Shown here: in pieces, positions 1-46,393 of the stretch
Numbering within the stretch: the first letter of the stretch is position 1
Layout of the letters: every line of letters starts with the position of its first letter
From: Candidatus Saccharimonadota bacterium
GTDB lineage: Bacteria; Patescibacteriota; Saccharimonadia; Saccharimonadales; Saccharimonadaceae
DNA length: 46,393 nt
Assembly: GCA_017514805.1 (NCBI GenBank)
Contig: JAFWIP010000003.1
Location: 1-46,393, forward strand
Reading direction: 5' to 3'
Notes under the pieces: model-generated
Databases searched by the model: none
What the model was told of the DNA's origin: nothing
What the model saw: only the letters and a program-made list of their open reading frames with translations
Program-made: the position numbers and the translations under genes

Positions 1-80
1 AACTCGTTTCCATATTTCCGAGGCGACGCCCTGAGCGATAGCAGCTCTTTTAGAGCTGCGCTCTCCTACTCCCAGCACCA
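1..80 (+). ncRNA. 3' end of a structured RNA, possibly 5S rRNA (partial)
   Basis: No reading frame explains this stretch. It holds a strong hairpin (GCAGCTC, loop TTTT, GAGCTGC, about 40-59) and ends in CCCAGCACCA directly before a rho-independent terminator on the plus strand. The end could be the 3' half of a terminal helix as in 5S rRNA, and the hairpin would then be helix IV. The match to the 5S consensus is weak, and the 5' half lies outside the window. Another stable RNA is possible. A tRNA is unlikely because there is no T-loop. Confidence 0.4.
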
Positions 81-88
81 AAAGAAAT

Positions 89-118
89 ACCTGAACTTCG
101 GTTCAGGTTTTTCTTTTC
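89..118 (+). terminator. Rho-independent terminator
   Basis: Stem ACCTGAAC, TTCG tetraloop, GTTCAGGT, then TTTTCTTTT. It ends the RNA at the window start. Confidence 0.85.
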
Positions 119-157
119 TAGAGTAGGAGGAGAACCGTAGTAGAGTATAATATAACC

Positions 158-1027
158 ATGAGCAATAACTCATTTGATCTACTAAGGACCTTTCTCGTAT
201 GGTCGGCCATCATAATCGCATCAGCGATCGTCCTCGTAATAATTTTTCGTCTAATCGCAGACCTATCATTGCGCCGCCACAGAAAAGCATTCAAGGCACG
301 TAACCCAAAGCTGTCAGAATCGATCATCAAAGCAAACACTTACCTAAAAGAAAACCAAAAATCCTACACAGAATGCGCACAGTCATTAGGTTTTAATCAA
401 ATAATCAATTGCTCGAGCGCCATCGTAAATAGTTCAACCTTAAATCCGACAAAATACATCTTTAAATACGCCAACCTAAATCATTCTACAGAGTGTATGG
501 CTACGCTCGATTATCTAGAATCATACATCGACTGCTATTATACTTATGAGAATGCAATCGCTAATGCCTGGAAGAAATACAAACAAAGCACGCCTTTCAT
601 ATTCAGACTATTCATCAGCCGCCACAAAGCCGCCAATACTCTGTGCGGCATCAAAAGTAAAATTAAGCTAATTACGCCATACGTTTATTTTCTATACGTG
701 AGCCCAGCCGGCAAAACGCGACGCGGCCACAAAATCGAAATAGACGAGAAGCTGATAACGGAACTTCGCTCGGAGATAGGCGGGAAGTTGACGAAAGAAG
801 GCCACGCCAAAGAACAGCGTAGTGCCATGACAAAAGACCTGCGCGAAGCAATCAAGCAGCGCGATAATTATACCTGTCAAATTTGCGGAAATAGCGTTCT
901 AAAAGAGCCAAACCTATTATTAGAAGTCGATCATATAATCCCAGTATCCAAAGGCGGCAAAACCGAAGCAGACAATCTCCAAACTCTCTGTTGGCGTTGT
1001 AATCGATCAAAGAGCGATAAGGACTGA
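158..1027 (+). CDS. Membrane-anchored HNH endonuclease-domain protein
   Basis: The protein has 289 residues. An N-terminal hydrophobic segment (about residues 14-34) is followed by a long uncharacterised middle part. The C-terminal HNH domain (about 228-289) has TCQIC, the VDHIIP core, N in DNLQTL and a second Cys pair in LCWRC, so both zinc-binding Cys pairs and the catalytic His are present. HNH folds cut DNA or RNA; the target is unknown. A membrane-held HNH protein could act in DNA uptake, defence or competition, but nothing nearby decides this. The start follows a TATAAT box (146-151) by exactly six bases with no Shine-Dalgarno site, so the mRNA is probably leaderless. Confidence 0.8.
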   Translation: MSNNSFDLLRTFLVWSAIIIASAIVLVIIFRLIADLSLRRHRKAFKARNPKLSESIIKANTYLKENQKSYTECAQSLGFNQIINCSSAIVNSSTLNPTKYIFKYANLNHSTECMATLDYLESYIDCYYTYENAIANAWKKYKQSTPFIFRLFISRHKAANTLCGIKSKIKLITPYVYFLYVSPAGKTRRGHKIEIDEKLITELRSEIGGKLTKEGHAKEQRSAMTKDLREAIKQRDNYTCQICGNSVLKEPNLLLEVDHIIPVSKGGKTEADNLQTLCWRCNRSKSDKD

Positions 1028-1069
1028 CAACATTGAAAGATACGGCTGTTATGTTATAATAATAGCAAT

Positions 1070-2524
1070 ATGTCAAAAAATGTTGCGAAAAAGGATAAGA
1101 AAGCGCCAAAAGTAAATAAAATAATTCCAATAATTTTGTGCGTAATTCAGTTTATATCGAGCACAGCATTAATAATCTCACTCAAACGCCTTAATCTCTT
1201 ACAATTATGGCAGTTATTCCTAGCAGCATTCATCCTATACGCACTTGTAGCACTAAATATTTACAAACTCATTTTTAGCAAGCATGCGCGTCGTTGGATA
1301 AAAGTCACTCTCGCAATAATCAGCGTCGTCATCACAATTATTACGTCTATCGGATTTAAATATGTTCGCCAAACCGTCGACTTTATCGAAAACATTACTG
1401 GCGCCCATCATGAGACTCAAACCTATAAAGTTCTTGTACTTAAAACAGCGCGCTACGACAATATCGAGCAGCTCAATCAGCAGCATATCGGCTTCCTAAA
1501 CACTAATCCAAACCTCGAAAACACCAAAAATACTCTCAAGCGAAAGATAGACTACAAAGATACGAATTATAGCGAGCTAGGCACTCTCGTAGCAGGAATT
1601 AGTGATTACAAAGTGTCCGCAATCGTCCTAGCCGACAGTTATCTTGAATTTCTCGAAGAAAACAACCAAGAATTTGCCGAGAAAACAAAGGTAATTTACG
1701 AATACGAAGTTCGCATCGACGAAGAGAAAGACATTAAGCGCGTCAATGTCGCCACCGATCCATTCATTATTTATATTTCCGGCAGCGATTCGCGCATCGG
1801 CCTAAATGATACTGCAAGAAGCGACGTAAATATTCTAGCGGTCGTCAGGCCTAAAGATGCCAAAATTCTGCTCGTTTCTATTCCGCGCGATTATTATGTT
1901 CAGCTTCACGGTACGACCGGAACAAAGGATAAGCTCACGCACGCAGGCATCTACGGCACACAGATGAGCAAAAAAACAATAGAGGATTTATTAGGAATAA
2001 ATATCAACTACACAATCAAGGTAGGCTTTAGCACGGTAATTAATATTGTCGACGCAGTCGGCGGCATCGATATTGACTCTGATCAAGCCTTTACGGCCTG
2101 GACCAATAAGGATTGTAGGTTTACAAAAGGGACACAACACGTCGATAGCGCCTGCGCACTCGCATTTTCCCGCGAACGCTACTCATATGCAACTGGCGAT
2201 CGCCATCGTGGAGAAAACCAGCAGCAGGTTATTACAAAGCTCGTAGAGAAGTTCTCGAATCCACACTACCTCATAAACTACCCTAGAATTATCTCGGCTG
2301 CAGAAGGTAGTTTTGAGACGAATCTCAGCTACGATGAGATTACAGATTTTGCTCGCTATCAGCTAGCTGAACTAAAGAGCTGGAAAGTTGAATCAATTTC
2401 TCTAGACGGCACCGGAGCAATGCTACCTACCTATTCTATTGGCAGCCAAAAACTCTACGTCATGCTGCCAAATCAAGCCACAATCGATTCCGCCAAATTC
2501 AAGATAGCAGAATACCTCAAGTAG
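1070..2524 (+). CDS. LytR-CpsA-Psr (LCP) family cell-wall polymer transferase
   Basis: The protein has 484 residues, with three predicted membrane segments in about the first 100. An accessory region follows, then the LCP catalytic domain (about 230-430) with ISGSDSR, the Arg/Asp-rich RSDVNILAVV strand, SIPRDYYV and the DAVGGIDI motif. LCP enzymes move undecaprenyl-linked polymers onto peptidoglycan outside the membrane. The next two genes encode a BY-kinase and its phosphatase, so the three form a surface-polymer module. The -10 box TATAAT (1055-1060) lies nine bases before the ATG and no Shine-Dalgarno site is seen. Confidence 0.93.
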   Translation: MSKNVAKKDKKAPKVNKIIPIILCVIQFISSTALIISLKRLNLLQLWQLFLAAFILYALVALNIYKLIFSKHARRWIKVTLAIISVVITIITSIGFKYVRQTVDFIENITGAHHETQTYKVLVLKTARYDNIEQLNQQHIGFLNTNPNLENTKNTLKRKIDYKDTNYSELGTLVAGISDYKVSAIVLADSYLEFLEENNQEFAEKTKVIYEYEVRIDEEKDIKRVNVATDPFIIYISGSDSRIGLNDTARSDVNILAVVRPKDAKILLVSIPRDYYVQLHGTTGTKDKLTHAGIYGTQMSKKTIEDLLGININYTIKVGFSTVINIVDAVGGIDIDSDQAFTAWTNKDCRFTKGTQHVDSACALAFSRERYSYATGDRHRGENQQQVITKLVEKFSNPHYLINYPRIISAAEGSFETNLSYDEITDFARYQLAELKSWKVESISLDGTGAMLPTYSIGSQKLYVMLPNQATIDSAKFKIAEYLK

Positions 2525-2589
2525 TTGCTATTTTTACGATTCTGTGATATAATAATAGCAATAATATTCAAAAAGTGTTATTAAGGGAG
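2525..2589 (+). promoter_or_regulatory. Promoter and RBS of the BY-kinase gene
   Basis: TTGCTA (2525-2530), 17-base spacer, TATAAT (2548-2553), then the RBS AAGGGAG (2583-2589) eight bases before the ATG. TTGCTATT and AATAGCAA form an inverted repeat around the -10 box, a possible operator. Confidence 0.6.
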
Positions 2590-2597
2590 CATTTTTT

Positions 2598-3944
2598 ATG
2601 GAAGAAATCGACATTAAGGATTTCTTAAGATATCTAAAGAAGTTCATCATACCGATGATCGTCGTCGCAATTCTCGCAGTCGGCGCAACATTTTTCTATG
2701 ATTTAAACATCAAGAAACCAATGTATAAGACAAGCACTACCGTCGTTCTCGCGCAGCAAACAGCTGAGAATACTAGTGCATCTACCCTTAACGACATTAA
2801 TATCAACCAAAAACTTGTTACCACCTACTCCGAGATCGTCAAAAGCAAACTAGTCTTACAGCAAGTCATCGATAGTCTATCTCTAGACACAGACGTCGAC
2901 TCCCTTAGTAAACACGTCACCGTAACTGCTGTTGATGATACCGAAATCCTCAAAATCAGCGTTGAGGACGAAAGCCCAGAAAACGCCGCAAAAACTGCAA
3001 ACAAAATCGCCGACGTTTTTAGTGCTGAAATCGTAAATATTTATAAATTAAACAATGTTAGCACGATTGACCACGCACAGATCCCAGAAAACGTCAGTAA
3101 TAATACTACGATCCGCGATAGTCTTATTGCATTATTGATCGCGATTTTCGGCGTAACAGCAATCTCGTTCATCATCTACTACTTCGATGATACGATTAAA
3201 TACAGCGATGATATCGAAGCCAAAATCGGACTTCCAATTGTCGGTAAAATCGTCAAAAGCGACACGCCAAGAAAAGCTGCCGTTGACGAAATCATCGTCG
3301 AGCACTATCCAAAATCAGTCGTATCTGAAACGATCAAAGGTCTTCGCACGAACCTACAATTCTCAAGCGTTGATAGTGGTTTTAAAACCATCCTAGTTAC
3401 TAGCGCAAACGCAGCAGAAGGTAAGAGCTTCGTCTCGGCTAACCTCGCAACGTCATTCGCTCAAGCCAATAAGAAGGTCCTCCTTATCGACTGCGATCTG
3501 CGCAAAGGTCGCTTGCATAAGATCTTTAATATCGCAAACCTAAACGGTTATTCTAATCTCCTTACTGATAATATCGAAAACTATAAGAAATACATTAAGA
3601 AAACTCACGTCAAAAATCTCAACGTTATCCCGCGTGGCGTATTTCCTCCAAACCCAAGCGAGCTTCTCTCGTCAAACAAGAATCGCGAGCTTATTAAGGC
3701 TCTAAAAGCGAAGTACGACATTATCATCTTTGACGGCGCGCCATGTAACGGCGTAACCGACTCCGCAATCATGTCTACGCTCGTAGACGAGACTCTGATT
3801 GTCGTCCGCGATAATAGCACCAAGAAGGCAACCCTCGACACCGCAAACGATGCGCTCAAAAAGGTAAACGCTCGCGTTGCTGGCATCGTCCTAAATGGCG
3901 TTAATCGTAAGACTGCTCGCTACTATAGCTACTACGGAGATTAG
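2598..3944 (+). CDS. Fused Wzz-type chain-length regulator and BY-family tyrosine kinase
   Basis: The protein has 448 residues. The Wzz part (1 to about 200) lies between two membrane helices (about 15-35 and 173-195). The kinase part (about 235-448) has the BY-kinase Walker A ANAAEGKS (about 272-279), Walker A' LLIDCDLRKG (about 295-304), Walker B IIIFDGAPC and a Tyr-rich tail YYSYYGD. In Gram-positive capsule systems these two parts are often separate proteins (CpsC and CpsD); here they are fused, as in the proteobacterial Wzc layout but without its outer-membrane partner. The cognate PHP phosphatase gene starts one base after the stop codon. Confidence 0.93.
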   Translation: MEEIDIKDFLRYLKKFIIPMIVVAILAVGATFFYDLNIKKPMYKTSTTVVLAQQTAENTSASTLNDININQKLVTTYSEIVKSKLVLQQVIDSLSLDTDVDSLSKHVTVTAVDDTEILKISVEDESPENAAKTANKIADVFSAEIVNIYKLNNVSTIDHAQIPENVSNNTTIRDSLIALLIAIFGVTAISFIIYYFDDTIKYSDDIEAKIGLPIVGKIVKSDTPRKAAVDEIIVEHYPKSVVSETIKGLRTNLQFSSVDSGFKTILVTSANAAEGKSFVSANLATSFAQANKKVLLIDCDLRKGRLHKIFNIANLNGYSNLLTDNIENYKKYIKKTHVKNLNVIPRGVFPPNPSELLSSNKNRELIKALKAKYDIIIFDGAPCNGVTDSAIMSTLVDETLIVVRDNSTKKATLDTANDALKKVNARVAGIVLNGVNRKTARYYSYYGD

Positions 3945-3945
3945 A

Positions 3946-4647
3946 ATGATCGATATTCATTCCCATATTCTTCCGGGGATTGATGACGGTTCTAAAAGCT
4001 TCGACGAAAGCCTAAAGATTTTGCGCGGTCTATCGCAGCAGGGGATTACAGATGTAATTTGTACGCCGCACTATATCGCCGAGACTAAGCAAACTAGCAC
4101 AAAGGCAAACAATACTAAACTCCTCGCAGAGCTAAAGCAAAAGGCAAAAGAAGCAAGCATTGATATAAATATCTATCTCGGAAACGAAATCTATATTGAT
4201 CGCGAAATTTCAAAATTAATTCGCCTCAAAAAGATTTCCGCGTTAAACGATAGTAAATATCTTTTAATTGAGCTTCCAATGAGTGGCAAGTTCGAACAGT
4301 ATGAAGATATCTTCTTAACACTTCAACAAAAAGGCTGGAACGTAATTCTAGCACACCCAGAACGCTATCATAGCTTCCAAAATGACTATAAACTCGTGAC
4401 AAATCTACATAAAAGCGGCATCTTATTTCAGTGCAATCTTGGCAGTTATATCGGCCAATACGGAAAGAAAGCTCAAAAGCTCGCGAAAAAAATTGCAAAA
4501 GAAAAATTGATCTTCTGTCTAGGCACAGACATTCATCATGAGCGTGATTATAATGAAATCGCAAAAGCAAAGCGCAAGTTGCAAAAGTATTATCGAGAAT
4601 CAGAGCTAAATGCTATTCTTGTCGAAAACCCTAAAAGAATAATATAA
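3946..4647 (+). CDS. CpsB/YwqE-type PHP tyrosine-protein phosphatase
   Basis: The protein has 233 residues from the ATG at 3946. A longer frame from 3895 overlaps the kinase gene and is unlikely. PHP-domain metal ligands are all visible: DIHSHILPGIDDG at the N-terminus, CTPHY, GNEIYID, LAHPERY and GTDIHH near the end. Such enzymes use metals to remove phosphate from the Tyr-rich tail of the BY-kinase and so switch chain length or export of a surface polymer. The gene is co-transcribed with the kinase (one-base gap). Confidence 0.93.
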   Translation: MIDIHSHILPGIDDGSKSFDESLKILRGLSQQGITDVICTPHYIAETKQTSTKANNTKLLAELKQKAKEASIDINIYLGNEIYIDREISKLIRLKKISALNDSKYLLIELPMSGKFEQYEDIFLTLQQKGWNVILAHPERYHSFQNDYKLVTNLHKSGILFQCNLGSYIGQYGKKAQKLAKKIAKEKLIFCLGTDIHHERDYNEIAKAKRKLQKYYRESELNAILVENPKRII

Positions 4648-4656
4648 TATAAGCAT

Positions 4657-5379
4657 ATGCGTACGCCCGATTGGTGGAAGGATATCAAGCGCATCTCTTA
4701 CGTCGATCCGCGCTGGTTGGTGATATGGATAGCAATATATCTCACGTTTTTATTGCTCGATATTTTGATGCCGAATTTTTGGGGATCAGCACTATTGAAA
4801 TATCTCGGCATTTTCCTATGTATCGTTTATGCCAACCAGAAATACAACAAAGATTACAATCTTCAACTTGCACTATTGTTTACATTCTTAGCTGACACAA
4901 TTCTAGTCTGGACGCCCCACACTTTAGCTGGCGTATACGTATTCTGCTTTGCGCAATTCATGCATCTTACGCGACTAACAAAACTCTCACAAAGCGCCCT
5001 CGGCATATACGCGCTCGCAATTAGTGTCTTCTTTGCTTTAACCATCACTCAGGGTCTACAACCAATCATTGCAATCGCAACAATATATGGACTCGAACTA
5101 ATCTGCAACCTAGTAATGTCAATTAAAAACTATCGCGCAGACCGAAAAAGCTTCCGCGCAAGATGCGCCTTCTATGGTTTCACCTGTTTTATCTGCTGCG
5201 ATATGTGTGTCGCATTAAGATTCTTGGCACTCAATAATATCATCCCAGCAATTGCCTTACCACTGACTTCATTTTTAGTTTGGGTATTCTATTACCCAAG
5301 CCAAGTCTTAATTGCTAATTCGAGCAACCTAGAGCCAACTAGGCGCACAAAATTTGCAAAAAACAAACGCATTAGATAA
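4657..5379 (+). CDS. YhhN/TMEM86-like multi-pass membrane protein
   Basis: The protein has 240 residues and about seven to eight hydrophobic segments. Its pattern (an early segment, a Lys-rich turn, then an LFTFLADTIL segment with a buried Asp) resembles the YhhN family, whose mammalian relatives are lysoplasmalogenases. The family call is tentative. The TATAAT box (4643-4648) overlaps the end of the preceding gene and lies eight bases before the ATG, with no Shine-Dalgarno site. The tail is basic and cytoplasmic. Confidence 0.5.
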   Translation: MRTPDWWKDIKRISYVDPRWLVIWIAIYLTFLLLDILMPNFWGSALLKYLGIFLCIVYANQKYNKDYNLQLALLFTFLADTILVWTPHTLAGVYVFCFAQFMHLTRLTKLSQSALGIYALAISVFFALTITQGLQPIIAIATIYGLELICNLVMSIKNYRADRKSFRARCAFYGFTCFICCDMCVALRFLALNNIIPAIALPLTSFLVWVFYYPSQVLIANSSNLEPTRRTKFAKNKRIR

Positions 5380-5388
5380 AATAATCTT

Positions 5389-5883
5389 ATGAATATTGGG
5401 AATAGCAAACCGTACGCAATTCTTGTTTTTGGCGCGCCAATGAGCGGCAAAACTACTTTCGCTACCCATCTTAGCGATTCTATCAAAGCGCCTTTCTTTA
5501 ATTTTCCAGAACTTCAGAGCAAGCATCGTCTTAGCCGCAAACTCGCCATCGATATTATCAAAAACATGACAAAAGGACAGGCGCCATTCATTATCGAAGG
5601 TCTTCTTGATACCGAATCAGATCGCGATGAAATCCGCAAACTCCTAACAGAGGCAGGCTACTGCCCAGCATTAATCTGGGTCCAAACCGACCTAAATGCC
5701 ATTAAACAGCGTATGCGCCACGCCTATCGCACACTCGACGAGGCAAAGGCGGCATTAGCCAGCTCATACGAACACATTGAGGCACCAAGCGAAGCTGAGA
5801 AAGTCCTAGTTATCTCTGGCAAGCATACCTATCAGACTCAATGTAAGAATGTAATCAATAATCTCAGTAGCTTCCGCGGCTAA
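5389..5883 (+). CDS. P-loop kinase-like ATPase
   Basis: The protein has 164 residues. Walker A GAPMSGKTT lies at about 11-19, with FIIEGLLDTESDR as a likely Walker B and substrate region and an Arg/Lys-rich lid around 'KQRMRHAYR'. This layout resembles small nucleotide or metabolite kinases (AAA_33 type). The substrate cannot be told. The -10 box TAAAAT (5377-5382) starts on the stop codon of the preceding gene and is followed by six bases and the ATG, so this gene probably has its own leaderless transcript. Confidence 0.7.
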   Translation: MNIGNSKPYAILVFGAPMSGKTTFATHLSDSIKAPFFNFPELQSKHRLSRKLAIDIIKNMTKGQAPFIIEGLLDTESDRDEIRKLLTEAGYCPALIWVQTDLNAIKQRMRHAYRTLDEAKAALASSYEHIEAPSEAEKVLVISGKHTYQTQCKNVINNLSSFRG

Positions 5884-5885
5884 TA

Positions 5886-6434
5886 ATGTCTAGTTTTCAA
5901 GATAAAGATTTTGGTGAAGTAGTCGTGCGCCGCAGCGCTTGGTCGACTCGTGCTAAATTTTCTGTCGCAACATCCGGCAAGCTCACAATCACCGTGCCAT
6001 CCAGTACCTCAGATTTTCTTGCAAAACGCTTCCTAAATTCAATGCGCAAAGAAATCAAAGAGAAATTGCCAGTCAAAGACCCCTCAACGCAACGCGCCAG
6101 AGATGCGCAAAAGAAAATCTTAATGAAAAAAGCACGCGAGTATCTACCATATCGCCTCGAATTCTGGGCAACAAAATATAATTATCACTATTCAGGCATA
6201 CGCCTTTCTCATGCAAATACGCGCTGGGGAAGTCGCTCGTCTAGCGGTACTATTTCTCTTAATATTGGCCTGATGAAAGTGCCAGAAGCGTTGCGCGACT
6301 ATGTAATTATTCACGAACTAGCCCACATCAATCATATGGATCATTCCGCTGCCTTCTGGAAAGAAGTCGGCGAACACGACCCAAACTACAAACGCCATCG
6401 CGAGCAGCTAAAAGCCTTCTCACCTGGTGTATAA
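5886..6434 (+). CDS. YgjP-like (DUF45) zinc metallopeptidase-fold protein
   Basis: The protein has 182 residues. The C-terminal half holds HELAHINHMDHSAAFW, the HExxH zinc site with a third His downstream, preceded by NTRWGSRSSSGTISLN, a hallmark of the YgjP/SprT-like group. The N-terminal beta-rich part is also typical. The family is widespread and its substrate poorly defined. The ATG lies two bases after the upstream stop codon, so translation is probably coupled to the P-loop kinase gene. Confidence 0.88.
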   Translation: MSSFQDKDFGEVVVRRSAWSTRAKFSVATSGKLTITVPSSTSDFLAKRFLNSMRKEIKEKLPVKDPSTQRARDAQKKILMKKAREYLPYRLEFWATKYNYHYSGIRLSHANTRWGSRSSSGTISLNIGLMKVPEALRDYVIIHELAHINHMDHSAAFWKEVGEHDPNYKRHREQLKAFSPGV

Positions 6435-6441
6435 TAAAAGC

Positions 6442-6798
6442 ATGAGCCGTTTCATTGATATTATTTCACCTATCTATCAAGATCTACTAACGCGTTGCGA
6501 GCGCCGTAAGATTACAATTAATCTAGACATCCAAGATCTCAGCCTAAAAATTAGCAACGACGATATTATACGCGATTTTTATGCAACAGAGCTAAAGCGC
6601 GCACTCAAACTATGCCAATCTGGCGACAAAATTACAATCGCACAAGCGGTAAACGACGACTCAGTTAGACTGAGTGTTAAAAATTCGTCTCGTACACTGT
6701 TAGATAATGAGACTATCGAAAAGCTCCGCGCAGACGGGTATGAAATCCGCTCTCGCTTTGGATACGATACAATTATTGCGAAGAAAATCTCAAAATAA
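6442..6798 (+). CDS. Stand-alone degenerate GHKL (histidine-kinase ATPase-like) domain
   Basis: The protein has 118 residues from the ATG at 6442. The alternation ELKRALKLCQSGDKITIAQ, VRLSVKN and a final GYDTIIAKK resembles the C-terminal ATPase domain of sensor kinases. The N-box Asn is replaced by Arg and no DxGxG motif is present, so ATP binding is doubtful. There is no sensor, DHp helix or neighbouring response regulator. TATAAT (6430-6435) plus six bases precedes the ATG. The stop codon abuts the converging GH97 gene with no terminator between them. Confidence 0.55.
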   Translation: MSRFIDIISPIYQDLLTRCERRKITINLDIQDLSLKISNDDIIRDFYATELKRALKLCQSGDKITIAQAVNDDSVRLSVKNSSRTLLDNETIEKLRADGYEIRSRFGYDTIIAKKISK

Positions 6799-8766
6799 TT
6801 ATTGTTTTACTAGCTTCATTGCAAAGCCACCGCCTGGCGCCATATAGACCTCAATCTTATCGCCACGGCGGAGAATTTTTTCTTCGATAACATAGCCAAG
6901 CTGATGATCACGATAGTGCGCATCTTCAGAATCGCGATAAATTGTCGCAACATAATTAATCTCCGGATCAAGAAAATCGAGATACAGCTCAACCTTGCGA
7001 CCTTCTTCATTCGTAACGCCGCCAATATACCAAGAGCTACCTTCCCATTCTTGACGTGCGACTACAAAACTCTTGCCAATCTCGCCAAGAAGCGGAATTG
7101 AACGCTCAAAACGCGACGGGACATCATGAATAAACTGGAATAAATCCGGATGTGATGTCTCATAGAACTGAGGACGATCAGCTGCCATCTGCATAGAAGA
7201 ATAGATCGTGACGTAATAGGCAAGCTGACGCGTAATTGTCGAAGCTATGCGTTTAGAGAAGTTCGCCACATCAAGGATACCTGGCGTATAATCCATGCCT
7301 CCACTGAGCAAGCGCGTATACGGCAAGAAACAAGCGTGAGACGGAACTAATGCGCCGCCCTCATATTCCTGACCACGCGCACCCTCGCGCGTCATCAAGT
7401 TTGGCCATGTGCGCTCGATGCCAGTACCCTTAATCGGCTCATGAACATCTAACATAATATGATACTTCGCCGCAAGTTCGAGCGCCTTCTGATAATGAAG
7501 CACGCCAAGCTGCGAATGATGATATTCGCGATGACCATTAATCGTCATCTTCGAACCAGCATAGCCAGACTTTACATAGCGAATCCCGTACTGAACGAGG
7601 AATTTATACGCATCTTCAAGCTGAGCTTCATAATTATCAATAAAGCCGACTGTCTCATGGTGGCCAACGATTTCAACGCCATTTTGGCGCGCATAATCTG
7701 TAACCGCCTTCATATCAAAATCAGGCGTAGACTCCATAAACTTATTGTTGACACCATTTTCGAGCCAATCACCCTCCCAACCTTCATTCCAACCTTCAAT
7801 CAAGAGCGCAGGAATACCGAGTCTCTTACAGTAATCAATATATTGGAAAGCATGCTCAGTCGTAGCGCCATGGCGCTCGCCTGGAGCCCAAGTCCATTCG
7901 CCAACAAACATTGCCCACCAGATACCGAGAAACTTCGTCGGTGCGACCCAGGAAAAATCATCCTTCGGCGCATCATTCAAGTTCAAAATCATTCTCGAAG
8001 TAGTTAAATCTAATGGATCATGCGCAATCGTAATCGTACGCCAAGGCGTCGAAAAAGGCAGCTCAACATAAGCGCGCATCCCGTCAGAAAGCGGCGTAAT
8101 ATCAGATTTAAGCGAAGAATTATTCAACTTCAAGGTCATTGCGCCGTAATTATAAAGCGCCGCCTCATGAATCGATATATAATGACCAACCGGCGTCTGA
8201 ATCGTAAGAGGGGTATGTACTGAATCGGTTAAAGAATAAACTGGGTGCTCAGTATAATCATACTCGTAGCGATCAGGCTGATAAGCTGGAATACTCCAGG
8301 AACGAGAATTAGAGTCAACTGAAAATTCCGTAATCTCGTCTGCAACAATCATATTTTCCATCTCTGGCTGCGCAGGAACTTCATAACGGAAAGCAACGCC
8401 ATCATCATAAACGCGGAAGCGCATCGTAAGGAGACGATTCGGCTTCACATTTTCCTCAAGATAAATAGCAGTTTCGTTGTAGTTATTACGTATCTCGCGC
8501 TGCTCACCCCAATAGGCCTTCCAGTTCTCGTCAATCGAACGCGAATAAGCACGGACTACAGAAAAATCCTCAGCGAGCGGGGAAGCGTCCTTTAGAATTA
8601 AGCCCAAACGAGATTTGCGCAAAATAATCTTTTCGTCTTTATGGACGAAATAGGAAATCTGGCCGTGATCCACCATGAAAGTAACAACCACCCTTTTGTT
8701 TGGGGATTTTACTTCGTAGATTGCGTCCAGCTTCGGCTTCTTAAATAAATCGCCGAAAAGACTCAC
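6799..8766 (-). CDS. Glycoside hydrolase family 97 (alpha-glucosidase/alpha-galactosidase type)
   Basis: The protein has 655 residues, close to full family length. An N-terminal beta-sandwich (about 15-280) opens with EVKSPNKRVVV. The (beta/alpha)8 barrel follows with WWAMFVGEWTW, LLIEGWNEGWEGDW, VKSGYAGS, DVHEPIKGTGIERTWPN and TREGARGQEYEGG. The Gly-rich GYAGS stands where retaining members have a catalytic Asp, so an inverting SusB-like mechanism is suggested, with the Glu residues of HEP and REG as candidates. No signal peptide is visible, so it should act in the cytoplasm. The start is GTG with GAGGA eight bases upstream; TATAAT lies at 8793-8798 (minus). Confidence 0.9.
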   Translation of the reverse strand: MSLFGDLFKKPKLDAIYEVKSPNKRVVVTFMVDHGQISYFVHKDEKIILRKSRLGLILKDASPLAEDFSVVRAYSRSIDENWKAYWGEQREIRNNYNETAIYLEENVKPNRLLTMRFRVYDDGVAFRYEVPAQPEMENMIVADEITEFSVDSNSRSWSIPAYQPDRYEYDYTEHPVYSLTDSVHTPLTIQTPVGHYISIHEAALYNYGAMTLKLNNSSLKSDITPLSDGMRAYVELPFSTPWRTITIAHDPLDLTTSRMILNLNDAPKDDFSWVAPTKFLGIWWAMFVGEWTWAPGERHGATTEHAFQYIDYCKRLGIPALLIEGWNEGWEGDWLENGVNNKFMESTPDFDMKAVTDYARQNGVEIVGHHETVGFIDNYEAQLEDAYKFLVQYGIRYVKSGYAGSKMTINGHREYHHSQLGVLHYQKALELAAKYHIMLDVHEPIKGTGIERTWPNLMTREGARGQEYEGGALVPSHACFLPYTRLLSGGMDYTPGILDVANFSKRIASTITRQLAYYVTIYSSMQMAADRPQFYETSHPDLFQFIHDVPSRFERSIPLLGEIGKSFVVARQEWEGSSWYIGGVTNEEGRKVELYLDFLDPEINYVATIYRDSEDAHYRDHQLGYVIEEKILRRGDKIEVYMAPGGGFAMKLVKQ

Positions 8767-8824
8767 AAAGCAGTCCTCATTAACATAAGCATATTATATC
8801 ACGAAATAATGTATAATATTGCTA

Positions 8825-9733
8825 ATGCTTTGGCTAATTTTATGTATTATTGCAGCTCTCACTTGGAGTTTCAGCGCATTCATAGACAACTATCAAACCG
8901 ATGTTATTTTTAAGGGCAAAATCCCGCAAGCGATGAAAGTCCTGAACGGACCAGTTTATATTATTATTGCAATAATCGTCGGCATTATCTTCAAAATTCA
9001 ATTCCCAGAGCTCGGCACAATCGGCTTTCTAATGTTATCCGGCGCACTTAGTTCAATTGGAGCACTCGCCTATTATCAAGCCCTAGAACACGAAGAGGCG
9101 ACCGGCGCCGCTATTATATATCAATTGCAGCCGATCTTATTCTTGTTAATTGACTTTATCATCTTTGGCGAACAAATCTCGCTTCGTCAAATCTTAGGTT
9201 TTGTTGTAATTCTCCTAGCGCCAGTGATCGTAATCTTCTCTAGAAAACGCGCTTCAAGCCGCAGGGTAGAAATCCGCGCAGTCGGACTACTAACACTGTA
9301 CGTAATAATCGCTACGATTTCCGCAGAATTTTACACTCGCTCAAGCGGCGGCATAGACTATAAAGCCGTATTCGTGTTTTACTTATTCGGCCGCGGCCTG
9401 ATGGATTGCATCATTGGTCTCTATCCAAAGTATCGCAAGCGCCATAAATACATTCTCAAACATCGCCCAAAAGCATACATTTTTACCGTCGTATTTAACC
9501 AGATATTATGCGCTTTTGCCGACTTCACCTATCGCTACGGCCTAATAATCGGATTGGCCGCAATCGCTAGCGCCGTCACAAATGCCACACAATTAGTCCT
9601 TACTTTTCTATTAGGCGTAATCCTATCAATTTTCTGGCCAAACTTCGGCAGAGAAAAACTCAAAAACCACTTGATTATCTCTCATATTATTGCGGTAATT
9701 CTTTGTATAATTGGAATAATTATCATACAATAA
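8825..9733 (+). CDS. EamA/DMT-superfamily permease
   Basis: The protein has 302 residues from the ATG at 8825 and about ten hydrophobic helices in two EamA repeats. The first repeat ends with FGEQISLRQILGFVVILLAPVIVIFSRK, a typical EamA signature. These permeases move amino acids, nucleotides or other metabolites; the substrate is unknown. TATAAT (8812-8817) is seven bases before the ATG and there is no Shine-Dalgarno site. The divergent GH97 promoter lies just upstream (8793-8798), so the two genes share a 58-base intergenic region. Confidence 0.85.
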   Translation: MLWLILCIIAALTWSFSAFIDNYQTDVIFKGKIPQAMKVLNGPVYIIIAIIVGIIFKIQFPELGTIGFLMLSGALSSIGALAYYQALEHEEATGAAIIYQLQPILFLLIDFIIFGEQISLRQILGFVVILLAPVIVIFSRKRASSRRVEIRAVGLLTLYVIIATISAEFYTRSSGGIDYKAVFVFYLFGRGLMDCIIGLYPKYRKRHKYILKHRPKAYIFTVVFNQILCAFADFTYRYGLIIGLAAIASAVTNATQLVLTFLLGVILSIFWPNFGREKLKNHLIISHIIAVILCIIGIIIIQ

Positions 9734-9737
9734 GCTT

Positions 9738-10271
9738 ATGGAAATCCTTCAACAATACGAACCAATTCTCGCTATCGCAATTGGCGTATTTCTATGTCTC
9801 TTCGGTTATCGTATTAAAAAGGTTGCATTTGTCGTAATTTGGTTTCTCATCGGCTACTACCTCATGTCTCTCGTAGTCGAAAATATCACCCAAGATCCAA
9901 TCTGGCAGCAAATCCTACCGCTCGGCGCTGGCCTACTCCTCGGCGTGCTAGGCTTCAGTATCGAGAAATTCTGCATATTCGCCGTAGCAACGTTCACAGT
10001 ATCTACTACCCTAATTGACCTATTTCAGATGTCGGAGCCTATTCCAATTGCTTTCGCTGTCGCAGCGGGCGTTATCGTAGGCTGCATCGCGGTTGCCTTC
10101 ATTAAACCACTCGGCATCGTCACGACTGCGCTTTCCGGCGCAAAACTAATCGCAAAATACACCGTGTCGGGTCTAGCATTAAATCATGAGCCATATTTCT
10201 TGATCATCCTAGCAGCCTGCTTCGTTATCGGCTGTCTCTACCAATTCAAAAGCAATCGGCATCTTGGCTAA
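9738..10271 (+). CDS. Multi-pass membrane protein, DUF4203-like
   Basis: The protein has 177 residues and about six Gly-rich hydrophobic segments, broadly like DUF4203/TMEM198-type proteins. No catalytic motif is visible and the function is unknown. It follows the EamA permease by four bases, but it has its own TACAAT box (9726-9731) inside that gene's end, six bases before the ATG, so it may be transcribed both ways. Confidence 0.5.
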   Translation: MEILQQYEPILAIAIGVFLCLFGYRIKKVAFVVIWFLIGYYLMSLVVENITQDPIWQQILPLGAGLLLGVLGFSIEKFCIFAVATFTVSTTLIDLFQMSEPIPIAFAVAAGVIVGCIAVAFIKPLGIVTTALSGAKLIAKYTVSGLALNHEPYFLIILAACFVIGCLYQFKSNRHLG

Positions 10272-10289
10272 ATGCCAGTCGGTTTATGC

Positions 10290-10312
10290 TAAAATTGAAT
10301 AAAAGAGTGGAG
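10290..10312 (+). promoter_or_regulatory. Promoter and RBS of the VTC-DUF4956-CotH operon
   Basis: An extended -10 TGCTAAAAT (box at 10290-10295) is followed by a short leader with GTGGAGAG before the ATG at 10315. No clear -35 box is seen. Confidence 0.5.
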
Positions 10313-10314
10313 AG

Positions 10315-11010
10315 ATGAAGAAATTTCGTAATGAATGGAAATATTGTTGCGACGAAGGCGACATCGCCCTTATTTCTGCGCGCCTTACTAGCGTTCTAGA
10401 CATTGACGAACATACTCTCGCACAAAACAAATATAGCATTCATAGTCTATATTTCGACGATTATCGCAATACTTGCGCAAACGACAACGCATTCGGCGTA
10501 GAAAAACGCTTCAAGTGGCGCATCCGTTACTACGACGGACCAAAAAAGAGCCTACATCTCGAACTAAAGCAAAAACGCTTCGGCTACACTCATAAAGAAA
10601 GCTGCCCGATGACAAAAAAAGAGTTGAGCTTAATCCTAGACAATAAGCCCGAAGAAATCCTCTGGAAAACTAAATATAAATTACTCAGACGCTTTTGCGT
10701 GGCAATCATGTCTAGGCGCTTCGAACCGAAAGTAATCATCCATTACGAACGAACGGCTTACGTCGAGCCAATCACGAACATCCGCATCACATTAGACCAG
10801 AACATTGCAGCCGGAAACGATTTCGAGCACTTCATCGACGGAAAATACATGCGCTATCCAATCCAAGAAAAAGCCAGACATGTCCTAGAAGTAAAATTCG
10901 ATTACATACTGCCAAGCTATATAAAGGATATAATAAACTCACATGGCTTCAGACAAACATCCTTTAGCAAATACTATCTAGGAAGAAAGAAAATGGAGGA
11001 ACTAATATGA
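10315..11010 (+). CDS. VTC-domain (polyphosphate polymerase-like) protein
   Basis: The protein has 231 residues. It has the VTC tunnel-fold pattern: the N-terminal RNEWKY, IHSLYFDD, the basic strand KRFKWRIRYYD, LELKQKR, and the C-terminal LEVKFDYILPSYI. In yeast Vtc4 such a domain makes polyphosphate from ATP, with these Lys/Arg/Glu residues lining the tunnel. In bacteria the domain is often found next to DUF4956 and CotH genes, as here. Whether it makes polyphosphate in this organism is not shown. It is the first gene of a tight operon and overlaps the next gene by four bases. Confidence 0.88.
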   Translation: MKKFRNEWKYCCDEGDIALISARLTSVLDIDEHTLAQNKYSIHSLYFDDYRNTCANDNAFGVEKRFKWRIRYYDGPKKSLHLELKQKRFGYTHKESCPMTKKELSLILDNKPEEILWKTKYKLLRRFCVAIMSRRFEPKVIIHYERTAYVEPITNIRITLDQNIAAGNDFEHFIDGKYMRYPIQEKARHVLEVKFDYILPSYIKDIINSHGFRQTSFSKYYLGRKKMEELI

Positions 11011-11675
11011 ATTTAACAGATATATTTAACAACATCGGGAACGCATTCTCGACATCCATCATCGACAGCGTCACGATCATCAGCGTCTTATTTGCCGTAC
11101 TGATTTTTGCAGTCTATGAATTTGTCGTATATCGCTTCGTATCGCATCGCAGTTTCTATAACAAATCATTCAATATCGCAATTTCAATCCTTCCATTCTT
11201 TATCGCAACAATCATCCTCTGTCTTCAATCTAACGTCGTCATTACTCTCGGTACTATCGGCGCGCTCGCCATCATCCGCTTCCGTACCGCCGTCAAAGAT
11301 CCAGTCGACATGATCTATCTGCTTTGGTCAGTACATACCGGTATCATCTGCGGCTGCCAACTCTATCCGGTCGCATTGTTCACTTCATTAATCGTTACAA
11401 TCGTACTCGTAGTCCTGGATCACGTTTCTTTTGGCAAAAAGCCATTCATCCTCGTCATCCATACAAACAAAGACGAAGAAGAAGCGATCAAGAAGGTATT
11501 AGAACGCCAATCAAAAAAATATCGTATCAAAAGCCGCAATGTTACAAATAAAGGTTGCGACTACGCAATTGAATTATCCGTAAAACAGCCAAGCGAGCTT
11601 AGCAAGCAGCTTAGCGACACGCCAGAAATCGAAAAATTCTCAATCATCGAATACGATGCGGATGACATAGTATAA
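11007..11675 (+). CDS. DUF4956 membrane protein
   Basis: The protein has 222 residues. Four hydrophobic segments in residues 18-150 hold the family signature GTIGALAIIRFRTAVKDPVDM. A soluble alpha/beta tail (about 150-222) follows. It is a known partner of VTC-domain and CotH-like proteins and may be the membrane part of a polymer synthesis or export complex (inference). Its start overlaps the VTC stop codon (ATGA) and its stop is one base from the CotH gene, so the three are translationally coupled. Confidence 0.88.
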   Translation: MNLTDIFNNIGNAFSTSIIDSVTIISVLFAVLIFAVYEFVVYRFVSHRSFYNKSFNIAISILPFFIATIILCLQSNVVITLGTIGALAIIRFRTAVKDPVDMIYLLWSVHTGIICGCQLYPVALFTSLIVTIVLVVLDHVSFGKKPFILVIHTNKDEEEAIKKVLERQSKKYRIKSRNVTNKGCDYAIELSVKQPSELSKQLSDTPEIEKFSIIEYDADDIV

Positions 11676-11676
11676 A

Positions 11677-13278
11677 ATGAACCGAAATTATGTAGCAATA
11701 GTGGTTGGAATTATAAGTTTAGGATTGTTTATTTTTGCTGCAAATTTCGTTGCGCCACAAACAGATTATCATCACGCAAAAATAACAAACGAAGAATACA
11801 ATTCCATCATATCTTCTCATAAAAAAGCCGATGACAGTATTCTAAAAGATCTTAAATTTAATAGTCAAAAAGTCTACTACGCAGAACAAGATAATACTTG
11901 GTATTATTCCATCATCGAAGGAAATAAAGACGCCTATAATCCGCGCATAAATACTAATGGCAACAGCAAACTAAGAATTGCATTCAAAGATTATCAAAAC
12001 ATCGACGAACAAACCATCGCTTCGGCAAAGACACTAGATTTTATTGCATATAACGACGACTATTATTCAGAGCATAAACTAGCCGTCACAACTCTCCCGA
12101 TCATCGCAATCGATCACGAAGACGAAATCTTAAGCGACGATGATATTGAAATGGAATTCGAATTATTCGATAATCGCAAAAACGCCCTGAAACGCATTAC
12201 GCAAACAGCAGGAAAAATTCATATCCGCGGCAAGAGCTCAGCTACTTTTGAAAAGAAATCCTATCGTCTAAATCTGCGCAACAAATCACCTGGCGAGCAC
12301 GACCGCAATGCGAATGAACCATTACTAGGCATGCGCGAAGACGACGACTGGATCCTTTTTGCTAATTATCACGACAACGAAAAGATTCGCCAGACTCTTA
12401 ATTCGCAGCTCGCGAAAGATTCTAGCGGCTACGGCACGGAAAACCGCTTCGTAGAAGTAATTAATAATTCAAAATACGAAGGCTTATATACCCTCAGCAC
12501 AACCATCGATGCAAAGACATTAAGCTTCCAGAAAGATTCCGATGGGAATTATATCGATTATCTATTTAAAAAATGGCACTGGGGCAGACTCGATACAGAA
12601 CAAGGCGACGAAGCAGTCGATAGCTATGAGCTAAAGACAGAAAAGATTTCTTCTGATAAAGATGCTTGGAAAACCCTACGCAGCTACCTTAAACATACCG
12701 AAACGGAATACGACCATGAATATGCTACAACTCACACAGATATAGACAGCGCCATCGACCATATTTTACTTACAGAATTATCGGCAAACATCGATAGTGC
12801 AAACGGCAGTCCTTTCATCAAAAACATCTTATATGCAATACGTCACAAGGATAGCGACTACATCGTAAGCTATATTCCATGGGATTTTGATATCTCATGG
12901 GGAACAGGCTACATCATTGACGCACTCGACGACACTTCATATCAAGTATCTCCGGATTCATATATCGACTATAGCCCGCTAACCATCGGTAAACTCGCAG
13001 AAAACAATGAAGAAATCCGCGAAAAAATCAAAACAAGATATCAATACTTACGCCAAAATGTTTGGACTGATGACTATATTAATAATCTCCTCAATAGCTA
13101 TCAGAAAGATATCTTTAATTCTGGCGCCTTTAAGCGCGAAAAAGAGCGCTGGCCAGATGGCTACTATAGCCATGACGAGTTAGACTCAATCAGAACATAT
13201 ATTAACAAACGCCTCGAGTATTGCGATTACTGGTTCGAGCTGCGAGAAGACGAACCAGAGCCACTTGAAACGCTCTAG
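11677..13278 (+). CDS. CotH-like kinase-fold protein, membrane-anchored
   Basis: The protein has 533 residues. An N-terminal hydrophobic anchor (about 6-26) is followed by a region with ITQTAGKIHIRGKSSATFEKKSYR, LLGMREDDDWILFANY and KYEGLYTLSTTID, the pattern of CotH proteins. The later YIPWDFDISWGTG corresponds to the metal-binding DxD region. CotH proteins phosphorylate spore-coat proteins in Bacillus, and relatives modify other surface polymers. Topology suggests action outside the membrane. It is the third gene of the VTC operon; an ATP source outside the cell is unclear, so its substrate remains open. Confidence 0.88.
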   Translation: MNRNYVAIVVGIISLGLFIFAANFVAPQTDYHHAKITNEEYNSIISSHKKADDSILKDLKFNSQKVYYAEQDNTWYYSIIEGNKDAYNPRINTNGNSKLRIAFKDYQNIDEQTIASAKTLDFIAYNDDYYSEHKLAVTTLPIIAIDHEDEILSDDDIEMEFELFDNRKNALKRITQTAGKIHIRGKSSATFEKKSYRLNLRNKSPGEHDRNANEPLLGMREDDDWILFANYHDNEKIRQTLNSQLAKDSSGYGTENRFVEVINNSKYEGLYTLSTTIDAKTLSFQKDSDGNYIDYLFKKWHWGRLDTEQGDEAVDSYELKTEKISSDKDAWKTLRSYLKHTETEYDHEYATTHTDIDSAIDHILLTELSANIDSANGSPFIKNILYAIRHKDSDYIVSYIPWDFDISWGTGYIIDALDDTSYQVSPDSYIDYSPLTIGKLAENNEEIREKIKTRYQYLRQNVWTDDYINNLLNSYQKDIFNSGAFKREKERWPDGYYSHDELDSIRTYINKRLEYCDYWFELREDEPEPLETL

Positions 13279-13286
13279 CTATTGCA

Positions 13287-13372
13287 TTTTTAGGATAATT
13301 AGGCTATAATATAACACGTTGCTTATAGAGATAGCCCGAAAGGGCTATAGTTGTTTTCCAAAAAAAGGGGGG
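13287..13372 (+). promoter_or_regulatory. Promoter, leader hairpin and RBS of the 13384 gene
   Basis: TTGCAT, 17 bases, TATAAT (about 13305-13310). The leader holds the hairpin ATAGCCC-GAAA-GGGCTAT (about 13331-13348) and a G-run (13367-13372) as RBS, eleven bases before the ATG. Confidence 0.65.
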
Positions 13373-13383
13373 TTAAATGTATT

Positions 13384-13686
13384 ATGGTCGAAGAAACCTA
13401 CACTGATGTATTACGCGGAGCATCAGAGGATCTGATAAAGGAGCTAAATCATACACCGCAGCGCTATATACCAGCGCAAACCTTAGGTTGCATGGTAAGC
13501 TTATGTAGCACTATCAATCCTTGCGAAGAGGACAAAAAAGAAAGAATCACTTCAGGGGACATTGAAGGAGATGCAAAGGAATTAATCGATAGCCTAGACG
13601 TTATCAAGGCGCATATTCCCGAAAGCATCCAAAACTGCATTAAAAAACTTCAAGTAGTTCTCAAAACTCACGCACAAGCATCATAG
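13384..13686 (+). CDS. Small orphan protein
   Basis: The protein has 100 residues from the ATG at 13384. It is soluble, acidic in the middle and helix-prone, with three Cys residues and no signal peptide or known motif. It has its own promoter, RBS and terminator, like the other small orphan genes in this window. The function is unknown. Confidence 0.6.
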   Translation: MVEETYTDVLRGASEDLIKELNHTPQRYIPAQTLGCMVSLCSTINPCEEDKKERITSGDIEGDAKELIDSLDVIKAHIPESIQNCIKKLQVVLKTHAQAS

Positions 13687-13688
13687 CA

Positions 13689-13716
13689 ACAAGCGTCGTA
13701 TGATTATACGGCGCTT
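13689..13716 (+). terminator. Rho-independent terminator
   Basis: Stem AAGCGtCGTAT, loop GATT, ATACGgCGCTT, then a T-run. It lies between the converging 13384 gene and rlmH. Confidence 0.85.
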
Positions 13717-13718
13717 TT

Positions 13719-14147
13719 TTATGCGTGATGGTATGGGCGACCATCATGAATCTCTTGCGCCCGATATATCTGTTCTGCCAAGATTAAGCGACAAATCTGA
13801 TGCGGGAACACAAGCTTCGAAAAACTCCAAACAAGATTAGCGCGTTGCACTAAATCATCAGGGAAGTGGCCAAAGGCGCCACCAAGCACAAAAACGACGT
13901 CTCTTCCCGCGTATAGCGGCTCAGAAATCAGTCGCGATAACTCTGGCGAATCAAGAATTTTACCATGCTCGTCGAGCAACACGACAAAAGTATCCGCAGA
14001 CAGACGCAATACACGCTCAGCAAGCTTTTCCTCATCAACAAAATCCCAGCTCATTACAAATGGCTTACGCAAACGCTTCTCGTATTCACTACAAGCCTCA
14101 ACGAGCCAACCATTAGATTTCTTACCGCCAGCAATTATTCGAATCAT
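13719..14147 (-). CDS. rlmH: 23S rRNA pseudouridine-1915 N3-methyltransferase RlmH
   Basis: The protein has 142 residues, near family length. The SPOUT knot is visible: VVLLDEHGKILDSPELSRLI, the SAM-binding FVLGGAFGHFPDDL, and the C-terminal LVFPHQICRLILAEQIYRAQEIHDGRPYHH. It methylates pseudouridine 1915 in helix 69 of 23S rRNA. The start at 14147 gives MIRIIAGGKKS; longer in-frame starts would add residues outside the family. TAAAAT (14156-14161, minus) lies eight bases before the ATG with no Shine-Dalgarno site. Confidence 0.95.
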   Translation of the reverse strand: MIRIIAGGKKSNGWLVEACSEYEKRLRKPFVMSWDFVDEEKLAERVLRLSADTFVVLLDEHGKILDSPELSRLISEPLYAGRDVVFVLGGAFGHFPDDLVQRANLVWSFSKLVFPHQICRLILAEQIYRAQEIHDGRPYHHA

Positions 14148-14171
14148 ATTGCATAATTTTAACATTTTTGG

Positions 14172-14236
14172 TATAATATCGGAAGTTACCAAAGACAGTG
14201 GCGGTGTTTATCACTTAATTATGCCACCGAGGATTC
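14172..14236 (+). promoter_or_regulatory. rplJL promoter and ribosomal protein L10 leader RNA
   Basis: TATAAT (14172-14177) is followed by a leader that matches the L10-leader pattern: ACCAAAGACAG near 14188, a GGCGGTG arm, CTTAAT, and the closing GCCACCGAGG by 14233. In other bacteria L10(L12)4 binds this fold and represses its own operon, so the same autoregulation is expected. Confidence 0.88.
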
Positions 14237-14320
14237 TTCAATCTTATTGTCTAGATTATTGGTGACGAGCCTTAACATTTTCTGGCTTTAACAATAATAA
14301 CCAAAAGGAGATTTCTATCT

Positions 14321-14845
14321 ATGGCAATTAGCAAAGATAAGAAACAACAATTGGTTGCCGACTTAAACGAGATTCTTTCCGATGCTAAGATGACCGTTTT
14401 TGCAAAGTATCAGGGCCTCAGCGTCCAGGAAATGCAAGAACTTCGCGCCTTGGCTCGTGAAAGCGGCGTACAAATCAAGGTCGTCAAAAACCGTCTCGTC
14501 CGTGTTGCTATGGGCGAAATCGCGGCTTACAAAGACACCGATACTACGGCTCTCGAAGGTCAGCTCCTCTACGCTATCTCTAGCGAAGACGAAGTTGCCC
14601 CAGCACAGGTGCTTGCGAAATTTGCAAAAGAGCACACTATGCTCGAGCTCAAAGGTGCTTTCTCCGCTGACGGCAAGACCTTAAGCGAACAGGAAGTTCA
14701 GGATCTTTCCAAGCTTCCAAGCAAAGAGCAGCTCATTGGCCAGGTTGTCGACATGCTCCTCAGCCCAGTCAACGACGTTACGAATGGCCTTTCTGGCAAT
14801 TTGCACGCCTTGCTCGATGGTGTCGCAGAAAAAGCGAACGCCTAA
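14321..14845 (+). CDS. rplJ: 50S ribosomal protein L10
   Basis: The protein has 174 residues. It shows the L10 pattern MAISKDKKQQLVADL, TVFAKYQGLSVQEMQELR, VVKNRLVRVAM and a C-terminal helix that binds L7/L12 dimers. It forms the base of the ribosomal stalk. The RBS AAGGAG (14305-14310) is ten bases before the ATG. It lies behind the L10 leader RNA and is followed by rplL after 62 bases, the usual bacterial order. Confidence 0.97.
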   Translation: MAISKDKKQQLVADLNEILSDAKMTVFAKYQGLSVQEMQELRALARESGVQIKVVKNRLVRVAMGEIAAYKDTDTTALEGQLLYAISSEDEVAPAQVLAKFAKEHTMLELKGAFSADGKTLSEQEVQDLSKLPSKEQLIGQVVDMLLSPVNDVTNGLSGNLHALLDGVAEKANA

Positions 14846-14907
14846 GTTTGCAATCAGGTTTCATAACCGAATTTTTTATCAACCAATAATATGTAAAGGA
14901 GTCAATC

Positions 14908-15285
14908 ATGGCTGCTGATGTTAAGAAAATCGCAGAGGAATTGGTTAAGCTCACCGTCCTCGAAGTTAACGAGCTAAAGAACGTCCTCAAGGACGAGTAT
15001 GGCATTGAGCCAGCTGCTGCTGTCGCTGCTGTTGCAGCTGCTCCAGCTGATGGTGGTGCCGCTGCTGCTGACGAAAAGAGCGAATACAACGTCGTTCTCA
15101 AGGACGCAGGCGCACAGAAGATTGCTGTCATTAAGGCAGTTAAGGAAGCTACCGGTCTTGGTCTTGGCGAAGCTAAAGCTATCGTCGACGCTGGTGGTGT
15201 CGTTAAAGAGAAAGTTGCTAAGGACGAAGCAGAAGCTCTTAAGAAAGCTCTCGAAGAAGCCGGCGCAACCGTCGAACTCGCTTAA
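14908..15285 (+). CDS. rplL: 50S ribosomal protein L7/L12
   Basis: The protein has 125 residues. An N-terminal dimerisation helix ([17 protein letters not shown]) is followed by an Ala-rich hinge (about 31-55) and the C-terminal factor-binding domain with [20 protein letters not shown] and [13 protein letters not shown]. It recruits translation factors to the stalk. The RBS AAAGGAG is about seven bases before the ATG, and a strong terminator follows. The hinge is slightly longer than usual, with a GGAAA run. Confidence 0.98.
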
Positions 15286-15321
15286 GTTCCATCAAATTTC
15301 AAGTCAGAAAATGTTACAAAT

Positions 15322-15345
15322 CGAATCCCTTCGGGGATTCTTTTT
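15322..15345 (+). terminator. rplJL terminator
   Basis: GAATCCC-TTCG-GGGATTC followed by TTTTT. Confidence 0.93.
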
Positions 15346-15361
15346 GTTGCCCCTGTTATTA

Positions 15362-15455
15362 TTGACAAACTATACTGCTTGTGCTATAATATATTAATGG
15401 CAGCAGTTAGTACAATAGCGTGCTAAGCCAGCCAAGTCTCACCATATAAGGAGGG
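15362..15455 (+). promoter_or_regulatory. Promoter, leader and RBS of the 15463 gene
   Basis: TTGACA (15362-15367), 17 bases, TATAAT (15385-15390) with extended TGC, a leader of about 65 bases, and AAGGAGG (15449-15455) seven bases before the ATG. This is close to an ideal sigma-70 promoter. Confidence 0.85.
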
Positions 15456-15462
15456 TAATAAT

Positions 15463-15846
15463 ATGGGAGAATATTATTTATTTAGTGAAGCGTTATTAGC
15501 AATCTGTGGCAAAGCTACGCCTTGCACACTTAGGCCGGACGAAATATTTAGGCCACGCGCGAAAAATCTATATACCTGTAGCGTCTCAGAAAATGTCGTA
15601 TATTTATACTTCACGAGATACGATAAGACGAATATAATTGGATGGATATTCGACGCAACAAACAAAACCATTGAGTGTCCAATTATAGTGGCCGCAGAAG
15701 CTGAATGTTGGTTCAACAACTGTGCAGGACAACGATTAGTTGATTCAAAAAAGTATGTCGACAACATACTCGTTACAGATACACCAGATCATCAAAGAAT
15801 ATGCGTAAGACCTTCAGATATGCTAGACGCAATACTCGCTTCATAA
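15463..15846 (+). CDS. Small orphan protein
   Basis: The protein has 127 residues. It is soluble with six Cys residues (including CGKATPC and ECWFNNC) and mixed beta/alpha character. No signal peptide and no recognisable domain were found. It is a single-gene unit with a near-consensus promoter and its own terminator, so strong expression is likely. The function is unknown. Confidence 0.65.
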   Translation: MGEYYLFSEALLAICGKATPCTLRPDEIFRPRAKNLYTCSVSENVVYLYFTRYDKTNIIGWIFDATNKTIECPIIVAAEAECWFNNCAGQRLVDSKKYVDNILVTDTPDHQRICVRPSDMLDAILAS

Positions 15847-15848
15847 CA

Positions 15849-15881
15849 ATAACCCCGCTTATTTAGCGGGGTTATATTTTT
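15849..15881 (+). terminator. Rho-independent terminator
   Basis: ATAACCCCGCT, short loop, AGCGGGGTTAT, then TTTTT. Confidence 0.92.
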
Positions 15882-15989
15882 CGCCAAATTGACAAATTAT
15901 AAAACATAAGCAAAATGTCAATGGTAAAAAATACAACGCTTTTTGCGATATATCTGTTATTGCTGTGGAAAAGCGAATAATTTCATGCA

Positions 15990-16044
15990 TTGACACTAGT
16001 GCCGAGAAAAAATATAATATAATTAATAAAACTAACAGACAGGG
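15990..16044 (+). promoter_or_regulatory. Promoter and RBS of the 16054 gene
   Basis: TTGACA (15990-15995), 17 bases, TATAAT (16013-16018). AGGG (16041-16044) is nine bases before the ATG at 16054, which favours that start over the ATG at 16045. The rest of the 15882-16053 gap holds nothing else clear. Confidence 0.75.
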
Positions 16045-16053
16045 ATGCGAGGT

Positions 16054-16572
16054 ATGTCTGAATTACCAGAAAAACAAATAAAAAGACTACGAAGCCTTTT
16101 GACCGAGGCAGAAACTAATCTTTCTGCTGCGAAAGAATTATTAACTTCAATGCTTGGCGATGGAGATATCATTACTGCGCCATCTAGCACCGTAACCGAA
16201 AGCCCAGAGGGCAAAGTTATCGAAGGTGTATTTGACGGCCAAATCATGATTGGCCCAGACGGCAAGAATTATCCAGTACCAGCCAACTACGCCAGCAAGT
16301 CCAAGCTTGTTGAGGGCGATATCCTAAAGCTTACTATTAGCGATAACGGTAAATTCCTCTACAAGCAGATTGGCCCAGTTGAGCGCAAAACCGTCATCGG
16401 CACGCTCACTAGCCACGACGATCAGTACTTCGTCGAGGTCAACGGAAAAGAATACAAGATCCTTTATGCATCTGTTACATATTTCCGCATTAAGGTTGGC
16501 GACCAAGTTACCGTCATCATTCCGGCAGAGAACGAAGACGCCACTTGGGCAGCAGTCGAAGCAAGTCTATAA
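16054..16572 (+). CDS. Conserved-looking cytoplasmic protein with coiled coil and beta-barrel-like region
   Basis: The protein has 172 residues from the ATG at 16054. An N-terminal helical or coiled-coil part (about 1-35) and a linker are followed by two beta-rich repeats: a stretch with GVFDGQIMIGPDGKNYPVP and LVEGDILKLTI, and one with FVEVNGKEYKILYA and KVGDQVTVIIP. The repeats suggest small barrels like nucleic-acid-binding OB or SH3 folds, but no family is recognised. It has its own full promoter and terminator. Confidence 0.65.
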   Translation: MSELPEKQIKRLRSLLTEAETNLSAAKELLTSMLGDGDIITAPSSTVTESPEGKVIEGVFDGQIMIGPDGKNYPVPANYASKSKLVEGDILKLTISDNGKFLYKQIGPVERKTVIGTLTSHDDQYFVEVNGKEYKILYASVTYFRIKVGDQVTVIIPAENEDATWAAVEASL

Positions 16573-16579
16573 AAAAAAC

Positions 16580-16604
16580 GCCGGTCTTAACGACCGGCTT
16601 TTTG
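16580..16604 (+). terminator. Rho-independent terminator
   Basis: GCCGGTC, loop, GACCGGC, then TTTTTG. A-rich on the other side, so it may also serve the converging gene at 16609. Confidence 0.9.
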
Positions 16605-16608
16605 TCGC

Positions 16609-16932
16609 CTAAGTACTAGCCAGGTAGACAGTCGAGGCATACAGCATCGCATAGCAGAAGAATAGCGCAGAAATAGCAACCATCGAAAGAGAAGCGACTA
16701 GTTCATGCGTTCTAGCGCGAAACTTGATTATATTTACAATTGCAAATAGCATGCCTGTAGCCGCAATCAGCGGAGTAGCAAATACCATCGTATAATTCAC
16801 ATCATCTAAATCGCCATGGAACATTAAGGATAATTCGAAAAACATCAAAATAAACGCCACTAAACTACAACCCAAACTAAAAGCTCGGATGATACGACGT
16901 TTTTCTTTTATGCTGATTTTTGTTTTTGCCAT
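16609..16932 (-). CDS. Small four-helix membrane protein
   Basis: The protein has 107 residues from the ATG at 16932. A basic N-terminus (KTKISIKEKRRII) precedes three to four hydrophobic helices, with HGDLDD in the first loop. No family is recognised. A longer frame from 16953 has no better start signal. Confidence 0.55.
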   Translation of the reverse strand: MAKTKISIKEKRRIIRAFSLGCSLVAFILMFFELSLMFHGDLDDVNYTMVFATPLIAATGMLFAIVNIIKFRARTHELVASLSMVAISALFFCYAMLYASTVYLAST

Positions 16933-17020
16933 AAGCTCTTTAAATAATAACAAAGAATGAGTCTTTTGGAAAGTGCTTATGGTAAAATAGAGTTAATATT
17001 AACCTGAAAGGGAAAAACGA

Positions 17021-17728
17021 ATGAATAGTGTCAAAAAATACATTGCCGAATTCATCGGTACCGCTATTTTGGTACTTTTCGGCTGCGGCACCGCTGTCGT
17101 TAGTGGCGGCAATCTAATATTAACTTCATTTGCCTTTGGCCTCGCAATTGTAGCGGGCGCATACGCCATCGGCGACATTTCGGGCTGCCACGTCAACCCG
17201 GCCGTCTCGCTCGCAATGCTCATCAGTGGCAAACTATCCATCAAAGATTTCTTTGGCTACGTTGCTAGCCAAATTGCCGGCGCATTCGCAGGCTCAGGCC
17301 TCCTCTATGCAATTCTCAGCTGCACTAACCTCGGCACAAAAGCCCTAGGCGCCAATGGTTTTGATGGCTACAGCGCAACTGGCCTAAACATGACTGGCGC
17401 AATTCTCGTCGAAATCATCTTAACATTCGTATTCGTCTATACAATTCTCGGTGTTACCGCAAAAGTCGAGCGCGCACATATTGCCGGCATCGTTATTGCG
17501 CTAACACTCACCTTCGTACATATTATCGGCATCAACTTAACTGGCACTTCCGTAAACCCAGCTCGCTCTCTCGCACCAGCCGTATTACTCGGCGGCGAAG
17601 CAATTAAACAAGTATGGGTATTTATCGTAGCGCCATTCGCCGGCGCCGCTGTTGCAGCTTGCGTCTACAAAATGCTCAATGTTGGTTGCGCAGCAGAGAC
17701 TAAACCAACCAAGAAATCCAAGAAATAA
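17021..17728 (+). CDS. Aquaporin (MIP family channel)
   Basis: The protein has 235 residues and six membrane helices in two repeats. Both pore motifs are present: GCHVNPAVS and GTSVNPARS. Ser after the second NPAR favours a water channel (AqpZ type) over a glycerol facilitator, which usually has Asp there. It would move water or small neutral solutes across the membrane. TAAAAT lies at 16983-16988, and the RBS AAAGGGA is eight bases before the ATG. A basic tail KPTKKSKK ends the protein. Confidence 0.95.
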   Translation: MNSVKKYIAEFIGTAILVLFGCGTAVVSGGNLILTSFAFGLAIVAGAYAIGDISGCHVNPAVSLAMLISGKLSIKDFFGYVASQIAGAFAGSGLLYAILSCTNLGTKALGANGFDGYSATGLNMTGAILVEIILTFVFVYTILGVTAKVERAHIAGIVIALTLTFVHIIGINLTGTSVNPARSLAPAVLLGGEAIKQVWVFIVAPFAGAAVAACVYKMLNVGCAAETKPTKKSKK

Positions 17729-17740
17729 TAGATACATTAT

Positions 17741-17859
17741 CCCCTCATCTAAAGCTTTAAAGAAGACCGTCGTCAGGCCAGCCCGCCGTTGCGGGTGTCC
17801 TGCGACTCGTACTCGGCCGTAGCCTCCGTAAGCTTCTTAAAAGCTTCAGATTCAGGGGG
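17741..17859 (+). repeat. Structured intergenic element, copy 1
   Basis: An imperfect inverted repeat closes this 119-base element: 17741-17765 pairs with 17833-17859 (AAGCTTTAAAGAAG against CTTCTTAAAAGCTT, plus CCCC/GGGG ends). Inside are GTCG-T-CAGG..CCTG-CGAC around CCCGC-CGTT-GCGGG, and a second hairpin whose loop contains CCGTAGCCT. It does not end in a T-run, so it is not a simple terminator. Copy 2 (17886-18002) is its diverged inverted homologue. No open reading frame of note lies in 17729-18026. Confidence 0.7.
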
Positions 17860-17885
17860 TTTAATATATCCCTAATCACTATATT

Positions 17886-18002
17886 TTCTCACCTGAAGCA
17901 TATTTGAGAGCTCGCGCAGCCTACGGGCGAGCGTGAGGAGCGAGTCGCCCGTGAAGACGGGCCGACTCGACGACGTTCTCTCTAATATGTTTCAGGTGAG
18001 AA
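17886..18002 (-). repeat. Structured intergenic element, copy 2 (inverted)
   Basis: A 25-base stem, 17886-17910 against 17978-18002, has one G.T pair and one mismatch. Read on the minus strand the core has CGTCGTC, the hairpin CGAGTC-GCCCGT-CTTC-ACGGGC-GACTCG, and a hairpin with loop CCGTAGGCT between CTCGC and GCGAG. It matches copy 1 in order, spacing and loop sequence while the stems have changed on both sides. It ends 12 bases before the -10 box of dnaX. Confidence 0.7.
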
Positions 18003-18026
18003 ATCATTTTGAGGTATAATTGTAGT

Positions 18027-19415
18027 ATGAAGGCATTGTATCGGAGGTACCGCCCGAAGACGCTCGCCGAGGTAATCGGCCAAGAGCAAATCACTAGCGT
18101 GCTCGAAAAATCGCTCAAAAACCACAAGATTTCGCACGCCTATCTTTTTATTGGACCACGCGGAACCGGTAAAACCTCCGTTGCGCGCATTCTTGCTCAT
18201 GAGATCAATGGTTTTAAATACGAACTTGAAGATGACTACCTAGACATTATTGAAATTGATGCAGCTAGTAATACTGGCGTAGATAATATTCGCGATCTCC
18301 GCGAACGTGCGATCATCGCGCCAACCAAAGGCAAGTTCAAGGTTTACATCATCGACGAAGTTCATATGCTCAGTAAGTCAGCATTCAATGCCTTGCTCAA
18401 AACGCTCGAGGAGCCGCCAGAGCACGTCGTATTCATCATGGCGACGACTGATGCGCATAAGGTGCCTATTACTATCACGAGTCGAAGCCAAGTCTATACG
18501 TTCAAGCTCGCTAATCCGAGCACGATGTTTGATCATCTAAAAGATATCTGCAAAAAAGAAAAAATCAAAATCACTGATGACGCAATAAAAATCGTCGTCA
18601 AGCGTGGTGGCGGCTCATTCCGCGATTCATTATCCTTACTTGATCAGGTATCGACAATTAGTGATGGCGAAATCGATGGCGAAATGCTCACTAAAGCACT
18701 CGGTCTACCGCAGGAAGCAATTATCGAATCTCTTATTAATGCTTATGTTTCTGGAGACCTAGCAACAATCCGAAATCATCTAACCGAGCTAACAGAATCC
18801 GGAATTAAAGCAGAAATTACCGCTAATGAATTAGTCGACGCAATTATTGCTAATCCGGAACCGCAGTTATTGCCACTGCTCGATAAGCTTATTGACGTTA
18901 ATCGCTCAAGCAATCCGGCCGCAAGGCTACTCTTGGCGCTTTGCCAAAGCCAAAACAGCATCGTAATGCCGCGCCAAATAGCTCAAGCGCCAATTATCCA
19001 AAAAGCCGCTGCTCCGGTCAAACCGCAACCAACACCAAAGACCGCAGACAGTAAAACATCGCAGCCTGCGCCTTTACCAGAACCAGAACCGGCGCCGCAA
19101 CCGATAGCAATCGCAAACGACACAGGCGCAACGGAGATATGGCAAAAAATCATCGCACATGTCGCCGAAAAACACCCACTTCTTGCACCTGATATCGTTA
19201 CCGCAAAATATACCTTTGAAAACAAAATCTTGAAGATATATACCGGCAACTATGTACGCGCTAAGAATATCGAAAAACGTCGGAACGCAATCGCAGAAAT
19301 CCTGCCAGGCGACATTACAATCGAAATCACTAAGGAAAAACTCGCTACAGATCCAGAAGTAGCAAACATTGCCGCCATCATGGGCGGAGGAGAGGAGGTA
19401 GAAATCAATGAGTAA
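18027..19415 (+). CDS. dnaX: DNA polymerase III subunit gamma/tau
   Basis: The protein has 462 residues. It is the clamp-loader ATPase: Walker A GPRGTGKTS, IEIDAASNTGVDNIRDL, Walker B VYIIDEVHM, LLKTLEEPPEHVVFI and the SRS arginine-finger box. A Pro/Ala-rich linker (about 325-370) leads to a C-terminal domain. The four-Cys zinc module normally between Walker A and the AAS motif is missing: HEINGFKYELEDDYLD stands in its place. The start at 18027 lies exactly six bases after TATAAT (18015-18020), so the mRNA is probably leaderless. It overlaps dnaB by eight bases. Confidence 0.95.
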   Translation: MKALYRRYRPKTLAEVIGQEQITSVLEKSLKNHKISHAYLFIGPRGTGKTSVARILAHEINGFKYELEDDYLDIIEIDAASNTGVDNIRDLRERAIIAPTKGKFKVYIIDEVHMLSKSAFNALLKTLEEPPEHVVFIMATTDAHKVPITITSRSQVYTFKLANPSTMFDHLKDICKKEKIKITDDAIKIVVKRGGGSFRDSLSLLDQVSTISDGEIDGEMLTKALGLPQEAIIESLINAYVSGDLATIRNHLTELTESGIKAEITANELVDAIIANPEPQLLPLLDKLIDVNRSSNPAARLLLALCQSQNSIVMPRQIAQAPIIQKAAAPVKPQPTPKTADSKTSQPAPLPEPEPAPQPIAIANDTGATEIWQKIIAHVAEKHPLLAPDIVTAKYTFENKILKIYTGNYVRAKNIEKRRNAIAEILPGDITIEITKEKLATDPEVANIAAIMGGGEEVEINE

Positions 19416-20757
19416 CGAAGAAAAAACTACTGAACGCATTACGCCACAAAACCTAGATGCCGAAAAATCGCTCCTAGGCGCAATTTTGATTTCTGAAGAA
19501 TCGCTCCCGGATGTTACGCAAATTGTTAAGCCGCAAGATTTTTATGATGAGCGCAATCAGCACATCTATAATGCAATGTGGAACCTATACGAGCATCATC
19601 GCCCAGTCGATTTGCTTACCGTAAAAGATGAACTAAAATCAAAGAAGTTGACTCAGAAGGCTGGCGGCTCCGCCTATCTTTCAGAGCTATCCGGCTACGC
19701 GCCAACCGCGGCGCATGCTACTGCTTATGCCGAAATCGTCAAAGAAGCAGCAATTCGCCGTCGTCTTATTAGTGCTGCCGCTAAAATCAATGAGCAAGCC
19801 TACAAAGAAGATACCGAGACTAATGAAATCCTCGATGAAGCAGAGAAATACATTCTCGAAGTATCCGACCAAAACACCCATTCCGATGCAGAGTTTATCG
19901 GTGATTTGCTTTCGGGCGCATTTGATCGCCTCGAGCAGCTTTACGAAAACAAAGGCTCAATTGCTGGCTTCAAAACTGGCTACCCAGACCTAGATAAAAA
20001 GACCGCCGGTTTTCATAAGTCCGACTTAATCATTCTCGCCGCACGTCCTGCAATGGGCAAAACCGCACTCGCACTAAACTTTGCTCGCAACGTCGCCGCA
20101 ATCAATAAAAAGGCCGTCCTAATATTCTCACTAGAGATGAGTAAAGACCAATTAATAAACCGCATGCTTTCTGATGCATCTGGTGTTAATTCATATGACC
20201 TTGAAACCGGTAATTATGAGGCTGACGATTTTACCAGAATCAACGAAGCTATGTCGGAACTTTCCGAAGAGCAAATCTACATCGATGATAGTCCAGGCCT
20301 ATCAATTATGGAAATGCGCACTAAGGCTCGTCGTATCGCCCACGAGCACGAGCTAGCCCTAATTATCGTAGATTACCTCCAGCTTATGTCTGGCGGCAGC
20401 AAACGCGACCAAAACCGCGTCAACGAAGTCTCCGAAATCTCGCGCGGCCTCAAGTTAATTGCTCGTGAGCTCAACGTACCAGTCATCGCACTATCGCAGC
20501 TCAGCCGTAGCGTCGAAACGCGTCAGGGAAGCAATATTCCAATGCTCTCAGATCTCCGCGAATCAGGTTCCATTGAGCAGGATGCCGATATCGTAATGTT
20601 TATTTATCGCGAAGATTACTATAATGAGGAAACTGATCGCCAAAATATCGCCGACCTCATCTTAGCAAAGCACCGCCGCGGCGCAACCGGCAAAGTCGAA
20701 CTCTTCTTCGATAAAGAGCGCGTACGCTTCATGTCACTTGATACTAAGCATGAGTAG
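19408..20757 (+). CDS. dnaB: Replicative DNA helicase DnaB
   Basis: The protein has 449 residues. The N-terminal domain starts PQNLDAEKSLLGAIL, and the RecA-like motor has GYPDLDKKTAGF, Walker A ARPAMGKTA, LIIVDYLQLMSGG and the Arg-finger region of LSQLSRSVETR. It unwinds DNA ahead of the fork and contacts primase. GGAGGAGAGGAGG upstream of the ATG, inside the end of dnaX, is a strong RBS, so this gene is translated from the dnaX mRNA. No intein is seen. Confidence 0.97.
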   Translation: MSNEEKTTERITPQNLDAEKSLLGAILISEESLPDVTQIVKPQDFYDERNQHIYNAMWNLYEHHRPVDLLTVKDELKSKKLTQKAGGSAYLSELSGYAPTAAHATAYAEIVKEAAIRRRLISAAAKINEQAYKEDTETNEILDEAEKYILEVSDQNTHSDAEFIGDLLSGAFDRLEQLYENKGSIAGFKTGYPDLDKKTAGFHKSDLIILAARPAMGKTALALNFARNVAAINKKAVLIFSLEMSKDQLINRMLSDASGVNSYDLETGNYEADDFTRINEAMSELSEEQIYIDDSPGLSIMEMRTKARRIAHEHELALIIVDYLQLMSGGSKRDQNRVNEVSEISRGLKLIARELNVPVIALSQLSRSVETRQGSNIPMLSDLRESGSIEQDADIVMFIYREDYYNEETDRQNIADLILAKHRRGATGKVELFFDKERVRFMSLDTKHE

Positions 20758-20791
20758 TTTAATGCATTTATATATGCTATAATCAGATACA

Positions 20792-22246
20792 GTGAAGAAA
20801 CGAACGAAACAATTCTTTTTGTATCATCATCGCATCGGTTTGGGCTACTTTTTGCTAGGCATTATATTTATTGCTTTGCTAACTTTTCTCCCAACTATCG
20901 CACCGAACGGCCTGACCGAAGACGAAATGGCTTCAACGATCGCAGCCAGCGAGTTAGATAATGGCCTCATCGAACAGGGCAATATTATCGATTTGCCGTA
21001 CCATATTCTTCAGAAAACAAGTCTTCATTTCTTCGGCCTTAGTATTTGGTCGATTAAGCTTCCGTCGATCGTGATCGCCGTATTTGCAGCCCTCTTCATT
21101 ATTCTCCTCTTAAACCGTTGGTTCAAAAACGATGTCGCCATCGTTGGCTCAATCCTCACTACTCTTTCAACCGCATTTCTATTCTTAGCCGGCAACGGTA
21201 CACCGATCATCATGTATGTGTTCTGGCTCGCCCTCATCTTGTGGCTCGGCTCAAAAATTGTCGGCAACGACCACGTCAGCCCAATTCTCGTAATCTCATT
21301 TTTCCTTTCCGTAGCACTTTCAGCCTATACGCCACATTTACTCTACGTCGCCTTCGCGGTTGCTACAGCAGGCATCATTCACCCCCATCTCCGTTTTGCG
21401 CTAAAGCAAATGAATTTTTGGCAATTATTACTCAGCTTCGGTATCTTTGTTCTCGCAATTACACCACTCGTTATCGGTTGTTTAGTAAAATCTGAAAATA
21501 TCCAATCGTTACTAACGATGTCAAACTTTAGTCTGGGGAACTTCATACAGAATATATCAAACGCATTTGCGCCATTCTTTAGCTTTAGCTTAGTCTATAA
21601 CAGCATTTATCTCGCGCCGCTCTTTGGCCTTGCGACTGTCGTTATTGTTATTATCGGTATTCTCGCAAGCATTGGTAAAATGTTCACTTCTCGTAATACC
21701 GTCGTAAGTCTATTAGTCATCTATGCAATTATTATTTCCGGCCTGAATCCAAATGTCGCCATTTCCATCATCATTCCAATCGCCATTCTAACTGCGGCCG
21801 GCGTCGAATCGATCGTCGAAAAATGGTATTCGCTCTTCCCAGAAAATCCATACGCGCATCTCTTCGGCATTACCCCGATGGTCGTTATAATGTGTATGAT
21901 TATCGTCTCGAGCCAGACACATTATGTCTTTGGCTATCACTATGTGCCACGCGTTGCTGATAATTTCAATAATGACCTAGTCACAATTCGTGAACGCGTC
22001 GATACAAATACTCCAATTCTTCTAACTAAAGATACAAAGTACAAAGATTTCTACCGCCTACTCAATAAGTACACGGAATATAAGACAATTGAAAGAATCG
22101 ACCAAGATATGACCGAATATGTTTCATTTGGCGCAAATCGCACTGAGAATTTCAAGCTAAAAGAGATAATTACTTCACCAAAGAGCAGAAATTCTGATAG
22201 ACTATATATATACTCAAAAGATACAGATAATAAGGGAGAAAAGTAG
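20792..22246 (+). CDS. GT-C/PMT-like membrane glycosyltransferase (GT39 type)
   Basis: The protein has 484 residues with about ten to eleven hydrophobic helices. A first outside loop with NGLTEDEMAST carries the acidic pair typical of GT-C enzymes such as ArnT and protein mannosyltransferases, and a soluble C-terminal domain follows (about 390-484). It would transfer a sugar from a lipid carrier to an acceptor outside the membrane; the acceptor is unknown. The start is GTG. TATAAT (20778-20783, with extended TGC) is eight bases upstream with no Shine-Dalgarno site. Confidence 0.75.
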   Translation: MKKRTKQFFLYHHRIGLGYFLLGIIFIALLTFLPTIAPNGLTEDEMASTIAASELDNGLIEQGNIIDLPYHILQKTSLHFFGLSIWSIKLPSIVIAVFAALFIILLLNRWFKNDVAIVGSILTTLSTAFLFLAGNGTPIIMYVFWLALILWLGSKIVGNDHVSPILVISFFLSVALSAYTPHLLYVAFAVATAGIIHPHLRFALKQMNFWQLLLSFGIFVLAITPLVIGCLVKSENIQSLLTMSNFSLGNFIQNISNAFAPFFSFSLVYNSIYLAPLFGLATVVIVIIGILASIGKMFTSRNTVVSLLVIYAIIISGLNPNVAISIIIPIAILTAAGVESIVEKWYSLFPENPYAHLFGITPMVVIMCMIIVSSQTHYVFGYHYVPRVADNFNNDLVTIRERVDTNTPILLTKDTKYKDFYRLLNKYTEYKTIERIDQDMTEYVSFGANRTENFKLKEIITSPKSRNSDRLYIYSKDTDNKGEK

Positions 22247-22247
22247 T

Positions 22248-22544
22248 ATGGGCGCCACAATGGACCAAATGAAGATGATTAACGAACTTCGCAAAGCTCA
22301 AAAAGAGCTAAAGAACGAGATTGTCGAAGTAGAAGCCGGCGACGAAGCAGTTGTCGTCCAGATTACCGGCGAGTTAAAGGTTAAGAAAGTCACCATCGAT
22401 CCAGAGAAGGTTGATCTTGACGATATTCATGAACTCGAGCGCTGGATTGAAAACTGTATGCGCGACGGCATGGCAAAGGCACAGGAAATTGCTACCGAGA
22501 AGATGAAGCCACTCATGGGCTCTCTCGGCAACTTCGGGATGTAA
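22248..22544 (+). CDS. YbaB/EbfC family nucleoid-associated protein
   Basis: The protein has 98 residues. The fold shows a long N-terminal helix (MDQMKMINELRKAQKELKN), the beta part DEAVVVQITGELKVKKVTIDPE, and a C-terminal helix. The family binds DNA as dimers. The order dnaX - ebfC - recR is common in bacteria, here with two insertions. The RBS AAGGGAGAAAAG precedes the ATG; recR starts three bases after the stop codon. Confidence 0.92.
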   Translation: MGATMDQMKMINELRKAQKELKNEIVEVEAGDEAVVVQITGELKVKKVTIDPEKVDLDDIHELERWIENCMRDGMAKAQEIATEKMKPLMGSLGNFGM

Positions 22545-22546
22545 TT

Positions 22547-23152
22547 ATGCTTCCTAGCGCTCTCAATGATGTTATTGACGCACTCGGGCGCTTACCAGGC
22601 GTAGGTTCACGTACTGCGGAACGCTACGCCTACTTTTTGCTAAAATCGGATTCTAATATCTCCGAGAATATCGCAAATTCACTCTCAAGGCTCCACGACG
22701 GCGTTAAGAGTTGTCCAATTACTTTTGCTATTATGGATGCCACCGAGGAGATTTCGCCGCTCTACAGCGATCCTGCGCGCGATAAAAGCATTATTCTTGT
22801 CGTCGAGGAACCGCTAGATATTTACGCAATCGAACATACTAAGGCCTACAAAGGCACCTATCACGTTCTCGGCGGCGCTATTTCACCGATGGACGGCATT
22901 ACCGCGGATCAGCTTCATATTAAGGAGCTCATCGCTCGCGTCGAGGCTGACAATGTAAATGAAATAATTATTGCTACTAACCCATCTGTAGAAGGAGAAT
23001 CTACCGCCGTCCTCCTTGATAAACTACTGCACGAGAAGTATCCAGATTTACAAATCACTCGTCTTGCACGTGGTCTGCCTCTCGGCGTCTCCCTTGAATA
23101 TGCCGACCAAATCACACTCACCTCTGCACTCAATAACCGTACTAAGCTATAG
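22547..23152 (+). CDS. recR: Recombination protein RecR, without the usual zinc finger
   Basis: The protein has 201 residues, full family length. The helix-hairpin-helix (LGRLPGVGSRTAERYAYFLL) and the Toprim domain (ILVVEEPLDIYAIEHTKAYKGTYHVLGGAISPMDGI) are clear. Between them the Cys4 finger is reduced to one Cys: SCPITFAIMDATEEISPLYSDPARD stands where C-x2-C ... C-x2-C is expected. RecR works with RecO and RecF to load RecA at gaps. It is translated together with the ebfC homologue. Confidence 0.95.
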   Translation: MLPSALNDVIDALGRLPGVGSRTAERYAYFLLKSDSNISENIANSLSRLHDGVKSCPITFAIMDATEEISPLYSDPARDKSIILVVEEPLDIYAIEHTKAYKGTYHVLGGAISPMDGITADQLHIKELIARVEADNVNEIIIATNPSVEGESTAVLLDKLLHEKYPDLQITRLARGLPLGVSLEYADQITLTSALNNRTKL

Positions 23153-23157
23153 TAGTA

Positions 23158-23280
23158 TTGACAAATTAAAGAGCTTGTGCTATAATTATAGTAATTTTGT
23201 TCTTTAATAATGTTGTTCATTCAAGAGAACGACATCCGCCATAATCCAAGAGGGGAAAGGAGGAAGTGCGGGTGGCGGCG
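23158..23280 (+). promoter_or_regulatory. Promoter and structured leader of the 23293 gene
   Basis: TTGACA (23158-23163), 17 bases, TATAAT (23181-23186). The leader is about 100 bases. The strong RBS GGAGG (23259-23263) is about 29 bases before the ATG, with the hairpin GTGCG-loop-CGCAC (23266-23283) between them. A short GTG frame ending at TAA (23287-23289) also lies there. Confidence 0.7.
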
Positions 23281-23292
23281 CACGAATAAAAT

Positions 23293-23706
23293 ATGAGAAA
23301 AATAGCATTAGGGATACTTTGCGTGATCATTCTTTCGTTTTCCTGGAGTGTAAACGTTTTTGCTTCTTCGGAAGAAGATAATCCAAAACCGGAAGAACCT
23401 ACAAAAATAACTTACGAATCGCCTGATCCTGAACGGGATGTAGAGCCACGTGAGACAACCGACATGGAGACCATAGCAAACGAAGAAACAGAAGCGGATA
23501 AGCTCCGAGACAAATATGAGCTGAAGATTGAAGGCCTAAATTATGACTACGCTGAAAAATACGAGTCAGCAGCAGGCGGAGTAACCTTAGCACTTATAAT
23601 AGTAGCAATGTTTCTTCTCGTTTTTACGCTAGAACTCATCCATACTAAGTGTGAAGTTATGAGACTAACAGAAAAGATTGAAAAGATGGAAAAAATGAAT
23701 AACTAG
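23293..23706 (+). CDS. Small exported membrane protein with an acidic outer region
   Basis: The protein has 137 residues. A signal peptide (about 1-25, ending NVFASS) is followed by a highly acidic, Pro-rich region (about 26-90), a membrane helix (about 95-117) and a charged C-terminal coiled coil (about 118-137). The acidic part should lie outside the cell and the coil inside. No family is recognised. It is a single-gene unit. Confidence 0.65.
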   Translation: MRKIALGILCVIILSFSWSVNVFASSEEDNPKPEEPTKITYESPDPERDVEPRETTDMETIANEETEADKLRDKYELKIEGLNYDYAEKYESAAGGVTLALIIVAMFLLVFTLELIHTKCEVMRLTEKIEKMEKMNN

Positions 23707-23712
23707 TCACAT

Positions 23713-23745
23713 AAGCCTCCAATCGATTGACTGGAGGCTTTTTCG
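23713..23745 (+). terminator. Rho-independent terminator
   Basis: AAGCCTCCA, loop, TGGAGGCTT, then TTTT. Confidence 0.9.
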
Positions 23746-23753
23746 TGCCGCTA

Positions 23754-23834
23754 TTGACTAATCAGGAAATATATGCTATAACTAATACGGATGCAGTATG
23801 CATTGTTTTTATTTTTTCTACTCAGAAAGGGGGA
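23754..23834 (+). promoter_or_regulatory. Promoter and RBS of the 23841 gene
   Basis: TTGACT (23754-23759), 17 bases, TATAAC (23777-23782) with extended TGC. AAAGGGGG is about seven bases before the ATG. Confidence 0.75.
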
Positions 23835-23840
23835 ATAATA

Positions 23841-24167
23841 ATGAATGGGTGGAATAAGCGCTGTAAAGAAACAGCAAGAAGTACGGAAGAAATGTGTGGC
23901 TTCCATCACTACGGAACGGCAGGAATGAGATATGAAAGATATCATTTATACGTTCTATTCGTAGAGGGTCGCAGTCACCACGAAATCGACATAACTAAAC
24001 AGTGTCGGGACAAATTTGGTAGATTAGACGCAAACAAAAGATCAGCAATCGAGGCGTCGATGCCAGACACGATCAAAGTAGATGTCGATAAATTCGACGG
24101 TAAAGGCTATGTATATTCGCTAGACGAAACCGACTTGGATAATTGGCTTGAATCCGTACAAATCTAA
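23841..24167 (+). CDS. Small orphan protein
   Basis: The protein has 108 residues from the ATG at 23841, chosen by its RBS. It is soluble, His/Tyr-rich in the middle (GFHHYGTAGMRYERYHLY, SHHEID) and acidic at the end. The His cluster could bind metal, but no family is recognised. It has its own promoter and terminator. Confidence 0.6.
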   Translation: MNGWNKRCKETARSTEEMCGFHHYGTAGMRYERYHLYVLFVEGRSHHEIDITKQCRDKFGRLDANKRSAIEASMPDTIKVDVDKFDGKGYVYSLDETDLDNWLESVQI

Positions 24168-24171
24168 ACAA

Positions 24172-24206
24172 AAAGCCTCGGTCAGAAATACGACCGAGGC
24201 ATTTTT
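24172..24206. terminator. Bidirectional terminator
   Basis: GCCTCGGTC, loop, GACCGAGGC, with A-run left and T-run right. It serves the 23841 gene and, in the other direction, glyA. Confidence 0.92.
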
Positions 24207-24208
24207 TA

Positions 24209-25576
24209 TTATCGACTGGTTGGCGTTGGGAATTTCTTGCCTAAGAATCGCACCGCTTCACGCAGCTCGACAATTACCTTGCCCATGATCTCCATGCTTT
24301 GCCACTCGCCATTATTGCGTGCCGGGCAAAAGTCTGCAATCGCATTCAGGCAGGTCGCAATCATCTTCATCTCATTCTCGCCCATACCGCGCGTTGTGAT
24401 TGCTGGCGTACCAAGACGAACACCAGATGGCGCAAAACGCTTGCGTGGATCATTTGGGATTGCATTTGCATTCAAGGTTAGACCACAACGGTCGCAGAGT
24501 TTTTCAAAAGTCTTACCATCAACACCGCAAGTCTTAACCGTATCAATCAAAATCAAATGATTATCCGTGCCGCCACCAATCAGAGTAAAGCCGCAATCCT
24601 GCAGCTCAGAAGCCAAAGCTTGCGCATTCTTCACGATCTGCTTCGCATAGCGTTTAAACTCAGGCTGAAGCGCCTCATAGAAACAAACTGCCTTCGCTGC
24701 AATCACATGCATCAATGGGCCACCTTGCGTACCAGGGAAGACCGAACGGTCAATTAATGTAGGAATATTTTCAATCGTATGGCCCACTTTCTTCAGCGGG
24801 TTACTGACAATACCCTTCGAAAGAATCAAGCCACCGCGTGGACCACGAAGCGTCTTGTGTGTCGTAGTTGTCATAACATGGAAGCCATGATTGAGCGGAT
24901 TTGGATGGACGCCACCGGCAATTAAGCCAGCAACGTGCGCCATATCTGCCATAAGCAAACAGCCAGGAATCTTCTGACCAATTTCAGCAATTCGATCAAA
25001 ATCCGGAACCTTCATAAAGGCAGAATAACCAACGAGGATAATTTTTGGCTTATGCTCCATTGCCAAGCGCTCAATCTCCTCGTAATTAAGATCACCTGTT
25101 TCAGGATCCGTGCCGTAGCCGATAAAATTATAGATCTTTGCGCTCTGGGTAACTGGCGCACCATGAGTCAAATGGCCGCCATGACCAAGATCCATGCCTA
25201 GGACAGTGTCGCCAGGCTTTAGCCAAGCATTATAAACAGCATTGTTTGCCTGTGCGCCAGAATGAGGCTGGACATTCGCATGATCAGCATGGAAGAGCCT
25301 GCGCGCACGCGCAATCGCTAGACGCTCAATCTTATCTGTATTCTCTTGGCCACCATAATAGCGATAATCCGCCACTGTCGTCTCGCGAAGTGCGCGAGAA
25401 TCAGAGCCATCAAGACCTTCAAAATTCGGATAGCCCTCAGAATACTTATTCGTTAAGATAGAACCCATCGCACGCAAAACCTGCGACGAAACATAGTTTT
25501 CGCTCGGAATTAGTTCCAAGCCTTCGCTCTGGCGGACTTCTTCATCAGAAATAATTTCAAATATCTTTTCGTCCAT
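24209..25576 (-). CDS. glyA: Serine hydroxymethyltransferase
   Basis: The protein has 455 residues, slightly longer than usual. PLP enzyme motifs: SEGLELIPSENYVS, the Gly-rich YSEGYPNFEGLDGSD, NVQPHSGAQANNAVY, and the active-site Lys in TTTTHKTLRGPRGG. It converts serine and tetrahydrofolate to glycine and methylene-THF, which also feeds dTMP synthesis. It is a single gene on the minus strand. The mRNA start was not located with confidence. Confidence 0.97.
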   Translation of the reverse strand: MDEKIFEIISDEEVRQSEGLELIPSENYVSSQVLRAMGSILTNKYSEGYPNFEGLDGSDSRALRETTVADYRYYGGQENTDKIERLAIARARRLFHADHANVQPHSGAQANNAVYNAWLKPGDTVLGMDLGHGGHLTHGAPVTQSAKIYNFIGYGTDPETGDLNYEEIERLAMEHKPKIILVGYSAFMKVPDFDRIAEIGQKIPGCLLMADMAHVAGLIAGGVHPNPLNHGFHVMTTTTHKTLRGPRGGLILSKGIVSNPLKKVGHTIENIPTLIDRSVFPGTQGGPLMHVIAAKAVCFYEALQPEFKRYAKQIVKNAQALASELQDCGFTLIGGGTDNHLILIDTVKTCGVDGKTFEKLCDRCGLTLNANAIPNDPRKRFAPSGVRLGTPAITTRGMGENEMKMIATCLNAIADFCPARNNGEWQSMEIMGKVIVELREAVRFLGKKFPTPTSR

Positions 25577-25643
25577 ATAACCTCCAAATACTCCCTTTGT
25601 TCTATTCTAGCATGTTTGAGCAAATAGGCCGAAAAAGAATCAA

Positions 25644-25697
25644 TTGACTTTACATAGAAGTGTTATATAATATAAATATCCCAAGCAGAAAGGGGGT
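25644..25697 (+). promoter_or_regulatory. Promoter and RBS of the 25705 gene
   Basis: TTGACT (25644-25649), 16 bases, TATAAT (25666-25671), and AGAAAGGGGG ending seven bases before the ATG. Confidence 0.75.
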
Positions 25698-25704
25698 TGA
25701 TTTT

Positions 25705-26007
25705 ATGCCAATGGGACCAAGCGGACCAGGTGGTCCAGGAGGATTTGGCGGCGGTCATGGCCATGGAGGACCGTATGGCGGGGGACACGGCTTCGGCGGA
25801 GCGCATGGACCTATGGGTCCAATGGGCCCGATGGGCCACATGGGGATGATGATGACCTTTTCGGCGCTTAACACAGGCACCGGCACAAAAAGCGTCAACC
25901 CCGGAGAAAACCACCCGACCGTAACAGAGAAAAAAGCCAAGAAAAAGCGTACCCTCGGACAGAGGATTAAAGAAAAGCTTTTAGACTTATACGCTCAACT
26001 TGACTAG
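25705..26007 (+). CDS. Small Gly/Pro/Met/His-rich low-complexity protein
   Basis: The protein has 100 residues from the ATG at 25705. Residues 1-50 are made of Gly, Pro, His and Met (GGHGHGGPYGGGHG, then GPMGPMGPMGHMGMMM). A linker and a basic, helical C-terminus (KKAKKKRTLGQRIKEKLLDLY) follow. There is no signal peptide. The GPM repeats recall collagen-like Gly-x-y triplets but are few; the His/Met content could bind copper or nickel. The strong promoter and RBS suggest real expression. Confidence 0.65.
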   Translation: MPMGPSGPGGPGGFGGGHGHGGPYGGGHGFGGAHGPMGPMGPMGHMGMMMTFSALNTGTGTKSVNPGENHPTVTEKKAKKKRTLGQRIKEKLLDLYAQLD

Positions 26008-26025
26008 TACCTACAAATTTATCGA

Positions 26026-26055
26026 TAGCGCGCGGTAATCCTGCGCGCTATTTTC
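26026..26055 (+). terminator. Rho-independent terminator
   Basis: TAGCGCGC, loop, GCGCGCTA, then TTTTC. Confidence 0.8.
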
Positions 26056-26078
26056 ATTCCCGCAAAATCTTAAACAAT

Positions 26079-26104
26079 AAAAACGCCCGAGCATAAGCTC
26101 GGGC
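26079..26104 (-). terminator. Terminator of the 26135-26500 gene
   Basis: GCCCGAGC-ATAA-GCTCGGGC with a T-run on the minus strand. Confidence 0.88.
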
Positions 26105-26134
26105 AAAAATAATAAGTTACAAAAGGAAAATAAG

Positions 26135-26500
26135 CTACTCGATAATAAATGTCATCTCGCCTTCACGTCTCTTCGTATCATAGTAAGCTCTAAATTCATG
26201 CAGTTTCATGCTTTCCTTACCCATGGCATGCAAATCAGCCTTACAATAACCATGAAGGATCAAGCGGTCGCCAGAACCATCGTCATAACTAATCTCAGTA
26301 ATTCTGAAATCGCTTGTAGGAACTAAGAATGCACAACTTGCATGATGATCCTTAGGCAATGAATAGCCCAGGACGACATGAAAATCAAGGTTAATCTTAA
26401 ATGTTTTTGAATAAGCATACTTAAAAGCATCAAAGATAAGGTCCTTGCTTGGTCCACCAGTTACATCAAATTTTCTTTCGTTTTCGGTACGCATACGCAT
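26135..26500 (-). CDS. Small orphan protein
   Basis: The protein has 121 residues from the ATG at 26500, placed by AGGAAGG just upstream; a longer frame to 26542 lacks such a site. It is a soluble, beta/alpha mixed protein with scattered His (PKDHHASC). No domain is recognised. It has its own promoter and terminator. Confidence 0.6.
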   Translation of the reverse strand: MRMRTENERKFDVTGGPSKDLIFDAFKYAYSKTFKINLDFHVVLGYSLPKDHHASCAFLVPTSDFRITEISYDDGSGDRLILHGYCKADLHAMGKESMKLHEFRAYYDTKRREGEMTFIIE

Positions 26501-26583
26501 ATACCTTCCTTTCTCGTAATGTACACTCAGATGCATACGCAAATGAGCTAGTCTCGCTAACCTCCCATTAGGCTAACAATTAT

Positions 26584-26613
26584 ATTGTACCACACTTACG
26601 CAATTTTGTCAAT
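26584..26613 (-). promoter_or_regulatory. Promoter of the 26135-26500 gene
   Basis: Minus strand TTGACA (26613-26608), 18 bases, TACAAT (26589-26584). The leader is about 80 bases. Confidence 0.75.
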
Positions 26614-26675
26614 AGAATTATCGCCTAAACATCAAAAAAATCCCCGACAAACGCGTGGATTCTAAATTAAGGATT

Positions 26676-26751
26676 TGGTGGCTCCGGTCGGACTTGAACC
26701 AACGACACAAGGCTCTTCAGGCCTCTGCTCTACCAACTGAGCTACAGAGCC
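26676..26751 (-). tRNA. tRNA-Phe (GAA)
   Basis: A 76-base cloverleaf with CCA encoded. Acceptor GGCTCTG pairs with CGGAGCC, the D-arm is GCTC/GAGC, the anticodon loop CTGAAGA gives GAA, and the T-arm is GTTGG-TTCAAGT-CCGAC. G18, G19 and C56 are normal. A weak hairpin with a T-run (about 26635-26665) may end it. Confidence 0.97.
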
Positions 26752-26796
26752 ACACTCCACTATATTACCACACATCGCCGCTCATTACAAACACCT

Positions 26797-26868
26797 TTGA
26801 CTATCGAGCTAATTATGTTATAATCATGTCAGTTCCATTTGACAGGTGTAGTCTACGAAAAGGGAGGG
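26797..26868 (+). promoter_or_regulatory. Promoter and RBS of the 26875 gene
   Basis: TTGACT (26797-26802), 16 bases, TATAAT (26819-26824), and GGGAGGG (26862-26868) six bases before the ATG. Confidence 0.75.
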
Positions 26869-26874
26869 ATTTCA

Positions 26875-27303
26875 ATGAGAAATAAAGAAGACACGTCAAT
26901 CGGTAAGCATATTTATTTATATTTTGAAGGTGATTTCGCTGACGAGTTGCGCCCAAAGCGCCGCCCAAAGAAAAATGGCGTAATCGTAATGGCAACGGTT
27001 CTAGAAGCAAACAACAAGAAGCGTAAGCCAAAGATCATTGCAGTTAGTAAGAAAAGATACTTCGCCGACAAGTCGATCTATGGTGGCCACGGAATTAAAC
27101 TTGACGCTACAGACGCGAGAATAATCACGCAAGCTGAGTTTGATGATATTCCATCATACGACAAGATAGTCCTAGAGAAGATCTGCAAAGATAATGGCTT
27201 TTCAGTAAAGAAATTTATCGCCGCCTACAAAAAGTTTGCTAAAAACAACAAGCCGACAAAGGCAAAGAAGACCAAAAGCGACGACGAAGCAACTAATGGA
27301 TAA
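26875..27303 (+). CDS. Small basic orphan protein
   Basis: The protein has 142 residues from the ATG at 26875. It has a Lys/Arg-rich part near residues 25-60 (RPKRRPKKNG, NNKKRKPK) and a Lys-rich tail (KKFAKNNKPTKAKKTK), with a helical domain between. There is no signal peptide. The charge suggests nucleic-acid binding, but no family is recognised. It has a strong RBS and its own terminator. Confidence 0.6.
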   Translation: MRNKEDTSIGKHIYLYFEGDFADELRPKRRPKKNGVIVMATVLEANNKKRKPKIIAVSKKRYFADKSIYGGHGIKLDATDARIITQAEFDDIPSYDKIVLEKICKDNGFSVKKFIAAYKKFAKNNKPTKAKKTKSDDEATNG

Positions 27304-27320
27304 CACCTTTCAAATGCTCT

Positions 27321-27350
27321 AATCCTCCCAGTTAATAGGGGAGGATTTTT
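27321..27350 (+). terminator. Rho-independent terminator
   Basis: AATCCTCCC, loop, GGGGAGGATT, then TTT. Confidence 0.9.
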
Positions 27351-27374
27351 GCTGTTTTGTGCTAAAATATAACT

Positions 27375-28673
27375 ATGAAAAGAATTAATACGTCGCCACT
27401 TTCCGGCATGCAAGAACTATTACCAACCGAGCAGGCCATTTTTGACCAGCTCAAACAACAAATCAGCGACGTATATCACCATTACGGTTTCTTAAATATT
27501 GAGACGCCAATCATCGAACGCGCAGAGGTCTTACTTGCTAAGGCTGGCGGCGACACCGAAAAGCAGATCTATATGGTCAGCAAGACCGCCGAATCATCTG
27601 ATAGCGCCGACCAGGCTCTCCGCTTCGACCACACCGTCCCGCTCGCTCGTTATGTCGTCGAGCATAATAACGACCTCGCCTTTCCGTTCCAGGTTACTCA
27701 GATTAATCGCAACTTCCGCGGCGAACGCGCTCAGCGTGGTCGCTTCCGCGAATTCTATCAGTGCGACTGCGATATTATTGGTCGCGACAAGCTCCCGATT
27801 GCCTACGACGCAAAAGTTATCGCCTGCATTCACGACGCCTTAAAGACCTTCAATCTCCCAGAAATGAAGATTCGCATCAGTAACCGCAAAGTTCTCGCTG
27901 GTTTCCTTGACGCTATCAAGGCCACCGACAAAGCTGCCGAAATTAGCGGCATCATTGATCATGCCGAGAAAGTCCCTCTTGAAAAATCCCGCGCCGCACT
28001 CGAAGAGCTCCAGCTTAGTGGCGACCAGGTTGAGAGAGTCATCGCATTCATGTTCACAAAGGGTAGCTACGACGAAGTCGAGACGAAGCTCGCCGAAATC
28101 ATCGGCAATCTCGCGCCAGTCCGCGAAGGTCTCGACGAATTAAAAGAAGTCTTCAATGTCCTAAATAACATAGAAGGCATGTCGGATATCGAGATCGACT
28201 TCATGATCATCCGCGGTCTTGATTACTATACTGGCACCGTTTATGAAACCTTCCTCAAAGATTATCGCGAAATCGGATCAATCTCGAGCGGCGGTCGTTA
28301 CGAGAATCTCGCTGGCAATTTCAGCGACCAAAAATTCCCAGGCGTCGGCGGCAGCATTGGCCTCACTCGCCTCTTCTTCGTACTAAACGAGCAGAAACTT
28401 CTCCATGTCGAAACTTCCGCTCCGATAGACTACGTAATCTTACCGCTCAGCACTGACGAATATGGCAGCGCCATCAAGCTCGCAAATCGACTACGCGCCA
28501 AAGGTAACAATGTAGATATCGACTTCGACGAGCGCAAACTCGGCAACAAATTCAATCGCGCCGCAAAGATTGCTAAATACGCCATCGTCGTCGGTAGCGA
28601 CGAAGCAGCATCTGGCAATTATCAGGCAAAGAATCTCGCAACTGGCGAAACGGCTCCGCTCAAACTAGACTAA
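27375..28673 (+). CDS. hisS: Histidyl-tRNA synthetase
   Basis: The protein has 432 residues. Class II motifs: LRFDHTVPLARYV (motif 2 region), FREFYQCDCDIIG, the HisA box GLDYYTGTVYE and GGRYENL, and motif 3 GGSIGLTRLF. A C-terminal anticodon-binding domain follows (about 340-432). It charges tRNA-His. TAAAAT (27363-27368, with extended TGC) is exactly six bases before the ATG. It is the first gene of the hisS-tdk-tmk-ung operon and overlaps tdk by one base. Confidence 0.97.
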   Translation: MKRINTSPLSGMQELLPTEQAIFDQLKQQISDVYHHYGFLNIETPIIERAEVLLAKAGGDTEKQIYMVSKTAESSDSADQALRFDHTVPLARYVVEHNNDLAFPFQVTQINRNFRGERAQRGRFREFYQCDCDIIGRDKLPIAYDAKVIACIHDALKTFNLPEMKIRISNRKVLAGFLDAIKATDKAAEISGIIDHAEKVPLEKSRAALEELQLSGDQVERVIAFMFTKGSYDEVETKLAEIIGNLAPVREGLDELKEVFNVLNNIEGMSDIEIDFMIIRGLDYYTGTVYETFLKDYREIGSISSGGRYENLAGNFSDQKFPGVGGSIGLTRLFFVLNEQKLLHVETSAPIDYVILPLSTDEYGSAIKLANRLRAKGNNVDIDFDERKLGNKFNRAAKIAKYAIVVGSDEAASGNYQAKNLATGETAPLKLD

Positions 28674-29260
28674 TGGCTCAGTTATATTTTCGCTATGGCG
28701 CCATGGGCTGCGGCAAGACCATGCAGCTTCTCCAAGTAGCGTTCAATTACGAAGAACGTGGTCAAAAAGTCTGCGTCATTAAGCCGCGCACCGACACAAA
28801 AAATGGCAGCAAACTCCTTACACGTATCGGTCCAGAACGCGAAACTGATTTTACTTTTTCGCGCCGCGACAATATCTTCAACAGGATCAAGAAATCCTAC
28901 GCTGACGTAGATTGTATTCTCGTCGATGAGGCGCAATTCCTTACCGCCACCCAAGCCGACCAACTCATGCAGATCGTCGTCGAGTTAAATATTCCCGTCA
29001 TCTGCTACGGCCTCCGTCTAAACTTCCGCCAAGACGACAAGGGCTTCGAGGGCTCCACACGCTTGCTGCAAATTGCCCACAAAATCGAAGAAATCAAAAC
29101 CATCTGCAGCTGCGGACGCAAAGCCACGCTCAATACGCGTTTCTTAAACAACCAGCTCGTTACTGAAGGCCCAGATATTCTTATCGACGACGGCAAAAGT
29201 AAAATTGAGTATCGCGCACTTTGCAATAACTGCTATCATAAATTAAAAGAGGAGTCATAA
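28673..29260 (+). CDS. tdk: Thymidine kinase
   Basis: The protein has 195 residues, type II. Walker A GAMGCGKTMQ (about 8-17), DCILVDEAQFLT, and the lasso zinc site C-S-C-G ... C-N-N-C near the C-terminus, kept intact here. It makes dTMP from thymidine with ATP, as part of a salvage route expected in an organism that takes nucleosides from elsewhere. The next gene, tmk, follows directly. Confidence 0.96.
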   Translation: MAQLYFRYGAMGCGKTMQLLQVAFNYEERGQKVCVIKPRTDTKNGSKLLTRIGPERETDFTFSRRDNIFNRIKKSYADVDCILVDEAQFLTATQADQLMQIVVELNIPVICYGLRLNFRQDDKGFEGSTRLLQIAHKIEEIKTICSCGRKATLNTRFLNNQLVTEGPDILIDDGKSKIEYRALCNNCYHKLKEES

Positions 29261-29872
29261 ATGTATATCGTTATCGAAGGCCAAGACGCCACCGGCAAAT
29301 CAACCCAAGTCGAATTACTCGCCGAGCATCTCCGCAAAACCGGCAAACCAGTCATTACGATGCACGAACCAGACGGCGATCTTGAATCCGCCCATGAACT
29401 ACGCCGCATTATCAAGGACAAAAAATACAATCTTGAACCATTCACGCATGTCCTACTATTCACAGCCGCTCGCCAGGAACTCTGGCGCAAGCTTGCCGAG
29501 CCTGTCCTTCGCGAAGGCGGCTATGTTATTTCTGCACGCAACTGGTGGTCCACGCTCGCATATCAAGGCTACGGGCAGGGAGTTAGCAAGAACAAAATCA
29601 TCCGCGTCACTAAAGAATCAATGCCAGAGCAGTACGTTAAGCCTGACAAATGCGCAATTCTCACGCTTCCGGACGAAACCCGTCTCGCTCGCCAGACTGG
29701 CCGCGACGATAATTCAAAGAACGATACTTTCGAATCAAAATCAATGGATTTTCAGCACAAAGTCGACAACGCATATCTTCATATCGCTAAAGATTTCAAT
29801 GTCCCAACTGTCGACGCCAGCCCTTCAATTGAAGAAATTCAAGCTGAGCTAATCAAATTATTCGGACTCTAA
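29261..29872 (+). CDS. tmk: Thymidylate kinase
   Basis: The protein has 203 residues. The P-loop IEGQDATGKST is at the N-terminus, with HEPDGDLESAHELR, SARNWWSTLAYQGYG and the lid region RQTGRDDNSKND. It makes dTDP from dTMP. It starts with no gap after the tdk stop codon and its own stop abuts ung, so the operon links salvage, dTTP supply and uracil repair. Confidence 0.93.
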   Translation: MYIVIEGQDATGKSTQVELLAEHLRKTGKPVITMHEPDGDLESAHELRRIIKDKKYNLEPFTHVLLFTAARQELWRKLAEPVLREGGYVISARNWWSTLAYQGYGQGVSKNKIIRVTKESMPEQYVKPDKCAILTLPDETRLARQTGRDDNSKNDTFESKSMDFQHKVDNAYLHIAKDFNVPTVDASPSIEEIQAELIKLFGL

Positions 29873-30520
29873 ATGCACGAATCCTGGAAGCCAGTCCTGC
29901 AAACCGAATTCGAACAGCCCTATTTCAAGGAGCTATCAAAGTTCTTGCATTCCGCCTACGCGCAAAAGACTATTTTTCCACCGAAACAGCAGGTATTTTC
30001 CGCTTTTACTACCGACTTAAATAGCGTAAAAGTCGTCATTATCGGCCAAGATCCATATCATGGGCCAGGACAAGCGCATGGCCTTGCCTTTTCAGTTCGC
30101 GACGGCATTCAACTACCGCCAAGCCTACAAAACATCTTCAAAGAAATCCACGCCGAAACCGGCGCAGCAATTCCGAGTACCGGCAACCTTCAGCGCTGGG
30201 CAGAGCAAGGCGTCTTACTGTTAAACAACGTCCTCACCGTCGAAGCTCATCTCGCTGGCAGCCACCGCGGTAAAGGCTGGGAAACCTTCACGGAACATAT
30301 CATTCAATATCTCAACGAGCACTGCGATCATCTCGTTTTTCTCCTGTGGGGACGCGACGCGCGTAATAAAGCAAAATTGATCGACACCAAGAAACACCTT
30401 ATATTGGAATCCGCGCATCCATCACCGCTCTCCGCCCATAATGGCTTCTTCGGCAATAATCACTTTATTAAGTGCAACGAACAGCTGAAACAGTGGGGTA
30501 AACCAGAAATAATATGGTAA
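29873..30520 (+). CDS. ung: Uracil-DNA glycosylase (family 1)
   Basis: The protein has 215 residues. It has the water-activating loop VVIIGQDPYHGPGQAHGLAFS, LLLNNVLTV, the mainly conserved WGRDARNK, and the Leu-loop HPSPLSAHNGFFG. It removes uracil from DNA, the first step of base-excision repair. It is the last gene of the operon. No clear terminator follows before the next promoter at 30535. Confidence 0.97.
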   Translation: MHESWKPVLQTEFEQPYFKELSKFLHSAYAQKTIFPPKQQVFSAFTTDLNSVKVVIIGQDPYHGPGQAHGLAFSVRDGIQLPPSLQNIFKEIHAETGAAIPSTGNLQRWAEQGVLLLNNVLTVEAHLAGSHRGKGWETFTEHIIQYLNEHCDHLVFLLWGRDARNKAKLIDTKKHLILESAHPSPLSAHNGFFGNNHFIKCNEQLKQWGKPEIIW

Positions 30521-30534
30521 ATTAAAGAAAACTA

Positions 30535-30613
30535 TTGACTTTTTGTCAAAAGTGTGCTAATATATAAGTATTAGGTTAACCACACGCAGATGCTACGCTA
30601 CCAAGCGTAGCAT
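30535..30613 (+). promoter_or_regulatory. Promoter followed by a short hairpin: small RNA or leader attenuator
   Basis: TTGACT (30535-30540), 17 bases, TAATAT (30558-30563) with extended TGC. The hairpin ATGCTACGC-loop-GCGTAGCAT (30590-30613) starts about 20 bases after the expected start, followed by TTTCCGTTTT. The promoter also holds the inverted repeat TTGAC-TTTTT-GTCAA. The rest of the 30521-30892 gap has only a possible TATAAT near 30742 and no gene. Confidence 0.5.
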
Positions 30614-30892
30614 TTCCGTTTTCTGGGGATTTCTTTTTATATAACTCACAATTATTCCACTAACAAATTGTTGCTTTTCCACGCTATTACTCTGTCAAAA
30701 ATCTTACTTTTCAAGACTAGCATAAGCATTATTTCTCGCGTTATAATGAAAGCACGATAACAAACTTCGGTCACTGCTATCGAAATGCGCATCGTCGCCT
30801 GTATCTTGTCATTGTACGGGCGGCACCGAGCCGAACACCATGGCTCACATAAATGACTCCAAAAAATTTTAATCAAATTCAAGGAGTAATTT

Positions 30893-31153
30893 ATGAAAAA
30901 CATTAACAACCAAGCACCAAAAGGCGAGAAGGTAGAGGTCATGGCGCTGTTTAATTACAGTCGCATTCCATGCCAACCGCTCTACTTCCGCAAAGCAGGG
31001 GAGGGCGAAATTGAGATCACCGAGACTATCGGTGCTCGCATTAAATTCGTCGGCAACTCCGCCAAGCACATATTTCAATGTGTAGCAGGTAAACTCAGTT
31101 GCCAACTAGAATTCGATACTGCGTCCTTAGCTTGGACGCTCTTCGAGTGCTAA
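30893..31153 (+). CDS. Small orphan protein
   Basis: The protein has 86 residues, with the RBS AAGGAG (30881-30886) six bases upstream. It is soluble and beta-rich with four Cys residues. No domain is recognised. The promoter could be the TATAAT near 30742 or the one at 30558, which would give leaders of about 145 or 320 bases. Confidence 0.55.
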   Translation: MKNINNQAPKGEKVEVMALFNYSRIPCQPLYFRKAGEGEIEITETIGARIKFVGNSAKHIFQCVAGKLSCQLEFDTASLAWTLFEC

Positions 31154-31164
31154 ACCCCATGCGC

Positions 31165-31190
31165 AAAAATAGCCCGCTTGGGCTATTTTT
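31165..31190. terminator. Bidirectional terminator
   Basis: AAAAATAGCCC-GCTT-GGGCTATTTTT, shared by the 30893 gene and the converging esterase gene. Confidence 0.9.
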
Positions 31191-32595
31191 AATTGCCATG
31201 ACGCCTCCTCAGGAACATCGCAAACAATAATCCGCTCGCGCCGAACATAACTATAACGATATTCGCAATATTTAAACCACTCACATAATCTAACCCATTC
31301 TTTCGCACGATTTGTTCTAAAGGTAAAACTACATTATTCGAATCGCTATTATCAGTCTCGATATTTCGACTATTGGAAATAGCCGTACCAACAACAAATT
31401 CACGCGGGCGATTATTTTGCATGCTTGGCATAACTGGATTAATTTCATTAGTCACCCCAACATCAACAGACTCATGCACTTGCGTCACTTCACTGAGATT
31501 ACCATCCTTGTCCATCCAAGCTAATTCCAGACGATACTCTGAGCCAAAATCAACATCGCGAATCTCAAATTCTTTTAGCTCAGCATCAACATAGCCAAGA
31601 TCAAAACCGTTAAAGCGCAACAACAAATACTTTGCTTCATTAATTGGCGACCATGACAAATATAACGACGAGTCGCCACGCCGCAAAGAAACATCACTTA
31701 ACGCTGGCAAACTTACTATGTTTTCATCGAATAGCTCAGCAATATCCATATTTCTCACCACATTAGCCGTTGCGCGAAACTGCGGGCGCTCCGTCAACTC
31801 TAACTCTTGATATCCCGCTCGACTCATCAGATAATCCATCCCATAGGCAATCTCGCCATTACTCACATATAGCACGTGACCAGAATTGATAAACGGATTC
31901 TTTGAACTGCCACAAATATAATCATCGCGATTACACCAAAGCGAATACTTACCCACCAAATGCGACGCCTCGTATTCTATGCGCGCGCCAAATATTCCTT
32001 CATAGGTTCGGCAATTCGGCGCATAACTGCGCCAACTCGAAAGCTCTCCGCCGTTACAGGCAGGTGGAAATAATCCTTTGCCTTCAGGCAGATAAGTTTT
32101 CGGATCGCCAAGCAACATAATAAAGACGACCGAATCACGATCAAAATACTTTGCCGCATCCGCAACAACCATCGCGCCTTGTGAATAGCCAATAAAGCCA
32201 AACTTCATCCTTGGACATTTCTTATGTGCAGCCTGATAATATAATCGCAAATTATTCACGCCGATTTTGACACTATTGCCAAAGCTATAAGCTCGTCCAG
32301 CCGAAACGTAACTTTGAAATATCTGAACCGGCGTCGAAATGCCTTCAGCTGGATAATCCAAATCGCGCACAAATGTTGATAGTGCATATTTTTTCGAAAT
32401 CGCATCCGCGCTCGACATTATATTTATAAACTCGCCCGTCTCCCCAAGTTCGCCGCCCGAACCACGCGCAAATATATATTCAATATCGACACAATTAATC
32501 TCGGCATTCGTAGTATACGGCGACCAGGCCATGCAGTTAGACGAAACAAAAAGCGCGCAAATTATCGTTCCGAATAATAGTAATAATTTTTTCAT
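31189..32595 (-). CDS. Cutinase-like serine esterase with C-terminal membrane anchor
   Basis: The protein has 468 residues. A signal peptide (about 1-23) precedes the cutinase alpha/beta-hydrolase domain (about 34-250) with IFARGSGGELGETG, the nucleophile GYSQG (Ser138), the CNRDDYIC Asp box (224-225) and the His box SGHVLY (His240). A fibronectin III-like segment (about 290-375) and a linker follow, then a membrane helix and RRRH tail (about 440-468). There is no LPXTG motif. Cutinase-fold enzymes of Actinobacteria act on lipids and esters. The enzyme should sit outside the cell on its anchor. The start has only a weak GAGG signal. Confidence 0.88.
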   Translation of the reverse strand: MKKLLLLFGTIICALFVSSNCMAWSPYTTNAEINCVDIEYIFARGSGGELGETGEFINIMSSADAISKKYALSTFVRDLDYPAEGISTPVQIFQSYVSAGRAYSFGNSVKIGVNNLRLYYQAAHKKCPRMKFGFIGYSQGAMVVADAAKYFDRDSVVFIMLLGDPKTYLPEGKGLFPPACNGGELSSWRSYAPNCRTYEGIFGARIEYEASHLVGKYSLWCNRDDYICGSSKNPFINSGHVLYVSNGEIAYGMDYLMSRAGYQELELTERPQFRATANVVRNMDIAELFDENIVSLPALSDVSLRRGDSSLYLSWSPINEAKYLLLRFNGFDLGYVDAELKEFEIRDVDFGSEYRLELAWMDKDGNLSEVTQVHESVDVGVTNEINPVMPSMQNNRPREFVVGTAISNSRNIETDNSDSNNVVLPLEQIVRKNGLDYVSGLNIANIVIVMFGASGLLFAMFLRRRHGN

Positions 32596-32697
32596 GGCCT
32601 CATTTTTGCATTGATTTCATAAATCAAAAAGCATAAGTACGTTATTTTAGGCATATTTGTATTTTTATGGTGTAATTTACTATATAATAGTAGTGTC

Positions 32698-33435
32698 ATG
32701 GCAAAATCTGACAACATTATCGAAGTAAAAAATTTCAAAATTTCTTTTGCCGAAAAAACCGTTATCAAAGACCTGAATTTCAATGTCAAACGCGGCGAAA
32801 TTTTTGGCCTTCTTGGCAGCAACGGCTCCGGCAAGACAACTACTATCCGTGTTCTCCTTGGCCTCTATCGCCAAGACAAAGGCGAACTTCTCATTAACGG
32901 CAAAGCCTTTGAGCCGACCGACGACATTCGCATCGGCTATCTACCAGAAGAGCGTGGCCTTTACAAAAAAGAGACCGTCTTTGACGTAATGATGTATTTC
33001 GCCCGACTCAAAAATCTAAGCAATCCAAAAGAATGGATTATGGACTATCTTAAACGCGTCGGACTCGAAGATTTTGCAAAGACGAAAATCAACAAACTTT
33101 CTCAGGGTATGCAGCAAAAAGTCCAGCTCGGCATCTGCGTCATGAATGATCCAGAATTACTTATCCTTGACGAGCCGACTAAAGGCTTTGACCCAGTCAA
33201 CCGCCGTCTCCTCATGGACATCATCGAAGAACAGCACAAGAAGGGCTGCACAATCATCATGATTACTCACTATATGGATGAAGTAGAGCGCCTTTGCGAC
33301 GATATCCTTCTCCTAAAGGACGGCGTCGCGCGCGCACAGGGGCCAGTAAAAGATGTTCGTAAAAAGTTCGATAATAAATCGCTCGACCAAATCTTTGTAG
33401 ATATTTATGGCGAAGAAGTGGAGGCAGAAAAATGA
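32698..33435 (+). CDS. ABC transporter ATP-binding protein (NatA type)
   Basis: The protein has 245 residues. Walker A GSNGSGKTT, Q-loop region GYLPEERGLYK, signature KLSQGMQQKVQ, Walker B LLILDEPTKGFD and H-loop ITHYMDE are complete. It powers the next gene's permease, with which it overlaps by four bases. TATAAT (32683-32688) is nine bases before the ATG. NatA/NatB-type pairs export Na+ or other small compounds; the substrate here is unknown. Confidence 0.93.
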   Translation: MAKSDNIIEVKNFKISFAEKTVIKDLNFNVKRGEIFGLLGSNGSGKTTTIRVLLGLYRQDKGELLINGKAFEPTDDIRIGYLPEERGLYKKETVFDVMMYFARLKNLSNPKEWIMDYLKRVGLEDFAKTKINKLSQGMQQKVQLGICVMNDPELLILDEPTKGFDPVNRRLLMDIIEEQHKKGCTIIMITHYMDEVERLCDDILLLKDGVARAQGPVKDVRKKFDNKSLDQIFVDIYGEEVEAEK

Positions 33436-34688
33436 ACAAAACTAAAGAAATAATCCGCTTCGAAGTACTTCGTAGCCTCAAAAAGCCTAGCTTTTGGATT
33501 GCTGCAATTCTTATCCCAATCGGCTTCGGACTCTATATGGCCTTTGCCGGTCTCGTCGGCTACAATGCGAGCGAAACGCTCTCTAACGGCACCGACACCA
33601 CCGATAAAAAACTTGGCATTTTTGACGAAGCAGAATATCTTAACGAAACGAAGTTTGTTAACGCCGACCAAAAAGAGCAAGAATTGGAAATCATCAAAGA
33701 TAAAGAAACCGGCATTTCTGCCGTCAAAGAGAAAAAACTCGACGTTTTCTATTACATTTCTAAAGATTTCACCGAGACTAAAAAAGTCGAAATCTACACA
33801 AAGCCAGAATCTTCTAGCTTGATGGACGATTATTCGATTCCTATCCGCACGCTTTTATCGAGCACCGCTCTCAAGAATGTCGATGAACTAGACTACGCCG
33901 TTATCACTCAGAATATTAACTTTGATACTACAACCTTTGACGCAACAGACGATCATGTCGTCGATATGAACGAGCGCATAAAAGAAATCATCGGCCCAGC
34001 TATCGCATTGGTTTGTTTCTATATTCTGATGGTTGTACTCGGTAACCGTCTTACCGCCGCCATGGTTGAAGAGAAAGAGAACCGCATCAGTGAGCTCCTT
34101 CTTACTAGCATCAAGCCCGTCAACCTTATCGTCGGTAAAATCGTTTCCTTAATGATTGTCGGTCTAATTCAGCTATTTGTCCTTATCGTACCGATGCTTG
34201 TCCTCTTTAAGATTGGCCAGAATGGCAATATCCTACCAGATTGGCTTCAGCTCAGCTTCGACTTCGTCAGCATCGCACAATATCTGCTTCTCCTCATTGC
34301 TTCATATTTCCTCTTTACCGCAATGAGCATGGTCATTGGCGTAATCTCGCCTACTGCAAAGGACGCAAACTCATACTCGTCCGTCATGATTATCATGGTA
34401 ATTTTGCCAATTTTCTTCATCAACGTATTCATGCCTGCAGGCACTAGCGCGCTCACTTACGTCCTTAGCTATTTCCCACCAAGCGCGCCAATCGCTCTCA
34501 TGCTTCGTGGCGCCTTCGGCAACCTCCCAACCTGGGAATTCTGGCTCGGCTTAGCCGATGTTGCAATCTTTGGCGTTCTTATTGCTAAGCTCGCAACCTA
34601 CATTTTCTGCCGCAACGCAATTGAATTTACGCCAAAAATCAACTTTAAGAGACTATTTGGAACTCCGCGCAAATCATGGAAAAAGTAA
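33432..34688 (+). CDS. ABC-2 type permease (NatB type)
   Basis: The protein has 418 residues. One N-terminal helix (about 17-40) is followed by a large outside domain (about 45-180) and then about five to six helices. NRLTAAMVEEKENRISELLLTSIKPVNLIVGK is the typical ABC-2 cytoplasmic segment. It pairs with the ATPase gene upstream and overlaps murT by 13 bases, which suggests the operon joins transport to cell-wall amidation. Confidence 0.9.
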   Translation: MNKTKEIIRFEVLRSLKKPSFWIAAILIPIGFGLYMAFAGLVGYNASETLSNGTDTTDKKLGIFDEAEYLNETKFVNADQKEQELEIIKDKETGISAVKEKKLDVFYYISKDFTETKKVEIYTKPESSSLMDDYSIPIRTLLSSTALKNVDELDYAVITQNINFDTTTFDATDDHVVDMNERIKEIIGPAIALVCFYILMVVLGNRLTAAMVEEKENRISELLLTSIKPVNLIVGKIVSLMIVGLIQLFVLIVPMLVLFKIGQNGNILPDWLQLSFDFVSIAQYLLLLIASYFLFTAMSMVIGVISPTAKDANSYSSVMIIMVILPIFFINVFMPAGTSALTYVLSYFPPSAPIALMLRGAFGNLPTWEFWLGLADVAIFGVLIAKLATYIFCRNAIEFTPKINFKRLFGTPRKSWKK

Positions 34689-35908
34689 GTATTCTTCTTG
34701 GTAAAACCGTTCAGAAAATCTCTCGCGTTCGCGGTAATGGCGGATCCGCTTTGCCGGGCCTCGTCATCGAACGAACGAATCCAAATTTTATCAAGAAAGT
34801 ACTAGAAAAATTACCATACGGCGTCGTCGTTATTTCTGGCACTAATGGCAAAACCACGACAACCAAAATGGTTACCGAGCTCTTCGAAAGCCAAGGCTTA
34901 AAAGTCTTCACTAATGAAACCGGGAGCAACTTTGTCCGCGGCGTTATCTCAGCAATTCTCAAAAAGATCAAGATTAGCGGCAAATTTAATTATGATATCG
35001 CCGTCCTCGAACTCGATGAAGCGCACGCCGTAAAATTCAGCGAAGTAGCGCCAATCGACTATGCGCTAATACTTAACGTTCAGCGCGACCAGCTTGATCG
35101 CTTTGGTGAAATTGACCATACTGCCGCCTATCTACAAAAAGTCGCCACAGCCACGAGAAAAACTGTCGTATTGAACCGCGAAGATCCACGCGTGAGCAAA
35201 ATCACGGCCAAAAATACCGTCTTCTTCGGCCTTTCAGACGCGCTGGTTAAAAAGTTCCCATCAGACGACGACCTATTAAGCCACAACAAGACAAAGGCAT
35301 CGAGCAAGAAAGCGCTCGTTACGCTCGAAAAACTAGGCGACAAAGCGTCCTACTCAATCGACGGCAATAATTATACGACAAATCTCAAAGTAAAGGGCGT
35401 CTACAATGCTTATAACGCCGCAGGCGCACTTGCCGTCGTTAAGACAGTTCTGCCAGACAGAAACACTGACGAATTAATCCAGTCGCTTGCAAATATTGAG
35501 TCCGCATTTGGACGCGGCGAAGTATTTACGATCAATGGCTGCGAAGTCGAATTGTTGCTTGTCAAAAATCCAAGCGCCTTCCAACTGAGCCTCGCTTCCT
35601 TTGTAGACGACAAACATGAATACATGATCGCAATTAACGATGCAATCGCAGACGGCCGCGATGTGTCATGGCTCTGGAACGTCGATTTCCATTCATTACC
35701 AATAATCAAAATGTGTTCCGGCACACGCGCCACAGACATGGCCCTGCGATTAAAATACGACGACATTAAGACCGCAGCTTGCATCGAAGACCTAAAGCAA
35801 GCGGTCACAAAATTCACATCGTCCAGCAAGCAACCAAAACGCATCTTCGCTACCTATACGGCCATGCTAGAAATTCGTAAAATAATTTCCGGAAAGAGTC
35901 TCGTATGA
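34676..35908 (+). CDS. murT: Lipid II isoglutaminyl synthase, MurT-like ligase subunit
   Basis: The protein has 410 residues. It has the Mur ligase P-loop SGTNGKTTTTKM, NETGSNFVRG, VLELDEAHA and a C-terminal DUF1727 domain (about 285-405). With GatD it amidates the D-Glu of lipid II. The Cys4 zinc ribbon known in Staphylococcus MurT is absent: the region from DDDLLSHNKTK to SIDGNNY has no Cys at all. The gene overlaps the ABC permease upstream and gatD downstream. Confidence 0.92.
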   Translation: MEKVSILLGKTVQKISRVRGNGGSALPGLVIERTNPNFIKKVLEKLPYGVVVISGTNGKTTTTKMVTELFESQGLKVFTNETGSNFVRGVISAILKKIKISGKFNYDIAVLELDEAHAVKFSEVAPIDYALILNVQRDQLDRFGEIDHTAAYLQKVATATRKTVVLNREDPRVSKITAKNTVFFGLSDALVKKFPSDDDLLSHNKTKASSKKALVTLEKLGDKASYSIDGNNYTTNLKVKGVYNAYNAAGALAVVKTVLPDRNTDELIQSLANIESAFGRGEVFTINGCEVELLLVKNPSAFQLSLASFVDDKHEYMIAINDAIADGRDVSWLWNVDFHSLPIIKMCSGTRATDMALRLKYDDIKTAACIEDLKQAVTKFTSSSKQPKRIFATYTAMLEIRKIISGKSLV

Positions 35909-36618
35909 AATTAAAAATCCTGCATCTATATCCAAATGAAATGAATCTCTATGGTGATCATGGCAACATTTTGACGCTCATTAAACGCTGCGAGTGGCGC
36001 GGCATTAAGACCGAGGTTATCGAACATGAACCAGGCGATCTGATTCCAGACGACATCGATATAATTTTCGGCGGCGGCGGCCAAGATTCAAACCAGAACA
36101 AAATCGAGAACGACCTGCGTAAAATCGCACCGAAACTAAAAGAGCTCGTCGAAAACGACACGCCAACGCTTGTCATTTGTGGTCTTTACCAGCTATTTGG
36201 CGACTTCTTCGAAACGTCCGAATCAGAAATTATCCAAGGCATTCATATTCTCGACATTACGACCAAAGCAGGCTCAAATCGATTAATCGGAAATGTCGTT
36301 ATTAATACGCCAGAATTCGGCGAAGTCGTCGGCTACGAAAACCACTCTGGCCTCACAAGGCTCGGCAAGAATTCCGTCGCATTTGGCACCATCGTTAAAG
36401 GCTATGGCAATAATGGCGAAGATATGACTGAAGGCGCAAAATACCGCAACTGTATTGGCACCTATCTACACGGTCCAGTCCTACCAAAGAATCCACGCAT
36501 CGCAGATTTCTTAATTAAAAAAGCACTCGAAAAACAGGGTAAAAACACCAAGCTCGAGCATCTCAACGATGCAATTGAAACGCGCGCCCACAAAGTCGCA
36601 GCCTCTCGTCCGCAATAG
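35905..36618 (+). CDS. gatD: Lipid II isoglutaminyl synthase, GatD amidotransferase subunit
   Basis: The protein has 237 residues. A class I glutamine amidotransferase: N-terminal LHLYPNEMNLYGDHGNI, IIFGGGGQD, the nucleophile Cys in LVICGLYQLFG, GYENHSGLT, and the catalytic His in YLHGPVLPKNP. It releases ammonia from glutamine for MurT. The four-base overlap with murT is typical of this pair. It shows that the cell amidates its peptidoglycan precursor or handles a host-derived one. Confidence 0.93.
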   Translation: MKLKILHLYPNEMNLYGDHGNILTLIKRCEWRGIKTEVIEHEPGDLIPDDIDIIFGGGGQDSNQNKIENDLRKIAPKLKELVENDTPTLVICGLYQLFGDFFETSESEIIQGIHILDITTKAGSNRLIGNVVINTPEFGEVVGYENHSGLTRLGKNSVAFGTIVKGYGNNGEDMTEGAKYRNCIGTYLHGPVLPKNPRIADFLIKKALEKQGKNTKLEHLNDAIETRAHKVAASRPQ

Positions 36619-36632
36619 TATATAATAAAACT

Positions 36633-37856
36633 ATGAAGGGAAAGAGAGTATTATTGGCAATTCTCGGTGTCGCCGCAATCGCGACTGTGACTTGCCTAGT
36701 TTTAGCTAGCAACACAAATACCCAAAACGAAACTGATAACCAAATTCAAACCGAGGAAACTCCTCCAGACCCGAAAATCACCCAATTTGATGCCAAATAT
36801 TTATTTGTCGGTACGACATTTTGGGGAAGAGATACCAATAAAAGCTCGCGCGATTCTGAGCTTGGCGTTACTTATCCATTCTCACAACTTAGCACGCTTG
36901 GACGAGAAAATTATCAGGCTTGGATTGGTGGCCTAGAATGCCCAGTTACTGATGCCGGACATAACTATGCCGAAGAGAGCAAGATTTTCAAATTTAACTG
37001 CGATCCAGATTACTTGCCAGAGGCAGCTAAATACTTTACTGCCTTTTTACTAGGGAATAATCATGCCGGCAACCAAGGCCTCGAAGGCATGCGCACCACC
37101 CGCAAATATCTCGAGCAAAACAATATTCAATATTTCGGCACACCAAAACGCACCGCCAACGACCGTAGCGATACTGAATTCGCCAACGACGAAGCAGACG
37201 CAAACAACTGCGGGGTTGTAGTCCTTCCAGTCAAAGCCACCTATGATAATAAAGAAGTAAAAGATCTTCAATTCCCATTCGGCTTCTGTAGTGCACACGG
37301 CGTCTATGGCGTTCCAGGCGATGATTTCCTCGAAAACATCAAAACCTATGCTGCAACCATTCCGACAATTGCCATGCCACACATGGGCACAGAATATCAA
37401 ACCGGCCACGACCAACTCCGCCAAAATATTTATCGCAAGATCATCGATCTTGGCGCAGAATCCGTCATCGCCGATCATCCACATACCGTTCAAGATTCTG
37501 AAGCATATAACGGTAAACTTATCGTCTACTCGCTCGGCAACTTCATGTTTGACCAGACCTTCAATGCAGAAGTGCCACGCAGCGCTGCAATAGAAGGCAA
37601 CGTCACGATTACTACCGACAGCGCCGACCTTGAGAAATGGAACGAACTCGGCGAATCCTGTCTAAAGAATAAAACAACCTGCTTCGAAAAAATAACCGAA
37701 GCTAAACTAACTAAGCCGACAATCAAGTGGAATTATGCTTACCACGCTACCACGAGTGCCGGCAATCGCATTACGCGTCTTGCCGACGAAGCAGACCAAT
37801 CTGCCATCGGCCAGCGTCTAAAATGGGACGCCACCGTCGCAGGTCTCGCACAATAA
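36633..37856 (+). CDS. CapA/PgsA-like calcineurin-fold protein, exported
   Basis: The protein has 407 residues. A signal or anchor segment (about 4-27) is followed by the CapA fold: LECPVTD, LLGNNHAGNQGLEG, IPTIAMPHMGTEYQ, VIADHPHTVQDSEAYNGKLIVYSLGNFMFDQ. Relatives take part in poly-gamma-glutamate capsule anchoring or act on surface polymers. Its metal-binding residues (Asn/His in GNNH, HxGxE, DHPH) look intact. It has its own leaderless promoter, TATAAT (36621-36626) six bases before the ATG, so it is not tied to gatD. Confidence 0.9.
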   Translation: MKGKRVLLAILGVAAIATVTCLVLASNTNTQNETDNQIQTEETPPDPKITQFDAKYLFVGTTFWGRDTNKSSRDSELGVTYPFSQLSTLGRENYQAWIGGLECPVTDAGHNYAEESKIFKFNCDPDYLPEAAKYFTAFLLGNNHAGNQGLEGMRTTRKYLEQNNIQYFGTPKRTANDRSDTEFANDEADANNCGVVVLPVKATYDNKEVKDLQFPFGFCSAHGVYGVPGDDFLENIKTYAATIPTIAMPHMGTEYQTGHDQLRQNIYRKIIDLGAESVIADHPHTVQDSEAYNGKLIVYSLGNFMFDQTFNAEVPRSAAIEGNVTITTDSADLEKWNELGESCLKNKTTCFEKITEAKLTKPTIKWNYAYHATTSAGNRITRLADEADQSAIGQRLKWDATVAGLAQ

Positions 37857-37868
37857 ACTAGCTATAAA

Positions 37869-37905
37869 AAAATCGCCGATTCATACAAACATCGGCGATT
37901 TTCGT
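37869..37905. terminator. Bidirectional terminator
   Basis: AATCGCCGAT, loop, ATCGGCGATT with A-run left and TTTTCGTTT right, between converging genes. Confidence 0.9.
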
Positions 37906-37946
37906 TTCTCATGCTTTTTATCCGTCTACAGTTTCTATCGAAGAAT

Positions 37947-38675
37947 CTACCAATTTTCGTAAGGATCGTAATTAATTGAAAAATCCCAATAATTACCATT
38001 TACGTCGTAGAAATGATTCTGCGAACCATCTCCGTAAAATGACTCAAAATTTGGCGGTAGAACTCGTCCAAAATTTGGACAGCCTTCGATTTTTTCAGTT
38101 GCCCATCGCGTAAGTACATCTTTAGCAATATCATAGTTAGTCTGCGAATAGGCTCTACCCGAATACCAGGCGTACTGGCCTGGCTGGGTTATAATGCCGC
38201 TTATAGATGCCGGCCCCCATCTGCCATTATCGAGGCGGTTAAGCACAGTCCATCCCACTGCTGCACGGCGATTTAATGGATAAACTGAATTTGCCTCAAT
38301 ATCAATCAACTGAGCGAGCATTATTATATCGGATTCAGAAAAGTAGGTTTCAAGCTTTGCCTCAAATTCCTCTTGCTCGGTCTGCGCTTCGGCAGCCTGC
38401 TGCTTTCCTTTTCTTTCTTCCTCGACGGCAGTATAGCAGACCACTAACGCTTTACTATCACTGTCGTCTTCGTCATCCCCAATAACATTCGCTTCCTTCA
38501 CCTCTTCTGGCTCATCTGCATAAACCGGTAAGTTAAATCCAGAAAATACTATTGCTGCTGATAATCCTGTTGCGAGAAAAACTCGCTTAAATCTACTTAT
38601 TAAAATAAGGCACCTCCTATTTTGGAGATAAAAAGCATGACAAGGTGCTTTATGCGTAAGATATCTAGTAATCAC
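37947..38675 (-). CDS. SleB-like cell wall hydrolase, exported
   Basis: The protein has 242 residues from GTG 38675, but the true start is uncertain. A signal peptide (IVFSGFNLPVYADEP), an acidic linker and a helical part precede the Hydrolase_2 domain (about 118-242): MLAQLIDIEANSVYPLNRRAAVGWTVLNR with the catalytic-type Glu, then SGIITQPGQYAWYSG. It should cut peptidoglycan. AGGAGG (38618-38613, minus) is inside the frame, followed six bases later by ATT (38606) and then ATA (38600), and the signal peptide fits a start there better than one at 38675. Confidence 0.85.
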   Translation of the reverse strand: MITRYLTHKAPCHAFYLQNRRCLILISRFKRVFLATGLSAAIVFSGFNLPVYADEPEEVKEANVIGDDEDDSDSKALVVCYTAVEEERKGKQQAAEAQTEQEEFEAKLETYFSESDIIMLAQLIDIEANSVYPLNRRAAVGWTVLNRLDNGRWGPASISGIITQPGQYAWYSGRAYSQTNYDIAKDVLTRWATEKIEGCPNFGRVLPPNFESFYGDGSQNHFYDVNGNYWDFSINYDPYENW

Positions 38676-38717
38676 GCACCATTTGTATATTATAGCACAC
38701 TATCGCGATTATGTCAA
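38600..38717 (-). promoter_or_regulatory. Promoter and SD-sequestering leader of the SleB-like gene
   Basis: TTGACA and TATAAT (38694-38689, minus) with extended TGC. The RBS AGGAGG (38618-38613) can pair with upstream CTCC (loop AAAATA) or, within AGGTGC, with GCACCT further upstream. An ATG at 38682, about seven bases from the -10 box, opens a five-codon frame (MVRDY). A translational switch is possible. Confidence 0.5.
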
Positions 38718-38738
38718 TAAGTGGTGTATAATATAGCT

Positions 38739-39509
38739 ATGACTATCGGCGAATGGCTGAGCGACACCAGTAAAACAATTGAACGACTTGATGCTGAATT
38801 GATTTTGCAGCACTTCTTAGAGGTCGATGATCGCAGCTATCTAGTAGCTCACGCTGAAGACGAGTTGTCGGATGCTAGCGCAATCGATGCCCAAGTCGCG
38901 CGCCGCGCCGAAGGCGAGCCTCTCGCCTACATTTTAGGCTACCGCGAATTCTACGGTCGCCGTTTCTTCGTAACTACGAACGTACTAATTCCGCGCCCAG
39001 AAACCGAAACAATCATCAATATCGTTAAAAGTATCGGCCCAGACAGAATACTCGACGTTGGTACCGGTTCCGGATGCATCGCCGTCACTCTTTCGCTCGA
39101 ACTCCCTAACGCCCACATCGACGCCGCTGATATATCCGAAGACGCGCTGCGCGTTGCGCAAAAGAACGCCGCACATCACGGCGCAAATATTGCTTTCCAC
39201 AAATCAGACCTGCTGTCAGATTTTCAGCCAGAGCCAAATACGCTCATCATAGCAAACTTGCCATATGTCGACGCTGACTGGCAATGGCTAGATCATAAAA
39301 CATTAGACTACGAGCCAGAGCTTGCACTATACGCAGAGCAGGGCGGTCTTTCGCTAATTTATAAACTAATCGACCAATATCCATTTAACGCTGCCGGGCT
39401 CATTCTTGAAGCTGACCCTAGCCAGCACCAAGCAATAATTGATTACGCCAAAGGTCATAACCTCAATCTTAAAGATCAACAAGGTTATATCTTATATCTT
39501 GCCAATTAG
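38739..39509 (+). CDS. prmC: Release factor glutamine methyltransferase
   Basis: The protein has 256 residues from the ATG at 38739. An N-terminal helical domain (RLDAELILQHFL, RRAEGEPLAYILGYREFYG, LIPRPETE) precedes the SAM fold with ILDVGTGSGCIAVTL. The catalytic motif reads NLPY, not the usual NPPY. It methylates the GGQ glutamine of RF1/RF2. TATAAT is exactly six bases before the ATG, and there is no Shine-Dalgarno site. Confidence 0.93.
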   Translation: MTIGEWLSDTSKTIERLDAELILQHFLEVDDRSYLVAHAEDELSDASAIDAQVARRAEGEPLAYILGYREFYGRRFFVTTNVLIPRPETETIINIVKSIGPDRILDVGTGSGCIAVTLSLELPNAHIDAADISEDALRVAQKNAAHHGANIAFHKSDLLSDFQPEPNTLIIANLPYVDADWQWLDHKTLDYEPELALYAEQGGLSLIYKLIDQYPFNAAGLILEADPSQHQAIIDYAKGHNLNLKDQQGYILYLAN

Positions 39510-39535
39510 CTTAAGCATAAGCTATTATATCCTTA

Positions 39536-40792
39536 ATGAATAAGATTAAGCTCTTAATCGGCATATTTGCTGCCGCATTACTTACCGCAATTGCACAACC
39601 AGTTTTTGCGCGCCAAGTCGTCGTTGAAGAAAATTCAGAAAGCATGATCATGCTCGACGTCGCTCGCCGATATTATCCCGTAGATGAAATTAAACAATAT
39701 ATCGACACACTCGCAATACACGAGAACTCCACATTACAGCTCCACTTTACCGACGATGAAAATGTCGGCATCGAGTGCACATATCTCGACCAGACCAAAG
39801 CTAATGCGACGGTCAGCGGGAATATTTATACGAATCCCGTCACAAATAAGCCGTTCTTGACTTACGAGCAAGTCACGGACCTAATGAATTATGCTGACAG
39901 CAAAAAGGTTCGCTTTGTTCCCGAAATAGATATTCCGGCGCACATGACAGGCTTCATTAATCTTGCAGAGCAAAAGTTCGGCTACGATTATGTTCACGAC
40001 TCAACCACCGGCATCGCCTGGAAGCAGGATACCGACCCAGGCAACGTCGACTTCCTTCATCAAAATGGCCACGATTTCATTATGGCGTTATATGACGAAT
40101 ATACAGAGTTCTTTAAGAGCCGCGAATATTTCCATATGGGCTTCGACGAATATACTCTGAGAAACGACGAGAAAATCGCCTTTGCAAACGAAATGTACGA
40201 TTATCTTGCTAATAAAGGCTACAAAGTACGCATGTGGAGTGACGCCGTCACGAGCGCTAATATTAATAGCCTAAATAATAATATCGAAATCATCTATTGG
40301 GGATGGTGGGATGACGCCGTAGCGTACGGATACGCAACCGTCCCGGAGTTCCAAGAAGCCGGCTTCAAAATCATCGTTACGAATCGCTGGTATTTATTCC
40401 TTGTTCCGTCCGTAGCCAATATGACACCAGAAAACAACGCCCATACAATTCGCGACATCAAAGAAAACTGGGAGCTAGAAAGCTGGAACTATAACTTCCC
40501 GAGCACGCTCAATAACCACGATAATATCCTTGGCGGCGCAATCTGTATTTGGGGAGAAAACTCCGCTGGCGTCACCGATCAGGCTATTCGCGAACAGGGA
40601 ACAGAAATGTATGAAGCGATGTTTAAGAAGCTCGACATTCACCGGCGCATTATCGACGCCCCAGACGAAGAAGAAACCTCAAACCCCCAAACCGAAGACA
40701 CGATCAAATATTATATTATCAGTGGCGCAGCCTGCGCAGTCGTATTAATAATCTGCGTCGTCGTAATTGTTATAAATAAAAAGAAGCAATAA
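39536..40792 (+). CDS. GH20-like beta-hexosaminidase with C-terminal membrane anchor
   Basis: The protein has 418 residues. A signal peptide (1-25, ending VFARQ) is followed directly by the GH20 barrel: MLDVARRYYP, LQLHFTDDEN, RFVPEIDIPAHM (about 126-137), the catalytic pair D204-E205 in FHMGFDEY, and IYWGWWDD. The usual N-terminal GH20b domain is missing. After a linker a membrane helix (about 391-413) and KKKQ tail hold it. It would remove GlcNAc or GalNAc outside the cell, from peptidoglycan fragments or host glycans. TATTAT (39523-39528) is seven bases before the ATG. Confidence 0.88.
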   Translation: MNKIKLLIGIFAAALLTAIAQPVFARQVVVEENSESMIMLDVARRYYPVDEIKQYIDTLAIHENSTLQLHFTDDENVGIECTYLDQTKANATVSGNIYTNPVTNKPFLTYEQVTDLMNYADSKKVRFVPEIDIPAHMTGFINLAEQKFGYDYVHDSTTGIAWKQDTDPGNVDFLHQNGHDFIMALYDEYTEFFKSREYFHMGFDEYTLRNDEKIAFANEMYDYLANKGYKVRMWSDAVTSANINSLNNNIEIIYWGWWDDAVAYGYATVPEFQEAGFKIIVTNRWYLFLVPSVANMTPENNAHTIRDIKENWELESWNYNFPSTLNNHDNILGGAICIWGENSAGVTDQAIREQGTEMYEAMFKKLDIHRRIIDAPDEEETSNPQTEDTIKYYIISGAACAVVLIICVVVIVINKKKQ

Positions 40793-40813
40793 AAAAACAC
40801 GCCTTTCGGCGTA
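40792..40813 (-). terminator. Terminator of tRNA-Ala
   Basis: On the minus strand ACGCC-GAAA-GGCGT followed by GTTTTTTT. The same hairpin follows the GH20 gene on the plus strand, but without a T-run. Confidence 0.75.
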
Positions 40814-40822
40814 ATCCTGTAA

Positions 40823-40899
40823 TGGTGGAGCGTAAGAGATTCAAACTCTTGACCTCCTGCTTGCAAAGCAGGCGCTCTAATCAGCTGAGCTAACGCCCC
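40823..40899 (-). tRNA. tRNA-Ala (TGC) with A19:U56
   Basis: A 77-base cloverleaf with encoded CCA. Acceptor GGGGCGT/ACGCTCC (with the G3:U70 pair that marks tRNA-Ala), anticodon loop TTTGCAA (TGC), T-arm AAGAG-TTTGAAT-CTCTT. The D-loop reads AGCTGATTA and the T-loop TTTGAAT: G19 is A and C56 is U, a matched change of a near-universal tertiary pair. A 5' leader hairpin and promoter lie upstream. Confidence 0.93.
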
Positions 40900-40909
40900 A
40901 TCACGTAAA

Positions 40910-40973
40910 GGAAGAAAGCGGGGGGGCGCTTTCTTCCAACACCAATATTATCACAAAAAATCAAAAATTGCAA
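40910..40973 (-). promoter_or_regulatory. tRNA-Ala promoter and leader hairpin
   Basis: Minus strand TTGCAA (40973-40968), 17 bases, TAATAT (40950-40945). The transcript begins close to a perfect 11-bp hairpin (40937-40910), GGAAGAAAGCG, a C-rich loop, CGCTTTCTTCC, then TTT before the tRNA. Confidence 0.65.
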
Positions 40974-40988
40974 CATTTGAAGCACGAG

Positions 40989-41020
40989 AAAAAATGCCCG
41001 GCGCTCATGACACCGGGCAT
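40989..41020 (-). terminator. Terminator of the 41073-41885 gene
   Basis: ATGCCCGG, loop, CCGGGCAT, then TTTTTT on the minus strand. Confidence 0.9.
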
Positions 41021-41072
41021 ATCTTCATAATCATGCCTTGCATTTGGATAAATATCAATAGTTAAGTTGCGT

Positions 41073-41885
41073 CTATATCGTATTTAGCGACAAGCCAACT
41101 ATTTTTAGTAATTCTTCTGGGTTACACTTTGATTTCTTATCAAAAGACCAACCATCTACCATAAAACTTGATGCGACCGCATCACGAAGAGCGCCGAATT
41201 GATCCTCATCATCAATCGCCACTCGGCCGTATTCTTCTGTACAATTGATATATTTTTCGTAGTCTTTATAGATTAGCCTAGAATAAAAAATCTCATCACG
41301 TATCTGTATTAAGTTCCATTCGAAGGTAATACTTCCTTGTATTACTACCAGAGGATCGGTATGTCTAAACTTTTTCATAACATTCTTAGCCGAACGTTCC
41401 TTACTGTTTAAAAGACTAGCATTCTCAAATCGAATCTTGTCTCTAGAGCCAATTAAATCACCGATGTAGCTATACCAGTGTTTCGTGCTTTTTAAGAAAT
41501 CTCTATTAGTCTTACCTAACGCTTTTAGAATGCTCTGAAAATCCGCATCATTAATATCGGCAATATCGCAAGCAATCTTATCTTCGTCAGCAGAAATAGC
41601 ATTCCATTCCTCAGCGTGAAGAAGCACAAAATCCTGAACTATAGCATTGAAAGTATCACGTTTTAATCCCTTGTCATCCGATGAAAAGACAGAATCAGTC
41701 TCCTCAGGCTCAAACTCCTCATCAGACATAACCTTAGGAATAGAGCCGCTAAACCGAGTTCTCTGAACGTAAATATTATTGTCTACATTAGCTACTCGCC
41801 AAAAATGCGATTCGTCATATCCGCAAACGACAACCGGACGAGCACCGACGTGATCTAACATAGCAACAATGGTCTTATTATCCAT
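41073..41885 (-). CDS. Orphan cytoplasmic protein
   Basis: The protein has 270 residues. GGGGG is eight bases before the ATG at 41885, and TAAAAT (41913-41908, minus) is a likely -10 box. The N-terminal part reads MLDHVGARPVVVCGYDESHFWRV; an acidic stretch follows (EEFEPEETDSVFSSDD, about 56-71). No signal peptide, membrane helix or known domain is seen. It has its own terminator. Confidence 0.6.
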   Translation of the reverse strand: MDNKTIVAMLDHVGARPVVVCGYDESHFWRVANVDNNIYVQRTRFSGSIPKVMSDEEFEPEETDSVFSSDDKGLKRDTFNAIVQDFVLLHAEEWNAISADEDKIACDIADINDADFQSILKALGKTNRDFLKSTKHWYSYIGDLIGSRDKIRFENASLLNSKERSAKNVMKKFRHTDPLVVIQGSITFEWNLIQIRDEIFYSRLIYKDYEKYINCTEEYGRVAIDDEDQFGALRDAVASSFMVDGWSFDKKSKCNPEELLKIVGLSLNTI

Positions 41886-41941
41886 TTAAAATACCCCCTA
41901 CATGATTATTTTAAGGTTCTCCAAATGCAAAAGCACAAAAA

Positions 41942-41965
41942 GGTAATATTAATATTACCAAAAAC
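41942..41965 (-). terminator. Perfect palindrome, probable weak terminator of the HlyIII gene
   Basis: GGTAATATTAATATTACC (41942-41959) is followed by TTTTT on the minus strand, just after the HlyIII gene. It is AT-rich, so an operator for the next gene is an alternative. Confidence 0.5.
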
Positions 41966-41967
41966 CC

Positions 41968-42645
41968 CTATAAAATGCAAAGGAGGATCATAATACCGTG
42001 GCAAATACTGCCGCCAAGCACGAGCAAATGAAAGATTGAGTGCATATATTTGAATTCGCGTTCGAGACCAAAGAATAATGCGCCAACCGTATACATTATT
42101 CCGCCCATGAACAGTAGCACTGTGCCGATTGCCGGCAATACCGACATTAAATCGGGTAGACATAGAATAATACACCAACCTAAACCTAGGTAACAAGCCA
42201 TTGAAAAGCTTGCATATTTCTTCAAATCAATCGCATTAAGCACTATACCAAGAATCGACGTCGCCCAAACTACGCCAAACATCACCCACGCAACCGCCGG
42301 CTCGGTTTTCATTAACGCAATCAACGTAACGGGAGTATAAGTACCGGCAATTAGCGCAAAAACAGAGCAATGATCAATAACCTGCATTACTTTCTTCGCA
42401 CGAAGCGAAGGCTTTAGTCCATGATAGATTGCTGAAATCGTAAATAGCAGCAACATTGAAATCGAAAAAGCCAGACCGGTCAATACGCCGGCCGCACCAT
42501 ATTCCTTTGCGCCGCGAATGATACAGAGCACAACAATCGGAACCGCGAAAGCTGCACCAACAATATGCGAGACCATATTAAATATCTCCTCACCACGCGT
42601 ATAGTCAGGCAGCGACTGCTTCGCCTCAACCTTCTTCTTCGTCAT
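41968..42645 (-). CDS. Hemolysin III / PAQR family membrane protein
   Basis: The protein has 225 residues and seven membrane helices. The family motifs are EEIFNMVSHIVGA, LLLFTISAIYHGL, QVIDHCSVFALIAGTYTPV and the C-terminal HSIFHLLVLGGSICH; their Ser, Asp and His residues form the metal-dependent hydrolase-like site of PAQR proteins. Physiological role is unclear in bacteria. TATAAT (42658-42653, minus) lies seven bases before the ATG, so the mRNA is probably leaderless. It diverges from the next gene. Confidence 0.93.
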   Translation of the reverse strand: MTKKKVEAKQSLPDYTRGEEIFNMVSHIVGAAFAVPIVVLCIIRGAKEYGAAGVLTGLAFSISMLLLFTISAIYHGLKPSLRAKKVMQVIDHCSVFALIAGTYTPVTLIALMKTEPAVAWVMFGVVWATSILGIVLNAIDLKKYASFSMACYLGLGWCIILCLPDLMSVLPAIGTVLLFMGGIMYTVGALFFGLEREFKYMHSIFHLLVLGGSICHGIMILLCIL

Positions 42646-42706
42646 TAATTACATTATACCGCAAATACTTAATGCTGAAATGTGGCGATTGTTGTAAAAT
42701 AAAAGT

Positions 42707-43303
42707 ATGACAAAAGAAGTACGCAAAATCGAGGTCAAAGAGGCGAAGAAAGTTCGCAAATTTGCCATGCCAATCAGCATCAATATTATTATGCTCGCAC
42801 TTGGCATCTGCCTTCTAATTTGGGCAGACAAAGTTACCACTTTAATTTCAATCATTATTGGCGCAATGTTCTTAGTTTGCGCAGCCTATAATTTTATCGC
42901 ATATGCAAGAATCGAAAACCGCTCGGCTTCGGATTCAACCAAGCTCATCAGCGGCATCGCGCTCTCAATCGCCGGCATCTTTCTAATTGCCCAGAGCAGC
43001 TTCCTTAAAGAATTAATCTCCGTCTTTATCGGCGTATTTATCCTTATTGAAAGCATTTTCCGCCTACAAGACGTCCTTGCCAGCAAAAATGTCAATCCAA
43101 ACTACAAAAACGCTTTTTGGCTCGCGCTCATCGGCATCATCTGCGGCGCCCTCTGCGTATTCGGCAAAATCATTATTCCTGACCTAATGCTTCAGGTTCT
43201 CGGCGTAATGCTCATTATCTTCGCATTCACTGATACTACCGGCGGCATCATGGTAAACAAATCCATGAAAACCGTCAAAGCCAAAGTAATTGACGAACAA
43301 TAG
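42707..43303 (+). CDS. DUF308/HdeD-like membrane protein
   Basis: The protein has 198 residues and six hydrophobic helices in a repeated pattern, with Gly/Ala-rich segments like HdeD. A basic N-terminus (KIEVKEAKKVRK) faces the cytoplasm. HdeD is linked to acid resistance in E. coli, but that role cannot be assumed here. TAAAAT (42695-42700) is exactly six bases before the ATG. Confidence 0.7.
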   Translation: MTKEVRKIEVKEAKKVRKFAMPISINIIMLALGICLLIWADKVTTLISIIIGAMFLVCAAYNFIAYARIENRSASDSTKLISGIALSIAGIFLIAQSSFLKELISVFIGVFILIESIFRLQDVLASKNVNPNYKNAFWLALIGIICGALCVFGKIIIPDLMLQVLGVMLIIFAFTDTTGGIMVNKSMKTVKAKVIDEQ

Positions 43304-43306
43304 GAT

Positions 43307-43402
43307 TTAATTTCCGCAGGCGAGCATTTCCTCGCCGTCGTTTTCGGATTCAGCAAGTTCGGAATCCAGCAATTCTAAACTCTTCTTATCGTCATCATCC
43401 AT
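43307..43402 (-). CDS. Hidden 31-residue acidic small protein
   Basis: A short frame MDDDDKKSLELLDSELAE... ends MLACGN and lies in the gap between two genes on the opposite strand to the DUF308 gene. TACAAT (43414-43409, minus) is exactly six bases before the ATG at 43402, the same layout as the leaderless genes here. An in-frame ATG five codons upstream (43417) is an alternative. It is very acidic, with one Cys near the end. Confidence 0.45.
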   Translation of the reverse strand: MDDDDKKSLELLDSELAESENDGEEMLACGN

Positions 43403-43420
43403 GTCTTTATTGTACATGAA

Positions 43421-43450
43421 AAAATGCCGGAGTCTATAGCGCTCCGGCAT
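43421..43450 (-). terminator. Terminator of the 43456-44049 gene
   Basis: ATGCCGGAG, loop, CTCCGGCAT, then TTTTTTC on the minus strand. Confidence 0.9.
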
Positions 43451-43455
43451 TTCAT

Positions 43456-44049
43456 CTAGGTTATTGCGAAAACTTCTTTGCCATCTTTCAAGCCAACGAA
43501 TTCGTCATCAGTGGCGCTAACACCATGTCTTGTTCCTTGTCGTATACCCCAAAACGTGTAGTCTTTTAAATTCATATCGACAAAATGATCAAGATTCCAG
43601 ACAACTATCGAATAACGGTCATGGACAAACGAATATTTATCGTACCCGACCGTCAAAATGTTTTCACAATTAATCGGACGGGACGGACGCGCATGAAAGA
43701 TGATATAAAACGAATTATCACAACTAAGGCTAGAATAAGCATTCAGGTAAACCTTGTCCGTAAGAATCGCGTGCTTGCTCCTAAAAGTCATGCAACCAAT
43801 ATCGAAGCAAGTATCCATATACTTCACCCACTCAGCAAACTCCGCATGCCAATTGAAATCCGTTAAAGGCGCTTCTTTGTAACTATCAGCGCCAAGCAAA
43901 CAGCGCGAGTTTAATTTTATGTCTTTCGAGTAAATAACCTGTTTACCTAAATCATCGAGCGTATACGTTTTTTCGTCGTCGTAGATCGGCATAACAACTT
44001 TGTCTGTTTTCTCAAAACCCAAAAATGACCTAAAGAGCATCTCCTCCAT
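43456..44049 (-). CDS. Orphan cytoplasmic protein
   Basis: The protein has 197 residues. GGGGGT (44066-44061, minus) is eleven bases before the ATG; a second ATG at 44040 is possible. It has five Cys residues (including CLLG, TCFDIGC) and ends with VGLKDGKEVFAIT. No signal peptide or domain is recognised. Promoter and terminator make it a single-gene unit. Confidence 0.6.
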   Translation of the reverse strand: MEEMLFRSFLGFEKTDKVVMPIYDDEKTYTLDDLGKQVIYSKDIKLNSRCLLGADSYKEAPLTDFNWHAEFAEWVKYMDTCFDIGCMTFRSKHAILTDKVYLNAYSSLSCDNSFYIIFHARPSRPINCENILTVGYDKYSFVHDRYSIVVWNLDHFVDMNLKDYTFWGIRQGTRHGVSATDDEFVGLKDGKEVFAIT

Positions 44050-44099
44050 ATTTTAAATTCACCCCCAATTCATAAATATATCAATGAGTAACAGTACTA

Positions 44100-44128
44100 A
44101 ATATACAAGAATTACCTCTGTTTGTCAA
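44100..44128 (-). promoter_or_regulatory. Promoter of the 43456-44049 gene
   Basis: Minus strand TTGACA (44128-44123), 17 bases, TATATT (44105-44100). Confidence 0.75.
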
Positions 44129-44167
44129 TCTGGTCAGTAGCCAATAATTACATGCTAAAATCATGAT

Positions 44168-44548
44168 ATGGACATAAAAAGCTATAAAGCAAAACTCGAT
44201 TCACTGAACTTAGATAAAAGCAAATACTGCATAATTTCGGGCGGAGTAATGCTATTCTACGGACTGAAAGAAACGACCGCCGATATCGATATTCGCGTAA
44301 AACCAGACTATTTTGAAGAAATGAAAAAGAAATTCATTTTCAAAAAATCAAATAAATATCCGAATCTTTATGAGCTCGATCCTCTAATCGAAGTTAAAGT
44401 TCAAGATTTCAACAGTAAAGATATTAGAATGGTCGATGGTTATCCAACTGAATCATTGGAGCTTACATTAAAGTGGATGTTAGAGCACAATCGACCAAAG
44501 GACCAAGAGAAAATAAAAATTATCCAAAATTACATCGAAAGACACTAG
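44168..44548 (+). CDS. Nucleotidyltransferase-fold protein
   Basis: The protein has 126 residues. ISGGVMLFYGLKETTADIDIRV holds the GG helix and the DxD metal pair of the polymerase-beta-like fold, as in AbiEii or MNT-type enzymes. The C-terminal part may supply a third acidic residue (LIEVKVQDF). These proteins can be toxins, antitoxins or tRNA-modifying enzymes; no partner gene with that order is seen, and the next gene is unrelated. TAAAAT (44156-44161) is exactly six bases before the ATG. Confidence 0.8.
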   Translation: MDIKSYKAKLDSLNLDKSKYCIISGGVMLFYGLKETTADIDIRVKPDYFEEMKKKFIFKKSNKYPNLYELDPLIEVKVQDFNSKDIRMVDGYPTESLELTLKWMLEHNRPKDQEKIKIIQNYIERH

Positions 44549-44593
44549 GACTCTTTACTAATCTCATATTTTGTGTCATAGTATATTTATTGT

Positions 44594-44628
44594 AGATTTT
44601 GCCAGCAATATGGCAAAATCTGTTTTAT
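44594..44628 (+). terminator. Terminator or leader attenuator before the 44667 gene
   Basis: AGATTTTGCCA-GCAATA-TGGCAAAATCT is a perfect 11-bp stem followed by G-TTTT. It ends the nucleotidyltransferase transcript. A TATATT box just upstream (about 44582-44587) would place it at the start of a second transcript, so attenuation is possible. Confidence 0.7.
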
Positions 44629-44666
44629 TTGAGGTGGGAGTTCATTAAAAAAATGGAGGTGAGTAT

Positions 44667-45647
44667 ATGAAGGCTAAAATTCTGTTAGAAACAGAAATAT
44701 GCAACAGCTGTCCTTATCATGAGGAGCATCGCATTAGCACCGCTGACGACTTTGAAACCGAATTCGGTATTTATTGCGGCTTAACAAAAGACACGACCGA
44801 TAGCTTCGAACGCTACACTTACAGCGGCAAAGTCAATAAAAGACTGGTTCACTCTTACGAACCCTGCGAATCAGAAAAAGCAAGCGTTCCAGCCTGGTGT
44901 CCGTTCTTGATTAAAGAGTACCAGCGAGTTATCGAGAAATTGACTAATACTCAAATGCGGTACTACATGGCAATCGACAAAAAAGTTATCAATATGGCAT
45001 CCAGTATCATAAATGCACTAGCGAATAATCGATTCAGTGACTTTATATATAGCGGAGCACTCCACAACGGTTCAACCGAACGCGATATTTGTCTGATTAA
45101 AATCGCCCAGTTATACAAAAATCAATACATAAATACGGGCATCGATGGCCTAGGCCTGGGGACAGAAGATACGAGAATAATCGAAGCCGCCGCTAAGATT
45201 CCAACGGACGCAAATTGTGCAGATTTAGTCGCGGCATTTGACCAAGAAAAGAGCAATGCTAAAGACACCCAACGTAAGCCGATCCTCAATTCATCCATGG
45301 CGGTACAGGCGGCAATCTATCTTGCGGACACAATAATTGGACTAATTCCGCAAATTCCGCATCATAGCAATGCGGAGCTAGTATTCGTGGAGCGCGGCGA
45401 GGATAAAAATAACAAACCGCTACCTATCAAGACGATAGAGATTCACTACACTATCGACGGATTAGAAAAAGATTATCATCCAGTCTCATATCGTAGTGTA
45501 GCATCGGGCAACAAGGAAGGTAGAAATATAATACGTCAATATTCTATGATTACAGATTTCTTCGGAATTAAAACAGTAAAATACTTCGTTAACGGAAAAC
45601 AAATTGGCGCTGGTAAAGTTAAAGAAGCGATAGAAGAGAACACATAA
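44667..45647 (+). CDS. Cys-cluster orphan protein
   Basis: The protein has 326 residues, with GGAGGTGAG close upstream of the ATG. The N-terminal part holds CNSCPYHEEH, YCGL, EPCE and WCPF, five Cys plus His, which could bind zinc or an iron-sulfur cluster. The middle is helical with a VAAFDQEKSNAKDTQ stretch. No known family is recognised. The mRNA ends are complementary (44633-44642 with 45652-45661). Confidence 0.6.
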   Translation: MKAKILLETEICNSCPYHEEHRISTADDFETEFGIYCGLTKDTTDSFERYTYSGKVNKRLVHSYEPCESEKASVPAWCPFLIKEYQRVIEKLTNTQMRYYMAIDKKVINMASSIINALANNRFSDFIYSGALHNGSTERDICLIKIAQLYKNQYINTGIDGLGLGTEDTRIIEAAAKIPTDANCADLVAAFDQEKSNAKDTQRKPILNSSMAVQAAIYLADTIIGLIPQIPHHSNAELVFVERGEDKNNKPLPIKTIEIHYTIDGLEKDYHPVSYRSVASGNKEGRNIIRQYSMITDFFGIKTVKYFVNGKQIGAGKVKEAIEENT

Positions 45648-45663
45648 ACTCAACTCCCACCAA

Positions 45664-45695
45664 GCCCCTGCTGTTCAAGGCGGGGGTTTTCTTGT
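45664..45695 (+). terminator. Rho-independent terminator
   Basis: GCCCCTGC, loop TGTTCAAG, GCGGGGG, then TTTTCTTG. Confidence 0.75.
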
Positions 45696-45744
45696 ACGGT
45701 AAAACCGTCATAATGCCAATGATGCACTATGCTAGAATTAAAAT

Positions 45745-46278
45745 ATGAGTAAGCTAGATTCGAAAACGACAAATATTTACCTCGATATTCACTTCAAAGA
45801 AGATGGCCATTATTATCATTTATTAAACTATGAAGTATATCCAGACGATGCCGACTCAGACAGCAATTCAAAACTCCCAGCATACCCAACCCGACTATCA
45901 TTCAATGTCAATAAAGCTTTAGAGACAAACAGCGAAATTGCCGAAGCCGTCGTTGACTACCTAGGCACACTTAGACTATATCTATATTCTTATACTATTA
46001 CCCGCAACTGCACATACGTTTCCTATACACACAAAACGCCTGCCTTTAGTGACAAGTTAACTTATTCGCCCACATATCAAACGTTAGACTTATTTATCGA
46101 AGCCGAAGTTCAAAAGGAAGATGGCATAAATTATGAAAAAGAATTAAACATCAAACTCCATCATCCGATAGACTCAATTACGCTGGAAGATATCGATAAA
46201 CTGAATCTCGAATTCAAAGTGGGCAGTATTAAAATTCCAACAATTCTCCGAGAAGACGAATTGCCAGATGATTATTAA
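45745..46278 (+). CDS. Orphan beta-rich protein
   Basis: The protein has 177 residues, rich in Tyr, Asp and beta strands, with an acidic end (REDELPDDY). No signal peptide or known domain is visible. TAGAAT (45733-45738, extended TGC) is exactly six bases before the ATG and no Shine-Dalgarno site is present, unlike the other orphan genes. Confidence 0.6.
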   Translation: MSKLDSKTTNIYLDIHFKEDGHYYHLLNYEVYPDDADSDSNSKLPAYPTRLSFNVNKALETNSEIAEAVVDYLGTLRLYLYSYTITRNCTYVSYTHKTPAFSDKLTYSPTYQTLDLFIEAEVQKEDGINYEKELNIKLHHPIDSITLEDIDKLNLEFKVGSIKIPTILREDELPDDY

Positions 46279-46290
46279 TAAATGGCAACA

Positions 46291-46318
46291 AAAAGGACTC
46301 CTACGGAGCCTTTTCTTC
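46291..46318 (+). terminator. Rho-independent terminator
   Basis: AAAAGGaCTCC-TAC-GGAGcCTTTT followed by CTTCTTT. Confidence 0.85.
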
Positions 46319-46323
46319 TTTAA

Positions 46324-46393
46324 TGGCTGGGCCTGCAGGATTCGAACCTGCGAATGACGGGACCAAAACCAGTTGCCTTACCACTTGGCGACG
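46324..46393 (-). tRNA. tRNA-Gln (TTG), 5' end cut by the window
   Basis: On the minus strand the sequence ends AGGCCCA-G-CCA, with discriminator G typical of Gln. The T-arm is GCAGG-TTCGAAT-CCTGC, the anticodon loop TTTTGGT gives TTG, and the D-arm is GCC/GGC. Two pairs look non-standard, U29:C41 and G7:A66. The first five or so bases are outside the window. Confidence 0.8.

Follow-up and report, generated by a model that had tools for sequence, protein, structure and literature searches.

Two palindromic elements, here termed A and B, lie upstream of dnaX in the analysed window (the whole stretch of 46,393 nucleotides) and belong, with a probability of roughly 70%, to a selfish, non-autonomous kind of palindromic mobile element from one Candidatus Saccharibacteria family, an element whose insertion adds an inverted copy of one flank of its target. 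The unit that is repeated among genomes is the inner core of each element, and the long outer stem differs at every site.

Two inverted elements at the dnaX boundary

Elements A (17741–17857) and B (17884–18004) are situated between an aquaporin-like ORF (stop at 17728) and dnaX (ATG at 18027). Both sequence and predicted folds agree with the preliminary description of two inverted elements before dnaX. Their spacing is about 18–27 bp, and the two inner hairpins, the CGTCGTC motif and the loop CCGTAG[C/G]CT were found in both, neither of which has a closing T-run. To describe orientation, R designates the strand reading ...CTTACGGAGGCTACGGCCGAGTACGAG...CCCGTAACGACGGG...ACGACG, which is the minus strand for A and the plus strand for B. 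From 5' to 3', R comprises an outer arm, hairpin 2 (GGC-UACG-GCC type), hairpin 1 (CCCGT-AACG-ACGGG with a conserved bulged base), the ACGACG tail and a second outer arm. The features are as follows:

17741–17765, unstranded: left arm of element A, locus-specific outer stem, pairs with 17833–17857
17766–17832, minus strand: conserved core of element A, 67 nt; model R1 match at 17747–17846, 84.5 bits
17768–17774, about 17775–17801 and about 17806–17832: parts of core A, namely the tail CGTCGTC, hairpin 1, and hairpin 2 with loop region CCGTAGCC
17833–17857, unstranded: right arm of element A, locus-specific outer stem, pairs with 17741–17765
17884–17910, unstranded: R-5' arm of element B, outer stem, inverted repeat
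17911–17977, plus strand: conserved core of element B, 67 nt; model R1 match at 17899–17994, 83.4 bits; fold z-score −10.4
17911–17937, 17941–17969 and 17970–17977: parts of core B, namely hairpin 2, hairpin 1 and the tail ACGACGTT
17978–18004, unstranded: R-3' arm of element B, outer stem, inverted repeat, stopping about 11 nt short of the dnaX −10 box
18015–18020, plus strand: dnaX −10 box TATAAT, present also in relatives without the element

The inverted repeat around core B extends over 35 nt (17876–17910 and 17978–18012; 83% complementary), the solid part of the stem running from about 17884 to 18004. RNA-fold z-scores for the plus and minus strands were −5.3 and −6.7 for A and −10.4 and −7.5 for B, with zero shuffles folding equally well, and the listed R1 scores stem from a covariance model whose 21 copies include both elements; the signal is far beyond chance. 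As the cores of A and B differ from each other, the two are separate insertions.

A host function at dnaX, as a DNA cruciform or terminator, would account for the very stable palindromes at this boundary, which occur in four genomes: two copies in G000 and at least one each in G012, G041 and G046. Such a function is extremely improbable, as the aquaporin–dnaX gap of most relatives holds either a plain terminator or none, and the same element occupies many unrelated loci. We see no grounds for a conserved role of A and B at dnaX, and they probably have none. Scanning the region against Rfam 15 at the gathering score gave no match, and the best sub-threshold hits of a lax scan had E > 2. Elsewhere in the window, a ribosomal protein L10 leader (RF00557, 52.5 bits) is located upstream of rplJ at 14171–14292.

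A dispersed and recently mobile core

The preliminary description had proposed a covariance-model search over Saccharibacteria genomes. A search of relatives at the DNA level identified copies in 11 of 41 genomes, and model R1 recovered about 150 copies in 31 of the 45 genomes of the genus. Across the order, at least 102 of 393 genomes carry copies; these genomes belong to five genera, all within family f1, and the counts are lower bounds since at most ten candidates were scored per genome. A core 25-mer, searched among 84,980 species genomes, had matches in Candidatus Saccharibacteria records alone, some of which (several) bear the label of sheep or buffalo gut. The same 25-mer gave no exact match in IMG/VR, where a viral carrier was sought. 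Within the papers accessible to it, the literature search returned no paper on a palindromic element or repetitive extragenic palindromic sequence in Saccharibacteria, and a single chance match for an inverted repeat with a mobile element.

What repeats is a core of about 60–85 nt, made up of two hairpins closed by 3–5 bp. The outer stem of about 25 bp, which had been described as part of the element, does exist, but it is locus-specific and lies outside the conserved unit, which at dnaX spans only the inner 67 nt or so. In the 21-copy alignment, both partners have changed in 29 of 34 pairs, and pairing extends to 79.6% of cells compared to 33–46% when partners are slid. Aligned to the model, 122 copies gave 3607 Watson-Crick, 117 G-T and 57 A-C pairs, an excess of G-T over A-C that may come from the model fitting G-U. 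The CGTCGTC-like tail is partly paired in several copies.

The suggestion of a mobile hairpin is borne out by this dispersal together with signs of recent movement and the in-frame insertions in essential genes described below. Near-identical cores (64–70 of 70 bases) occupy different sites, including several pairs within one genome; G328 harbours five copies with 68–70 of 70 identical core bases, and comparable sets comprise three copies in G341 and two each in G046 and G021. Several contigs terminate within a copy, as repeats do to assemblies. The copies are scattered instead of forming integron-like arrays. With respect to strand, R coincides with the C-rich one in 82 of 123 copies (p = 3e-4), a bias that may only reflect gene orientation but could be linked to replication or transcription.

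Bulged hairpins, CGTC-like tails and inverted pairs are reminiscent of REP dimers: of 20 neighbouring pairs less than 600 bp apart, 17 are arranged −+ like A and B, three lie on the same strand and none is +−. A REPIN or REP system moved by a RAYT (Y1) transposase, the strict sense of the REPIN-like option in the preliminary description, is nevertheless highly improbable. Y1_Tnp of the IS200/RAYT type (PF01797) was detected in only four of the 45 genus genomes (G005, G020, G042 and G054), all four without detected elements, and the core is a two-hairpin unit of 60–85 nt rather than a single hairpin of 20–40 nt with a GTAG-type tetranucleotide foot. We therefore rejected RAYT/Y1 as the mobiliser; for present-day genomes this route is contradicted, and it would need a RAYT that has since become extinct. 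A resident reverse transcriptase, as of a retroelement or group II intron, was likewise rejected because its occurrence is sporadic: RVT_1 scored above the cut-off in six of 45 genomes and was lacking in those richest in elements, for instance G046, G012, G048 and G059. No mobilising enzyme emerged from these searches.

The outer stem is specific to each site

Identity between cores ends at the 3–5 bp closing stem (GGG/CCC, GAG/CTC, GGAC/GTCC or GAAAC/GTTTC), which is also the only conserved terminal inverted repeat of the shared unit. Beyond it, the flanks are unrelated between copies, yet form near-perfect inverted repeats within each copy. For 139 copies, 96% of own-arm complementarity scores exceeded the maximum of 278 swapped-arm controls. 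The same holds within the identical-core sets, in which own arms scored 14–21 and swapped arms 1–11. Identical cores leave no time for divergence; therefore, the arms did not travel with the core and come from the target site. A 2-nt target-site repeat may exist at some sites (L063, L274 and L279) but not at others.

These results bear on the remark of the preliminary description that stems which differ while pairing is kept are as expected for a selected structure. This may be true for the core hairpins, but it is wrong for the outer stems: arms that are unrelated yet fully paired are already seen where the cores are identical, so they did not drift apart under selection. The alternative of a conserved structured RNA or cis-regulatory leader, with stems drifting through compensatory mutation, is accordingly very unlikely. 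The core hairpins do covary strongly, R is the better-folding strand in 97 of 106 copies, and many copies are located just 5' of a −10 box. However, drift cannot yield identical cores with unrelated arms, no Rfam family matches, and the copies occupy all gene contexts (tandem, divergent, convergent and intragenic), including coding frames in both orientations. Single changes among closely related orthologues comprised 43 G-T and 27 A-C (p = 0.07), so that selection on one RNA strand is not demonstrated. The earlier proposal of a regulatory RNA is thus not supported as a general role.

The long stems could alternatively be a property of the target, if the mobile core entered the loops of pre-existing hairpins, above all terminators, and the target hairpin became the outer stem. 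Some observations agree with this. The G046 element at dnaX resides within what looks like an existing terminator hairpin, between GCCCC and GGGGCATTTTTT, where G056 has a plain terminator; the G008 site lacking a copy is a bare hairpin; and T-rich runs accompany 25–30% of copies compared to 15% of random flanks. We nonetheless consider it unlikely, as palindromes of comparable quality (17 of 20 pairs, loop of at most 8 nt) are rare where no element is present: none occurs in the window and three in 624 kb of other element-free loci (about one per 200 kb), whereas 65 of 104 copies have such arms, a comparison that somewhat favours the copies since a register slide was allowed at the core edge. 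Moreover, excision of the core from several G328 copies leaves loop-less palindromes, unlike terminators, and 23 of 74 single copies are flanked by divergent genes, a setting in which a terminator would not be expected. The arms are thus mostly not pre-existing palindromes. Gene context and palindrome scarcity contradict terminator loops as a general target, and the copies do not form a class of Rho-independent terminators, with a T-rich run at only about 25–30% of them and those 23 single copies in divergent regions.

Copies inside genes and the origin of the arms

In two genomes, G002 and G013, copies are inserted in frame in about ten housekeeping genes (loci L144–L149, L151 and L267–L270), as identified from translations and homologue searches. 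The hosts are pheT (in both genomes), ksgA, prmC, dus, der, tsaD, obg and polA as well as a methyltransferase-like and a DegT-like gene. In four genes, the inserts of one subfamily encode a recurrent peptide (ENTLRARPSLRGAGAGVRLEIDGQRPSLPQ and variants). The prmC gene of G013 (L147) contains an insert of about 237 nt, seemingly one complete and one partial element, as by nested or repeated insertion.

Comparison with uninserted homologues gave a measure of how much DNA had been added in four in-gene cases, in three of which the extra DNA approximates the core plus one arm. The inserts in pheT (87 and 108 nt) and ksgA (75 nt) correspond to core plus one arm within 6 nt, and that in dus (96 nt) falls between the core (84) and the core plus one arm (117.5). 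Gene spacing points in the same direction. For the 74 single copies, the distance from the core to the nearest gene was 40 nt on the R-3' side and 84.5 nt on the R-5' side, the R-3' side being nearer to a gene in 57 of them (p = 3e-6), as expected if the extra arm usually joins the R-5' side. At the locus between dnaG and the gene for a 205-aa protein, at dnaX and at rpoD, native promoter or gene-end sequence lies in the R-3' arm and is mirrored in the R-5' arm. In the exceptions L072 and dus, the native side appears to be R-5'; copying direction thus appears to be biased and not uniform. Because of these two exceptions and the terminator-like stem at dnaX of G046, some targets may already be hairpins.

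The intergenic region between dnaG and the 205-aa gene (L105, L125 and L154) is an insertion hot spot: among three species whose flanks are about 95% identical there, elements have variously been deleted in part, truncated or replaced. The window itself includes, at 32669–32702, the orthologous, empty version of a site occupied by a copy in G046 (L061).

The G053 and G008 sites differ by an 80-nt indel. This could be a deletion, and we do not claim a clean insertion. At the orthologous sites of G048, G055 and G022, the two stop codons are only a few nucleotides apart, so that both arms at this site are new DNA relative to those species. A closely related before/after pair of known direction, in which native flank and inverted copy can be followed nucleotide by nucleotide, was not found.

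A possible mode of insertion

In the mechanism we favour, the mobile unit is the core with its two hairpins and closing base pairs. On insertion, 20–35 nt of one target flank would be duplicated as an inverted repeat across the core, placing each copy at the tip of a long, site-unique stem. The strand end carrying the core might fold back, or the polymerase might switch template, at the base of the core hairpins; the folded or switched strand would then copy the adjacent flank and rejoin the original template. The same reaction could later re-homogenise the arms, by which the stems would stay matched. Perfect stems are known to arise from a single template-switch event (PMC8794818), and template switching is also reported to homogenise the arms of inverted repeats (PMC8604942). 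We infer such a snap-back or template-switch step, and a route at the DNA level is most likely. The element is probably selfish. Whether the process amounts to a distinct mode of transposition, in which the folded core joins the target, primes inverted copying of the flank and makes its own stem of 20–35 bp at each insertion, with neither terminal inverted repeats nor a dedicated transposase being needed, we put forward tentatively, at slightly less than even odds.

Relation to known palindromic repeats

One close likeness is to the Rickettsia palindromic elements (RPE), which are about 100–150 bp long, lie in intergenic regions and in frame within essential genes, encode the same peptide in several cases, and have no known enzyme (PMC2229807, PMC10969869). 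Palindromic repeats in frame within conserved protein genes, with a recurrent peptide, are a hallmark of RPE (PMC2229807) shared by the Saccharibacteria element. However, in RPE as described the whole palindrome belongs to the repeat family, whereas here only the inner 60–85 nt are repeated and the stem is site-specific; the hosts also belong to another phylum. The two kinds were compared by their descriptions.

CGTC-tagged REPs (Di Nocera et al., 2013; PMC3733652) are single hairpins of 20–40 bp with 8–9 bp stems and a CCA-like tail, found in other phyla. They share with the present element a hairpin with an adjacent CGTC, the pairing of oppositely oriented units into dimers, a location within genes for some copies and the lack of a dedicated transposase (PMC3733652), but the latter has a two-hairpin core of 60–85 nt and an outer stem of 20–35 bp. 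Its tail adjoins this core in place of lying unpaired beside a single hairpin of 8–9 bp, and it was thus not assigned to this group. Inverted pairs of structured repeats and non-autonomous spread are common to REPIN/RAYT systems, which differ by the smaller unit and by the RAYT that was not detected in the element-bearing genomes of the genus. Bacterial MITEs such as RUP, Correia/NEMIS and ERIC are also small non-autonomous mobile palindromes near genes; the Saccharibacteria element has no conserved terminal inverted repeat beyond 3–5 bp, and its arms are unrelated between copies. In template-switch (quasipalindrome) mutation, inverted repeats are made or perfected by copying from arm to arm (PMC8794818, PMC8604942). 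Existing sequence is the substrate of that process, while in Saccharibacteria the copying would accompany the entry of a mobile core. As a kind of element, small palindromic selfish DNA is known; the stem made at the site and the host family appear to be new.

For RPE-like and CGTC-type palindromes, the question of how they move is open because no transposase has been found for them. Copies with identical cores at many sites separate what moves from what the target site makes, which turns this into a testable question. They also carry a warning, as strong base-pair covariation can stem from templated copying instead of selection on RNA. Finally, in-frame palindromic insertions in essential genes are hereby extended to a lineage with reduced genomes that is far from Rickettsia.
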